Shown: piece by piece, positions 1-64,000 of the stretch | Position numbering within the stretch: the stretch's first letter is position 1 | Layout of the letters: the number at the start of each line of letters is the position of its first letter | Assembly (NCBI RefSeq): GCF_041381155.1 | Contig: NC_091135.1 | Coordinates: 55,317,997-55,381,996 of the forward strand | Origin: Argopecten irradians | Lineage: Eukaryota; Mollusca; Bivalvia; Pectinida; Pectinidae | Length of the DNA stretch: 64,000 nucleotides | Direction: 5' to 3' | Notes under the pieces: generated by a model | What the model saw: only the letters and a program-made list of their open reading frames with translations | The model's database searches: none | What the model was told of the DNA's origin: nothing | Translations under genes and position numbers: made by a program

Positions 1-476
1 CAATGCCATGTTGCATTCCAGAAACTGTATAAGCATTAAGGTAATAAATACGACAGTATGTGTCCTTTGCCCATTGATATTTAAAGGGAACCATCAATGT
101 TGCAATCGTCTCAGGTAGGGTGTTAGAATTGCACCTGCTATACCCATTGCATGATCGTAAAAGGCAACTAAATTTAGTACCTTTTTTGCTGGCGTCAATC
201 AGACATCAGACGAGGCGCTATTCTCATTTTACCTTTAGTAACCTATAGGTATCGCGAAATAATACCACCAAAATGTTTACCAGGTACTGATTACAAGTTA
301 TAAGTTTTTTTCTCATCCAACAACCTTCATGAAAGTGCATGCTTTCTAGCAGCTTCATTTTGCTAGATATTTTCGTCTAACTTCTTAGAACAAAAGGAGA
401 CCAAAATACCTATATCAATGAGTTTAGATTAGAATTTGTCGGTTAATGTTTATATCAGATTCACTATTTTCAAAAC
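1..476. other. non-coding stretch, mostly unassigned
   Basis: No supported exon. The piece at about 110-185 is an inverted partial copy of the interspersed repeat whose forward copy ends near 2325: both contain the 'ttagaattg/caattctaa' block beside 'aaatttag' and a shared 'ccctacctg' end. The remainder shows no recognisable structure. Confidence 0.5.
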
Positions 477-1631
477 AAGAGGCCCAGAGGGCCTGTATCG
501 CTCACCTGGTTTGTAATGCCAAGTAATGTTCTGAATACAGGTTCATTGTTTCTTTTCTGAAGGAATTTTAATATTAACCTCTAAATCCCCTATTGGGCCC
601 CACCCCTCCTTCCCCGGGGGGTCAGAGCCAAAATTTATACAAGTTCTGTTTCCCTTTCCAAAAAAGGATTTATTTATGGCCAAATTTGGTTACAAATTCC
701 ATGCAGAACTCTATGACTAGTAGCGATTTAAAGGATTTACCTTTATTTCCCCTATTGGGCGCCCCCCCTCTCCTGCCCCCGGAGGGTCAGAGCCAAAATT
801 TATACAAGTTCTGTTTCTCCTACCCCCAAGGATGTTTATGGCCAAATTTGGTTACAATCCATGCAGAACTCTAGGACAAGTACCGATTTTTAGGATTTAC
901 TTATAATTCCCCTATTGGGCCCCGCCCTTCTGCCCCCCGGGACCAGAGCCAAAATTTATACAAACTCAGTTCATATTCTCCCAAGGGATATTTCTGGCCA
1001 AATTTGGTTACATTCCATGCAGAACTCTGACTAGTAGCGATTTAAAGGATTTACCTCTATTTCCCCTATTGGGCCCCGCCCCTCTTGCCCTTGGGGGATC
1101 AGAGCCAAAATTTATACAAGTTCTGTTCCCTTTCCCCCAAGGATGTTTGTGGCTAATTTTGGTTACAATCCATGCAGAACTCTAGGACAAGTAGGGTTTT
1201 AAAGGATTTACCTCTATTTCCCCTATTGGACCCTGCCCCTCCTACCCCCGGGGGTCAGAGCCAAAATTTATACAAGTTCTGTTCCCCCTCCCCCAAGGAT
1301 GTTTGTGGCCAAATTTGGTTACAATCCATGCAGAACTCTAGGACAAGTAGCGATTTATAGGATTTCCTTTATTTCCCCTATTGGGCCCCACCCCTCCTGC
1401 CCCCGGGGGGTCAGAGCCAAAATTTATACAAGTTCTTTTACCCCTCCCCCAAGGATGCTTGTGGCCAAATTTGGTTACAATCCATGCAAAACTCTATGAC
1501 TAGTAGCGATTTAAAGGAAATGTTGACGGACAAACGGACGGACGGACGACGGACGGACGACGGACGGCGGACGGACGACGGACGCCGCGCCATGACATAA
1601 GCTCACCGGCCCTTCGGGCCAGGTGAGCTAA
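477..1631 (+). mobile_element. pearl/Helitron-like non-autonomous element, core family A
   Basis: The left end starts with a short palindrome around GAGGCCCAGAGGGCCT and then CGCTCACCTGG. The interior holds about six tandem copies of a ~157 bp core marked by 'ccctattgggcccc', 'ccgggggtcagagcc' and 'ttatacaagttct'. An (ACGG)n tract (about 1531-1585) and a perfect hairpin (about 1601-1627) follow, ending CTAA at 1628-1631. Tandem core, ACGG microsatellite and hairpin with CTAA are the layout published for bivalve pearl elements and insect Helitron-derived HINEs. Open frames of 60-90 codons across the cores are by-products of the repeats. A reverse-strand copy lies at 50396-51311. Confidence 0.75.
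1531..1585. repeat. (ACGG)n microsatellite inside the family A element
   Basis: Imperfect run of gacgg/acgg units just upstream of the terminal hairpin, in the position expected for pearl-type elements. A similar tract lies at 6526-6572 in the family C element. Confidence 0.8.
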
Positions 1632-1837
1632 AAATACTATTGTTACTAAATTAATTATGGGGAAAAACTTTGATGAAATATCTTGGTTCTGTCCTTTGAT
1701 GGGGCAACACCATAGAATATATGAAATGACTATAGCTGTAGTAGTACGTCAATAAAAATCAGCGAATCAACCAGTTTACTTTTGCAGTAGACCAATTCCT
1801 GCATTCGTGACTCTATAAAATTGTTTTCATTGTTTGT

Positions 1838-2330
1838 TTGATTAAATCAACGCCCTATTAATAGCCAGGATCATGTAAGGACGGCATCCTATGTATGCAG
1901 TGTCCTGAGTGTATGAAGTGCGTAGTGTGCGATATGGGAGACTGCGGTATATTCATGTTGTGTCTTCTTCAATAGTGGAACTCTTGCCCTTTTCATAGTG
2001 CTGTATCACTGAAACATGCCCCCGAAGACACCAATCAACACATCCCCCAGTCACATTATACTGACAACAGGCGAACAACTCGTCCTACTCCCTTAATGCT
2101 GAGCGCTAAGCAGGGTGTGTCTCCGCCAGGTGACAGAACCCAGAGCCTACCTCACAGGGGCGAGCTCTCAACCGAAGGCCAAATGTGAGACAGTGTCAAG
2201 GAAGACGTTAGGAAGTATAAATTAAGTTAGGAAGAAGAGATGCTATATGATACAATCCTAAATTTAGTCGCCTTTTCTTATCATGCGATAGGGGCAGTAG
2301 GTACAATTCTAACGCCCTACCTGCAGGACC
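1838..2330 (+). repeat. interspersed SINE-like repeat, unassigned
   Basis: It begins with a module that also ends the tRNA-derived SINEs of this window (gtttg-rich, then 'cctattaa-agccagg-tcatg-aaggac'), but the following body differs. A partial copy at about 22833-22990 matches the portion around 1872-2015, and the 3' part is repeated in inverted orientation at about 110-185. No pol III boxes or open frame are convincing. It could be a SINE family or a longer transposon fragment. Confidence 0.5.
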
Positions 2331-2849
2331 GTGTTTTCATTATTATTTCATTTTAATGTTATAAGGTCATCTAACCGGAAGGGTCAGGATGACCTATAGT
2401 CACCATGCTTTGCCCATTGTTGTACGCTGTTTGCATTTCGTCGTTCCTATAAACTTTTCATTCAAACGACTTCTTCTCAATATCCGAAAGGCCCAAGAAA
2501 CTGATATTAGGTATGTAGAATGCTGAAAGGATGGACCACCAAGTTTGTGGAAATGAATTACCTTGACCTTCATTCAAGGTCGTAGAATTCAAAAAGGTTA
2601 TTTCTTGTGAATAACTTAGATGCATAGATACCTGATATCAGGCATGTAGTATGCTGGCATGAAAGACTACCAAGTTCATTTAAGGTTACAAGGGTCAAAT
2701 AGGCTAAAAACTTTAAACGACTTATTGTGAATATCTAAGAGGCATTGGAATCAAGGTCGTAGAATTCAAAAAGGTTATTTCTTGTGAATAACTTAGATGC
2801 CTAGATACCTGATATCAGGCATGTAGTATGCTGGCATGAAAGACTACCA

Positions 2850-3075
2850 TTTTTTTTTGGTTTGTTTATTTTTACGTCCTATTAACAGCCAGGGTCATGC
2901 AAGGACGTGCCAGGTTTGTTGGTGGAGGAAAGCCGGAGTACCCGGAGAAAAACCACAGGCCAACGGTCAGTACCTGGCAACTGCCCCACATGGGATTCGA
3001 ACCCGCTTCCCAGAGGTGGAGGGCTTGTGGTAATATGTCGGGACATCTTAACCACTCGGCCACCGCGGCCCCTAA
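2850..3075 (-). mobile_element. tRNA-derived SINE, copy 1
   Basis: Read on the minus strand, a tRNA-like head (GAGTGGTTAAGATGTCC then GGGTTCGAATCCCATGTG, which are A- and B-box-like) is followed by a body and a short A tail (poly-T at 2851-2858). An 11 bp target-site duplication AAAGACTACCA flanks it at 2839-2849 and 3076-3086. The head resembles tRNA-Ser/Leu. The 3' module is shared with several other repeats here, and similar modules are known from V-SINE-type families in molluscs; assignment to a named family is not possible without a library. Confidence 0.8.
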
Positions 3076-3741
3076 AAAGACTACCAAGTTCATTTAAGGT
3101 TACAAGGGTCAAATAGGCTAAAAACTTTAAACGACTTATTGTGAATATCTAAGAGGCATTGGAATCTGATGCCTAGATACCTGATATCAGGCATGTAGTA
3201 TGCTGGCATGAAAGACTACCAAGTTCATTTAAGGTTACAAGGGTCAAATAGGCTAAAAACTTTAAACGACTTATTGTGAATATCTAAGAGGCATTGGAAT
3301 CTGATATTGGGACTGTAGAATGATAGCTTAAACGACTACCAATACAAGTTTGTCTAAATGAATGACCTTGACCTATCTTCATGGTCACATGAGTTAAATA
3401 GACTAAAATCTTTAAACGACTTCTTGTGAATAACTAAGAGGACTAGAGACCTGGTATTGTACATGTAGCATGTTGGGATGAAAGGCAAATGTTCCTAAAT
3501 CATCTTGCCCGATAGGTCAGGGTGACCTTTAGTGATCGTACTTCGTGCGCCGTCGTCCATAAACTTTTCATTCAAACGACTTCTCAATAATTGGAAGGCA
3601 TCAAACATGATGTTAGACCTAACATATTCTTAAATAAAGGGCTACCAAGTTGTTTGTCAAATGAATGACATTGACGTTAATTGAAGGTCACAGGGTTCAA
3701 ATTGGCAAACATAAACGACTTCTTAACAATAACTAAGACGC

Positions 3742-4618
3742 AGTGTTTTTTTCACTTACTATTTTCAACAGCCCATGCCTTTTCAATTGGGAAAATAACT
3801 CGGAATTTAGAAGAAATTGGGAAAAATTTCAGGGGTGTAAAATTTTTTCAAAACTACTGGCCCCGGGCAAGTAGAGCCCAATTATTACCTTGCAATTGCC
3901 CAAAATTAAATTCCATTGCCTCCAAAATATACCATATTTTTATCGCAGTACTGTACTTACTAGAAAATTGAAAATCAAAAACTTAAGAATTAGCTAATAA
4001 ATATTTCTGATGCTATTTCACAAGATATTTTCCTTCTATAATTAGAAGAAAAATAAAACAATTAATTTTCAGAACTATTTGCATTTTTAAAACTTTTTTT
4101 TTCGTTTCACTTTTACATTTTTTCTAAATTCCTGAATTCCGGAAACCGGATTCCGGCTCCATTATTAGATCCCAAGTGCTACTTTCTACCTTGAACAGAG
4201 ATCGTTTTACACAGAAAAACTCCTTGATTATGTCGAAAAAAATAATAATTAGACGACTAAAAATGGAAGTTAACTCTGGAAACATTGTTGTATAACTTAA
4301 AAGCAGTTAACTATTGATTTTATCAGCTTGAATGTCTGTAAAACGTCTCTGAACTGAAGGTGCACCTTGCGACCTAGTTTATGCTAGTTTTTGTGAAATA
4401 AAAATTGTTTCTAATCCCAAATCATTTGTTTAAGTAATGAAGACTATATTTCCACATTTTCGGAATGAAAATCTGTTACAAATTATCAACACAAAAGTCA
4501 CTGAATTTGATCAGTTTTTATTGGGAAATTTGATTTCAAAATTGGGAAAATAAGGCATTTTTTGGCTAGGGGAAACAGCCGAAGTTCGGCTGTAGATTCG
4601 ACCAAAAAAACCACACTC
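3742..4618. mobile_element. 877 bp TIR element inserted in a family B core
   Basis: The surrounding core reads 'taactaagacg...ccttgcagtatgctgg' and is interrupted here. AGACGC is present on both sides (3736-3741 and 4619-4624). The ends are weakly inverted (agtgttttttt against gagtgtggttttttt). The insertion is clear from the broken host repeat; the hAT-like assignment is tentative because the duplication is 6 bp exactly and 8 bp only with a mismatch. No transposase frame is visible. Confidence 0.5.
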
Positions 4619-4719
4619 AGACGCCTTGCAGTATGCTGGCCTAAAGGGCTTCAGACAGGTCAAATGTATGAAAATCTTCAAACAGTTTGAACATGTTTTA
4701 TTGTGTGAATATTAGTCCG

Positions 4720-5380
4720 AGATGGGCTGTTTGGCTGAAGAATGAAATCCTAATTATCCATGACATGTTGATGACATAAAAACAACAGTATATTCTTTTG
4801 AGAAATATCTAAGGTCAACATATGAGTTACACAGATATACCATAATACGTTTCGCTAAACGGAACATTTGCTTATTATTAAGTAAATAAACCCATGAAGA
4901 CAGAAATACTTCTGACGATTGGTGTAGGAAATATTATAGGACCTTATTTAACATATTGTCTAGTTCAATATATGACCCTAAAATTAACATTTTGTGATAT
5001 ATAGGCAAAATAAGTTTTTATTTAGATGTAGGTCAAATGTCAATATATATGTCAGTTTGACCTAACTTTGGTACACCAACTTATATAAGATACGTTTTAC
5101 TCAAGTATGAAGTCGCTAAAGCGGCTTTTGATACATGATAGAGCCTAGAGAAGGACAGCTTTCGTTTAACATTTTTAACTCTCAGTACTCTCAGTACTTT
5201 GATATTGGGTAAGAAATAAAGGGGGTAGCCGTACAAAAGTTGCAAAAAAGTCGGCATACCCAGTGATTCATCGACACAATATCTTCTTGAGTCAATAAAT
5301 GATATATGAAGATATTTTTGATTGCTGAAATTTTAGGGTACTCGGGGTTTGCCATTGTTATATAAGGAATCAAAATTTTT
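4720..5380. other. AT-rich non-coding stretch
   Basis: No exon-like frame with splice signals, tandem repeat or terminal inverted repeat was found here. Confidence 0.4.
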
Positions 5381-6653
5381 AAAAACTAATGAAATGAAAT
5401 TCCTCTACTTTCATGAACAGTGATAACAAACTTTAACTATCAAATTCCAAGATGGCAGCCTGGCGGCCATTTTGTTGACCGATCGATCCAAAAACGCATT
5501 ATGCACAACAAGAGCCCTAGGGAAACCTACATATGAAATATGAGAAAGATCCCTTCAGTACTTTGTGAGAAATAGCGATAACAAACTTTAACTATCAAAT
5601 TCCAAGATGGCAGCCTGGCGGCCATTTTGTTGACCGATCGATCCAAAAACGCATTATGCACAACAAGAGCCCTAGGGAAACCTACATATGAAATATGAGA
5701 AAGATCCCTTCAGTACTTTGTGAGAAATAGCGATATTAATCTTTAACTATCAAAATCCAAGATGGCTGCCTGGTGGCCATTTGTTGACCGATCGAGTCCA
5801 AAAAACGCATTATGCACAACTAGGGCCCTAGGGGAAACCTACATATGAAATTTGAGAAAGATCCCTTCAGTACTTTCTGAGAAATAGCGATAACAAACTT
5901 TAAGTATTAAAATCCAAGATGGCTGCCTGGCGGCCATCTTGTTAACCGATTGGTCCCAAAATGCAATATGCACAACTAGGGCCCTAGGGGAACCTACATA
6001 TGAAATTTGAGAAAGATCCCTTCAGTACTTTCTGAGAAATAGCGATAACAAACTTTAAGTATTAAAATCCAAGATGGCTGCCTGGCGGCCATCTTGTTAA
6101 CCGATTGGTCCCAAAATGCAATATGCACAACTAGGGCCCTAGGGGAACCTACATATGAAATTTGAGAAAGATCCCTTCAGTACTTTCTGAGAAATAGCGA
6201 TAACAAACTTTAAGTATCAAAATCCAAGATGGCTGCCTGGCGGCCATCTTGTTAACCGATTGGTCCCAAAATGCAATATGCACAACTAGGGCCCTAGGGG
6301 AACCTACATATGAAATTTGAGAAAGATCTCTTCAGTACTTTCTGAGAAATAGCGATAACAAACTTTAAGTATCAAAATCCAAGATGGCTGCCTGGCGGCC
6401 ATCTTGTTAACCGATTGGTCCCAAAATGCAATATGCACAACTAGGGCCCTAGGGGAACCTACATATGAAATTTGAGAAAGATCCCTTCAGTGCTTTCTGA
6501 GAAATAGCGATAACAAGAATTGTTAACGGACGGACGGACGGAAGGACGGACGGAAGGACGGACGGACCACGGACAAAAAGCGATTTGAATAGCCCACCAT
6601 CTGATGATGGTGGGCTAAAAACTAATGAAATGAAATTCCTCTACTTTCATGAA
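5381..6653 (+). mobile_element. pearl/Helitron-like element, core family C, with duplicated flank
   Basis: About seven tandem copies of a ~154 bp core run from about 5425 to 6520. Each core has 'ccaagatggctgcc' opposed to 'ggccatcttg' and then 'ccctaggggaacctacat'. They are followed by (ACGG)n (6526-6572), a perfect hairpin (6591-6616) and CTAA (6615-6618). The left side starts inside a core rather than at a proper terminus. The 37 bp immediately left of the cores (5381-5417) are repeated exactly just after the hairpin (6617-6653). Confidence 0.7.
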
Positions 6654-6936
6654 AAATTAAGAGCAAAACTGGAAATTGCAAGGAAACCCCAACAGATCTA
6701 ATGACGTATTGTATATCGTTAAAAAGATAATATGAAATACTATGTTATTACACCAAAATAATTTATCTTTTGGTTTTGTATGCCTTAATATGATACATTA
6801 AAGACGCACAAGTAGGAATCGGACATAAAACTTACAAAAGGTGGCACTGTAGTCGCATGATTAATCTATTCATGGAATAAGTACTGTTCCGATACGTATT
6901 ATGTGCTGATTGATGTATTTGCACCAAAAAATTAAC

Positions 6937-9492
6937 AAGAGGCCCAAGGGCCTTAACGGTCATCTGACTACCTTGGCAATAGCTGTATAGGGAATTAATT
7001 AGATATATGGTGTCATGGTTAAAAAATAAAAACACTTGGTCATGACCATGTAAGGATCATTTCATGCAAGTTTCAGTCAAACTGCATGGGTAGAACTTTA
7101 GAAGAAGTTCAAAATGTGTTTTCAAGATGGCAGCTTTGGTGGCCATCTTGGTTTTCGGGTCAACCCGTCAAACAACAACACTTTGTTGGGACAATGTCAG
7201 TATCCTTAAAATTATTCAGAAAAGTTCCAGCAAAATCACACTGGAAGAACTTAAGAATAAGTTCAAAATATATTTTCAAGATGGCGGGACTGGTGGCCAT
7301 CTTGGATTTCAGATCAACATAAAATATAAAAACACTTGGTCAGGACCATGACAAGGATCATTTCATATGCAAGTATCAGCTAAATCACACTGGCAGAATT
7401 TGAGAAGAAGTTCAAAATTCAAGATATTAGCCTAATTGACCCCTGACCTTGAAAGAAAGTCAAGGTCATTCATTTCAATAACTTTGGTAACCCTTCATCC
7501 CAGCATGCCACAGGCCAAATATGAGTACCCTGGACCTTTCGGTTAGTTACAAGAAGTCATTCAAAGAATTGAGCCTATTTGACCCCTGTGACCTAGAAAA
7601 TAAGTCAAGGTAATCCATTTTCACACCTTTAGTAGGCCTTCATTACAGCATAAAACAGGCAAAATATGAGTACTCTGGGTCTTACGGTTATTGAGAAAAA
7701 AATGTTCAAAGATTTTAGCCTTTTTTACCCTTGTGACCTTGACAGCAGGTCAAAGTCATTTATCTTCATAACTTTGGTAACTCTTTATCCCAGCATGCTA
7801 CAGGCTAGTGTTGTATTGATGATTGGCAATAATCGATTAACTACTAGATGATCCTCAACCGATCCGATAATCGATTAAAATTTTTATTATCGATTAATCG
7901 GGTAAATATTGGAACTTATTGTGATTTTAACAATTTTCCAATAAAAACACAAATTGTGTGAATGCCTCCATACATTTCTCCATTACAATAATTTTCACCT
8001 TTTATAGTAAAAAAAAAATTGTAAGAAAAACATTCAACATTCTCTTCACTGCTTACAATGAAGACAAAAGTAGCCATAAATTGGCAATTTGACTACAATA
8101 ATGAACCGATCATTTTGTGCGATTATCAGATCGGATGGGTCATCTGATTTGAACTGATGATCGATTGTCATTTTTAGCCGATTATACAACACTACTACAG
8201 GCCAAATATAAGTACTTTGAGCCTTACAGTTATTGAGAAGTCGTTCAAAGATTTAAGCCTATTTAACCCCTGTGACCTTGAAAGTAGGTCAAGGTCATTC
8301 CTATTCATAACTTTTGTAGCTCTTCATCCCAGCATGCTACGGGCCAAATATGAGTACTCTGGGCCTTATGGCTATTGAGAAGAAGTCGTTCAAAGATTTG
8401 AGCCTATTTGACCCCTGTGACCTTGAAAGTAGGTCAAGGTCATAAATTTTCACAACTTTGGTAATCCTTCATCCCAGCATGCTACAGGCAAAATAAGAGT
8501 ATTCTGGGCCTTATGGTTATTGACAAGAAGTCGTTCAAAGATTTTCGCCTTCTTGACCCCTGTGACCTTGAAAGTAGGTCAAGGTCATTCCTTTTCACAA
8601 CTTTTGTAGCTCTTCATCCCAGCATGCTACGGGCCAAATATGAATACTCTGGGCCTTATGGTTATTGAGAAGAAGTCTTTCAAAGATTTCAGCCTATTTG
8701 AGCCCTGTGACCTTAAAAGTAGGTCTAGGTCATAAATTTTCACAACTTTGGTAGTCCTTAATCCCAGCATGCTACAGGCAGAATATGAGTACTCTGGGCC
8801 TTATGGTTATTGAGAAGCAGTCGTTCAAAGATTTTAGCCTTTTTGACCCCTGTGACCTTGAAAGTAGGTCAAGGTCATTCCTTTTCACAACTTTTGTAGC
8901 TCTTCATCCCAGCATGCTACGGGCCAAATATGAATACTCTGGGCCTTATGGTTATTGAGAAGAAGACGTTCAAAGATTTGAGCCTATTTGACCCCTGTGA
9001 CCTTGAAAGTAGGTCTAGGTCATTAATTTTCACAACTTTGGTAGCCATTTATCCCAGCATGCTACAGGCCAAATATGAGTACTCTGAGCCTTACAGTTAT
9101 TGAGAAGAAGTCGTTCAAAGATTTCAGCCTATTTGAGCCCTGTGACCTTGAAAGTAGGTCAAGGTCATAAATTTTCACAAATTTGGTAGCCCTTCATCCC
9201 AGCATGCTACAGGCCAAATATGAGTACTCTGGGCCTTATGGTTATTGAGAAGAAGTCGTTCAAAGATTTCAGCCTTTTTGACCCCTGTGACCTTGAAAGT
9301 AGGTCAAGGTCAATAATTTTCACAACTTTGGTAGCCCTTCATCCCAGCATGCTTCAGGCCAAATATGAGTACTTTCGGCCTTACGGTTATTGAGAAGAAG
9401 TCGTTTGAATGAAAAGTTTACGCACGGCGGACGCCGACGGACGGTGCATGATGACTAAAGGTCATCCTGACCCTTCGGGTCAGATTATCTAA
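6937..9492 (+). mobile_element. pearl/Helitron-like element, core family B, long copy
   Basis: The left terminus is AAGAGGCCCAAGGGCC followed by TTAACGGTCATCTGAC. The first part (to about 7330) has two units with the 'caagatgg...ccatcttg' motif, showing exchange with family C-like cores. Then about eleven ~146 bp cores follow, each with 'gtgaccttgaaagtagg', 'tcaaggtcat' and 'cccagcatgctac'. A short ACGG-like tract (about 9421-9446), a gaccc-ttcg-gggtc hairpin and CTAA (9489-9492) close it. A hAT-type MITE is nested at 7806-8194. Confidence 0.75.
7806..8194. mobile_element. 389 bp hAT-type MITE
   Basis: Terminal inverted repeats TAGTGTTGTAT / ATACAACACTA are flanked by a perfect 8 bp duplication CTACAGGC (7798-7805 and 8195-8202). 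The insertion splits a family B core whose intact neighbours read straight through 'gctacaggccaaat'. An 8 bp duplication is diagnostic of the hAT superfamily. The interior is rich in ATCGATTA-type palindromes and has no transposase frame. Confidence 0.85.
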
Positions 9493-12400
9493 AAATCGAT
9501 CGAGGGCGGCCATGCAACACCTCCTTTACAGATACATGTCAATAAAGGCTGATGAAAACATTAGCTAGCTAGTGCCTCATAACCAATTCTGATGGTAATA
9601 TGAAGCTTTATATTAACTTCATTTAGGATCACAACATAATCAGTTTGCTTTTAATTGCCTTTCAAATACATACTAAGGCAAATTACCCTAACATATTTAA
9701 TGAATTAAATAATGCAATTTTAAAAACAAAACTGCACTACAATATTATGAGATTTTAATGTGAAATGCAAAACTGGTATAAAGCTAAATCTCAATTCAAG
9801 TTATAACAAAATTAGGTTTGACCACAGCTAGGTTTGTTGGTTTACAATGTTGACTCCTGTATGATACATTGGAGTAATAAGTACAGCGTTGTTCCCTATT
9901 CATTTATTCTACTTCTAAAGCCAAGAGGCCTTCAGACTGATTGAGAGATGCTCAGATATTCTTGATTGTCAAGTATGGCCACTTTAGTTTGTCGTGTTAC
10001 GGCTATAAATTGGAGGAGCCTGCAGGTTACACAATGTGGTATACTAAGTACTGGCGTGGCGTGGCCCACAACTGCTCAGGAAGTGCTGAGAGGCTCAAGA
10101 TCACTCAAAATATCACATGGCAAACAGTTTCCTGTACAAATGGCTGATTGTAAATATAATTGTAACAAGGATACTGTACATGTATGTGGGCCTGTTGTAC
10201 TCTGAGGTACAGATATTTAACGATCACAATCATCAGACACTGGATACTGTCTCCTGTCTCTAGTTTAGATCAATATATTTATATGTGCATGCATATATGT
10301 ATTGATCTACAAAAGAGGTCCGATTGCAAGGACTTTATACAAGTACCACTACACCACTATATTGGTCGTCTGAAATCCGAAACACTTCCAACATATCACC
10401 ATACATGTATATCCATTTTGGCACTCAGTCTGTCAGGAACACATATATAAGAGACAATAAAATAAACTAACTACCATATAAATCATGCATGGAGTAATAT
10501 GACACCCATTGGGATAATAAAATTCACAATCTTAGTAAAGGACCAAGTCATCCTACTTTGGCCTTGAAGAAAATAATGTTAGAAAAATATACATACTAGT
10601 AGCCCATTTAACTTTTTTTAAGAAATGTACTACAGCTTTATATCACCTTGGAGTCAGTCAGGACCAACACTTCATAAAAATTAAACTATTTATTTTTTAA
10701 ATTATTTTAGATTATTGAATTGAACCCATAAAATTCAAAAATGTTGTCATGATTTTCTTTATAACCTTTCTATACATGTACATATCTTAAATTTACTACA
10801 TGTACCTGTGTTTCAAGGGACAAATTAAAGTTGAGATGTTTATACTCATGAAATTATCACAATTGGTAAGACTAATTTCATGGGGATTCAAGCTTTCTAT
10901 CTAAGGGTAGTATTTTATTACAGGAAAAATAATAATTTGAATATTGTACAAAATAAAAAAAATCATAGGTTGGTGACATTATTTGTTTACCTGTACAGCA
11001 TGCATGCACATACAGCTTGTATGTCATGCCCTGATAGTAGTGTTGGAAGTTAGAACAAACATTTGCCACTACATTTAAAAGCAGCCTCGAGCTTGCATAC
11101 ACACACACATATATATACATTGCAATTGGTATATATCATGTGTGTTTGCCAGACAGAATTTTAAGTGTTTTCACATCCAGTGACTTGGATTTGGTTCTGT
11201 ACATGTTTTCTATTTTTTCCCCTTTGGCCAGACATCATAGCCTGTGCTTCTACCTGGGTTATTAACCAACATTGTACAAATTCTGTGCATTTTACTTAAA
11301 GAACCCCTGTAAAATACTATTTTTAGAGAAATTTATCACCATATTATCTATAATTATATTGATATTATATATAGCACCAAATCCTCCATCTGTGGAAATC
11401 CCTTATATATCACTACAAGTAATTAATTGTTCTTCCTGTCATTCTAGATCTCTGGACTGAAGAGATTTCTACTTACATGTGGATAATAGCATATTATGTT
11501 TCTACTTATTCCATCTGATGTACATTGCATATATATATATATATATACAAGTAGATTACTCAGAACACACTAGCTTTTACTTACCTCTTCCGATGCTTGC
11601 AAATTTAATTTGTTTGCAGCAAATTTTTAGCCTTTAGATTCACATATATAATGCATTGATGAAAACATACCACTTGACCAGAAAAGTACAGTACTGTATA
11701 TATATACACTTTAGAGGACTTAGCATACAGCTTTTTGTAATATTTTATGCGAGGTTTGACTGAATACCCTAGAGAATTAAGATTCATTCAAAGTTGTTTT
11801 CAGTATTTTGAATACCCGGGGCTATCATATATACATGTTCTGTTGTAAAGAAAATCTTGCAAACTGACTTTCTATTATCGTATTTACCTAATTTGTTCAA
11901 ATTAACTCAACACCTTGTAGATGACTTTAACAAGCAATATGATGCATTCAGCATTTGTATATTATATATTATAGTTATTTGTCCTTGCAGAACGGTAGTG
12001 ATTGCTACATCATGTTTTGTGACTCCCAAGGACGATAATTAATATTAACATTAATATCTGCAGCAACAAGGATCATTTTGAAGACAGGCGGGCATGACGC
12101 CGACTTTAAAGACCACGAGTTCAATAGTCTTGAAATTGACTAATTTATTTGGACCAGAAGAATAAGGTCATTGTACAAAGGGTGTTACTAAAGGCAGGTT
12201 TATCAGTAGATGTTGTTTTTCATAATTCATGTACGTGTATAAACCGGGTAATATTAATGGAGAATGGTAGACAGCTTAAGGTAGATCTTTTTTTTCCAAC
12301 TTGTATCTTATATTTGCCACAATGGCCCCCTGGTCTATTATCTTGGCACTCAGATAAACATAAAGTCTGTACATGTGATGACAGTAACTTTTGTTGAGAT

Positions 12401-12531
12401 GAAGAGCTACTGTTAAACAGATATAACCAGCTGTATGTAGCTCACACAGGCATGTACAGCCTGCCTACAGCAAGCTAAAAATACTGGAGGGTTTGACCTG
12501 CTGACTGGTCAGCTGGTAGCTAGCTACTTAC
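9493..12531. other. non-coding, probably MTSS1-like intron 2
   Basis: This lies beyond the donor of MTSS1-like coding exon 2 and holds no further recognisable I-BAR exon on the minus strand. It contains (AC)n/(AT)n runs near 11095-11120 and 11528-11547. The ORF at 9941-10147 shows no family signature or splice context. Confidence 0.45.
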
Positions 12532-12593
12532 TTGAGGGAGGAGTGAAGTTTGGCTGCTTTACTGGTGAAGTCCTCCCAGATAAACGTACTGCC
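12532..12593 (-). CDS. MTSS1: MTSS1-like coding exon 2
   Basis: 62 nt between ttcag (acceptor ending at 12594) and GTAAGT (from 12531). It encodes 'STFIWEDFTSKAAKLHSSL' and ends in phase 2. Confidence 0.85.
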
Positions 12594-15500
12594 CTGAAAC
12601 ACAAGATTAACACAAACCAATCAATACAGTTAGAAGCAATATGAAAGGCTAATAATTAAATTTGTGATGGCAAACTGAATATGATTCTTTTTAAACAAAG
12701 TACTGTAAAATATAGAATTTGTAAAGACTTTGAGATGGTTTTGCACTCGATGACCTATAGTCCTTGTATGAAAAAAAGACCACAAAGGTCATATCATGAT
12801 CGCATTTGATAAGTCGTCCCTGTATGTACGATATATTATAATCTTCCAATATCAGGATGCATGCAACCAACATCTTTATGTACCTAAATGTGTGTGTATT
12901 AGTGTCAATAAACTAGATTAATTAATTGTAATAAGGACAATGCAACTAACTAGCATACTAATTCAATACTTACTGTCCTTAATTACAACGAATCATTCAC
13001 TGATTATATTTCATTTTTATGATCCTCTATAAGGTGGTTCACCTTCAGGAAGAAACCTTGATGGGAAATGAATTTATCAAATTTTAACCATGAATGTGTT
13101 TTAAGTGTGTTCTATTTTGTTATTCAAAGTTGTTTTTACTGAAAAACCACTTTAGTTTGGTAAGGTGCACATATACCAGTAGTGGCCTCAAATTAAAAGA
13201 GACTGTTTCATGACTATACATCATATGGTCTATATATATGCATTTATTATTCATGAATATAGACCATTCATATTTTACAAAAATACTTCCCATTCTTAAC
13301 AAATAAGCCTAAGACTGTGTAAGAGTACTGTCAGAGATATGGACACAAAGAAACGATACATAACCAATCACACAAGCATCTGGCATTTAAAACAAAGATG
13401 GCCTTTCTGATTTAGACTGGAGCAGCTGACATATCTTGAGCTGAGAAGTTAGAACAGAAGTTTCCTACAGAGGCTGATGTGTGTGGAGATGAGGAATGTA
13501 GATAGAGTGACTTATCAACAGGAACCACCGGCCAGGATATGAATCATAATATATAGCACTATAACAGCTATATACAGTATTTAATATGTCTTACATAAAG
13601 CAACTAATACTGTCTTTAGTACAAGCTTTATACAGTAGCTATACAGAATTGCCAACATGTGTCACCTGTACAAGTGTAATAGAGACAAAGAAGCGCGGCA
13701 CATATATATGGCTGAAAAAAATGCCTTTACAGCAACCACAATTGGGGCAATGTCATATGTTGTGTATGCTTTGTGACATGTATACATATTTAAACACATA
13801 CACATGTACTGAACTTCTGGTGACATAACCCTAACTCTTTATATTTAGACCACATTAAAACAAAATGCACTCTTGCAGCTGCTACTATATGGGGAAATTG
13901 GGAAAGGACAACTTATATTTTAAGGAAGAAAATTGCCACTGTTCAGAATTACAAAATAAAACAGTTTGGGAGCTTAGCAAAAAAATAACCCTTATGGGTC
14001 ATTTAAACTTGCCCAAATCTAATTATAAATTCCCTAGAATTGAAAGTGATATAATGTTCTGAAACACTTACAGGAACAGTAATATGCATAGCAAGCTTAC
14101 TAATAGATTGGATTTTAACCCAGGCCAGCGACCTTTTAACCTCTAGAAAAGGCATTTTGATCTGCAAATTCATGTGTATTGCCATTTAGAGTTAGATCCT
14201 CTTGCAGGTAGGATTTGATTGTGACAATATTATGAATATATATTTTAAGTTATGTAATTACATAAGAATTAATATATAGACATATCTACACCCAATAGCA
14301 TTTCATTTCAAAATATTTTATTAAATCAAAAAAATTCAATTTTGGATCGGGCAGCAAAGCCTCTATGTGTCTTCTCCACAGTGACATGATTTGACACCTG
14401 CATATATATATGTAAATTTATTTAGAAGCTTAAGCTTAAGAGCAGATAACTCTTTGATCATATATCCTTTCGACGGCCGGCAGGATTCGAACTGGACTCT
14501 ATTTTGATAGTAGGTTATTACAAATGCCATCTATGAAATCAGTTTACATCTAGATTACGGTTTGATGCCATTTTCACGATGATAACAAACAGCACACACT
14601 ACAAACAAGTAAAAACAGTCACCGGAAGTCCCCTAAAGGTCACCACGCACAGGTCATGGAAGGCAGAAACCTGCGCGTGGGACTTGTTTTTTTTTTTGTT
14701 TTTTTTTAAATCGGTGCTATTTTCCCCTTCCTTTCCCCTTTCTCTCTATTTTCTCTTACTTTGATATCTCTTCTATCGTTTAAGACCATCTGCATGTCTG
14801 TATCTTGATAATTAAGCTCACAACGACAGGTTTCCAGGCACACACTAAAATCCGGGTTTCAGACCTCAATTTTTGACTTATTTGGGCATGTTCAAAGGTG
14901 ATTTGTGACGTCACTAATGCAATGACCGAATCGATATTGACATGCTATATAGGGATGAACATCTTCTTTTCAAAAAACTAGTATTTAGTTTTCAACGGTC
15001 TCAGTGGGGCTCCAGAAGGGTGCATGAAATGGGGCAAATGCATAATTACGCATAAATACGTTACGGCCGTCCAAAGGATATAGTGATGTCCGGATAATGG
15101 AAAATCTCCCGGTTTTCGAGTCGAAATCATAATAAACCATTGTGTAGACACATTTTATGAAATAAAAATAAGTTTCTAGCCGATTTTGAGTTTTTCTGTA
15201 TATCCTTTCGACGGCCGGCAGGATTCGAACTGGACTCTATTTTGATAGTAGGTTATTACAAATGCCATCTATGAAATCAGTTTGCATCTAGATTACGGTT
15301 TGATGCCATTTTCACGATGATAACAAACAGCACACACTACAAACAAGTAAAAACAGTCACCGGAAGTCCCCTAAAGGTCACCACGCACGGGTCATGGAAG
15401 GCAGAAACCTGCGCGTGGGACTTGTTTTTTTTTTTTTTTTTTTTTTTTTTTTTGAAATCGGTGCTATTTTCCCCTTCCTTTCCCCTTTCTCTCTATTTTC

Positions 15501-18500
15501 TCTTACTTTGATATCTCTTCTATCGTTTAAGACCATCTGCATATCTGTATCTTGATAATTAAGCTCACAACGACAGGTTTCCAGGCACACACTAAAATCC
15601 AGGTTTCAGACCTCAATTTTTGACTTATTTGGGCATGTTCAAGGCAAGGTGATTTGTGACGTCACTAATGCAATGACCGAATCGATATTGACATGCTATA
15701 TAGGGATGAACATCTTCTTTTCAAAAAACTAGTATTTAGTTTTCAACGGTCTCAGTGGGGCTCCAGAAGGGTGCATGAAATGGGGCAAATGCATAATTAC
15801 GCATAAATACGTTACGGCCGTCCAAAGGATATATACCAACACTCGAGAGCAGATAACTCTTTAATCACTTACCTACACTCAAGAGCAGATAACTCTTTAA
15901 TCACTTACCTACACTCAAGAGCAGATATCTCTTTAGTTATATACACTCAAGAGCAGATAACTCTTTGATCATATGTATACCTACTCTCAAGAGCAAATAA
16001 CTCTTTAATCCCTACACTCAAGAGTATATAACTCTTTAATCATTTACCTACACTCAAGAGCAGATAACTCTTTATTAATTTACCAACACTCAAGAGCAGA
16101 TAACTCTTTAACCCTTTACCACATGTAAGCGCCTTTGGGCGCAGATAACTCTTTAATCATTTACCTACATACACTTATAATTAAGAACACATAACTCTTT
16201 AATCATTTACCTACACTCAAGAGCAGATATCTCTTTAGTTATATACACTCAAGAGCAAATAACTCTTTAATCATTTACCTACACTCAAGAGCAGATAACT
16301 CTTTAATCATTTACCTACTCTCAAGAGCAGATAACTCTTTAAATATACCAACACTCAAGAGCAGGTAAATCTTTGATTATTTACCTACACTTATGAGCAT
16401 ATAACTCTTTAGTTTATACCTACAATCAAGAGCAGTTAACTCTTTGATCATTTACCTACACTCAATAGCAGCTAACTCTTTTGTTATTTACCTACAATCA
16501 AGAGCAGATAACTCTTTAATCATTTACCTACACTAATGGGCAGGTTACTCTTTAGCTATATACCTACACTCAAGAGCACATAACTGTTTAATCACTTATA
16601 TAATTACCTACACTCATGAGCAGATAACTCTTTAATCATTTACCTACATACACTCAAGAGCACATAACTCTTTAATCATTTACCTACACTCATGAGCAGA
16701 TAACTGTAATCATTTACCAACACTCAAGAGCAGATAACTCTTTCACACAAATAACTGACTGAATTGAGCAAAAGTAGATATAGTTTTATACATAGAATAG
16801 TTGCATTGATTATCAGCCATGGTCGGTTTTGACAGTGACACTGATCATATAATTACCACATATGTATATACTCTTCTGTATCTATATAATTTTTCACCTT
16901 TGAGTAGTTAAAGATTCAATGTATCAGTATCAAAACCAAGAACTAAGTATCCTCTTGACTTGTCACAATCAATGCAAACTTTCACAACTCTTGAAACAAT
17001 TTTTGGTCTATGACATGGAAAAGATACACATATCCAGACCATAGTTCAAACCAGACTGATGTTATAAATTAAATTGATCTTAAGTAATATTTATACATAG
17101 ATATAAATTAAGATTGGTTATTTTGCAAGTCTCTAGAAGATCAATTTAAAATTGTCACAGAGATATTTTGCTGAATTATTTTTGTCTCTAGATAAGATCA
17201 ACTCGCCTAGGGGAGATAATCTAGTACAATCTATCAACAAATTCAGTTAAGAAATTAAACTCTATCAACAACTTGAGTCTGGTGGCCATGCATGTCCAGT
17301 CTAATACAAATTATATAACCTTCATCTTTATTTGTAGGTACAGGGGCCTGGCAAGTTGAGATCTAGATCTCGTATTATAACATTTATGGTACATGTATTT
17401 AGTTGCTATATACAGGGCGTATTTTATAATTACCATACTGCAGACCATGAACCAGTAATGAAAGGATGGGTCTTGCAATACACTTACATGGTCTATTGCC
17501 TTATTGGGCGCTACTCCAGTTTGCTCCTGTCTATCACAGTATTCGATCAGTCAGTTGGCCCAGCTGACATGCACCAGATCTTATTTCTACCATATGTAAA
17601 AACCTACTTCATCATTATTAATTTGATGTGGATTTGAAGAGGATAGATGCCTACTTAGCAAACCTATAACAACATTACCGTATTATAGATGCCTGAACCC
17701 CTCCATGCTTCCATGCAGCCATGGGATAATATATAGGTAACAGTACATTGTATATGATTAATTTTCTATTTCTAGTTACCGCAACAATTGTAGGATGTTT
17801 TAGGGCAAGTTCAGAGCACTTATTTTCAAATTTTGATGAGTCCCAGTGCAAAGAAATATTGATAGTTCAGAAAATTTTGTTGAGTTCCAAAGGAAAATGT
17901 TGAGTCCAGGACTCGTCTATGCAAGACTAGTCCCATAAATCGCAGTTAGGTGAAAAATATGCTACATTTTACCATCTATATCAAGTGATATAGATAATGA
18001 GTGTCTATGTTTATGTATATTGAGAAGCTGCAGTATGTCGGTATTTGTCCAGGTGATATTTAATTTAAGCAGTATACAATATATTCCTGGCTCGAGACAA
18101 AATATTTATGGCTTTTTTTTTGCATCATAACTAAAGGCTGAACATGAGACATTACCAAAGGCGATATAAAGGGAGAAGAAAGACACTCATAAACAAGAAT
18201 CAAGGGAACAGAAAGCCAGAAACTGAATCATGGTCTCTGACAAAGTTGCCCCTACCACAACTTGCAACTGAGAGCCAATACAAAGAAGTATTCTTTGTCA
18301 TTTGAGTGACAGAGACCAAATATATAACTATACGTACAAGCCCCACCAACTGACTACTGGAGCTTTAACAGAGTAAAGATGGTCTCAGTTTTAGTTTCCT
18401 TGTTAATGCAATGTGGATGGTGTTGGTGGTAGAGGGTAAGATTCTCAGTTTTTTTGCATTATTAGTCTACAACTACAGAGAATCAAACTGTTTATTACAG

Positions 18501-20582
18501 TAACAAGGACATCACAGTGATTATACAAATATATGGGAAATGAAAACTAACAAGAGACCCATGGGCCTTAACGGTCATCTGACTATTGGCACAATACAAC
18601 ACCTCAAAGAATATAGTAATGGCAAACAATATTACAAAAGAACTCTTTTATTAAAAGAAGTACAGGTTCTGATATATTTGATGATTTAGACCATGAATGA
18701 AGGTCCCTTGATCCCCACCATGCTACAAATCCAATATCCAGTCTCTAGGCCTCTTAGTTATTCACAAGAAGTCATTTGAAAGATTTTAGCTTATTTGACC
18801 CCTTTGACCTTGAATGAAGGTCAATGCAAGGTCATTTTTTTAACAAACTTTGTAGCCTTAGCCCTTCAACTCAGCATGCAGCAGGCCCAATATCAGGTCT
18901 CTAGGCCTCTTAGTTATTTACAAGAAGTTGTTTAACTTTTAGATTTCAGCCTATTTGACCTCGGTGACCTTGAATGAAGGTCAAGGTCATTTATTTGAAC
19001 AAACTTGGTAGCCCTTCATCCCAGCATGCTACAGGCTAAATATCAGTACCCTGGGCCTTTCGGTTATTGAGTAGAAGTCATTTGAATGAAAAGTTTACGC
19101 AGGGAAAATAGCGCATGACAAGTTAAGGGACGATGCATGATGCCTGACCCTTCGGGTCAGATGACCTAAAAATGTCTAAGACTTAAGATGCCCACAATTT
19201 CATATATGGAATATCAAACATAGACTAATTGGAAAGAGTCGGACGCGATAAGATGAACAGACACACTGAGTATTTATAAATATATGTATTTGTGGGGTGG
19301 GAGTAGGATGGCACTGGAGTGCCTGAGAAGGGGGGTGTTTAATATAAACTAGGTAGCTAGGCGGGGGGATAATTATTCCATTTAGGTCTGATAATGCTGC
19401 CAGCTATCTACCAATCCTTACAATGGTGGGTACATAAAAATGTCTTGACTTGTGCTGAACAGCTGATGCATGGCCTCATCAGTGATACAGCAGAAATATT
19501 TGTGTTTACCTGTAATAAGACTTTACCTGCTGATGTACCCTGTATAACTGTGTACACCTGAGTTATTACTTACCTGCATCTCTGCAAGCTACCTAAGGTA
19601 GAATTGTCATTGTGACCTATTTACAGCTGTCACTTCAATAATCATTATCTATATGGCCACACACCTCTTTACATATTTACGAAACAGTGGTGACCTAAAA
19701 AGCGCCAGACTACCACTACCCATATTACTTGTCACAACTTCTACGTGCAAAGCATAAATCAATTTCTCTACTGTTTAGATCTTAACGGCTGGCTTTTCAA
19801 TTTAACTATCAGCTGACTTCTACGAGCTCTCAAGGCGCTCTGAACGTACCTTCAGCTGGTACTTATAATGCACATATATGTACCATATTCATCTGGGCGA
19901 CAGTCTGAATGCTGTAATATTATGCACTTCTATTACTAAGATCTATAACATAATTACAAATATCAAGATATGTGCTAGACCAGGACAGATTGTCACTTGG
20001 TCACATTAAATATTCACCAATAATAAAAGAATCATAGCTATCGATATTAGCAAACCTGGTGGTTGGAAGGATATAATTTGTGTCTTATCTGGGACTTGAT
20101 CAATTCTAGTATCTGGGTCGGGATTTAGATGACAATCCAAACTTCCGGAAACCTCTCAAGTTATGAGCATAGCAGTTTACACACACAGGAAATTCTGTTT
20201 CCTTGGAAAGTTGTATGTAACCATGGATTCACAAAGGCGTATGATATCTCAATACGGTTGCAGCTAGACACAGCACTCAGTAAACCTACCATTCAAATGT
20301 ACTTGGGGAGCTGGGGGGATTAATGTTATCAAAAGAGACTGGGACTAGAACACGGGGTCTCTAATGCCTTCGAGCTACCGACGCTGTCAATGACATGCAA
20401 CTCCCTCATCGTACCCCGGGGAACACAGCGGGCCCACAAAAGGGGCGGCACCCTTGCAGCGCGACCCCCGCGGAGTGAGAGGAATCTGGTAATTCGTTAC
20501 AGTGTATACGTACCCTCATATCGTTGACTATGGTCTGAAAAAGACCTCCGAGTGCTGTACAGTCTTTGTCTATACACTCCAT
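12532..20582 (-). CDS. MTSS1: MTSS1-type I-BAR protein, 5' part of gene (2 coding exons)
   Basis: Metastasis-suppressor/ABBA-type proteins bind PI(4,5)P2 membranes with an N-terminal I-BAR (IMD) domain, induce protrusions and regulate actin through a C-terminal WH2 motif. Two coding exons join in phase 0: 20514-20582 encodes MECIDKDCTALGGLFQTIVNDMR in outline (start Met, then 'ALGGLFQTI'), and 12532-12593 encodes GSTFIWEDFTSKAAKLHSSL. The vertebrate MTSS1 N-terminus has the same order (ALGGLFQTI, then a 'WEDF..KA.KL' segment); IRSp53/BAIAP2 starts quite differently. Donors (AGG|GTACGT; CAA|GTAAGT) and the acceptor (ttcag|GGC) are canonical. The second exon ends in phase 2. The rest of the I-BAR domain and the gene body are not seen and should lie left of position 1. 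MTSS1 versus MTSS2-type cannot be resolved; invertebrates usually have one ancestral gene. Confidence 0.85.
12594..14429. other. MTSS1-like intron 1, 3' part
   Basis: AT-rich intron sequence with no recognised mobile element apart from scattered short AT repeats. ORFs at 13586 and 13865 lack any family signature. Confidence 0.45.
14463..15080. mobile_element. 618 bp TIR MITE, copy 1
   Basis: The ends TATCCTTTCGACGGCCG and CGGCCGTCCAAAGGATA are inverted repeats with one mismatch, flanked by TA (14461-14462, 15081-15082). That is consistent with a TA-inserting (Tc1/mariner-type) non-autonomous element. Inside is a T-rich tract and a short GGATTCGAAC box near the left end. No transposase frame. 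Confidence 0.7.
15201..15831. mobile_element. 631 bp TIR MITE, copy 2
   Basis: Nearly identical to the copy at 14463-15080, with a longer poly-T and a 4 bp insertion. It has the same inverted termini and TA flanks (15199-15200, 15832-15833). The 118 bp between the copies (15083-15198) occurs only once, so this is not a simple tandem duplication. Confidence 0.7.
16750..18551. other. MTSS1-like intron 1, central part
   Basis: No recognised repeat or exon. The 93-codon plus-strand ORF at 17356-17637 has no recognisable domain or flanking splice logic. Confidence 0.4.
18552..19169 (+). mobile_element. pearl/Helitron-like element, short family B copy
   Basis: The left terminus AAGAGACCCATGGGCC is followed by TTAACGGTCATCTGAC. 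About three cores with 'gaccttgaatgaaggtcaa' follow, then 'aaaagtttacgc' and the hairpin around gacccttcgggtc, ending CTAA (19166-19169). It is a compact, nearly end-to-end copy inside MTSS1-like intron 1. Confidence 0.75.
19170..20513. other. MTSS1-like intron 1, 5' part
   Basis: Mostly plain intron. Around 20336-20480 the base composition turns GC-rich, and the minus strand holds GGTAGCTCGAAGGC followed by GTGTTCTAGTCC. These are weakly A-box- and B-box-like and may be an old tRNA-derived SINE fragment, but no duplication was found. Confidence 0.35.
20514..20582 (-). CDS. MTSS1: MTSS1-like coding exon 1 (start codon exon)
   Basis: 23 codons from ATG at 20582; phase 0 at the donor (GT at 20513-20512). 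The conserved I-BAR N-terminal helix 'TALGGLFQTIVNDM' fixes the start Met. Confidence 0.85.
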
Positions 20583-22190
20583 GGCGAATCGTTAGGTATG
20601 AAACCCAAAGGAAACCGGTGAAGTTCTTTACGCTTGATCCGTGAAGAACATAGGCCTAATATACACACACACTTCCGTTCCAAACAAAGATGAAGACGTT
20701 GATTTTTACGTAATAATCCACATAAAACAACCGATACACTGTTTCCATACAGTCGAGTTATTAAATCACCTCAACGAACTACACTGCCTGTATAGGCAGA
20801 GTGACAGATCGGCCATATCTGATACACACAGTTTATCCATATTTTCTGAACAATCATGCATCAGTGCTTCGTGTTCGTGTTCCTCCGTTTCCGCTGGGAG
20901 AATTACACACACACACATACACACACGACTGTAAACCACGTGATGCCCTGGTGATGTTTTGATTGGCTGAGCCGGAAAGTGACGTGAGGACTGGCTCTCA
21001 TTCATCGAGCACACGAGCCTGCTAATTAATTGACTTTTAAAATAATACTGTTAACGGCCTTAAAACAAAATTAATCTAATATAGCTGGATAAAGTAATGG
21101 CAAATATTTAACTTTTCAACCAAATTCATTAGAACTGAACAAATTCAGTAGTCCGGAGAGGATTACGTACAAGTCAATCCTACATGAAGACATATCCATG
21201 TATGTGCAATATTTGGGATAGGCTTAAATAATGATATAACATAAAAGTACCTGTGCATTTCATTGTTTGCTTTGTCGAAAGAAAAAAGAAGACACGTGAA
21301 AGGAAAAAAGAAAACACGAACATTGTCCCTTTCCGTGCATTTTTTGTGTGAACGTGAATGGAAGTCCATGCAGTCTCCGCTACACGTTTGATCTATTTAA
21401 TTAATTATTAAACGCGCACCTGTTGTCCTTTCTTATAAATATGACAAATTGTGCTTATTGAATTAATAAGATCTGATAAAGACTTAATATTTTCTACTAT
21501 ACCTCATTACAAATATTCCCTGACGTGAGTAATATTGAGTGTTTATAAATAGTTATGCTTTTTTACTGTGGGGACGATAAGATATTTTCGAGGGCAAGGA
21601 ACCAGTTAGAATTATTTGAATATTGTGTTGTTCGAATCTATATATTTTCAACACACTGTGACACGTTGAAGATGAAATTTAAGCGATATATATCATATCA
21701 GAAACATGTATACATATGTATATATGTTTCTGATCAGTATACAACCTACATATGTTTCTGCCTACATACAGACTTGGATTTACATATGATGCAGACATGT
21801 GGTTTGTTTCCCCAACTAAAAAAGTACATTTTTGCATGCCGAACATAACTTGATTGTGACGTCACATTACAGACAATCAACCTGGGACGATCCCACTACC
21901 GTCACCGAGTCCGTTTCAGCCAGAAACATATTTTATGTATGTATGTTTCTGTTTACAAAGATTTTTTTTTTATTAAAACATACATGCATTGCATAATGCA
22001 TCTAAATTGTGCTCCTTTATATATTCTATGAAACTCTATTCGGACAAAAGCTACTAAATGTTATATGAAGCGATGATACTAATTGATGACTACGTGTATT
22101 TTACACACGCGTACGATACGTCTTTAAACTGCTACATGTATGACCGAAAAGTCCGTATGATTGTTTGATTAATTAACGTCCTATTTATAT
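20583..22190. other. upstream region of the MTSS1-like gene
   Basis: Expected to hold the promoter and 5'UTR of the minus-strand MTSS1-like gene. A (CA)n run lies near 20890-20925. Short hairpins with cagaaacat/atgtttctg arms lie at about 21699-21734 and 21918-21951. No second gene was recognised. Confidence 0.4.
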
Positions 22191-22337
22191 ACTATTGCCT
22201 TCTTTCGAGGTCACTGTGGCATCTCACCATATTGTTGTCGAGGGATGGCATAGTACCCGAGCCGGAGGCGAGGGTTACTATGCCATCACAAGACAACACT
22301 CGATGAAACCATAGTGCCCTCAAAAGAAAGCAATAAT
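22191..22337. repeat. foldback (inverted-repeat) element
   Basis: Imperfect inverted arms (tattgccttctttcgagg against cctcaaaagaaagcaata) enclose a second internal hairpin (tggcatagtacccgag / ttactatgcca). It looks like a small foldback MITE. Farther right, 22690-22750 holds three ~18 bp tandem copies of 'aaaccatagtcccgcggg'. Confidence 0.5.
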
Positions 22338-22832
22338 GTTTTTAGTACATAACGAATTGAAAAAAATGATAGGACAAACAATTATGTACGATCACCAATA
22401 ATAATTTATTTAAACGGGTGCGGCCACGTCTACTGTAACGTTTAGAAATGTCATGGTTGGAGGCGTCTAAATACATTTTCCGGGCACGGAAATCTTTGAA
22501 AATACTCACTGCATATATTTCGTTGCCTGCTCAGTTCAATTTGCTATTTGTTCTTTTGTAAATTCGTCAGCATTCAAGTTTCCAAACCGTGACATTTATG
22601 TTTGTAAAACGTCGTCCGCACACAGCTTGTTTGCCAGTGGACAGCGCAGATAGCGACAGTGACGTCATTTTCTTCAATATGACGTTCGTAACACAAAGCG
22701 CGCCAAACCATAGTCCCGCGGGAAACCATAGTCCTGCGGGAAACCATAGTCCCGGGACTATGGCTAAATAATGCCCGGGGGCTGAGCCAATGAAAACGCG
22801 AAAAAAAAGTCACGTTATGTACTAATAACAGA

Positions 22833-22990
22833 GCTCTATGGTCATGTAAGGACGGCATCCCATGTATGCGGTGTGTTGCGTGTATGTTGTGTGAGGTGCG
22901 TGTTTTGGGAGACTGCGGTATATATTCAGGTTGTGTCTTCTTGTATAGTGGAACTGTTGCCCTTTTTATAGTGCTATATCACTGAAGCAT
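22833..22990 (+). repeat. partial copy of the SINE-like repeat of 1838-2330
   Basis: It matches the 1872-2015 part ('ggtcatgtaaggacggcatcc', 'gggagactgcggtata', 'tagtggaact-ttgccct') without the left module or the 3' end. Confidence 0.6.
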
Positions 22991-24065
22991 GATTTTGAAT
23001 GGCTGAGATGTGTTTTACGATGTATTTTGATTTGCGAGCACCGAAGGCGTGATATTTTTGTTGTTTTGGGGTCGTGATATTTTTGTTGTTTTGGGGTCCT
23101 GGGTTCTCCCCCTGGAAAAAAATTACGATTTAGAATGGCTTAGATGAGTTTTACGATGTACAAAATACTGTGTTACACATACAAAATACTGTGTTACACA
23201 TACAAATTTATATCTATAGAGGTGTCCGTATATATATATCTATAGAGCCAAAAGCCAGTGATCAAACACAACGAAGTCTCATGGTCTGCAGCAACACAAG
23301 GTTCCGTGTGTGTGTGTGTGTGGGGGGGGGGGGGGGTGAAGGGGGTGAAGGGGGGGGGGGGGGGGGGCAAAGGTCCTCAATATTTCGTAACACCTCCCCC
23401 TCGCGCGCCCCTCACCCACAGGAGATACTTGATATATTTTTTTTCATGTGTCATTACATATAATCCTTGTACACATCTATAGACAGTAGTGTCGCTAACA
23501 CATAATTAATGAATACGCAAAATAGCGTGCGAGTTTGGGGGGGGGGGGGGGGGTCGTGTTAACCCCTGGAAAAATATTACGATTTAGAATGACTGAGATG
23601 AGATTTACGATGTATTTTGATTATTTCTATGCGAGCGCTGAAGGCGCGAGATTTTGGTGCCGGGGTCCGGGTCTCCCTCGGGAAAAAATTATACGATTTT
23701 GAATGGTAAAGTTGAGTTTAACGATGCATTTTGTTTAATTTGGTGTTTGGGGATCCGGGGATCTCCCCGGGAAAACATTTTACGATTGAAAATGGCTGAG
23801 ATGAGTTTTACGATGTATTTTGATGAATTTGTGAGCACCGAAGGCGTGAGATTTTGTTGTTTTGGGGTCCTGCATAGGTTCTCCCCCTGGAAAAAAAATT
23901 ACGATTTAGAAAGGCTGAGATGAGTTTTGCGATGTATTTTGATGAATATGCGAGCGCCGAAGGCGCGAAATTTTGTCGTTTGGGGGTCCGGGGGTCTCCT
24001 CCGAGAAAAAATATTACTATTTTGAATGGCTGAGATGATTTTTACAATGTATTTTGATGATTTTA
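22990..24065 (+). repeat. degenerate ~118 bp tandem repeat, GC-rich
   Basis: Repeated units read 'aatggctgagatgagtttta', 'cgatgtattttgatgaat', 'gcgagcgccgaaggcgcgaa' and 'ttttggggtccgggg-tctccc-gg-aaaa'. Copies are visible around 22995, 23130, 23580, 23695, 23790, 23905 and 24020. A different, G-rich and (GT)n-rich segment (about 23305-23370) and a poly-G run (23536-23553) are interspersed. No coding gene is supported. Confidence 0.7.
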
Positions 24066-24423
24066 AAGCGTTCTTAATATGGTAATTTTTCGATTTAAAG
24101 TTACCTGCATTTAGAAATGATAATTGTGAGTGACGTCATACCATTATGCAACCCAACTCGATCTGAACATACACGTTTCACACCATCGGCACATAGTTGT
24201 GTAACTCAAAATAATAATGAGTTGATTGCCTTGCTAAGACATGTTATAAACATATTAATCTTTTAAGAAGCATTTTCTTAAATAGTATACTCCCTTGATG
24301 GACATTTTAGTCTAGTTCGTGTGTATTGAGAATTTATCATTGCCCCTCCCCCCCGCGCTTCCTAAACCCCTGCTATAGTACCCTGCTTCAAATGACCAGA
24401 CTAACAAAGATTTCGCTAGTAAA

Positions 24424-25688
24424 CGTGTACCAAATGGTAACGAAATATAACTTGTAGTAGCAATGTACATACTTACTAAATATAAGAAAATATATACGTG
24501 TACCAAATGGTAACGAAATATAACTTGTAGTAGCAATGTACATACTTACTAAATATAAGAAAATATATACGTGTACCAAATGGTAACGAAATATAACTTG
24601 TAGTAGCAATGTACATACTTACTAAATATAAGAAAAATATATACGTGTACCAAATGGTAACGAAATATAACTTGTAGTAGCAATGTACATACTTACTAAA
24701 TATAAGAAAATATATACGTGTACCAAATGGTAACGAAATATAACTTGTAGTAGCAATGTACATACTTACTAAATATAAGAAAATATATACGTGTACCAAA
24801 TGGTAACGAAATATAACTTGTAGTAACAATGTACATACTTACTAAATATAAGAAAATATATACGTGTACCAAATGGTAACGAAATATAACTTGTAGTAGC
24901 AATGTACATACTTACTAAATATAAGAAAATATATACGTGTACCAAATGGTAACGAAATATAACTTGTAGTAGCAATGTACATACTTACTAAATATAAGAA
25001 AATATATACGTGTACCAAATGGTAACGAAATATAACTTGTAGTAGCAATGTACATACTTACTAAATATAAGAAAATATATACGTGTACCAAATGGTAACG
25101 AAATATAACTTGTAGTAGCAATGTACATACTTACTAAATATAAGAAAATATATACGTGTACCAAATGGTAACGAAATATAACTTGTAGTAGCAATGTACA
25201 TACTTACTAAATATAAGAAAATATATACGTGTACCAAATGGTAACGAAATATAACTTGTAGTAGCAATGTACATACTTACTAAATATAAGAAAATATATA
25301 CGTGTACCAAATGGTAACGAAATATAATGTAGTAGCAATGTACATACTTACTAAATATAAGAAAATATATACGTGTACCAAATGGTAACGAAATATAACT
25401 TGTAGTAGCAATGTACATACTTACTAAATATAAGAAAATATATACGTGTACCAAATGGTAACGAAATATAACTTGTAGTAGCAATGTACATACTTACTAA
25501 ATATAAGAAAATATATACGTGTACCAAATGGTAACGAAATATAACTTGTAGTAGCAATGTACATACTTACTAAATATAAGAAAATATATACGTGTACCAA
25601 ATGGTAACGAAATATAACTTGTAGTAGCAATGTACATACTTACTAAATATAAGAAAATATATACGTGTACCAAATGGTAACGAAATAT
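24424..25688. repeat. 73 bp satellite, about 17 copies
   Basis: A very homogeneous head-to-tail array of a 73 bp AT-rich unit (marker 'gtgtaccaaatggtaacg' and 'tagcaatgtacatactta'). The only visible differences are a 1 bp insertion near 24634, a G to A change near 24826 and a 2 bp deletion near 25327. The many overlapping 68-codon minus-strand frames here are artefacts of the repeat. Homogeneity suggests recent expansion or active homogenisation. Confidence 0.95.
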
Positions 25689-25689
25689 A

Positions 25690-26934
25690 TATAGGCACGC
25701 TGTGGCATATTGAAAAATAGCGTTCTCCGTCAATTGAGGCTTTCGTTCAACAACATTGTCATATTGTCATATTTATGTTGTATATCATAATATTTTGAAC
25801 CTTTTGGTTTTGTAGATTAATCACTCATTTATATCAGAGATTTATCTCTGTTTATATGGGTATCTTGACTTTGTGTTATTTTTATTAGCGTTTCAAAATT
25901 ATTCAGGAAATGTTCATATTCTTGCTCGCAAAGCTCACAAATTTAATAAAAATGAAAATATTGCCCTATTAAGGATCAAACCCAATATCTTTGGCATTTT
26001 AATTTAGCAGTCAAACGTTCAGTTGATTAAACTGACATTGTTTTACAAGACAACAGAAAATAAATGTAAATTTCCACAGAGTGTGTATAATATAGTACAA
26101 AAGAACATTCTATACATATTTATCTTCACATATGAAATGATGATTTAATTTCACGGACACGTTCTTTCACTGACAGGATACATTATTATTTTTATAACAT
26201 CGACAGGATATGTACATGATTATCCATGTGGTACATGTATATATAATATACATAGCTTGTGAGACAACATTTTGTAATTCCCCTGATACATTTTTTGTAT
26301 ATCTTTAACAACGCTCTTAAGATTGTCTCATAAACATGATGATGTCAAGGAAACAATGCTATTGGCTTACCTTCAATATTCAATTCAATCGCTCTTTATG
26401 GGACATTTAATATAACATGAAAAATGTAGATTTTATCATTTGTTAGGTAAAAACAAACCTGGTGATCGATTTTCTAAATATTGATATAGTTCGTGAAGAG
26501 ATTTATCGATGTTTTTACAAACTTTGGTATGCCCTTTTAGGACTATAGATGTCCTCTGTGTCAAAATGTCCTTATTTCCGAAGTACACCCATAGTACGAC
26601 TTTACTCTGGCCTTGGCAGCGGACTCTGACATCTTTGACTTTTATTATATATACATGTAATAATAATATTGCTATCCGCTATTTTGGCTATGCAGACACG
26701 GATTAGGGGGTCAAATCGCTTTTTATTTCATGTGTATTTTATCGACGATATAATGTTTATGTATTCGATTACATTAATAGCATTTCTACAAGTTGTATCT
26801 TTGTATCAAACGTTATAAGCTTGTCGGATACGAATTATTCCCGAAAATACTAGAATTAATAACATTGGCTACACGTTGGCAAACATGCAAACAGTCGATG
26901 TGACTTGTACAATATTGCAAAGCGTTACAGTATG
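25690..26934. other. AT-rich intergenic stretch
   Basis: No exon, tandem repeat or inverted-repeat element was recognised. Confidence 0.45.
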
Positions 26935-27839
26935 TTAAGGTCATCTGACCCGAAGGGTCAGAATGACATATTGTCATCATGCACCGTCCGTCGTCGTGCG
27001 CCGTGTGCCGTCAGTAAACTTTTCATTCAAACGACTTCTTCTCAATAACCGAACTGCCTGTGGTACTGATATTTGGTCTGTAGCATGCTGGGATGAAGGC
27101 CTACCAAGTTTGTTCAAATGAATGACCTTGATCTTCATTCAAGGTCATGGGGGCCAAAAAGGCTAAAATCTTTAAACGACTTCTTCTCAAGAACCAAAAG
27201 GCCCAGAATACTCAAATTGGGCCTGCAGCATGCTGGGATGAAGGGCTAACAAGTTTGTTCAAATGAATGACCTTGACCTTCATTCAAGGTCACAGGGGTA
27301 AAATAGGCTAAAATCCTTTAAACAACTTCTTGTGAATAACTAAGAGGCCTAGAGATCTGATATTGGGCCCTTGACATGCTTTGATGAAAGGCTATCAAGT
27401 TTGTTCAAATGAAGGACCTTGACCTTCATTCAAGGTCACACGGGTCAAATATGCTAAGATCTTTATACTACTTCTCAAGAACAAAAGGCACAGGGTACTC
27501 ATATTGGGCCTGCAGCATGCTGGGATGAAGGGCTATCGAGTTTGTTCAAATAAAGGACCTTGACCTTCATTCAAGGTCACACGGGTCAAATATGCTAAGA
27601 TCTTTAAACTACTTCTTCTCAAGAACAAAAGGCCCAGGATACTCATATTGGGCCTGCAGCATGCTGTAATGAAGGGCTACCAAGTTTGTTCAAATGAAGG
27701 ACCTTGACCTTCATTCAGGTCACATGGGTTAAATAGGCTAAAATCTTTAAACGACTTCTTCTCAAGAACCAGAAACCTCAGGGTACTGATATCAGGCCTG
27801 CAGCATGCTGGGATGAAGGACTACCAAGTTTGTTCAAAT

Positions 27840-28334
27840 CAGAAACATATATACATAGAGATTGGCAACTTCGCTATTTTTACGATCGGCAGATGTACCT
27901 CTGTATGTCCCTAGGGGATTTTAGATAAACTCTTAAATAGTTAAATACAGCAGAATGATTTTGATATGTTATAAAAGTTAAGAAATTTTCAGATGGTTTG
28001 AGTACGATTTTGGAAAGAAAAAATAATATTTTAACTTATATATTAATAAAACAAAATGCACTTCCGCTTTTGAATGCCTAACTTTCGAAAAACCAGGTAA
28101 AATTGCAAATTTTCATACTTTCAAAAATCATATTAAATAACTTAAATTGGAAAAACTGATCACGATCACATCAAACCATGATATAATGTTTAAATTTTGT
28201 GTTGATGCAAAAATATCATGTTTAAAAGAGTACACTTAAAAGAAGTTTACCAAAGGAAAATGCCTATAAACCGGAGGTCCCTCTGCCTGTCAACAAAGAA
28301 GGAGTTTCCAAATCTCTATGTATATATGTTTCTG
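27840..28334. mobile_element. 495 bp MITE with cagaaacatatatacat termini
   Basis: Terminal inverted repeats CAGAAACATATATACATAG / CTATGTATATATGTTTCTG and a 7 bp duplication TTCAAAT (27833-27839, 28335-28341) split the core sequence 'gtttgttcaaatgaagg'. The superfamily is uncertain (7 or 8 bp duplication). Miniature relatives made of little more than the two ends occur near 21699, 21918 and 59034. Confidence 0.75.
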
Positions 28335-28397
28335 TTCAAATGAAGGACCTTAAACTTCATTCAAGGTCACAGGGGTCAAAATGGCTAAAATCTTTAA

Positions 28398-28753
28398 AGA
28401 TGCTCCACCGCTGACAAATGGTATTTTTTCACTATCAAAAACAGGAGCAGACGATTTAGTATTTTTCTTCAGTTACAAAAGTTACTTACTTTACACCATT
28501 ACCACCATTGAAAAGTTTGAGCTTCTTATTTTACTTCAAGTTAAAAATATGAAAAATAATTAATTGCATCCCGAAAAAATTCCGTGGCACTATATCCTAT
28601 ATGGAATGAAGTAATGATTGCGCATGCACCAAAGGCGAACTAAATTATTTTATGTTATTTTTTGTGCTAATTAGGCGTATATATACACGATTAAATGCCA
28701 ATTATTGTTCAAATGATGAATATCATTTATGCTCTGACGGCGGTGGAGCATCT
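28398..28753. mobile_element. TTAA-flanked MITE, family T2, copy 1
   Basis: The ends AGATGCTCCACCG / CGGTGGAGCATCT are inverted repeats, flanked on both sides by TTAA (28394-28397, 28754-28757), as expected for piggyBac-type insertion. 356 bp, no transposase. Related copies are at 29977, 54038 and 61726. Confidence 0.8.
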
Positions 28754-28958
28754 TTAAATAACTTCTTGTGAATAATTAAGAGGCCTAGAGACCTGATATT
28801 GGCCTTTGACATGCTGGGATGAAGTGCTACCAAGTTTGTTCAAATGAATGACCTTGATCTTCAATCAAAGTCACAGGGGTCAAATAGGCTAAAATCTTTA
28901 AACGACCATGTTGTGTTGTACTAATAGTCAGATGACCGTTAAGGTCCATGAGCCTCTT

Positions 28959-29976
28959 GTTTAAAATAGGTCTTCTACAAAGTGACCTTGACGCTTATTT
29001 ATTTAAATGTGTTTGTAACATTTCTTGTACATGGCCAAATTCCAAGAACACTGACAAAGCTAATGCCAGATATACATTCGACACCCGTTCATGGGTGCTG
29101 ATAAACTTTCTTGCACCTTAACACATTTTCTGTAATCACTTCTTCCACGTACGAAAGAACCTGACAAGTTAATGAAGTTTCCAGTACTGTAGGTTCAACT
29201 TGTCAGACTCAAACACGTTTGTATTTCTTGTTACATTTAACAAAGTTTCAAGTACGTTTACAACCCCGTGTTGAACAAATTTTTAAGCATGCTAACAAAT
29301 TATCGCTGCACTCACTTTGACACAAATTCAAACATGTTTGCATTCCTTTGTTGCATGTTGACAAAGTTTCAAACAAGTTTACAACCCTTTTTCGCAATGT
29401 GACTGGAGACTCTTGGAACATGAAATCAATGGTAAGAATTCAGCGATGTATGTGATCACTCTCATCTCAGTTTAATGAGAAATTCAATATAAATTAAGTC
29501 TTAAAATATGTAATCTTGGTCAAGTCGTTTATTTAAATTAAACATAATAAATAATATGTGATTCATGTATAAACAATAATAAAACAAGAAATGATGCAAG
29601 AAATGGTACAACATTGACAGAGCATTACACAGAGTATATTCATACACATCCTTGATAATCCAGGGGTTACTACCCTTGTCGTATATCAAATCCACCCCAA
29701 TGATTATGGCATAACAAAACTGAAGGCAGTTGAGGAGAAGAAAAAAAAAGCCACTAAGAGGCCCACAAAGTCTTCCGTTGAAGAATATGTGTGAGGGATG
29801 CCCAACAGTCAATCACAGTGTAACATTGATTCATTCTTTCGATGTACATCGAAGGACAAAACTACCTGTTGCATCAGACAGCCTTCAGATTGTCATGATT
29901 CCAGGGGCGGATACCAAAAAATTGATGGTAACCTCTGGAATATCGAGAATGACTCGTACAACTCTTTAGAATTTAA
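28959..29976. other. non-coding intergenic stretch
   Basis: Decayed repetitive phrases ('acaaagtttcaa', 'caaacacgtttg') occur between 29000 and 29380. The 103-codon minus-strand frame at 29501-29812 has no recognisable domain or splice context. Confidence 0.4.
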
Positions 29977-30155
29977 AGATGCTCCACTGCCCACAGAGCA
30001 TAAATGAATAAATGATACTCATCATTTGAACAATAATTGGTGTTTAATCGTATAAATGTAAAGTAAGTAACTTTTGTAACTGAAGAATAATACAAAATCG
30101 TCTGCTCCTGTTTTTTATAGTGAAAAAAATACTATTTGTCAGCGGTGGAGCATCT
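29977..30155. mobile_element. TTAA-flanked MITE, family T2, copy 2 (internally deleted)
   Basis: Same inverted ends as the copy at 28398, TTAA on both sides (29973-29976, 30156-30159), but only 179 bp long. Confidence 0.8.
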
Positions 30156-31688
30156 TTAAGTTGAAATATCTATAAATATCTTACTACATTTTGTATTTAA
30201 CCCTCCTTCTCCTCCTGTTTAGATGATCAAGTTCAACACGGATTAACACATAATAGATATGTGTATAATGACAAAATCAAACACTGAACTTACATTACAT
30301 GCTTGTAGCTAACACTGATTTATAATAATAATAATATTCATTTGAAATTTCATTAGGTCAACCCACAACATCTGATGATGGTGGGCTTACTAGTAAACAA
30401 CTAGAGTGATAAGCTGAGAACTAACTATTACCCCTCATATAAAACCATATGACAAACCAAATGTCATTTTTTTTAATAAGACCATTGTATTTGTCATCCC
30501 TCAAAAGTATACAACTTGCTCACCAACCATCCACACATACATCAACACAAATCGGTGGTTCAATACCTGAAATAACCTTTTACAAAATGTAGCGCTGTAC
30601 AAAATACACATGAATTGGCACTTCAAAGACAGCACAGAAACCACTAAAATAAAATAACCATTAAAATAAGTACTTTTACAGTACCATTGTATTTGTTATC
30701 CTTCATAACTATATTCCAATTTTCAGCTTAACCAATGAAATGATTATATTAAGTTTTGATACAGATTCAGCATAAGCTTTATTTTGATTTTTACATGATT
30801 GACGTTCATACCCCCAAAAACCTGTATATAATTGTAGTCTATCCTTAAATACATGTACAAATGCAGATAGAAAATTCTATTAACTTCTATAGGCAGATTG
30901 TTCTAAATGTTTACAGTTCATGTCGACATGGACTACCGTATTTGTTTCTTGATTTTTTTTTTGGTTTTTCCTGAAATTGAACTTGATGGATCTTCAGCAG
31001 TTAGGTAGCCTAGAAATTTAAAAAAAATATTTGGTCATGTTGATTTGCAATTTTTGTGCTAATATTCTATGTAAATTTTTAGCTCTTTAAACAGAACTTA
31101 ATTGACAAAGATATGAGGATATTTCTTGCACATTGCCCGTTTCTTGAGATTGCTTGCACAAGCCTGCAAGAAAAATTGACTTATTCATTCAAATGACACA
31201 TTGCATATTGGTGAATATTTTTTGTGGTTATGAGTTTTCAATCATTTTATGGGAAGTAATAATGGTGGTTAGCCAATGAAAAAATGTATAACATATTGTA
31301 TATACAGCAAATTCTATGTAAACCAAGAAATTTTCTACCCATTCTTTTAAACAGTATCTTCACGTTGTACAGATATGAAGTTTACCACTCCCACAAACTA
31401 TGATGATCAAGCTATATCACAGATAATCCCTCTGTACACCAACTTATTTCTGGGTCATTTCTCAGCTAAAAAAATATCTAAATCATTGAAATTTGAGATT
31501 TAGACTCATGTAGCTCTATTTTGCCTGTGCTCGAATCTCCAGTGCTGCAATTAGTTTTCCTGATTTCCAATCTCCTCTGACCAATATTGCTGTTGGGGCT
31601 ACTAGACAGATCCAGTTTACATGTAGTTCACCTTAAAGGTTATTCTGAAGTAAAAACACACATATCAGTTATACGGTATAGTGCTTAA
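30156..31688. other. AT-rich intergenic stretch
   Basis: Around 30356-30391 a remnant of a family C pearl 3' hairpin is visible (atctgatgatggtgggct). Otherwise nothing was recognised. Confidence 0.4.
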
Positions 31689-31900
31689 TTTGGTTTGTTT
31701 AGTCTTATGTCCTATTAACAGCCAGGGTCTTGTAAGGACCTGCTAGGTGTGTTGGTGGAGGAAAGCCGGAGTACCCAGAGAAAAACCACCGGCCAGCGGT
31801 CAGTACCTGGCAACTGCCTCACATGGGATTTGAACCCGCATCCCAGAGGTGGAGGGCTTGGGGTAATATGTTGGGACATCTTAACCACTCGGCGATACGG
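31689..31900 (-). mobile_element. tRNA-derived SINE, copy 2
   Basis: Same family and orientation as the SINE at 2850-3075: minus-strand tRNA-like head (GAGTGGTTAAGATGTCCCAA, GGGTTCAAATCCCATGTG) and the shared 3' module. A 13 bp target-site duplication GTATARTGCTTAA (one mismatch) lies at 31676-31688 and 31901-31913. Confidence 0.8.
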
Positions 31901-31959
31901 GTATAATGCTTAAAGTCTGTGGGGTCAATATTTCAGTTTTCCAGGGACATATTTGCGTT

Positions 31960-32150
31960 TTACCAATCCCTACATTTCATAATTTAAACAAACTCTGTGA
32001 AAACTATTTCTCAAACCAAGTCACCGACATCTGGAACAGTTTATCAACAACAGCAGTAACTGCAAAAACCCTGAACATGTTCAAATCGCGTCTGAATACA
32101 GCCTGGAAACAACACCCTACAAAATTCAGTCCATCATTTCTACAATACAG
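31960..32150 (+). pseudogene. C-terminal remnant of a non-LTR retrotransposon reverse transcriptase
   Basis: The plus-strand frame contains 'YFSNQVTDIWNSLSTTAVTA' and then 'NMFKSRLNTAW'. This is the segment that typically closes LINE ORF2 proteins ('FFS.RVV..WNSLP..VV.A.....FK.RLD..W'). No reverse transcriptase core precedes it, because the SINE abuts upstream, so it is a 5'-truncated, dead fragment. The open frame extends 31906-32229. Confidence 0.7.
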
Positions 32151-32380
32151 GAACCATCAGAGCAACCACACTGGTACAACCATTAGTAGAAAAAGAAACA
32201 TCAATAGTAGTCACAGACTAATGGTGTGACGTTATAAAAAACGTGGTAACAGTAAGTTATGAATCTAAACTGTTGTTGTCAGGTACATTACCGGGAAATG
32301 ATTTCCTGAATATTTCTGCTGGTGTTAACTTTGGTTTGGTTGATATGCTTAATGTCATATTAACACCTAAGGTCATTTAA

Positions 32381-33170
32381 CGTAGACCGTCCCTTCTGTG
32401 ACGTCATACGTTTGTTACGTCGCTATCCGAATCCCGGCAAACGTATTTTATTTCCCCGTACCCATCTATTACAACCCGCTTCTGAAATCGGCATTCGAGC
32501 AAGTATTTCGTCTAGAACGTTTTCCAGTGTTAACTTGAAGTGTATCAATCTAATGACTAACAAGGGTAAATGAATAACACAAAACGTTGAAAAGTGCTAC
32601 TTATTCGTCTATTTTTTAACATTTTCAGGCCAAAATTTAAGGGGTATTAGAAAGCAAATCGGTCATAATTTGAAAAGTAATGCGGTGAGGTGTACTTTTT
32701 ATTGGCTTTTCGTAATGCAAATAAGCCAATCTTCATGGAAATTCTAAAAAATCGATTTTTCTTGAGATCATTTTTTCAGAAGAAAAGAAAACATGACTAT
32801 TTTTATGCAATTTCTCACTAAAATTGGGTCCGAACTTAATTTTAAGATAACGATATTTCGTTTTATTGTGGAAAACCCAGCTTATTGGATATAGCAATGA
32901 ATTCTCTATCACCTACTGATGGTATGACCATGTTACAGGCATATTATTTACATGTTAAGGGATGCTACAGGGAGGAAATATTATTTATTTAAAAATCCTT
33001 AAAATCCGGATTATTAAGTCATTTGTACATATCTTTAAGCAACCCTGGAAGAAAAGTTAACCCGGTGACATATGATTTTTATGCGGATTTTGTGATCAGG
33101 GTATACTTAAAATCAAAATATCAAAAAATGAACGAAATCTATGAGAGGAAACCAGAAGGGACGGTCTACC
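32381..33170. mobile_element. 790 bp TTAA-flanked MITE, family T1, copy 1
   Basis: The ends CGTAGACCGTCCCTTCT and AGAAGGGACGGTCTACC are inverted repeats with one mismatch, flanked by exact TTAA (32377-32380, 33171-33174), a piggyBac-type signature. The interior has no transposase. A second copy in opposite orientation lies in VAC14 intron 2 (42462-42977). Confidence 0.85.
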
Positions 33171-33462
33171 TTAAGGAATTGGTAGTGTTTAAAATTTGTG
33201 GATTTTAATGAAAACACAAATATGGCAAACATAAACCACAAGTGAAGTTAAACCACTATACAGTAATCTTATCATTTGTGTGTTGTAATTATAACATATA
33301 ATGTGAGTATGTTAAGTTACAATGTCCAATCCATCACATAGTGCCAAAACCTGCACATCTAAAATCCTTCAAAATTCATCTCGGTATACAATGTATATTA
33401 ACATAATGAAACACAAAAATGAACAAAGAATTTTTGTTTCAACATATTTGAAACGGCTAGTA

Positions 33463-34299
33463 AGGGCTGTTCCAGAAAAACATCCATGGTAGGGGGGGAA
33501 GGCACTTTGAAATAGGGAGACCCATCGATAGAAGTGATTTTTAATTTTGTTGACCCAACCACATATCTATTTTTTAGTGAATGATACTATGGCATAGAAG
33601 CAATTTTTTTTTTTTTCTCCAATATCTTTTTGGGTTTACATATTTTGATTTCTAGCATCACCGAAGAGTCCTAGGACAAATTGTGCCATATATGGTGCAG
33701 TGAACTATTGTTTGATGTGCTGCATCAATTACTAGATTTGTATAAAGGTACAATCTTCCTAGAACCAGTTGAAAATCTAAAGATGCTTAAGTGTTGCACA
33801 AGGGTACTGCAAGAGTAGACATCTGGACATTGACACTTAAAAGCTTGTGAACTTCCACTCTTTCCTCAACTTAATACCAGTGAATTTAAATGAAGATCTT
33901 TTGATGACTTCAGTATTTTGCCAATACTAATCAATTGTTTCTCTGTACCATTGCCAAGTTTGATTGAATATGATATGTTTCAAATAAATATTCTGTCATT
34001 ATTATATTAAAACACCCAGAATTTTTTTTTTTTTTTTTTATTGAATAACATATTAATATTGTTTTCTCGACAGTTATTTTTATAGTCAGGATGACTGACA
34101 ACAACATTATATTAAACCACAAATTTTGCATTTTATTTCAAAAGGTTACAAATTCTCTCAGATAGACCCACCCACTGAAGTGATTTTATTGAAACGCCAC
34201 CCTGGCACAGAAGTGATTTTATTTTTAACCCACCATGGCACATACTATTTTTTAAAGTGCCTTCCCTGGGTGCCATATATGTTTTGCTGGAACAGCCCT
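33463..34299. mobile_element. 837 bp DNA element with long imperfect TIRs, 3' of VAC14
   Basis: The first ~55 bp (AGGGCTGTTCCAG...aaggcacttt) are inverted at the right end (aaagtgccttccct...CTGGAACAGCCCT). A poly-T run (34022-34039) and 'agaagtgatttt' phrases are repeated inside. The target-site duplication is not clear (TA/AA). No transposase was recognised. Confidence 0.7.
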
Positions 34300-34459
34300 A
34301 AGAGGCAAGTTAATATCTATTGATAATATTTGTAAGCTTCTATTCTTCCTATTGAGATCAAATACTTTGTATTTGGCCATTCCAACCTGAATCTAATGAA
34401 AAGGTGTTTTTTTTGTTTGATTCTCTTTCCAGTCACTTTGTGTTATATTCACCATTTTA

Positions 34460-34607
34460 TCATTTGTGTAATGCTCGGCCTCGGAAAGCCAATTTGTGTC
34501 GTGCTTCTCGATGCTTTTCCTGGACTCTCTGAAAGTGTTTCAGTAGATCTGTGAAGTTGATCTTTGACACCAGAGGGCGCTGATCCACGAGAGATTTTCC
34601 TTTGCTC
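34460..34607 (-). CDS. VAC14: VAC14 exon 17 (stop)
   Basis: 148 nt ending in TGA at 34460-34462; '[20 protein letters not shown]' then a basic tail. Confidence 0.95.
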
Positions 34608-37600
34608 CTGTTGATATATTGCAGGTAAAATAAATTCATTGATTGTATATATATACATCTCTCATATTTAATAATTTCAAAACACACTCTTGGAAGTCTT
34701 TATATATGATAAGCTAAATTTAAACTTAAGTTCAGCTATGTTTTATGATCCTGGAGATTGATGTTGGAGCCAGAGAAAATTTGAAGTAAACATACATTTG
34801 TATATTTTCAATAATCACAATAAAAATCAAACAGCTGTTTTTTTAAAGATAAATGATGGATGCAGACACGGAATAATAGAGAATGTTGAGTAAAAACTTA
34901 CTTTTCAGTAATGGTGGCTAGTTGATAGTGTGGTATACAGTCCAGTCGGTAACGTAGAAGTTTGAAAGCTTCAGACTGAGGCAGTAACATAAGCAGGCCA
35001 TACAGACTCTTTATCAGATCCTGGTTGTTCTGCACATCTAGGAGTTGCAGTCGTAGATCTGGAAATCATTACGGGATTGTTGATAAACTTTTATCAATAA
35101 TACACTTTTGGAAAGGTTAATTTGATATTATATCAACATCATAAGAACAAATATCAACCTCATATTTACGTGTAATGAAACAAAAGTTTTTCAAATTACC
35201 ATAGATTTTAATTTCCCATAAATGAGATAGATTTCATTAATGAGCTTCGATTTGCCATTGTTCTAATTTTTCATCTATGTAGTGAGGATTACAAACAGCC
35301 ATGTAGGGCCATAACCGGTAGAAGATTTCCCATTAAGGACTTTGTGATGACCTCCATTACGTAACGATAAGAAAATGTTTTGTACAGCTTTTATTGGTAA
35401 CACTTACAAGCAAAAATAGGCGATTCTATTAGCTGGACTAATTTGTCAATCTCTTTTAAAAAGTCTACTGTCACTTCAAGGTTCCCACTGAGCTGGAGTC
35501 AAGGAATGTAACAAAAGGCCAAAAGTACCTGTATCTCTCACCTGGAGCTACAGAACTATTTGATGATCTCAGTGACCTTAACTTCATTCTCAAACACAAA
35601 TGGTAGCACATTACACAAGCAAACTATAGACTAAAAAAAATTACATTTCTTGGCATTTTTGAGAATTTGGCATAAAATAAACAGCTCCAGCGGATTAAGA
35701 AATTGATGGCAATCACTAGACCTTGATTGAAGTCAAAGGATACAATGATAGCAGCAGGTCACAAGCGTGTTTGTAGTTCTGGGACAGATAACACAATGAA
35801 ACTGTGGCAACTGGACTGTGGCACCAGGACTGATATAGACAGCAAAACAGGACACAGCTCTCCTACAAAAGAAAACATTCAAATCATCAACACTCTCCTA
35901 CAACAAAAACATCAAAATCATCAACACTCTCCTCTCCTACAACACAAAACATCAAAATCACTTACACTCTCTTACAACAAAAACATCAAAATCATCAACA
36001 CTCTCCTACGACACAAAACATCAAAATCACTTACACTCTCCTACAACACAAAACATCAAAATCACTTTCTTACAACAAAAACATCAAAATCATCAACACT
36101 CTCCTACGACACAAAACATCACAATCATCAACACTCTCCTACAACAGAACTTTTTATGACACTTGGGTCTAGTGACCTTGAATTGCCTGAAATAGTACAA
36201 TTTTATGTATAATACACATGTACTGAAGAACATCATACTATATTTGAACTTTTGTAATTTGAATGATGGTTGTGTTCTTTCAGATTGAAACTCTAGCATT
36301 TTATGTTACTGACTTCTGAAACCTTGAATGACCACACTAAATAGAACTTAATAAAGGATACCTGTGTGCTGAGTGATTTCAGTTGATTCCTCATATCAAA
36401 CAGTTCTGTAGATGTGAGGAGGATAGTGTTGAGGCTCTGTACCATCTTACAGGCAAAATTAACGTCTTCTTCCTCCACTAGAATCTGTGACAAGGATTGG
36501 AATACATCTACCGCATTTAACAGCTGTGACAACTGTCTGAAATATACAACATTTAACATCTGTGACAACTGTCTGAAATGTACAACATTTAACAGCTGTG
36601 ACAACTGTCTGAAATATACAACATTTAACAGCTATGACAACTGTTTAAAATATACAACATTTAACATCTGTGACAACTGTCTGAAATATACAACATTTAA
36701 CAACTGTGACAGTTGTATGAAACATACAACATTTAACTACTGTGACAACTGCCTGAAATATACAACATTTAACAGCTGTGACAGTTCAAGACTTGTCTGA
36801 AATACATGATGAATGCAAATAAAATATTAAGATACTGTATAACACAAAACCACTTAATTGCCAATTTCTGGATAAAAGTTTTTGAAAATAGGCCATATGT
36901 ATTGAATCAATCTTCATTTTTTAAGCTATTTAGAATTAAACCATACGAAAATCTATTTGACTTGTTATATTTAGCTGACAATTGAAAATATTGAAAATTT
37001 TCTGATATATTCAACGCTTTGTTTGATCCTAAATATCCCTTACCCTGAAACACCTACCTTATAATCTACCTAGATGACTATTGATAGTCAAACTTACCTG
37101 ATAATAAAATATCCCCTCTCCTCAGGCTCCAGTAAATTCTGATCTTTTTTGAACAGATCCAGCAAAGCCTTCATAAACTTTGTGAAGTACTTATTAAGTC
37201 CTGATTTACATTCACTAGCTTCTTCCTCCTTGGTTTCTGTTTTGTTCCCTGATTTGGACGGAGTTGTCTGCCCTTCCTTACTTTTGCTATTTGATCCTAA
37301 TTTTTGTCCTGATACTTCATTTGGAACAAGATGTCCTGCAGGGTTGGAAGAAATTTCTGCAAGTGTTTCTAAGTCTAGAAGAACAACCTGCAAAAGAGAG
37401 AATATTTTACCTGTATATCATAGGCTTATTACTTCACCCATACAGTAGGTCTTTCTTGCTATCTCCGACCTAATTTATAAGTTATGTCTACCTAGTCCTT
37501 GACAAGATATCAACCTTAAGCTACTATCTCTCAGATTCAGTACAATCTGTTAAACTATCAATTTTCAAAATTGTGTATTGTCAGCAATAGTTACCTGTTA

Positions 37601-40600
37601 GAATAGTCACTAAAACATTCACCACAAAGTTTCAGTTAATTTCTCAAGTAGGCACCAAAACCCGCATTTTGAAGCAACATCTAAAAACTTGACGTCTCAA
37701 CCATAGACTACCAGAGAGACAGTCATAAACTGCCCTCAATCATTAAAATGTGTTGGTATGGTATGGTTGGTAATATAAGGCAGGCAGAGAATATCACATA
37801 CCTCTGTGGAAGTATCAGAGAGGGTTTCCAAAAGGACGGGGAAAAACCGGTCAACATGTTGAAATGTCTGGAATAACAAAGTGAATAGAAAATTATTCCA
37901 GGTACAGGTTATACCCAAACAAAATGAAAGTCATAAAAAAGGCAAAGATGATACTAAAGGTGATGAACAGTATGACATCTTTTCCTGTTGTTCGAAGTCC
38001 ACTATGTACTTTGAAAGAGTAGATGTCTTTTTGACCAAATGTGGAAAATCGGTTTTTAGTTCTTGCCTAATTTTTTAAATGTTAAGTCTTTTCCTACCTT
38101 ATTTGGTACTTTGAGTAACAGATGTGAGAGCCATTCTAGTGCAGCAATTCTGGTCCTTAAGCTCTGGTGTTGTAACATTCGGCACAGCACAGATATCACA
38201 TTAGCTACATTCAGTCTAATTGTACTGGAATATATAACACATCATAATACAATATCAGTTCAATTGTTTTATCACACAGATATTATCTAGCCGCTTCATC
38301 CAGTCGACTGACACTACAATGTACTGAGCTTCAAAGGAATATCAGATCTGTTGTTTTACATATAAAACAATAAATATGTAATGGAAGGAAATACATGTAT
38401 AAAGCATACCACTGATTTATGAGCATATGTGTTATTAAGTTTATTAAAATGTTTGCTATGTTAAGATTTTATCAAATTACCATTTTGTCAGAGTGCCTAT
38501 CTGAGTAACATTTTAGCCTGAACATCCTACATAACAAGTATTACATTGGTCCCAACCAAAATTTCACAATACATTGAGGTACACTTAACTCCAATACTCA
38601 TATATGTCAGAGGTTTTCCATCATCCTGTTAACTTTGGGTTAAAAAGGAAGTTTGACTGTAACCTGAAATTGTATCAATTGTATAATACACTTTTAATTG
38701 TACCTACCTGCCTGTTGTTACCACTTGACTGCCATCAGGATTTTGTACCTTTGAGTCTGGACTTTGAAGGTCTGAGTTAATAGGACTACTAGGAGCTGGG
38801 TCGGAGTTGACTGGACTCCCTAGGACTGGAGTAGGAAGGTCATCCTCCTCACAGATCAGGTTCAGTAAGGCAAGATTTAGGTGTTTAGCCGCCTCACTCA
38901 CACTATCAGGGTTAAGTTTATATCACGTTATAAATCTGGTACAGAGGCACAACAGAAAAAGACTGAAATACAAACAGCTGTCCATCTCAATTTTTTTTTT
39001 AATTAAGGATACTTTTGTTTGATGTGACCCTCTGTAGCCAGACTAAATTATTTTGTAATTAAGGATACTTTTGTTTGATGTAACCTTCTGTAGCCAGACT
39101 AAAGTATTTTTTAATTAAGGATACTTTTGTTTGATGTGACCCTCTGTAGCCAGACAAGGCAGCACTGCGTCTATAATTCCAGATGTGTACTGTAACATGG
39201 TGCGCTCAGCCTGGGCCACAAACTCCTGGAGCCAGCAGATAGCTGTGTACTGGATCAGTGGACCTGGTTAGGGTGAAACAATCATCAGGTGTTCAGTTGT
39301 AATACAACCCATGAAATAGCTCTAAAATTATCAATGTGATTTTTAATGATACAAGCACCCAACAAATAAAATAAGAAATTATACTGATACCTGTTACCAC
39401 TACCAGTAAACAACTTCTGGCATTGATGTTATCTAATTTTGTAAGGAACCATAATTTACATCAAAAGAAATTGGGGAGAGGTGATTAGGGAAATGGAGGG
39501 GGTGTTACATTATAGGTAGTGGAGTAACTACAATCCCGATAATGATAAATATACATACGATCAGAGAGACTATGAGTTATCAGGATGTTGGCCATTCCCT
39601 CATAGTTAACACCACTCTGTGTCTTCTTGATACCGTTTAGGAACTCTTGTAGCACGTCTCGGCACCTAGGTAACATAAACAACATTACAATCTACACCAA
39701 CGTTTAGGAACTCTTGTAGTACGTCTCGGCACCTAGGTAACATAAACAACATTACAATCTACACCAAACACACTTGACTCTATTGCAAAACTACATTTCA
39801 TCAAGACAAAATATAAAACCATAATAAATGTTTCTTACATTTTACTGATTTCTGGGTTTGGATCACCAAGAATCTCAAAAAGACCGTGCAATATTTCAGG
39901 TAACAGCACAAGCATATTGATGTCTGGCACAGCATCCAGGACAGCAATCTGTAACACACAAACTGATAACTGGAGACCATACACTCAAATACTCCTCAAT
40001 TCAAACAATAATATCTACTACAAGATTATGTATATCTATTTACTTCCTGTAGTTTCTTTACATACGGGTATTTAAAATTTGAATGTCCTTTTTTCAAAAA
40101 TGCCTCTGACAAGATATTGTCAAAATCTCATTATCAGCGCATGATATGAAGTGTTTTTAACTATATCAAACAGTTTATATATTGTATCTCTTTAAAGGTC
40201 ACATAAAGAAAAAGTTTAACAGACTTCAGGTGACAGGTCATGTAAGCTAAATGTTAATACAGATACATGATACTATTGAGTATATGTATTTACAATTTTA
40301 CCTAAGTAACAAGACATTATCACAATTTATTATTTTTCTTTTTAAATAGCTGATAAACCAGACGGTAATTGGCAGAGAAACTTACCCATGACACGATGAA
40401 TTGGCGTGGATATTGTTCTTTCACATATAATTTTTCTCTCAGAATTGGTATGAATGCCCGGAGGTCAAATGCCGAACTTTCTGTTACAATGTCCTGTGGA
40501 GATAAGAAGTTATCACATCCTTATGCAAAGAGCATAAGATAATGAATAAAAAAAGATACCGTAAAAACTGGTATAATTTGCGCACCAGTGTAATTTGCGC

Positions 40601-43600
40601 AGGTACTTGTTAGGGCTGAAAATGCTGAAAAAAATCTACTATCAGTATATTTTGCGCATCAAAAAATTTGGAAAACAAACAATGTCCAGGGAGTCCCAAA
40701 ATCGATGTACCTTTTATCATATAAATAGGTTACCATAAACAGAGCATTACCTCGACATTCATAGATCGTCAGCCCCTCAGAATTGACAGATTTTTTCCCG
40801 TAAAATTTTTAAATCACCTCTATCAATGTATTTTGCACACCCCCAACTTCATATTTTATTTTTGCACAGAAAAATTGCGCAAATTACACAAGTTTTTACG
40901 GTAAGTAATTCATTATCTTCATATAGTTGGTATTATATATGATAAACATGCTATATATAGCGTAATTTTTGAGGATTTTTGAAACAACAGATATGACAAT
41001 GTAATACATAGAGTACAGAAGTTAACAGAAACGATACCTTTTGATGACATATTGGAAATAAAAGGCAGGTATAAAAAGAAATTTTACCAGTCCAAGGATA
41101 ATTACTACCATAAAAATTCACACATAACTGGCATATTTTTTTCAATATACATGTATACGAACTTTGATTATTTTAAAACCTTTGTAAAACCCTTTATAGT
41201 GGATTTGTATTTGAGAGTTATTTCTGAGTCTGGTCATAATATAATGTGCCTTAGGTGTGGTGATCTGGTAAGAAATCTATCTATTTACTAAATAACAGTA
41301 CCTCTCATATTCTTGTAAATTAGTTAATCAACAACATTGCATGTATAATGAGGTACTAATAATAACTTACCTTGATAAGTCTGTCAAGTAGCTCTGTCCC
41401 ATTCTTGACATTCTGATCGGTGTCTGAGGATAGCTGTCAAATAATTAATAACAATATATATAATCATCCTACTGGTGCCCATATTTACACATGTAACTGA
41501 TGGATCTCACCTTTAACTCATAATTTGTCCAAAAGCTGACATAAGTTAATGACAATTAACTAGCTTTAACTCCATGAGCTGTATCACTAGTGGATCCCAA
41601 GATGAATTGGAAGTGATCCCAACACAAAAGCGTGATCTAATACTAACTTCCTTAATAAGTGTGATAGTGATATAGTGTACATGTTGTTCCCTATAAGTCC
41701 AGTTTTATGAACATTCCAGTGGGAAAAGTAATTTTTTGTTGGTAAATAGATTATCATTGCATTAAAGAAAAGTAAGGAAAGGTATCTAGGCAAATGTTCA
41801 TACCTTACTCAGTCCATCAAAGATCTCGTTGAAGTAAGGCAGGACAAAACCACGACAGACTTTAGAGATGTTGTATAAAGCTTCACAGGCGTAGTACCTC
41901 ACTCTGCTATCCTGGTCAGTGAACGAGTCCAGAACTGGCTTGACCAGCTCAGCCACATAATTAGTAGACTCCTAGCAGCAAAAAACACTAAAGGTTATAC
42001 ATATGACATATCAATATCAATTTCATATACAGGTATGTATGATCTGAGGGATTCACAGTGTAGTGTATTCAATTAAAAATTAAAAATGGGAAGTTTCCCT
42101 AGTAGATATAAAATATATCAACATGACAAAAGAATTGTATGCATATACAAATGATTTCTTTGAGAAATAATCCCAGTAATGGAATAACAGTATGCTTATA
42201 AGACTAACAAATTCACTATTGATGATTAAAAATTCACAATTAAAAAGGCCATAGGCCTCAATTTTGCAAGCTGGAAGATGGACCATGCAACTGAAATAAG
42301 GTCAGTTATGGTAAATGCTACAAGATACATGTCAAGATCAGTGTGCCAGTGATATGAGGGAACTTTTAGCATCATCAATCTTAGAAAATTTAAATTAAAC
42401 AATTAAGTTAGGAGAAGCAATAATTAACCAAATAAATAAACAATGTATGGACTTAAATTAAGATAGACTGTCCCTTCTAGTTTCCTCTCAAGAATTTTGG
42501 TTATTTTTTGATAGTGAAAAATTGCATCAAAATAGTCATATTTTCTTTTTTTCGCAAAAAAAATGATCTCAAGAAAAATCATTTTTTAGAATTTCCATGA
42601 AGATTGACATATTTGCAATAAGAAAAGCCAATAAAAAGTATAACTCAGCACATTATTTTTCAAAATATGACAGATTTGCTTAAATTGGCTTAATACCCCT
42701 TAAATTTTGACATGAAAACGTTTATAAGTGAAGATTTTGATTAAAAACCAAAATGAAAATATTTTCCAGCAATTTTATTTCTGTATTTTGTTTGTCCGTT
42801 TCCGGATGAAAATTAGTATATCGGTAAGTTACGAAGAGTGCCTATTGAAGCTCGAAACTTGAATGTTTCCATTCAAAACACCAGCAACTAGATAGGTACA
42901 GAGAAATAAAATATGTTTGCCGGGCTCCGGATAGCGACGTTACAAACAAATGACGTCACAGAAGGGAGGATTCTACGTTTACTCTTTTGAATTTCAGCAA
43001 AAACATCACCTGACAGAACCAATAAAAGCGGCTAGCCTAATTAGCTTTTCACTTGTCATTTTATACCACTAATTAATAATAAACCAAAAAGTAGTAATCT
43101 TTGGACACCTATGAACTGTTTGACTCTTTCCCCTTCGACTTTATCATTTCAACCTTTCACTAAAACTGGAAACCTACCTTGCCTAAAGCAATGGCTGTAG
43201 CTGCTAAACCTATGACACCACCTTTACGTGAATTAGGGTTGTGAGACAATGCCAGATCTTCTCCAAGAACTTTCAGGATTCGCTTAATCTGGATGGTCTG
43301 GCCATTAGTGGAAAAGTCTCTCACCATCCTGGAAGTAAACAATATTTGCCTATTTGAAATAAAGAGTTAATTCCGCTTATTACAATATTCTTATCTACAT
43401 ACTAGAGAAACTATAACAACAAAACAAGTTTCTAACAAACAGACTACACAGCAGATTCATAATTATGACATACATATATTGTAATTTTCATTCCTCGCCA
43501 ATGTTACTATTACTACGAAATGGAAATGCATGTGGAATTCTTCAACATAAATATGTATGCATACACAAATGTGTATTTACATACATATGTCCGATAGAAT

Positions 43601-45271
43601 CAATGGAAAGACAAGATAAATAGTTTAATTAGTTTTTAGGCAAAATTGAATGTTTTTCTATACACTAAATACTCTTTAATTTGCCTACTACAAAATTGAT
43701 CAAGCAATGTAACACATGTCTCTCTCCTTGTTTGGCACATTGAGAAAAGGTGCCAAATGTTTAGCTTCAAACTATTTTGCCCAAAACAAAATTCTGTACC
43801 ATCTTAAAATTTCAGTATCCAATTTATTTACCATGGTAATTTGCCCCTAAAATCATAATGCCAAAACCAATGTCACAGGGTGCAGGATTTATAATAAATT
43901 TAATCACATGTCTCTGCCAGGATCAAACTCAGGACATCTAGATTACTAGTCTGACACTCAATCAATCAATCTAAAGAGAATATCTCTCTATCTGAGTGGT
44001 ATATTGCGTCTAGTAATAAGTATTGACCAGGGTTGCACCAATTTGTAATTTTTGTTTTGTTTTATTTTTTTTTTATTTCTTTGTCTTAGTACATATAGTT
44101 GTATTAAAGTTGTATTTCTGGTAATTTTCACTGTAACGATATGTCGTTTTAACATTTGATATTTGAACATGGACATGTAACTTGATGATTTAGCTCCCCA
44201 AAAGCATATGTCGGCCTATAAGAGAGCCGAAATCTAGGGATAATATATTCCTGGTTTTGAATAAAACACCTCCAATCTCCGCCATATTCAGTACCTTCGG
44301 GTTTTGTCGGAATTCCGAATCGTATCACGTGACTGGCGTCAACACATCCTGCACGTGGAAATCCAGATAACTAGCGTAAGCGCACATATGTTTGTTTACG
44401 TTTTCCTTCTGGCTGCATAATATGAGCAAATTGTGCTGGTTTATGTCCACAGAGCGATAATTTGAAACATCTCATTCACACATTGCCGTAATTCAATATT
44501 GTGTGTATCAAAAATTGTAATGTTTCAGCATTAATTTCTTTGTAGATCCAGTCAGCTGAGGTCGACCACGTGTTTTGTTTACAAAAAATGGTCGACATTT
44601 CTCTTGGTTTCACAACTCTCGTATAACTTTGAGATTGTCGCAACGATGTTCGGAAGAGTTCGGAATGATTCGGTATCTTTCGAGCCTATTTTTTACCTGT
44701 ACACGTTAAAAAGATTTTTTTACTTTGGTAAATAAAATACTTCCATTGCTGCAACTTTATAAAAAGTGGTAAAATTAGAAAGTTTAAACCTCGGACAGAC
44801 GGAGAAAAATGTGTATAGCACCTATACAGTTTTTACTATGACAAAAAGAGCGAAAGTGATAGACCATACAACTTTAAATTCCTCTACGGTATCGATCGTT
44901 ACCACACAAAATGTAACAGTTGTCTCCCCTGATATCATATTTGGTGCATTTGACAGTTTGAACGATCCAAAGGACCAAAACAAATGATTTTTGGGCATAT
45001 ATTTGCTAATCTGGAACTTAATGATTAATTATTGGGCAGATTTGAGTTACATTAATGACGAAATAGTTTGAGACAAAACAGTTTTGGGCTGGAACACCAG
45101 TATTTTTCAGATTCGATTGCCTGCTACAGAAAAGTTCTACTTAATCGACCTACTGCAACGTTACCTTTCCACTTCCAAAGCCCCCATTTTGCGCTTCTCG
45201 TATAATTTATCATTCAGATTTCGCACACATAGTGCCGTTAGAGGCGCAAAGTCTTTGTCGTTTCCACTCAT
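34460..45271 (-). CDS. VAC14: VAC14, scaffold of the PIKfyve-FIG4 complex (complete, 17 exons)
   Basis: VAC14 is the HEAT-repeat scaffold that holds the lipid kinase PIKfyve (Fab1) and the phosphatase FIG4 on endolysosomal membranes and so controls PI(3,5)P2. Seventeen exons join in frame: 45165-45271, 43178-43328, 41804-41971, 41371-41433, 40386-40493, 39839-39948, 39559-39665, 39125-39263, 38708-38902, 38098-38224, 37802-37867, 37098-37387, 36362-36536, 35744-35862, 35408-35487, 34902-35058, 34460-34607. They total 2310 nt, 769 aa; human is 782. Family landmarks are in order: '[10 protein letters not shown]' (about 20-29), '[14 protein letters not shown]' (exon 2), '[11 protein letters not shown]' (exon 3), '[13 protein letters not shown]'-like (exon 13), '[11 protein letters not shown]' (exon 14), 'EVTVDFL', '[11 protein letters not shown]', and a C-terminal '[14 protein letters not shown]'. 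All junctions are GT-AG. The low-complexity Ser/Lys/Glu segment in exon 12 is a likely disordered loop. Several junctions carry tandem duplications. Confidence 0.95.
34902..35058 (-). CDS. VAC14: VAC14 exon 16
   Basis: 157 nt; '[20 protein letters not shown]' and '[18 protein letters not shown]'; ends in phase 2. Confidence 0.95.
35408..35487 (-). CDS. VAC14: VAC14 exon 15
   Basis: 80 nt; with exon 14 it restores '[20 protein letters not shown]'. The acceptor ctcag|T is preferred over the nearby ctccag because only the former keeps both frame and homology. Confidence 0.92.
35744..35862 (-). CDS. VAC14: VAC14 exon 14 (most conserved segment)
   Basis: 119 nt; '[20 protein letters not shown]' then '[19 protein letters not shown]'. 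This is the hallmark 'LFCCLY.SWCH.PV.TVSLC' block of the FIG4-binding region. Donor TCATT|GTATCC, phase 2. The plus-strand frame over it imitates a WD40 repeat. Confidence 0.95.
35872..36143 (-). repeat. ~34 bp array carrying copies of the VAC14 exon 14 acceptor
   Basis: Eight variable copies (about 31-43 bp) lie directly upstream (minus sense) of exon 14. Each minus-strand unit contains 'gatgttttgttgtag|gagag', homologous to the real acceptor 'gaatgttttcttttgtag|GAGAG' ending at 35863. Confidence 0.85.
36362..36536 (-). CDS. VAC14: VAC14 exon 13
   Basis: 175 nt; '[13 protein letters not shown]', '[20 protein letters not shown]', '[17 protein letters not shown]'; ends in phase 0. Its acceptor is repeated in a 36 bp array. 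Confidence 0.95.
36513..36800 (-). repeat. 36 bp array carrying copies of the VAC14 exon 13 acceptor
   Basis: About seven to eight units of 36 bp, each with minus-strand 'tatatttcag|acagttgtcacagctg', which is the acceptor plus the first codons of exon 13. The first copies beyond the real acceptor are open in the VAC14 frame. A later unit has an in-frame TAG (near 36630). Confidence 0.9.
37098..37387 (-). CDS. VAC14: VAC14 exon 12
   Basis: 290 nt; '[18 protein letters not shown]', a charged low-complexity stretch, then '[19 protein letters not shown]' to 'GYFII'; ends in phase 2. Confidence 0.95.
37802..37867 (-). CDS. VAC14: VAC14 exon 11
   Basis: 66 nt, phase 0; '[20 protein letters not shown]'. 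Confidence 0.93.
38098..38224 (-). CDS. VAC14: VAC14 exon 10
   Basis: 127 nt; '[20 protein letters not shown]' and '[20 protein letters not shown]'; ends in phase 0. Confidence 0.93.
38708..38902 (-). CDS. VAC14: VAC14 exon 9
   Basis: 195 nt; '[20 protein letters not shown]' then a Pro/Ser/Asp-rich linker; phase 2 to 2. Acceptor gatag|T. Confidence 0.9.
38998..39163 (-). repeat. ~56 bp triplication at the VAC14 exon 8 donor
   Basis: Three copies of a ~56 bp unit, each with minus-strand 'tctggctacagaggg-cacatcaaa' followed by AAAA|GTATCC. The copy nearest 39160 is the true exon end; the other two lie in the intron. Confidence 0.88.
39125..39263 (-). CDS. VAC14: VAC14 exon 8
   Basis: 139 nt; '[20 protein letters not shown]' to '[15 protein letters not shown]'. 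The donor AAAA|GTATCC is the only one that gives phase 2 and matches exon 9; reading past it meets TAA. The donor region is triplicated. Confidence 0.88.
39559..39665 (-). CDS. VAC14: VAC14 exon 7
   Basis: 107 nt; '[15 protein letters not shown]' and '[12 protein letters not shown]'; phase 2 in, phase 1 out. Its acceptor lies in a 67 bp tandem duplication. Confidence 0.95.
39634..39767 (-). repeat. 67 bp tandem duplication at the VAC14 exon 7 acceptor
   Basis: Two head-to-tail copies (39634-39700, 39701-39767) differ at one base. Each holds the acceptor 'gttacctag' and about 32 nt of exon 7. Confidence 0.95.
39839..39948 (-). CDS. VAC14: VAC14 exon 6
   Basis: 110 nt; '[20 protein letters not shown]' to 'PEISK'; ends in phase 2 (Met split with exon 7). 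Confidence 0.95.
40386..40493 (-). CDS. VAC14: VAC14 exon 5
   Basis: 108 nt, phase 0; '[20 protein letters not shown]' to 'QFIVSW'. Confidence 0.95.
40559..40901. mobile_element. 343 bp TA-flanked MITE in VAC14 intron 4
   Basis: The ends CCGTAAAAACT / AGTTTTTACGG are inverted repeats, continued by further inverted stretches (taatttgcgca / tgcgcaaatta), and flanked by TA (40557-40558, 40902-40903). Tc1/mariner-type MITE, no coding content. Confidence 0.75.
41371..41433 (-). CDS. VAC14: VAC14 exon 4
   Basis: 63 nt, phase 0 to 0; '[19 protein letters not shown]'. Confidence 0.93.
41804..41971 (-). CDS. VAC14: VAC14 exon 3
   Basis: 168 nt, phase 0 to 0; '[20 protein letters not shown]' and '[13 protein letters not shown]', the first HEAT repeats. 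Confidence 0.95.
42462..42977. mobile_element. TTAA-type MITE, family T1, copy 2, in VAC14 intron 2
   Basis: 516 bp. Its ends match those of 32381-33170 in opposite orientation (gatagactgtcccttct ... agaagggaggattctacg). The left flank is TTAA (42458-42461); the right flank has decayed to TTTA (42978-42981). It is shorter and more diverged than copy 1. Confidence 0.75.
43178..43328 (-). CDS. VAC14: VAC14 exon 2
   Basis: 151 nt; completes an Arg codon with exon 1 and encodes '[20 protein letters not shown]' through '[18 protein letters not shown]'; ends in phase 0. Confidence 0.95.
43329..45164. other. VAC14 intron 1
   Basis: 1.8 kb intron. Around 43890-43960 the minus strand carries 'gtaatctagatgtcctgag' and 'tttgatcctggc', reminiscent of a decayed tRNA-type SINE. 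The plus-strand frame 44766-44987 is unassigned. The part near 44300-44700 is less AT-rich. Confidence 0.5.
45165..45271 (-). CDS. VAC14: VAC14 exon 1 (start)
   Basis: ATG at 45271; encodes [20 protein letters not shown] then DKLYEKRK; ends in phase 2 at GAAAG|GTAACG. The start is fixed by the conserved 'DFAPLT' beginning. The plus-strand frame over this interval (45084-45374) is its shadow. Confidence 0.92.
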
Positions 45272-45769
45272 GGCGCTATTTGCGGCATGTGTTGCTGAAT
45301 GTACCGATTTGCCGGATGACAATCATAGAATAATATTTCCACTAATGGGGGCTGCCATTTTGATTATCACGTGATTTTTGCTGAGCCGCTTCTAACATTA
45401 AAAATGATTTATCTGTTTCAATCAGTTAAATACATATCTTTTTGGTGTATGGAATATAAAAATCAATATATAATAGACAAATATTAAGGTACAAAAGATG
45501 CCAGGTAAAGCAAAATTAATGAAGCGTGAAACCGATAATAAAATTTTGTAAATACTTAAGCGACATAAGTCGGCTGCTGGAACTGAACATGAAAAGATGT
45601 TGAACAGGAAGAAGAATTTGCCAAGAAGCATTTGATTTTCTGAAAAGGAAAATATCACGACGTAAGTTCAAGCTAAACGTTAGTATTGCCTTGCTTTTAG
45701 AGACCAATGCCCTTTGGATAATTTATGTTATTAAATAGGTCTAATAAATTAGATGCAGATTCTACAACG

Positions 45770-45950
45770 TGTAGAAGAACAGGGAAAATACACATTCCTG
45801 TCGAGTGCCCCGACCAGGAATCGAACCCGGGTCTCCGGCGTGGAAATCTACGGCTCTACCGACTGAGCCAAAGAAGCATGCTCCGTCAGCTTAGTGACAG
45901 AGACTGTATTTAACACTATGTACAAGTCACACTGACCCGCTCCTTTTACA
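45770..45950 (-). repeat. TRIM LTR (3' LTR in element sense)
   Basis: 181 bp, TG...CA ends in element sense; contains the tRNA-like unit at about 45804-45878. Confidence 0.9.
45804..45878 (-). other. tRNA-like unit inside the TRIM LTR
   Basis: The minus strand has TGGCTCAGTCGGTAGAGC (A box and complete D arm) and CCGGGTTCGATTCCTGG (B box and complete T arm) at normal tRNA spacing. The acceptor stem pairs at 5 of 7 positions (two wobbles). The anticodon arm does not pair. It is therefore a tRNA-derived pol III promoter-like module, not a functional tRNA gene. The second LTR repeats it at about 46072-46146. Confidence 0.75.
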
Positions 45951-46037
45951 CTACTCCCCCTGTTTTTCTTGAGATTTCCTAAATCTCAACCCGAGACTCT
46001 TTAACCACCTTCCATGGGTTATTTAGTTGGGCGCCAA

Positions 46038-46218
46038 TGTAGAAGAACAGGGAAAATGCACATTCCTGTCGAGTGCCCCGACCAGGAATCGAACCCGGGT
46101 CTCCGGTGTGGAAATCTACGGCTCTACCGACTGAGCCAAAGAAGCATGCTCCGTCAGCTGAGTGACAGAGACCGTATTTAACACTATGTACAAGTCACAC
46201 CGACCCGCTCCTTTTACA
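46038..46218 (-). repeat. TRIM LTR (5' LTR in element sense)
   Basis: 181 bp, about 97% identical to the other LTR; contains the same tRNA-like unit at about 46072-46146. Confidence 0.9.
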
Positions 46219-46430
46219 AACGTAACGTGTTACATTTTTGAACTGAAAGGTTTACTTGCTGTACAGTAGGCCTATATTGTAACTGTAAAGCTTACTACAG
46301 TACACACTGTATACAGTACCGAATAAGTCACTGTACAGTACAACAGTCATAGAAACAAGTGGAAAGGGGAGGGATATGTTAAATTTAACCTTTTTTTTAA
46401 CTGATGAAATATAATAGTCATGGTAACGCA

Positions 46431-46529
46431 CAGGGCCATGTATAGTCTCTATATGAAAAAATAGCAAGAAAAACATATAGATAAATGTATTTCTGGCTAT
46501 TTTTCATAAAGAGACTATACATGGCCCTG
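46431..46529. mobile_element. 99 bp foldback MITE upstream of the MARVEL gene
   Basis: Inverted arms of ~36 bp (CAGGGCCATGTATAGTCTCT... / ...AGAGACTATACATGGCCCTG) around a 27 bp loop. No clear duplication. Confidence 0.7.
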
Positions 46530-46768
46530 TGGTTAACGTTAAGTTTTAGCTTGACATTAAGTTAAAGTCATGAGTACATACTGTACAGTGTACATGTATG
46601 CACAGTGTATATACTGTTGTACTAGAAAGGCATAGAACTAAAGCTTTATACATTTATGACAACTCTGTTCCAGCTGTAAAATTCTTGTAGTGTATTACCA
46701 GTATGTTTTTCTGCTACATCCATATGATGATGGTGGTTATATAATGATGATAGATTCTATTTCAGATA

Positions 46769-47020
46769 ATGGAGGAAAGTGATCCAGATCTTAGTCCTAT
46801 ACAAGAACGGACCAGTCTATGTGACTCAGAATCATCTAGTGTTGCTAACATGAACTATTCTGGACCTGGATCACCCCACAATGGGGTTAAACCAGATTTA
46901 CGTGGCCAGTATCAACATGCCCCCAAAAAACACAGTTCAGAGCCAACAGAGGTTGTGGTCCTGTTCTGTAATAAGCCCTACTTTAAATCATGTACAGGAA
47001 TGCTTCGCTTATTTCAAGTT
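46769..47020 (+). CDS. MARVEL gene coding exon 1
   Basis: 84 codons from ATG at 46769, donor GTT|GTAAGT. The upstream AG (46765) marks a spliced 5'UTR. Confidence 0.88.
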
Positions 47021-50000
47021 GTAAGTACATCTCATGGGCCAAACACTCGTATGTAGTTTATATCCCTTTTCATTTGCATTTTTTATCATTTTTATTCATT
47101 TGTTCTTCTCACTTATTCTTTCCACATTTACAAATAAATTTTGTGTTTAAAACTGAAGGTAAAATTTCCTTTCCTGCAATTAGATTGCAAATTCTGTCCT
47201 AGCTCATGTCATGATCATTTAACTGATGCTTAAAAATAAAATATACATGTAAATGTTTGTAATAACCTGACGCCGACGTGACGTAATAGTCACTATTAAC
47301 AGAGTCATGATAAACAAAGAAGAAGAAAACCTACCTAGATAAGTTTACTGACTCAGAATATTTTATTGTCACTCTATGGTTTGTTGGGATTTTTTTACTT
47401 AAATTGTTTCCTTGCAAGCACTACACACTTCTTACAAGTGAGTAAACAAGCTTAAGACACTGCAAGTTCTATGTCAAAATAAAATAAATATATTTTTAAA
47501 TTTTAGAATAAAACTTTTTTTTTTACTTAGTACACCAACCTTCCATCATGGCAGACAAGCAATTTATTAATTTATAATTAGGTCTAAGTTAGTATGATCA
47601 TTGACCTATGAGTATATGATGCCTTGATTGAGAGGTATTCAAATTACCAATAATATGAATTATCTTGAATCTGCAATCATTTTAGGTAAAATTTGTATAT
47701 ATACCTGTATATAGCAGTAGCTGTTTCTGAATATTCTTGATTATATAATTGCACCTGAATTATGAGACTTATTGCAATATAAAATATATGAAATAGATGC
47801 TTATAAAGAATTTGAGTTGAGAGTTTGAATTATGCCATATTTGATTTTTTTATCCCAGATTCTGTCAGTAATATCCTTGGTAAGTCTGACATCTTCTTTT
47901 GGACAAAATAGTGAAGACTTCCTCCAACTTCCTCTCAGCTGGCACTTCCGTGTGATGTTATTTGTCCTTGTCCTCACCATCACCACCAGCACCTTCCTCT
48001 GGTCCGTACACTGCACAGGACTAATATATATGTTACCTGTCAACTGGTACTTTATAGTGAGTATTCACCTGTCAACTTGTACTTTATAGTGAGTATTCAC
48101 CTGTCAACTGGTACTTTATAGTGAGTATTCACCTGTCAACTGGTACTTTATAGTGAGTATTCACCTGTCAACTTGTACTTTATAATGAGTACATGTATTC
48201 ACCAGTCAACTGGTACTTTATAGTGAGTATTCACCTGTCAACTTGTACTTTATAATGAGTTTTCACCTGTCAACTGGTACTTTATAGTGAGTATTCACCT
48301 GTCATCTTGTACTTTATAATGAGTACATGTATTCACCAGTCAACTGGTACTTTAATATATGGGTGTGTTGCAATGGTATAAGCAACAGGTAAGAAGTTTA
48401 AGCAAGCTCTTTGAGGCATTTGTTTTACTTGATAGAGTGTAATGTTTTGATATAAAACTTCAGATTGTACTTTTTTGTAATCCCTATAGGATATGGTTGT
48501 GTACTCTATATTTTCCTTCCTGTATCTGGTTGGATCTTCACTGGTGGCGAGCGCCTTCGACTTCTATCAGAAAATGGGCAGTGATGTGCCGAGCTCTACC
48601 ATCCATAAACTCATATTGTGTGTGGTAGGTTACCATGTCAGTGCCCTGTATGTATGTCACTTGTATATTTGTGATGAGTTAAAAAAATGCAATAAAATAC
48701 CTGGGTATTTGAATTTGTATAGGTCACAACTGATGAGGGTAGCTCACCATTTTGTGTATGGTAGATTTTGATATCATCATTGTGGTAATTTCACTAATTA
48801 TAAGACACCATATCATAATTATGGGTATGGTAATACTTTACACAAACACAAGACAGACATGGGTACGATAGTACTTTACACAAGAACCGGACTGACATGG
48901 GTATGGTAGTACTTTACACAAGAACAGGACAGACATGGGTATGGTAGTACTTTACACAAGAACAGGACAGACATGGGTATGGTAGTACTTTACACAAGAA
49001 CGGGACAGACATGGGTATGGTAGTACTTTACACAAGAACGGGACAGACATGGGTACAGTAGTACTTTACACAAGAATGGGACAGACATGGGTACGATAGT
49101 ACTTTACACAAGAATGGGACAGACATGGGTATGATAGTACTTTACACAAGAACGGGACAGACATGGGTATGGTTATACTTTACACAATAACAGGACAGAC
49201 ATGGGTATGGTTATACTTTACACAATAACAGGACAGACATGGGTATGGTAGTACTTCACACAAGAACGGGACAGACATGGGTATGGTTATACTTTACACA
49301 ATAACAGGACAGACATGGGTATGATAGTACTTTACACAAGAACGGGACAGACATGGGTACGATAGTACTTTACACAAGAACGGGACAGACATGGGTATGG
49401 TAGTACTTTACACAAGAACGGGACAGACATGGGTATGGTTATACTTTACACAAGAACGGGACAGACATGGGTATGATAGTACTTTACACAAGAACGGGAC
49501 AGACATGGGTATGGTAGTACTTTACACAATAACAGGACAGACATGGGTATGATAGTACTTTACACAAGAACGGGACAGACATGGGTACGATAGTACTTTA
49601 CACAAGAACGGGACAGACATGGGTATGGTTATACTTTACACAATAACGGGACAGACATGGGTATGGTAGTACTTTACACAAGAACGGGACAGACATGGGT
49701 ATGGTTATACTTTACACATAAACAGGACAGCATGGGAATGGCAGTACTTTACACAAGAATGGGGCACACATGGGTACGGTAGTACTTTACACAATAACAG
49801 GACTGACATGGGTACGATAGTACTTTACACAAGAACGGGACAGACATGGTACGGTTATACTTTACACATGAACAGGACAGCATGGGTATGGTTATACTTT
49901 ACACATAAACAGGACAGCATGGGAATGGCAGTACTTTACACAAGAATGGGGCACACATGGGTACGGTAGTACTTTACACAAGAACGGGACAGACATGGGT

Positions 50001-51523
50001 ACGGTAGTACTTTACACAAGAATGGGACAGACATGGGTACAGTAGTACTTTACACAAGAATGGGACAGACAAGGGTATGGTAATACTTTACCCAAGAACG
50101 GGGCAGAAATGGGTATGGCAGTACTTACACAAGAACAGGACAGACATGGGTATGGTAGTACTTTACACAAGAACGGGACAGACATGGGTATGGTAGTACT
50201 TTACACATGAACAGGACAGCATGGGTATGGCAGTACTTTACACAAGAACAGGACAGACATGGGTACGGACCCTACGTTTCAATTCTATGACCGGGTCATA
50301 ACAAAGAGTCCTAGAGTAGGATGACTAGCTCTATACAATGGATCGAAGGTGATAGATTGTATTCACAAGAAATCCCTTTCTGGTACTTTCTGGCGCAGCG
50401 TCCGTCGTCCGTCCGTTCCTCCATCAACATTTCCTTTAAATCGCTACTAGTCATAGAGTTCTACATGGATTGTAACCAAATTTGGCCACAAACATCCTTG
50501 GGGGAAGGGGAACAGAACTTGTATAAATTTTGGCTCTGACCCCTGGGGGCAGGAGGGGTGGGGCCCAATAGGGGAAATAGAGGTAAAACATATAAATCGC
50601 TACTTGTCCTAGAGTTATGCATGCATTGTGACCAAATTTGGCCACAAACATCCTTGAGGAAAGGGGAACAGAACTTGTATAAATTTTGGCTCTGACCCCC
50701 CGGGGGCAGGAGGGGCGGGGCCCAATAGGGGAAATAGAGGTAAATCCTATAAATCGCTACTTGTCCTAGAGTTCTGCATGGATGGTGACCAAATTTGGCC
50801 ACAAACATCCATGGGGGAAGGGGAACAGAACTTGTATAAATTTTGGATCTGACCCCCTGGGGGCAGGAGGAGTGGGGCCCAATAGGTGAAATAGAGGTAA
50901 ATCCTATAATCGCTACTTGTCCTAGAGTTATGCATGGATTGTAACCAAATTTGGCCACAAACATCCTTGGGGGAAGAATAAAAGAACTTGTATAAATTTT
51001 GGCTCTGACCCCCCGGGGGCAGGAGGGGCGGGGCCCAATAGGGGAAATAGAGGTAAATCCTATAAATCACTACTTGTCCTAGAGTTCTGCATGGATTGTA
51101 ACCAAATTTGGCCACAAACATCCTTGGGGGAAGGGGAACAGAACTTGTATAAAGTTTGGCTCTGACCCCCCGGGGGCAGGAGTGGTGGGGCCCAATAGGG
51201 GAATTAGAGGTAAATATTCGAATTCCTTCAGAAAAGAAACAATGAACCTGTATTTAGAACATTACTTGGCATTACAAACCAGGTGAGCGATACAGGCCCT
51301 CTGGGCCTCTTGTTTATAAATAAATAAAATTCTTGTTTTCATACCTATCATAATCTTAGTGTAGATCGGTGATCTCATCTGTTTGTTATTTCAGGTTGTG
51401 GGGTACATCTGTATGTTTGTGTATGGTCTGACAGCCCTGGTTGGTTACAGGCGTTGGAAGATACAGCATCGGTTGTTTAAGAGGAAACGTCTGCTAGAAG
51501 AGGAGGAAGATTTTGAGATATAG
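46769..51523 (+). CDS. MARVEL-domain tetraspan membrane protein, CMTM-like (complete, 4 coding exons)
   Basis: MARVEL proteins are four-helix membrane proteins of trafficking, apposition and receptor regulation. Exons 46769-47020, 47859-48056, 48490-48624 and 51395-51523 are all phase 0 and give 237 aa. Residues 1-70 are polar and Ser-rich (probably cytosolic). Hydrophobic segments lie at about 78-99 (LFQVILSVISLVSLTSSF), 114-133 (FRVMLFVLVLTITTSTFLW), 150-176 (DMVVYSIFSFLYLVGSSLVA) and 190-213 (LILCVVVGYICMFVYGLTAL). A basic then acidic tail (RRWKIQHRLFKRK, LLEEEEDFEI) follows. The 'NW....D....S.FLFL..S..A' pattern of helix 3 and the length resemble CKLF-like MARVEL proteins such as CMTM4 (234 aa). 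MAL/plasmolipin-type proteins are the alternative. Splice sites are canonical. Confidence 0.85.
47021..47858. other. MARVEL gene intron 1
   Basis: AT-rich intron without recognised repeats. Confidence 0.6.
47859..48056 (+). CDS. MARVEL gene coding exon 2
   Basis: 66 codons with helices 1 (end) and 2; acceptor cccag|ATT, donor ATA|GTGAGT. The donor region is expanded into a 32 bp array. Confidence 0.88.
48032..48352 (+). repeat. 32 bp array carrying copies of the MARVEL exon 2 donor
   Basis: About ten copies of 'cacctgtcaact(g/t)gtac' + 'tttatagtgagtatt'. The first copy spans the real exon-intron boundary at 48056/48057. About five downstream copies keep ATA|GTGAG, three have ATAATGAG (donor lost) and the last is decayed. 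Confidence 0.92.
48490..48624 (+). CDS. MARVEL gene coding exon 3
   Basis: 45 codons with helix 3 and a loop; acceptor tatag|GAT, donor GTG|GTAGGT. Confidence 0.9.
48800..50268 (+). repeat. 38 bp minisatellite, about 38 copies, in MARVEL intron 3
   Basis: Unit 'gggtatggtagtactttaca' + 'caagaacgggacagacat', with variant positions (tatgg/tacgg/tacga; gta/tta; aacggg/aacagg/aatggg) and some shortened units near 49725 and 49880. It runs up to the pearl element at 50396. Confidence 0.93.
50396..51311 (-). mobile_element. pearl/Helitron-like element, core family A, 3'-truncated
   Basis: Reverse copy of the 477-1631 element with the same left terminus (…AGGCCCTCTGGGCCTCTT at 51295-51311) and five cores. 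It ends in a short ACGG remnant at about 50398-50412 without the terminal hairpin. It lies in MARVEL intron 3. The long minus-strand frames (up to 167 codons) are repeat by-products. Confidence 0.75.
51395..51523 (+). CDS. MARVEL gene coding exon 4 (stop)
   Basis: Helix 4 and the charged tail; acceptor ttcag|GTT; TAG at 51521-51523. Confidence 0.9.
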   Translation, partial: VVGYICMFVYGLTALVGYRRWKIQHRLFKRKRLLEEEEDFEI

Positions 51524-54037
51524 TCCACATATTGTCCAAGGCTTGAGTTCAAATCTGTGAAAATTGACTGAAAGTGTGACACATTAATATGTCCATGTGT
51601 AGAGGTGTCCTAGAACACTTAGTAGAGCTAATGAGTGTATTTCTGTCCAGGGTCATTGTTGTGGTTTCCAGAACTGCATATAATTATGAACAGACATTAT
51701 ATAAAGAACTTTTGTATCAAGCCTGATATGAAATATATATCAGTGACGTTTACCTCAAACTGTATACAGCATTTGATGATCAGCAAAACCTTTTCAATTA
51801 GCGGTATATGTTCCAAAACCTGTGTAACATCCATAATGATGAAATGATAAAAGTCCACTGTGACAGCAGCAGTAGACAAGTGTGAACTTAAGTACTTATA
51901 AAGACTTAGTAGTGACAGCGTAATGTGTACGTGGATTAAAGGCCCACTACCTTTTGGAAGCTTTCGATTGTAAAATGAGATTGATAATTCTAGATTCACA
52001 ATAGTTTATTGGCTTAACATTAATACTTCACTTATTATCATCTTCTGAACAATTTAATTGAAATAAATTAATAATGATTAATTATAATAAGTTAATTTTT
52101 ACTACACAGGTCATCTTATGTTTCCCACTGTCATCCTAATACTGCACATTAGTTGACTATCGCTGTGCCAGACAGCATAACAGCAAAATTAATCTTCACT
52201 GCATGTTAACATTGATTATGCTAGGAAACTTGCATTTGTTTGGTGCTGTATACCTTAGATCATCGATATAAATTTTCTTATATTATCATTGTTTTTAAGA
52301 AACTTTTTTTTTGTTTAAGAATGGTAGTGGGCCTTTTAAAAGTGGAGTATTTACATATCATATAATTCATTGTTATAAATAATTAGCCTGCCATATGCAT
52401 ATTGTAGATTGTAGACATACTAAGTCACCCGAGACCAAGTCTTCAGTTTCGTGTGCTTCTGCCCTTTACCCCTCGTCATGTTTCCTCCTAAAGTTTGTAT
52501 ATGTAGTCCTTTGATCTACAACATCGCTAGGGTCAGATTGGCTTGAATTTCTTCACATTCACACAGAGACCTGGCATTTGATATTGTGTCAGTTGAATCT
52601 TGGAACAAACTTGAAGGGTTATGTATATTTTTTGATACAGACAATTTTAAGGCCAGAAATGACAAAAGTGTTAAGTATTTCAATAACTTCTTCTCAATAA
52701 CCAGGAGACCCAGATCAATAGATGTGACGTTATGGAAGCAAGCTGAAGTGGAGGGCTAAATCCCCCAACCATATATTTTTTTTCCACTGAATGACCTTGA
52801 CCTTTATTTTAAATCAAAGATGTCTTTAAATGACTTCATCTTAACAAACACATCCTGATCTATCAGAGTCAGTACTGACAGAGTGAAGGGAGGTAAATCT
52901 GATAGATGGAAAGGAACAAGAAGCACAGAGACCTCAATTGTATCATCTCAGAGTAATTTCCTTCGATTGCTGGAAATTTCTCCAATGTGATACAATAGAC
53001 AGAGATCTAGACCTAGCTATCAATAGGTTGACATAATTAACCTTGACCTTTTTGGGTTTTGAAAAAAGCACTTTCCATACAACATGATTTTTAGATAGAT
53101 TTACAACTTTTTAGCTTATTAGTTGTTATATTTAGATGTACATACTGGTACATGTGTTTTTCATTTTGAATCCTTTATTTTTGACACTTACATGGTCAAG
53201 GTTCAAAGCTAACTTTGGTACATGATGGACATTGATTGTTATATATCATAACACAAAACTCAAGTTAAAAACCATTGTTTTTATAACAGATTATGATGGA
53301 AGCCAACGTCCTACTCAGATGTCTTGATTTATGGTTGTGATATTATGGCTGTATGTTACAGCATAGCTTAACATGTTGTGATTTCATCATCATGTGTATC
53401 ATATTTCATGTGACTTTCATGCTTTTTGGATCAAATACGATCATCTTATTTATACGGATGTGCTTTCATAATTGTCATGTCATTCATATTTTATAGTTAA
53501 CATTAAAAATATTTTACTTTTTCTTGAACAGGATTTGTATGAATTACTTAATTGAGTGCAATGTATTCATCTTTTTATGAAAGAAGCCAAAAGGATATGG
53601 ATTTCTGTGTTTCAAACAATCTTGGAAATACATAGAATTCCATTTCAATGTTATTATGTTCAAAGAATTGTTTTGAGGACTTGATGTCTTCCATGGCCAA
53701 TTATTTACAGACTTTATGTTTTTAGCCGGTTTTATAATCCCACCGATGTTGGAGGAACAAATAATCTTTTCTTGTCTATAATTATAGGGCATTGTTATAT
53801 ATTTATAAAGAAATGATCACTTATTTATGATCAATTGTCTTTGTTTTGTCCAGTTTCTTATTGATGCTTTGCCATGTCTAGATCTGTAGTTGATGCATTT
53901 GACAGAATTTATCTCAGAGAATGTATTTCTTTGAAAGCGATTTCATTGAAAAAGAAATAAAAATGTGTAAGTATTTATGGCATCTTTTGACAGTTCATAT
54001 TCTGTATTTTCCATAATTTCATGAGTGCTTTTGTTAA
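51524..54037. other. MARVEL gene 3' region and intergenic
   Basis: Probably begins with the 3'UTR; AATAAA occurs at 52062-52067 and again near 53955. A decayed family B pearl fragment ('aacttcttctcaataaccag', 'gaatgaccttgacctttatt') lies at about 52680-52840. No further gene was recognised. Confidence 0.5.
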
Positions 54038-54351
54038 AGATGATCCACCGTCGACAGAGCATAATTGATACTCATCATTTGAACAATAATTGGGGTTTAA
54101 TCATGTATATATATATGTCTAATTAAGCGCAATCAGTACTTCATTCCATATAGGAAATAGTGCCACGGAAATTTTTCGGGATGCAATTAATTATTTTGTT
54201 TATTTCTATCCCGAAGTAAAAAAAAAGCTCAAACTTTTCAATGGTGGTAATGCTGTAAAGTAAGTAACTTTTATAACTGAAGAAAAATACTGAATCGTCT
54301 GGTCCTGTTTTTGATAGAGTAAAAGAACAATTCGTCAGCAGTGGAGTATCT
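54038..54351. mobile_element. TTAA-flanked MITE, family T2, copy 3
   Basis: Inverted ends AGATGATCCACCG / CAGTGGAGTATCT with TTAA on both sides (54034-54037, 54352-54355). The interior matches the copy at 28398 in reverse orientation. Confidence 0.8.
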
Positions 54352-56664
54352 TTAATAAGAAAAAATACATGTATCAATTTTGAATTTAATTATTATTTTC
54401 TCCAGGTTATATATCAGGTATTGCATCATTTTAATGGATCATATTTCTGTGATAAAGGACTGTTTATGGTTTTGGCCCTTGTTGGCTTCCAAATCCATCA
54501 AATTTTCCAAATGGTTTTTTAGTGATGAAATTGTTGTATTTGACATATTTAGTATACCCTTGCTTCATATGTAAGGACTGTTTTCTAATTCCACAACTGT
54601 AGTTGCCATGGAAACCATGCAAAATATGCATAAATTATGAAAAATTATGAAATTGTGGAAATGTTGTCAGTTTTGGCCATTTTTGCTAAGTTTTTGTCTA
54701 TAAACTATAGAATGCATCCTTAACAAAGTTACTATTTACTGAGAACATGAATGTACTGCCAATATATCTTTAGGGGAAATATAAAGGACTCAAACCATAC
54801 ATAGTCCTTTAGGGGAAATATGAAGGGCCCAAACCATACATAGTCCTTTTCTTATTTTTTGTCTTGTATAATAATATACATACCGTATTGCCGTAATTAG
54901 TGCCCAAGACGATTATAAAATTATAACAAATTGGAGCTCTTATTAGGGAAGTTAAATGTAGGTTGTGGACGAAAAAATCCTAAAAAACAAATGGTAGCCT
55001 ATTTTAACTATTTCCGTACTTGTGACACACTAATTGTCACAGTAAACATGCATTAGATGCCTTCTTTCCTTTGAAACACTTTATTAAAAATGATTAAAAT
55101 TTGAATGTTTATACACATGCGATAACTTGAATTTCATGTAATTTTGGATACAACGCAGATAAAATGTTGTAAAACGTTGTTTAATCCATGAGATGGGGAT
55201 TGCTTATATAACTTCAACTCCTTCTCCATATAAGGGAAGTGGCGCTAGTTACAGTGAATACAGTATTTAATTTGCGGTTTCAAATAATTATAAGATCATC
55301 ATTATTGCAATATTTTGTCTATTTTAACATTATGAGTAATGGAAAAGATGTACTGAAATGATAGTTTTGAAAGTAAGTAAATGGAGAAAAAAGACAAAAC
55401 TGAATTAGTGGTTGGTGACATTTTGTAAGATTTTACTCTAGTAATTGGAAAATGAGATTTTGAGCATGTTTTGTTGTGAACAAATAACTCCACTTTCAAA
55501 TAAAATAAACTGAAACAAATAAACTGCCAGTGAATGAGATGTGAATTGTATTGATGTGTTTTTATTCTAACAGACCTCTTGCATTTATTGTAATAGTTTT
55601 AACATGTCGAAAAAGGCTTTTTTTAGTGAGAAATATGGTGTTACCATCCACTTTCTCAAAATATAATATATTATTGTATATTGTTCAAAATTTTGACATT
55701 GAAAACCATCACTGTACATGTGTTTCAAACGAAAAAATTGTGCTAATTTTTTGGTCTAATATTGAGTGATGGACAAATGTTTACATATACATTGTAAATC
55801 CAAATTAGTGATAAAACCCATGTGAAACTATAGTTCAAAACACTTTCTTTCAGTAGGATTTACTGTACACTTGAGAATCCTCTACAATATTGCAAATTTC
55901 GCAGAACTGGTGCTGGCAAGGTATCTGTTTTGTCCTACCAACATCAATTTCTAGGTTGTGATTACCAAGGACGTATATCCTTGTGATTACTGATCCTAAT
56001 TTTAAGTTTTGCCAGCAATTTTGGATATTCAAAATTTTGCAAAGAAAAAATAACATTCCTCTTTATAGTTTTGTTTGAGTTTACTATATAGAAATAGCTT
56101 ATTACTTCAATCTAAAAGCTGCATTTTGCTTTAGAAGATAATGTCAAATCTACAATGTATATAGTTTTTTTTAAAATGACCGTTTTTATCTGCTCCTTCC
56201 TACTAAAAATTTTCTGTTTTATTTTCAAATGTGATGATCTTTTTTGTTGATAATACTTGATACGTATGAAAACCACGAATATGATCCACTTTCATGAATA
56301 TTTTTACAGACCTTTGTAGCCAGAGCTTTGTAGACAATCATTTCATAGTGAGCTAGATCTAGTGCGCATTATGAAGATTGTCTGCAAAGCTCTTGCATCA
56401 AAATAGACCATAACAAGATGCTATAGCATGATATAGTTTAATGCTTAAATAGATCACGAGTTAGTACTGTTTAACATGACGTTACCCGTTTACACAAATT
56501 GTAGATTATGAACTCGTCTAGATTAGTATCGGCCATATATATACGTAGCTAGCTGTGATCAAGCAGAGTTCAACAGACGTCCTTTATATCTTTGTTATCT
56601 GACGATATAAGGGGGGTAACTCTAACATAATTTAGGTGACTATGATCTATAAACAGTGAGCGCG
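54352..56664. other. intergenic stretch before the GSTO gene
   Basis: AT-rich. A short direct repeat 'catacatagtcctttagggg' occurs around 54797-54848. No exon-like frame was recognised. The GSTO promoter should lie near the right end. Confidence 0.4.
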
Positions 56665-56776
56665 ATGTCAATATCTAGGAGACTGCTGGTGGGACTGCTC
56701 CGAGTACCATCGACATTAGGGGTCCGTCAACTGTCATCAGAAGTACTTGGCATGTCACTAAAACACCTAGGGAAAG
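56665..56776 (+). CDS. GSTO: GSTO exon 1 with two candidate starts
   Basis: 112 nt, phase 1 at GGGAAAG|GTAAGC. Both ATG 56665 and ATG 56752 have a purine at -3. The first adds the basic presequence; the second matches the classic omega N-terminus 'MS.KHLGKG'. Confidence 0.88.
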
Positions 56777-59700
56777 GTAAGCATTAAAACTTCACTTACA
56801 TTCCGCTTTATGGTATTACATTTGAAAGCCCTGACCGGGTCGACAGTCTTGACACCCAATGACCCACGTTCAAGTTTTAGCATACACTCATAAACAATCA
56901 GGCCTGACACATGTATGTCATGGGTGCATATAAGATATATTATAACCGAACATTGCAATGTAGATTCTTTATACAGTCAATGACTTGCAAGTAATGTTTC
57001 CGCAGTTAATGAAGGACATTTTAAAGTTACAGTAGGCCTAATACATCCTGAATAGTCCAGGGGTTACTATCACTGTCGTGATATCTACCCTTGAACTACA
57101 CTGATTGTGCTGTCCGCACAACTTCTTCTCAACTACTGGCTCGCTTTGTAACATCACAGTACCTATAATGTACATGTTACATCCTCCATACTCCAGGGGA
57201 GAGAGAGCTAGCTGATATTGGGCCTGTACCGTTATAGCATGCTGGGATATAAAGGGTTATATACAGTGTTGTCCTATGAATGACCTTGAGTTAAACTGAC
57301 AAAGATCTGGCTTGATTGATTTCAGTTAGTAATAAATTGACCAAAAGGCCTTTTCAGATTGTATTATCTAGCATAGACTGAACTACCAGGTAACAGGTGA
57401 GCGATTCAGGCCTATTGGACCTATTGATGTTTTGTTATTCCATTGATCATGTTCAGCAACAGTTCTACATTTAAAAGTATGCCGTAATATAACTTGTACA
57501 GGGTGTCCCATAAATTATGTTACACTTTCAAAGTTCAATATTTTCTTTAATACAGCAGATAACGCACCAGGATTTCATCCCCAAAAAGTCTTCAATCATA
57601 CATTTCATATTTTCATTTACAAACAAATCTAGGTAATCTTAGCAATGATTTTCGCAAAAGACACATTTTTGAAAAAAGTGGTATAAATGATGTTACCCTT
57701 GATATTTGAAGAACCTTTCAACAGTAGCATTGAAGATTTGTTCATATTTTTTAATGCCCATTTAATGCATTGAACAATATTTTTTGGTGTTGGTGATTAT
57801 TTTCTGTACTTCTGGTAATACTCACACAGAAAAGATTTGAGTTATTGATAACTTGGGCATTACATGACCAAAAACACAGTTTTACTAATTATAAAACATT
57901 TTACAGTGCCTGTAGAATGTCCTCTTGATGTGCCAATATCTTAAAAGTGACGACGTCATTATGATGTCAATGGTTTTCAGCAGAATCAAATTATTATTTC
58001 ATATTAAGCATACAATAATATATGACTCTTTCATATGTACATATGTAGGATAGAACTATTCCACCCGAGGGTACAGAATTTTGGGTCAGAACCGAGGCTT
58101 GCCGAGGTTTCTGACCCAAAATTCTGTACCCGAGGGTGGAATAGTTCTATCCTACATAATTTACATATGAAAGAGTTATTTTCTCACATTGCTTGTCGGG
58201 TTACTTGCACGAAAGGTGAATCAGCCATTTTGTGACAAAATCTTAACTTCTTAAATAATTGATCGATTTTAAAAATAAGAACGCCATTCGAAAGAGCTCA
58301 TCAAAGTTTGGTTTATATTAATAAATATAAACAAGAAATCTTAGGTAAAACGGTTTGAAATGCAAATTAAACAAATGAAATGGTAAATAATCGCAATCAA
58401 ACGTTTGATTACATGTCTTTCATATACCAAAATATCAAAATATCTTTTTTGTTGCTCATGTATGTCAAAAGTAATAACATTTTGAAAGTGTAACCTGATT
58501 TATGAGACACCCTATACAATTTAAACATTGTCAGGACAACTTCAATGTCAGTAAGTAGGCCAACTGGTTTGAATATTTAAATAGTGACATTAAGTTTTAA
58601 AGCTCTGAAATATATCTAACATGGTCCATATTGTAAACTTTATTTACTTATAATTACTATAAACTTATTTATTACCATTAAATCATCAGTCTAAATTGTA
58701 ATCATGTAAACTAAATATGTGATTCTATTTACTTCAGCAGTTGACTTTGTTACTTATATGCTTTAAAATTCAGTCACCAACAAAGATAAGTTCAGTTAAA
58801 CAGTCTAGATTGTGACCTTACCTGAATGTATAAACAATCTAAATTGTGACCCTTGTTATCACAGGTAGCTGGTGATAAAAGTCCTAAATTGTGACCTGTA
58901 AAACATAAGTTACTAACAGATAGAAGTGTGACCTTACTGGTGTTATTCTATGTACCATCATCAGAGGACTGGGCTATTCTAATCTCCTTTTGCCGTTGGT
59001 CCTTCATCTTTCATTCCATCCATCTATCTTTCCAAAAACATATATACATATGTATTTATGTTTCTGATCTTTCATCTGGTCATAAACAATGTTAATTCTT
59101 TTTACTGCTATTTCTCAGAAAGTAATGAAGGGATCTATCTCAAATTTCACATATATACTCTACTTATGTCAATATGTGCATTGAAAGATTGATTGGGAAA
59201 CAAGATGGCTGACAGGCAAACAAATTAAATTTTGGCAATTAAAGCATATATGTGATATTACTATTTCTCAAGAAGTATTGAAGTGTTCTCTCTGAAATTT
59301 CATGTTGGTTCATCCAGGTCCCTAGAGTTCTGCCATTTCAATGATTTGTATTTTTTCTGCTTGGTTCTTAGTTCTACATACCTATTTATTTTGAAACAAA
59401 TTGAATCACAATTTGGCAGACAGTGGCCATATTGAAATGGACAACAGAAGTATGTATGTAGACTAATGTGAAATTTCCCTATGTGTATAAAACAATTTCA
59501 CTATTTTCATATGAAGGAAAGGCGGAAAAAAGGGGCTTCTTTTCATTGACTGAAATAGATTTCTTGTTTATTGACATTACTGATAATATATAAGGATAGT
59601 GCAGCCTATATTATGAACCCAGTAGGATATCACAGCCTACATTATGATCTCAGGATAAAACTGCAGCCTATATTATGAACCCAGTAGGATATCACAGCCA

Positions 59701-62700
59701 ACATTATGATCTCAGGATAAAACTGCAGCCTATATTATGAACCCAGTAGGATATCACAGCCAACATTATGATCTCAGGATAAAACTGCAGCCTATATTAT
59801 GAACCCAGTAGGATATCACAGCCTACATTATGATCTCAGGATAAAACTGAAGCCTATATTATGAACCCAGTAGGATATCACAGTCAACATTATGATCTCA
59901 GGATAAAACTGCAGCCTATATTATGAACCCAGTACGATATCACAGCCTACATTATGATCTCAGGATAAAACTGCAGCCTATATTATGAACCCAGTACGAT
60001 ATCACAGCCTACATTATGATCTCAGGATAAAAGTGCATCCTACATTGTATATTATGAACCCAGTAGGACAAAACTGCAGCCTATATTATGACTCCAGTAG
60101 GATACAAAAGTCAGTATCTAGTACGGACTGATTTAAGGACATGTCAACATGTTTGTCATTGTGTTTGGGTGCAGATGATATGCTTTAGATACAGATATCA
60201 ATGAAGGATTGGTCCTAAATTATGACACAGGTGGTCTTGTAAGATCTAATGAGTAGAGTTCTGATATGATGATTTGTTTTCATACCTCAATGGATATTGG
60301 GTTTGTCTGTAAATAAAACAAATGCTGACATTTTTTCTTCAGTCTTTGTAACATGGTTATAATTGCATAGTCCCGACGAAGTGTTGTTATTTTTCGGGTC
60401 GATCCAAACTCCAAGATGGCCGCCACAGCAGCCATCTTGAAAACACATTTTGAACTTCTTCTCATGTTCTACCACATCGATTTGGTTAAAACTTGCATGA
60501 AATGATCCTGCATGGTCCCCACAAAGTGTTGTTATTTTTCGGGTCAATTCGAAATCCAAGATGGCCGTCTTAGCCACCATCTTGAAAACACATTTTGAAC
60601 TTCTTCTCAAGTTCTACTGGTGTGATTTGGCTGAAACTTGCATGAATTGATCCTGACATGGTCCCGACAAAGTGTTGTTACATCTCTTGTTGATTCCAAA
60701 TCGAAGATTGCTGCCATGTAACTATATCTTATTAATTTCCTATACGATTATTGCCAAGGTAGTCATATGACCATTAAGGGCCTTGGGCCTCTTGTTTTAT
60801 ATATATTGTTTTTTTATCGGCAATCTATTGAAAATCATAAGGTTTGATGAATTTAGCTATGAAAATCATTCAAATGGACAAACAAACATGTATGGTGCCT
60901 TAAAAACATAAGATAAAACACAGAATTTATGCACTGTACAATTATTGTTTTGTATGCCAAGGTCTACATGTATGTTTAAATGGAAACATACCAGCATAAA
61001 TTACTTTATACTTAATAATAACACCGTATATTATAAACCACAACATGGCTTCATGGTCTGGCCGTAGGTACTCATATCACTGCACTGTAAAGTAATTCTA
61101 TATATAATGATATTTGGCAGTACTGCCAAAAATCATTTTCAGAACTTTCTTGTACTTGTAAAATTAAAACCTATGCATTGTAAATATTTGTAATTCTCAA
61201 AATGTTGGTAAACTTGGTGGTAAATTACATACCGGTATTAAAAGATTTCCCTGGTATGACACAAATTATATCTTAAGATGTTTACATCTTACGTAATCAC
61301 CTGAGGCTGTCAACTTTATTATCTTGTGTTACTGTATTGTTATAGATTTCAGGTTTAAACATATCAGAATGAGTTACAGTTTAGTTGTATCAATGATTTA
61401 TCCAACTGCGGAATTTTGTAATTAATAATAGGAGCAATTAACCAATCACCAATCAGCCTGCCAGTATACATAAATGATAAATTTCAGGGACCACTTGTCC
61501 CCCGTTGACAGGAGGTCGTCTACGATTGTACAGCATGAAGTTCTGTCCGTATGCCCAGCGTACCAGACTTGTGTTGGAATACAAGAAAATTCCGTAAGTA
61601 TCTTGTCTTTTTGGTTACCTCAAAAATATGTTCTATTTCAAAGTTTTCATGGTTTATGGTTACTAAGTTCTTCATTGTATTACTAGAAACAATTTAAACA
61701 GATAAAAATCTAAACAAAAAATTAAAGATTCTCTACCTCCGACAGCATATACGAATAACTAATAAGTAATCATTTAAACAATAACTGATATTTAATCATA
61801 TATATCTGTTTAATTATACAGCATATTTACATATAACTAATACAAAAGTACATATAGAATAATTTATTTTGCTCTTAGTACATGCACAATCAATACTTTA
61901 TTACGTATAGGATATAGTGCATATACAGCGTCGTGCCATGGATTTCTTTTGGGATGCAATTCATTATTTTTAATATTTTACCTTAAAGTAAAATAAAATG
62001 TTCAAACTTTTCAAAGTTGTTAATGGTTTTTAGTAAGAAACTATGGTAACGGAAGAAAACTACTAATTTGCCTGCTCCTATTTTTGATAGATAAAAAATA
62101 CCATTTGTCAACGGTGTAGCATCTTTAAATTAACAGCATATATAACACTGAGAGATCAGAAAGAAAAATATTTTATTAGAATCTAGGCATCTATAATTTT
62201 ACATCCAGTAGATTACTTTTGTACACCTTTATAGTTTTGGATTATGAAAGGAAACAAAATCCAATACCAATATGGGTGTACGTAAATTATTATTTGATAT
62301 TTAATCACAGATATGAAACGGTAAACATCAATTTAAAGAGTAAGCCTGACTGGTTTCGAGATCGTTACATTAATGGTTTGGTGCCTGTCCTGGAGAAGGA
62401 TGGCACTGTGATTTATGAGTCGACTGTTTGTAACGAGTATTTGGATGAAGTTTACCCCGAGCCACGACTCATACCCACCGACCCAGTACTCAAGGCCAAA
62501 GACAAGATGTTAGCAGAACAATTCGGGAAGGTTTGTAGTTCATTATGTCTCCCCCAAAGGAAATTGTATGTAGTAAAGTTATTGCCCAAAGCCCATACAG
62601 GACGATTATAAGTACATATGTACCAGTACTTTATTGATGTTTTGATATGTTTGATATTTTCACTCAGACACTTTCACAGTAAAGACAAATCGTACACCAG

Positions 62701-63701
62701 GGTTTGCCTTGACACAGTTTTTATCTGTCTCTTGACACAAAAAACTGCAGAGCACCCCTAAGATAACATAATGGTGGTCAATGAAAATTAGAGATCTGAT
62801 ATGAAGTGTACTTCAAGTTACAAAAGTGAAAAAATACATGTAGAAGTGTACATGCAAATTAAGTACAATGAAGTAAAGAAATTGAATTGAAATCAATTTT
62901 AACAAATGAAACTCTTTTAATAATGTTAAACAAGATAATCAAAATATTTTGTTTCATATCATAACCACGTTTACATCAGAAACATTACATAAGTGTACTT
63001 CTGTTCCTTTAGGTAACAGCCCTATTCTATGAAATACCTAAATCTAAGGGAGAGGACTCCTACGAAAAGAGTGTGCGAATGTTCCATTACCAGATGCAGT
63101 TCTATGATCGGGAGCTTAGTAAGCGAGGAGTATTCTTTGGAGGTAGGTGGGAAAGCTCTGATCTGCAGGGTTTATTATATAAATAATTTATCAAATGCTT
63201 GAATTTCTGATTATATAACTGGATGAATACACTTGATTTTAAATAATTGATAGCAAAATGGAAATGTATAGAGCAGATCCAGATTGATGATTAGACAAAG
63301 CTCCCACTGGCCATCTCTTCATTAATTAACAATGCTTAATCATGATATTTAGTTCTTGAACATAATTGAAGGTACTGTAGGAAATCCATAACACAGTAAT
63401 TTATGTATGAATGATCACTTATCATTTAAATCATTTTAATGTCCTGTTTACTACAGGTTCTCAGCCATGCAATGTAGACTTTATGATCTGGCCTTGGTTT
63501 GAGAGGCTAGGTGTGATGACAGTTGTGGCTCCAGAGTCGGCTATTACTGCTGATAAGTACCCACACCTGGCCCCTTGGCAGGACCGTATGTACTCACTAC
63601 CATGTGTCCAGGACACCTACGTTAAACCCGAGGACCACATCCACTTCTTCACCACCTTACGACAGGGGACGCCGGACTACGACTACGGAACTCCACTGTA
63701 A
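56665..63701 (+). CDS. GSTO: glutathione S-transferase omega with predicted mitochondrial presequence (complete, 5 exons)
   Basis: Omega GSTs use an active-site Cys for GSH-dependent thiol transfer, dehydroascorbate reduction and related reductions. Exons 56665-56776, 61488-61593, 62311-62530, 63013-63142 and 63457-63701 join in frame (813 nt, 270 aa). The thioredoxin-like half has 'SLKHLGKG', '[17 protein letters not shown]' with Cys57, 'NGLVPVLE' and '[15 protein letters not shown]'. The helical half has '[15 protein letters not shown]', '[20 protein letters not shown]' and 'HLAPWQDRM'. Human GSTO1 is 241 aa; the extra ~29 N-terminal residues ([19 protein letters not shown], then VRQLSS) contain four Arg and no acidic residue before Glu26, typical of a mitochondrial targeting peptide. 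A second in-frame Met at residue 30 would give the usual cytosolic form (Cys28). Confidence 0.93.
56777..57498. other. GSTO intron 1, first part
   Basis: A decayed reverse-oriented family B pearl fragment is visible at about 57115-57430 ('cttcttctcaactactgg', 'gcatgctgggat', 'aggtgagcgattcaggcc'). Confidence 0.45.
57499..58514. mobile_element. 1016 bp TA-flanked TIR element (mariner-like ends)
   Basis: The left end CAGGGTGTCCCATAAATTAT then GTTACACTTTCAAA is mirrored by TTTGAAAGTGTAACCTGATT then TATGAGACACCCTA at the right, with TA on both sides (57497-57498, 58515-58516). 'GGGTGTCCCA' termini are common in mariner-type elements. No transposase frame survives. A near-perfect hairpin (58024-58176) is nested inside. 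It lies in GSTO intron 1. Confidence 0.75.
58024..58176. repeat. ~150 bp near-perfect palindrome
   Basis: Arms of about 70 bp (gactctttcatatgta... gtaggatagaactattccac ... attttgggtcagaa) fold around a short ccgagg-cttg-ccgagg centre. An 8 bp cccgaggg block is in the same orientation in both arms. It is probably a foldback MITE. The ORF starting at 58035 is an artefact of it. Confidence 0.85.
58515..59594. other. GSTO intron 1, middle part
   Basis: Short repeated phrases ('aattgtgacc', 'gtctaaattgtaa') lie at 58690-58920, and a miniature cagaaacat-type hairpin remnant lies at about 59034-59067. Otherwise plain AT-rich intron. Confidence 0.4.
59600..60100 (+). repeat. ~62 bp minisatellite in GSTO intron 1
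   Basis: About seven to eight units of 'cagtaggatatcacagccta' + 'cattatgatctcaggataaa' + 'actgcagcctatattatgaa'. Few substitutions; the last units are shortened. Confidence 0.9.
60320..60796 (-). mobile_element. pearl/Helitron-like fragment with caagatgg cores
   Basis: The right end …AAGGGCCTTGGGCCTCTT (60779-60796) is the reverse of the family B left terminus. It is followed inward by two to three cores with 'ccaagatggccg' opposed to 'gccatcttgaaaac' and 'aagtgttgtta'. The 3' hairpin end is missing. It matches the first part of the element at 6937. Confidence 0.65.
60797..61487. other. GSTO intron 1, last part
   Basis: AT-rich intron with no recognised repeat. Confidence 0.5.
61488..61593 (+). 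CDS. GSTO: GSTO exon 2 (catalytic Cys)
   Basis: 106 nt; '[20 protein letters not shown]' and '[13 protein letters not shown]'; phase 2 out at CC|GTAAGT. Confidence 0.95.
61726..62124. mobile_element. TTAA-flanked MITE, family T2, copy 4, in GSTO intron 2
   Basis: Ends AGATTCTCTACCTCCG / ACGGTGTAGCATCT with TTAA on both sides (61722-61725, 62125-62128). 399 bp; more diverged than the other copies. Confidence 0.7.
62311..62530 (+). CDS. GSTO: GSTO exon 3
   Basis: 220 nt; '[15 protein letters not shown]', '[16 protein letters not shown]', '[16 protein letters not shown]'; ends in phase 0 at AAG|GTTTGT. Confidence 0.95.
62531..63012. other. GSTO intron 3
   Basis: AT-rich intron; no recognised repeat. 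Confidence 0.6.
63013..63142 (+). CDS. GSTO: GSTO exon 4
   Basis: 130 nt; '[15 protein letters not shown]' to 'LSKRGVFFG'; ends in phase 1. Confidence 0.95.
63143..63456. other. GSTO intron 4
   Basis: AT-rich intron; nothing further recognised. Confidence 0.6.
63457..63701 (+). CDS. GSTO: GSTO exon 5 (stop)
   Basis: 245 nt; '[20 protein letters not shown]' to the Asp/Tyr-rich end '[10 protein letters not shown]'; TAA at 63699-63701. Confidence 0.95.
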
Positions 63702-64000
63702 TGCATACGACATGGGCAGGCCTAACTACGACTACGAACTTCACTACGCAGGTACAAAGTCTGGTCTGTACATGGGTCATAGTGTGTCTGTCAAATACAA
63801 TCCAACTTCAGTCAGCAGGACCAATTTGATGCTTCAAGAAATCCGGATGTTCTAGTTAGGATTACAAAATGTTTTTTGTAATGAAAAAAATTTTGTTGAG
63901 ACTAAAAAGTGTATTAAACCTACATGTTTGCAAGTTTCAGTTAACGAGGTTCATCTGTATTTGTATAGAAACTCTGAATCTTAGTGAAATATGACATTAA
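63702..64000 (+). other. GSTO 3' region
   Basis: Likely 3'UTR. An ATTAAA hexamer at about 63913-63918 is a candidate poly(A) signal. The frame continuing over this stretch is a shadow of exon 5. Confidence 0.5.

What the first reader, a model, noticed from the sequence alone, without database searches (positions are those of the whole stretch)
45770..46218. Miniature LTR retrotransposon whose LTRs carry a tRNA-like pol III module (Cassandra-like in an animal)
Seen: 181 bp TG...CA direct repeats, a 4 bp AACG duplication, a TGGCGCCCAAC primer-binding site one base after the LTR, a polypurine tract, and an 87 bp interior. Inside each LTR is a D-arm/A box (TGGCTCAGTCGGTAGAGC) and a T-arm/B box (CCGGGTTCGATTCCTGG) at tRNA spacing, in the same direction as the element. 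Known: TRIMs lack genes, and plant Cassandra TRIMs carry 5S RNA with a pol III promoter in the LTR. Inference: this element may be transcribed from the LTR by pol III and packaged by a partner retrotransposon; an animal TRIM built on a tRNA would be a parallel invention.
Basis: partly seen in the sequence, partly recalled or inferred. Interest (0 to 1): 0.9.

Follow-up and report, generated by a model that had tools for sequence, protein, structure and literature searches.

The report
Tiny LTR retrotransposon carrying tRNA promoters
A gene-less 449-bp retrotransposon with a tRNA-like promoter in both of its ends is one of hundreds of copies in this animal genome; it belongs to a kind described in 2024 (Helenus), and one locus elsewhere in the genome seems to preserve a failed reverse-transcription product that still holds a copy of the priming tRNA.

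Summary
Window 45770-46218 (minus strand) is a complete 449-bp TRIM: two 181-bp LTRs, 87-bp interior, PBS, PPT, a 4-bp AACG duplication, and a tRNA-like module in each LTR. The genome holds many copies of this family (fam1) and of a second family (fam2) with a different LTR body but the same tRNA boxes, PBS core and TTTT tract. In 46 loci chosen only by the PBS core, 44 have LTRs of one family on both sides, so it is not a SINE. The proposed "animal Cassandra" was published by Kojima in 2024 as Helenus, TRIMs with tRNA-like LTRs and, in animals, 4-bp duplications, including 51 bivalve families. This is a new member of that kind. Mechanistic addition: in both families a TTTT tract starts 19-20 nt from the LTR end, as expected if pol III transcribes from the tRNA in the 5' LTR to the tract in the 3' LTR (inferred, no RNA data). 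Most surprising is locus L159: a fam1 LTR and an inverted fam2 LTR joined through an 18-nt tRNA-Lys-type sequence, with a perfect 4-bp duplication outside. It reads as an integrated dead-end plus-strand strong-stop product of two co-packaged families. The same 24-nt junction occurs at two further loci, not read.

The parts
45766..45769 (.). target-site duplication AACG, copy 1
   Evidence: sequence
45770..45950 (-). 3' LTR (element reads on the minus strand), 181 bp
45785..45788 (-). TTTT tract in 3' LTR, proposed pol III terminator (inferred)
   Evidence: element position 431
45805..45877 (-). tRNA-like module in 3' LTR
45951..45962 (-). polypurine tract CAGGGGGAGTAG
   Evidence: sequence
45951..46037 (-). 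87-bp interior; no ORF of 120 aa or more
46026..46036 (-). primer-binding site TGGCGCCCAAC (tRNA-Lys type, recalled), one base after the 5' LTR
46038..46218 (-). 5' LTR, 181 bp
46053..46056 (-). TTTT tract in 5' LTR; must be read through if pol III makes the full RNA (inferred)
   Evidence: element position 163
46073..46145 (-). tRNA-like module in 5' LTR; proposed RNA start at about 46145 (inferred)
46085..46095 (-). B box GGTTCGATTCC (5' LTR)
   Evidence: LTR positions 124-134
46121..46138 (-). A box region TGGCTCAGTCGGTAGAGC (5' LTR)
   Evidence: LTR positions 81-98
46219..46222 (.). target-site duplication AACG, copy 2
   Evidence: sequence

Best explanation
This is a non-autonomous, gene-less LTR retrotransposon (TRIM) of the Helenus kind, a copy of a recently active family. 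Shown: paired LTRs, PBS, PPT, 4-bp duplications with a palindromic target preference, tandem arrays, and a sister family with the same functional modules. Inferred: RNA polymerase III starts at the tRNA-like module in the 5' LTR, reads through the TTTT there, and stops at the TTTT in the 3' LTR. That gives an RNA of about 361 nt (46145 down to 45785) whose repeated R region is the tRNA-like module itself. The RNA is packaged by particles of an unidentified Ty3/gypsy-type element, primed by a tRNA-Lys, copied, and inserted by that element's integrase. fam1 and fam2 RNAs can sit in the same particle, as locus L159 appears to record.
For: Paired structure: 30 of 30 fetched loci; 44 of 46 loci chosen only by the PBS core (two rows, L096 and L033, were re-read as fam1/fam1). 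Exact 4-bp duplications: 20 of 25 simple elements, 5 array loci left out; 10 of 11; 21 of 33 with both ends defined among the 46; over all distinct paired rows 34 of 50 for fam1 and 20 of 36 for fam2, array-internal junctions included. Same palindromic target bias in both families: T at -2 in 28/34 and 16/20, A at +5 in 27/34 and 12/20. LTR pairs identical in 6 of 29 elements, so recent insertions. One copy of each family compared: the LTRs share the TGTA start, A box, B box/T arm, TGCATTTTC (TGTATTTTC in the window's other LTR) and ACA end; the interiors share the extended PBS and a purine tract. TTTT lies near the LTR end in 26 of 32 fam1 and 40 of 46 fam2 near-full LTRs, with none elsewhere in those LTRs. 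fam2 has only about 33 bp upstream of its module, little room for a pol II promoter. L159 holds TGGCGCCCAACGTGGGGC between LTRs of the two families, inside a CCTG duplication; its junction is letter for letter what mispriming of a plus-strand strong-stop DNA predicts.
Against: No RNA evidence. Within families the boxes and the TTTT decay after insertion like the rest of the LTR: box rates 0.33 and 0.46 against 0.42 per site; the fam1 boxes changed more often (1.0 and 1.64) than the rest (0.5). In fam1, 85% of other CpG-free 4-mers are better kept than the TTTT; in fam2, 55%. Conservation is therefore seen only between the two families, which may share ancestry. A TTTT in the 5' LTR would stop many transcripts early. 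The module folds no better than shuffled sequence (z -0.66). No partner was found: 0 of 10 sampled gypsy leaders carry this PBS, from 150 scored of 2343 integrase candidates. The PBS matches tRNA-Lys for only 11 nt before diverging, and the tRNA letters are recalled.
Confidence: 0.88

Rival explanations
1. The 181-bp unit is a tRNA SINE (or a tRNA gene cluster) that happens to lie twice.
For: tRNA-like module; lone LTRs exist, e.g. in L018.
Against: Paired at about 268 bp with an interior between them in 30 of 30 loci and paired in 44 of 46 PBS-chosen loci of both families; 4-bp duplications outside the pair; acceptor and anticodon stems broken, so not a working tRNA.
Confidence: 0.01
2. A TRIM transcribed by pol II from an ordinary LTR promoter; the tRNA module is a passive SINE relic.
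For: No RNA data exclude it; fam1 has a TTAAATA stretch upstream of the module; module boxes decay after insertion like the rest.
Against: Two families whose LTR bodies are otherwise unlike keep the A box, B box and a TTTT tract at nearly the same distance from the LTR end (one copy each); fam2 has about 33 bp of upstream LTR.
Confidence: 0.15
3. L159 is not a reverse-transcription fossil but two independent insertions, or a later rearrangement, that happen to be inverted neighbours.
For: Only one of three loci with this junction was read; a fam2 LTR in opposite orientation also lies near an element in L060.
Against: One CCTG duplication encloses both LTRs; the joint holds an 18-nt Lys-type sequence, while all 52 intact TTGGCGCCCAAC sites in the 71 loci not chosen by PBS continue TARATRA; the same 24-nt junction is at three places.
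Confidence: 0.15

Closest known systems
Helenus (Kojima 2024, PMC10886601)
   Same: TRIM size (311-1263 bp there; 449 and about 355 bp here), tRNA-like sequence with A and B boxes in both LTRs, PBS on a tRNA 3' end (tRNA-Lys among those in bivalves), PPT, 4-bp duplications in animals, coexisting families in one genome, inferred gypsy-type mobilisation, tandem arrays (zebrafish).
   Different: No published consensus could be compared (sequences not held). Not met in the sections read: a TTTT tract (find: 0), the palindromic target bias, inter-family chimeras, strong-stop heterodimers.
Cassandra (plant TRIM with 5S rRNA in LTRs; PMC7215508, PMC10853983, passages)
   Same: pol III promoter and terminator in the LTR of a gene-less TRIM; tandem arrays.
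   Different: 5S-derived, not tRNA-derived; reported from plants.
biv-TRIM (PMC6934838, abstract and first part of results)
   Same: Bivalve TRIM with a short interior and a GGGGAGA purine tract; tandem arrays.
   Different: LTR 202-218 bp, PBS not identified unambiguously, conserved TGATCCCAAAGGAC in the interior, absent from the interiors seen here.
Ty3/Ty1 dead-end plus-strand strong-stop DNA (review PMC5371799, section 6 and passages)
   Same: A first plus-strand strong-stop DNA copies 12 nt of the tRNA and is discarded; the tRNA sequence is not inherited in the PBS, as in the Helenus interiors here.
   Different: There inferred from genetics and particle DNA; here (L159) apparently integrated in a genome as a two-family dimer with an 18-nt copy.

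Membership tests
Helenus | short gene-less element with two LTRs (TRIM) | tested here: met
   449 bp, LTR 181, interior 87; no ORF of 120 aa or more there
Helenus | tRNA-derived sequence with A and B boxes in both LTRs | tested here: met
Helenus | PBS complementary to a tRNA, and PPT | tested here: met
   extended PBS 299 exact sites, 1080 with up to 3 mismatches, controls 0; PPT. Assignment to tRNA-Lys rests on recalled animal tRNA-Lys(CUU) letters; the one tRNA-Lys gene read here (L072, TTT) does not match
Helenus | 4-bp target duplication in animals | tested here: met
Helenus | sequence relation to a published Helenus family | not tested
Helenus | gypsy partner with the same PBS region | tested here: inconclusive
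   2343 integrase candidates, 150 scored; 10 leaders read, none with this PBS
Helenus | functional pol III promoter | not testable with these tools
   needs RNA; also unproven in the founding paper
Cassandra | 5S rRNA sequence in the LTR | tested here: not met
   Rfam gives only tRNA above its cut-off
biv-TRIM | LTR 202-218 bp and conserved interior segment TGATCCCAAAGGAC | tested here: not met
   LTR 181 (fam1) or about 130 bp (fam2); segment absent from the two interiors printed (paper)
tRNA SINE | single unit without LTR pair, PBS and PPT | tested here: not met

The most novel reading that the evidence does not exclude
Dead-end plus-strand strong-stop DNAs of these tRNA-promoter TRIMs repeatedly join tail to tail through the tRNA copy (3' GGGC priming on GCCC of another PBS) and are integrated as inverted double LTRs with proper duplications. 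This would be an undescribed class of retroelement derivative that records in the genome which tRNA primed and which families shared a particle.
Probability: 0.5. Interest if true: 0.62.

Novelty: new member of a known kind. Interest (0 to 1): 0.45.

Why it matters
It confirms with many genomic copies that tRNA-promoter TRIMs (Helenus) are mobile families, and gives a concrete, testable transcription model (start at the tRNA, stop at the TTTT in the second LTR). If the L159 reading holds, genomes keep readable records of aborted reverse transcription, which would let one identify primer tRNAs and co-packaged families from sequence alone, a gap for TRIMs whose partners are unknown.

Tried and rejected
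Host species: 16 large contigs and 846 Mb first suggested bay scallop; rejected, because the muscle myosin exons (4 pieces at C5:45.93 Mb) are only 85-94% identical to the scallop chain in the PDB (that this chain is bay scallop, and that bay scallop has 16 chromosomes, is recalled). A haemocyanin search gave nothing, but the control rang nowhere either, so it says nothing. A search by assembly size named no host.

tRNA-Lys(TTT) as primer: pattern TGGCGCCCAACTAGGG has 0 sites and the L072 gene ends differently; dropped. C9 stretch with a Lys-type PBS as partner: no ORF over 140 aa, a repeat array; dropped. Selection on the boxes within families: not seen. The TTTT count was wrong (offset slip) and was redone. 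Two rows that looked mixed (L096, L033) are cross-hits of the tRNA module. L079/L080 looked like truncated LTRs but L080 carries an inserted DNA element in the LTR, and L079 shares it. IMG/VR scan for the PBS core: 0. The 18-nt copy as a self-priming hairpin: it folds no better than shuffles, so a two-molecule event is preferred, as the two different LTRs also say.

L159-like junctions in the literature: the listings of searches showed no paper that I recognised as describing one; weak evidence only.

Full report
WHAT IS THERE. The element at 45770-46218 reads on the minus strand. Each LTR carries a tRNA-like module with intact D and T arms and damaged acceptor and anticodon stems: the promoter boxes are kept, a working tRNA is not. 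The module folds no better than shuffled sequence.

GENOME COPIES. The host genome (846 Mb, 16 large contigs) gave 45 rows for the element, 43 nearly full length at 97-100% (40 of 1480 candidates scored, so a lower bound). 30 of 30 fetched loci are LTR-interior-LTR, some in tandem arrays (L012 and L020 overlap). Exact 4-bp duplications: 20 of 25 simple elements, 5 array loci left out, and 10 of 11 more (L031 and L034 share flanks and are probably one insertion assembled twice). LTR pairs differ at 0-9 positions, 6 of 29 identical.

A SECOND FAMILY. An A-box/B-box pattern has 732 exact sites, 0 in the reversed control; some are tRNA genes. Besides fam1 it reveals fam2: LTR about 130 bp, interior about 93 bp. 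In one copy of each the LTR bodies differ, yet both keep the A box, B box with T arm, and TGCATTTTC; the interiors share the extended PBS. That PBS core has 299 exact sites and 1080 with up to three mismatches; the fam1 module has 510 with up to three; controls 0. Forty-six loci on C3 and C4 (40 fetched plus 6 held), holding 48 of the 299 sites and chosen without regard to their LTRs, include 44 with LTRs of one family on both sides, some of them partial, and 21 exact duplications of 33 with both ends defined. Both families prefer T at the second base before and A at the second base after the 4-bp target, a palindromic bias (the A is weaker in fam2, p 0.007).

CHIMERAS. Among 20 PBS sites on C1 and C2, 19 of them fetched because no exact module lay near in the listing, two are mixed. 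L088 has a fam2 5' LTR, fam1 interior and fam1 3' LTR inside a CATG duplication. L089 has a fam2 LTR lacking its first 34 bp, so that it begins at the tRNA start, then fam1 interior and LTR, without a duplication. None of the 46 loci is mixed once the two cross-hit rows are set right. Because CATG is a common target (4 of 34 fam1 duplications), the L088 duplication is only moderate evidence for joining before integration. Inter-element recombination is already reported for Cassandra (title of Yin et al. 2014 in the reference list of PMC10853983).

TRANSCRIPTION MODEL (INFERRED). In the copies compared, the only TTTT of each LTR starts 19-20 nt from its end. It is present in 26 of 32 fam1 and 40 of 46 fam2 near-full LTRs (16 and 23 elements of the 46 loci), with none elsewhere in them, and in 54 of 58 LTRs of the younger fam1 set. 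A pol III RNA from the 5' module to the 3' tract would carry the module at both ends as R. Weak points: the 5' tract must be read through; within families the tract is not better kept than other 4-mers (85% of them are better kept in fam1, 55% in fam2); and the boxes change after insertion about as fast as the rest or faster.

THE STRONG-STOP FOSSIL. L159 (C6:9657560-9658300) was found because a Lys-type 18-nt PBS (49 sites) coincided with a fam1 module (of which only the first 100 places are listed). It reads: CCTG, fam1 LTR (96%), TTGGCGCCCAACGTGGGGCGCCAATTT, fam2 LTR reversed (93%), CCTG. The interiors do not hold this sequence: in 71 loci not chosen by PBS, all 52 intact TTGGCGCCCAAC sites continue TAAATAA, TAGATAA or TAAATGA (overlapping loci counted twice). 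The 18 nt equal the complement of an animal tRNA-Lys 3' end (recalled). A model in which the fam1 plus-strand strong-stop DNA, extended 18 nt into the tRNA, primes with its 3' GGGC on GCCC of a fam2 strong-stop PBS gives the observed joint letter for letter. In Ty3 such first strong-stop DNAs copy 12 nt of the tRNA, are discarded, and dead-end products pile up in particles (PMC5371799 section 6). The same 24 nt occur at C3:9699583 and C7:46263041; the only other matches, two overlapping ones at C7:18138916-18138969, look like an unrelated repeat, and the control has 1+1. The C3 and C7 loci could not be read.

WHAT IS KNOWN. Kojima 2024 (abstract, results, discussion, legends/tables and passages seen) defines Helenus with these features and lists bivalves of the Pteriomorphia. 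A search for other papers naming Helenus with TRIM found only that one. The biv-TRIM paper (abstract and first part of the results) describes a different family. Two Cassandra papers were seen in passages.

PARTNER. Many gypsy-type integrases with long frames exist (150 scored of 2343 candidates), but none of 10 leaders read has this PBS. The partner is open.

VERDICT. Ordinary in kind (Helenus), well confirmed; the strong-stop heterodimer is the part that deserves a follow-up.

Noticed in passing
L159:39-384 (C6:9657598-9657943): fam1 LTR and inverted fam2 LTR joined by an 18-nt tRNA-Lys-type sequence inside one CCTG duplication; the same 24-nt junction at C3:9699583 and C7:46263041 (not read).
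   Followed up: partly
L088:204-595, L089:232-600: Mixed elements: fam2 5' LTR with fam1 interior and 3' LTR; L088 has a CATG duplication, L089 starts at the tRNA start and has none.
   Followed up: partly
G000:C9:182075-210246: Five Lys-type 18-nt PBS sites at about 5.5-kb steps (one double step); the stretch 181600-187000 has no ORF over 140 aa.
   Followed up: partly
L079, L080: DNA element with AGGGGTTT-type ends inserted in the upstream part of a fam2 LTR (L080); L079 shares its sequence.
   Followed up: no
window 15940-16029: ARAGORN tRNA-Asn call inside a 36-bp tandem repeat (15834-16743); probably spurious.
   Followed up: partly
window 62180-62611: Open frame matching omega-class glutathione S-transferases, probably an exon.
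   Followed up: partly
L031 and L034 (C2 and C65): Same element with the same flanks on a chromosome and a small contig, probably an unmerged haplotype.
   Followed up: no
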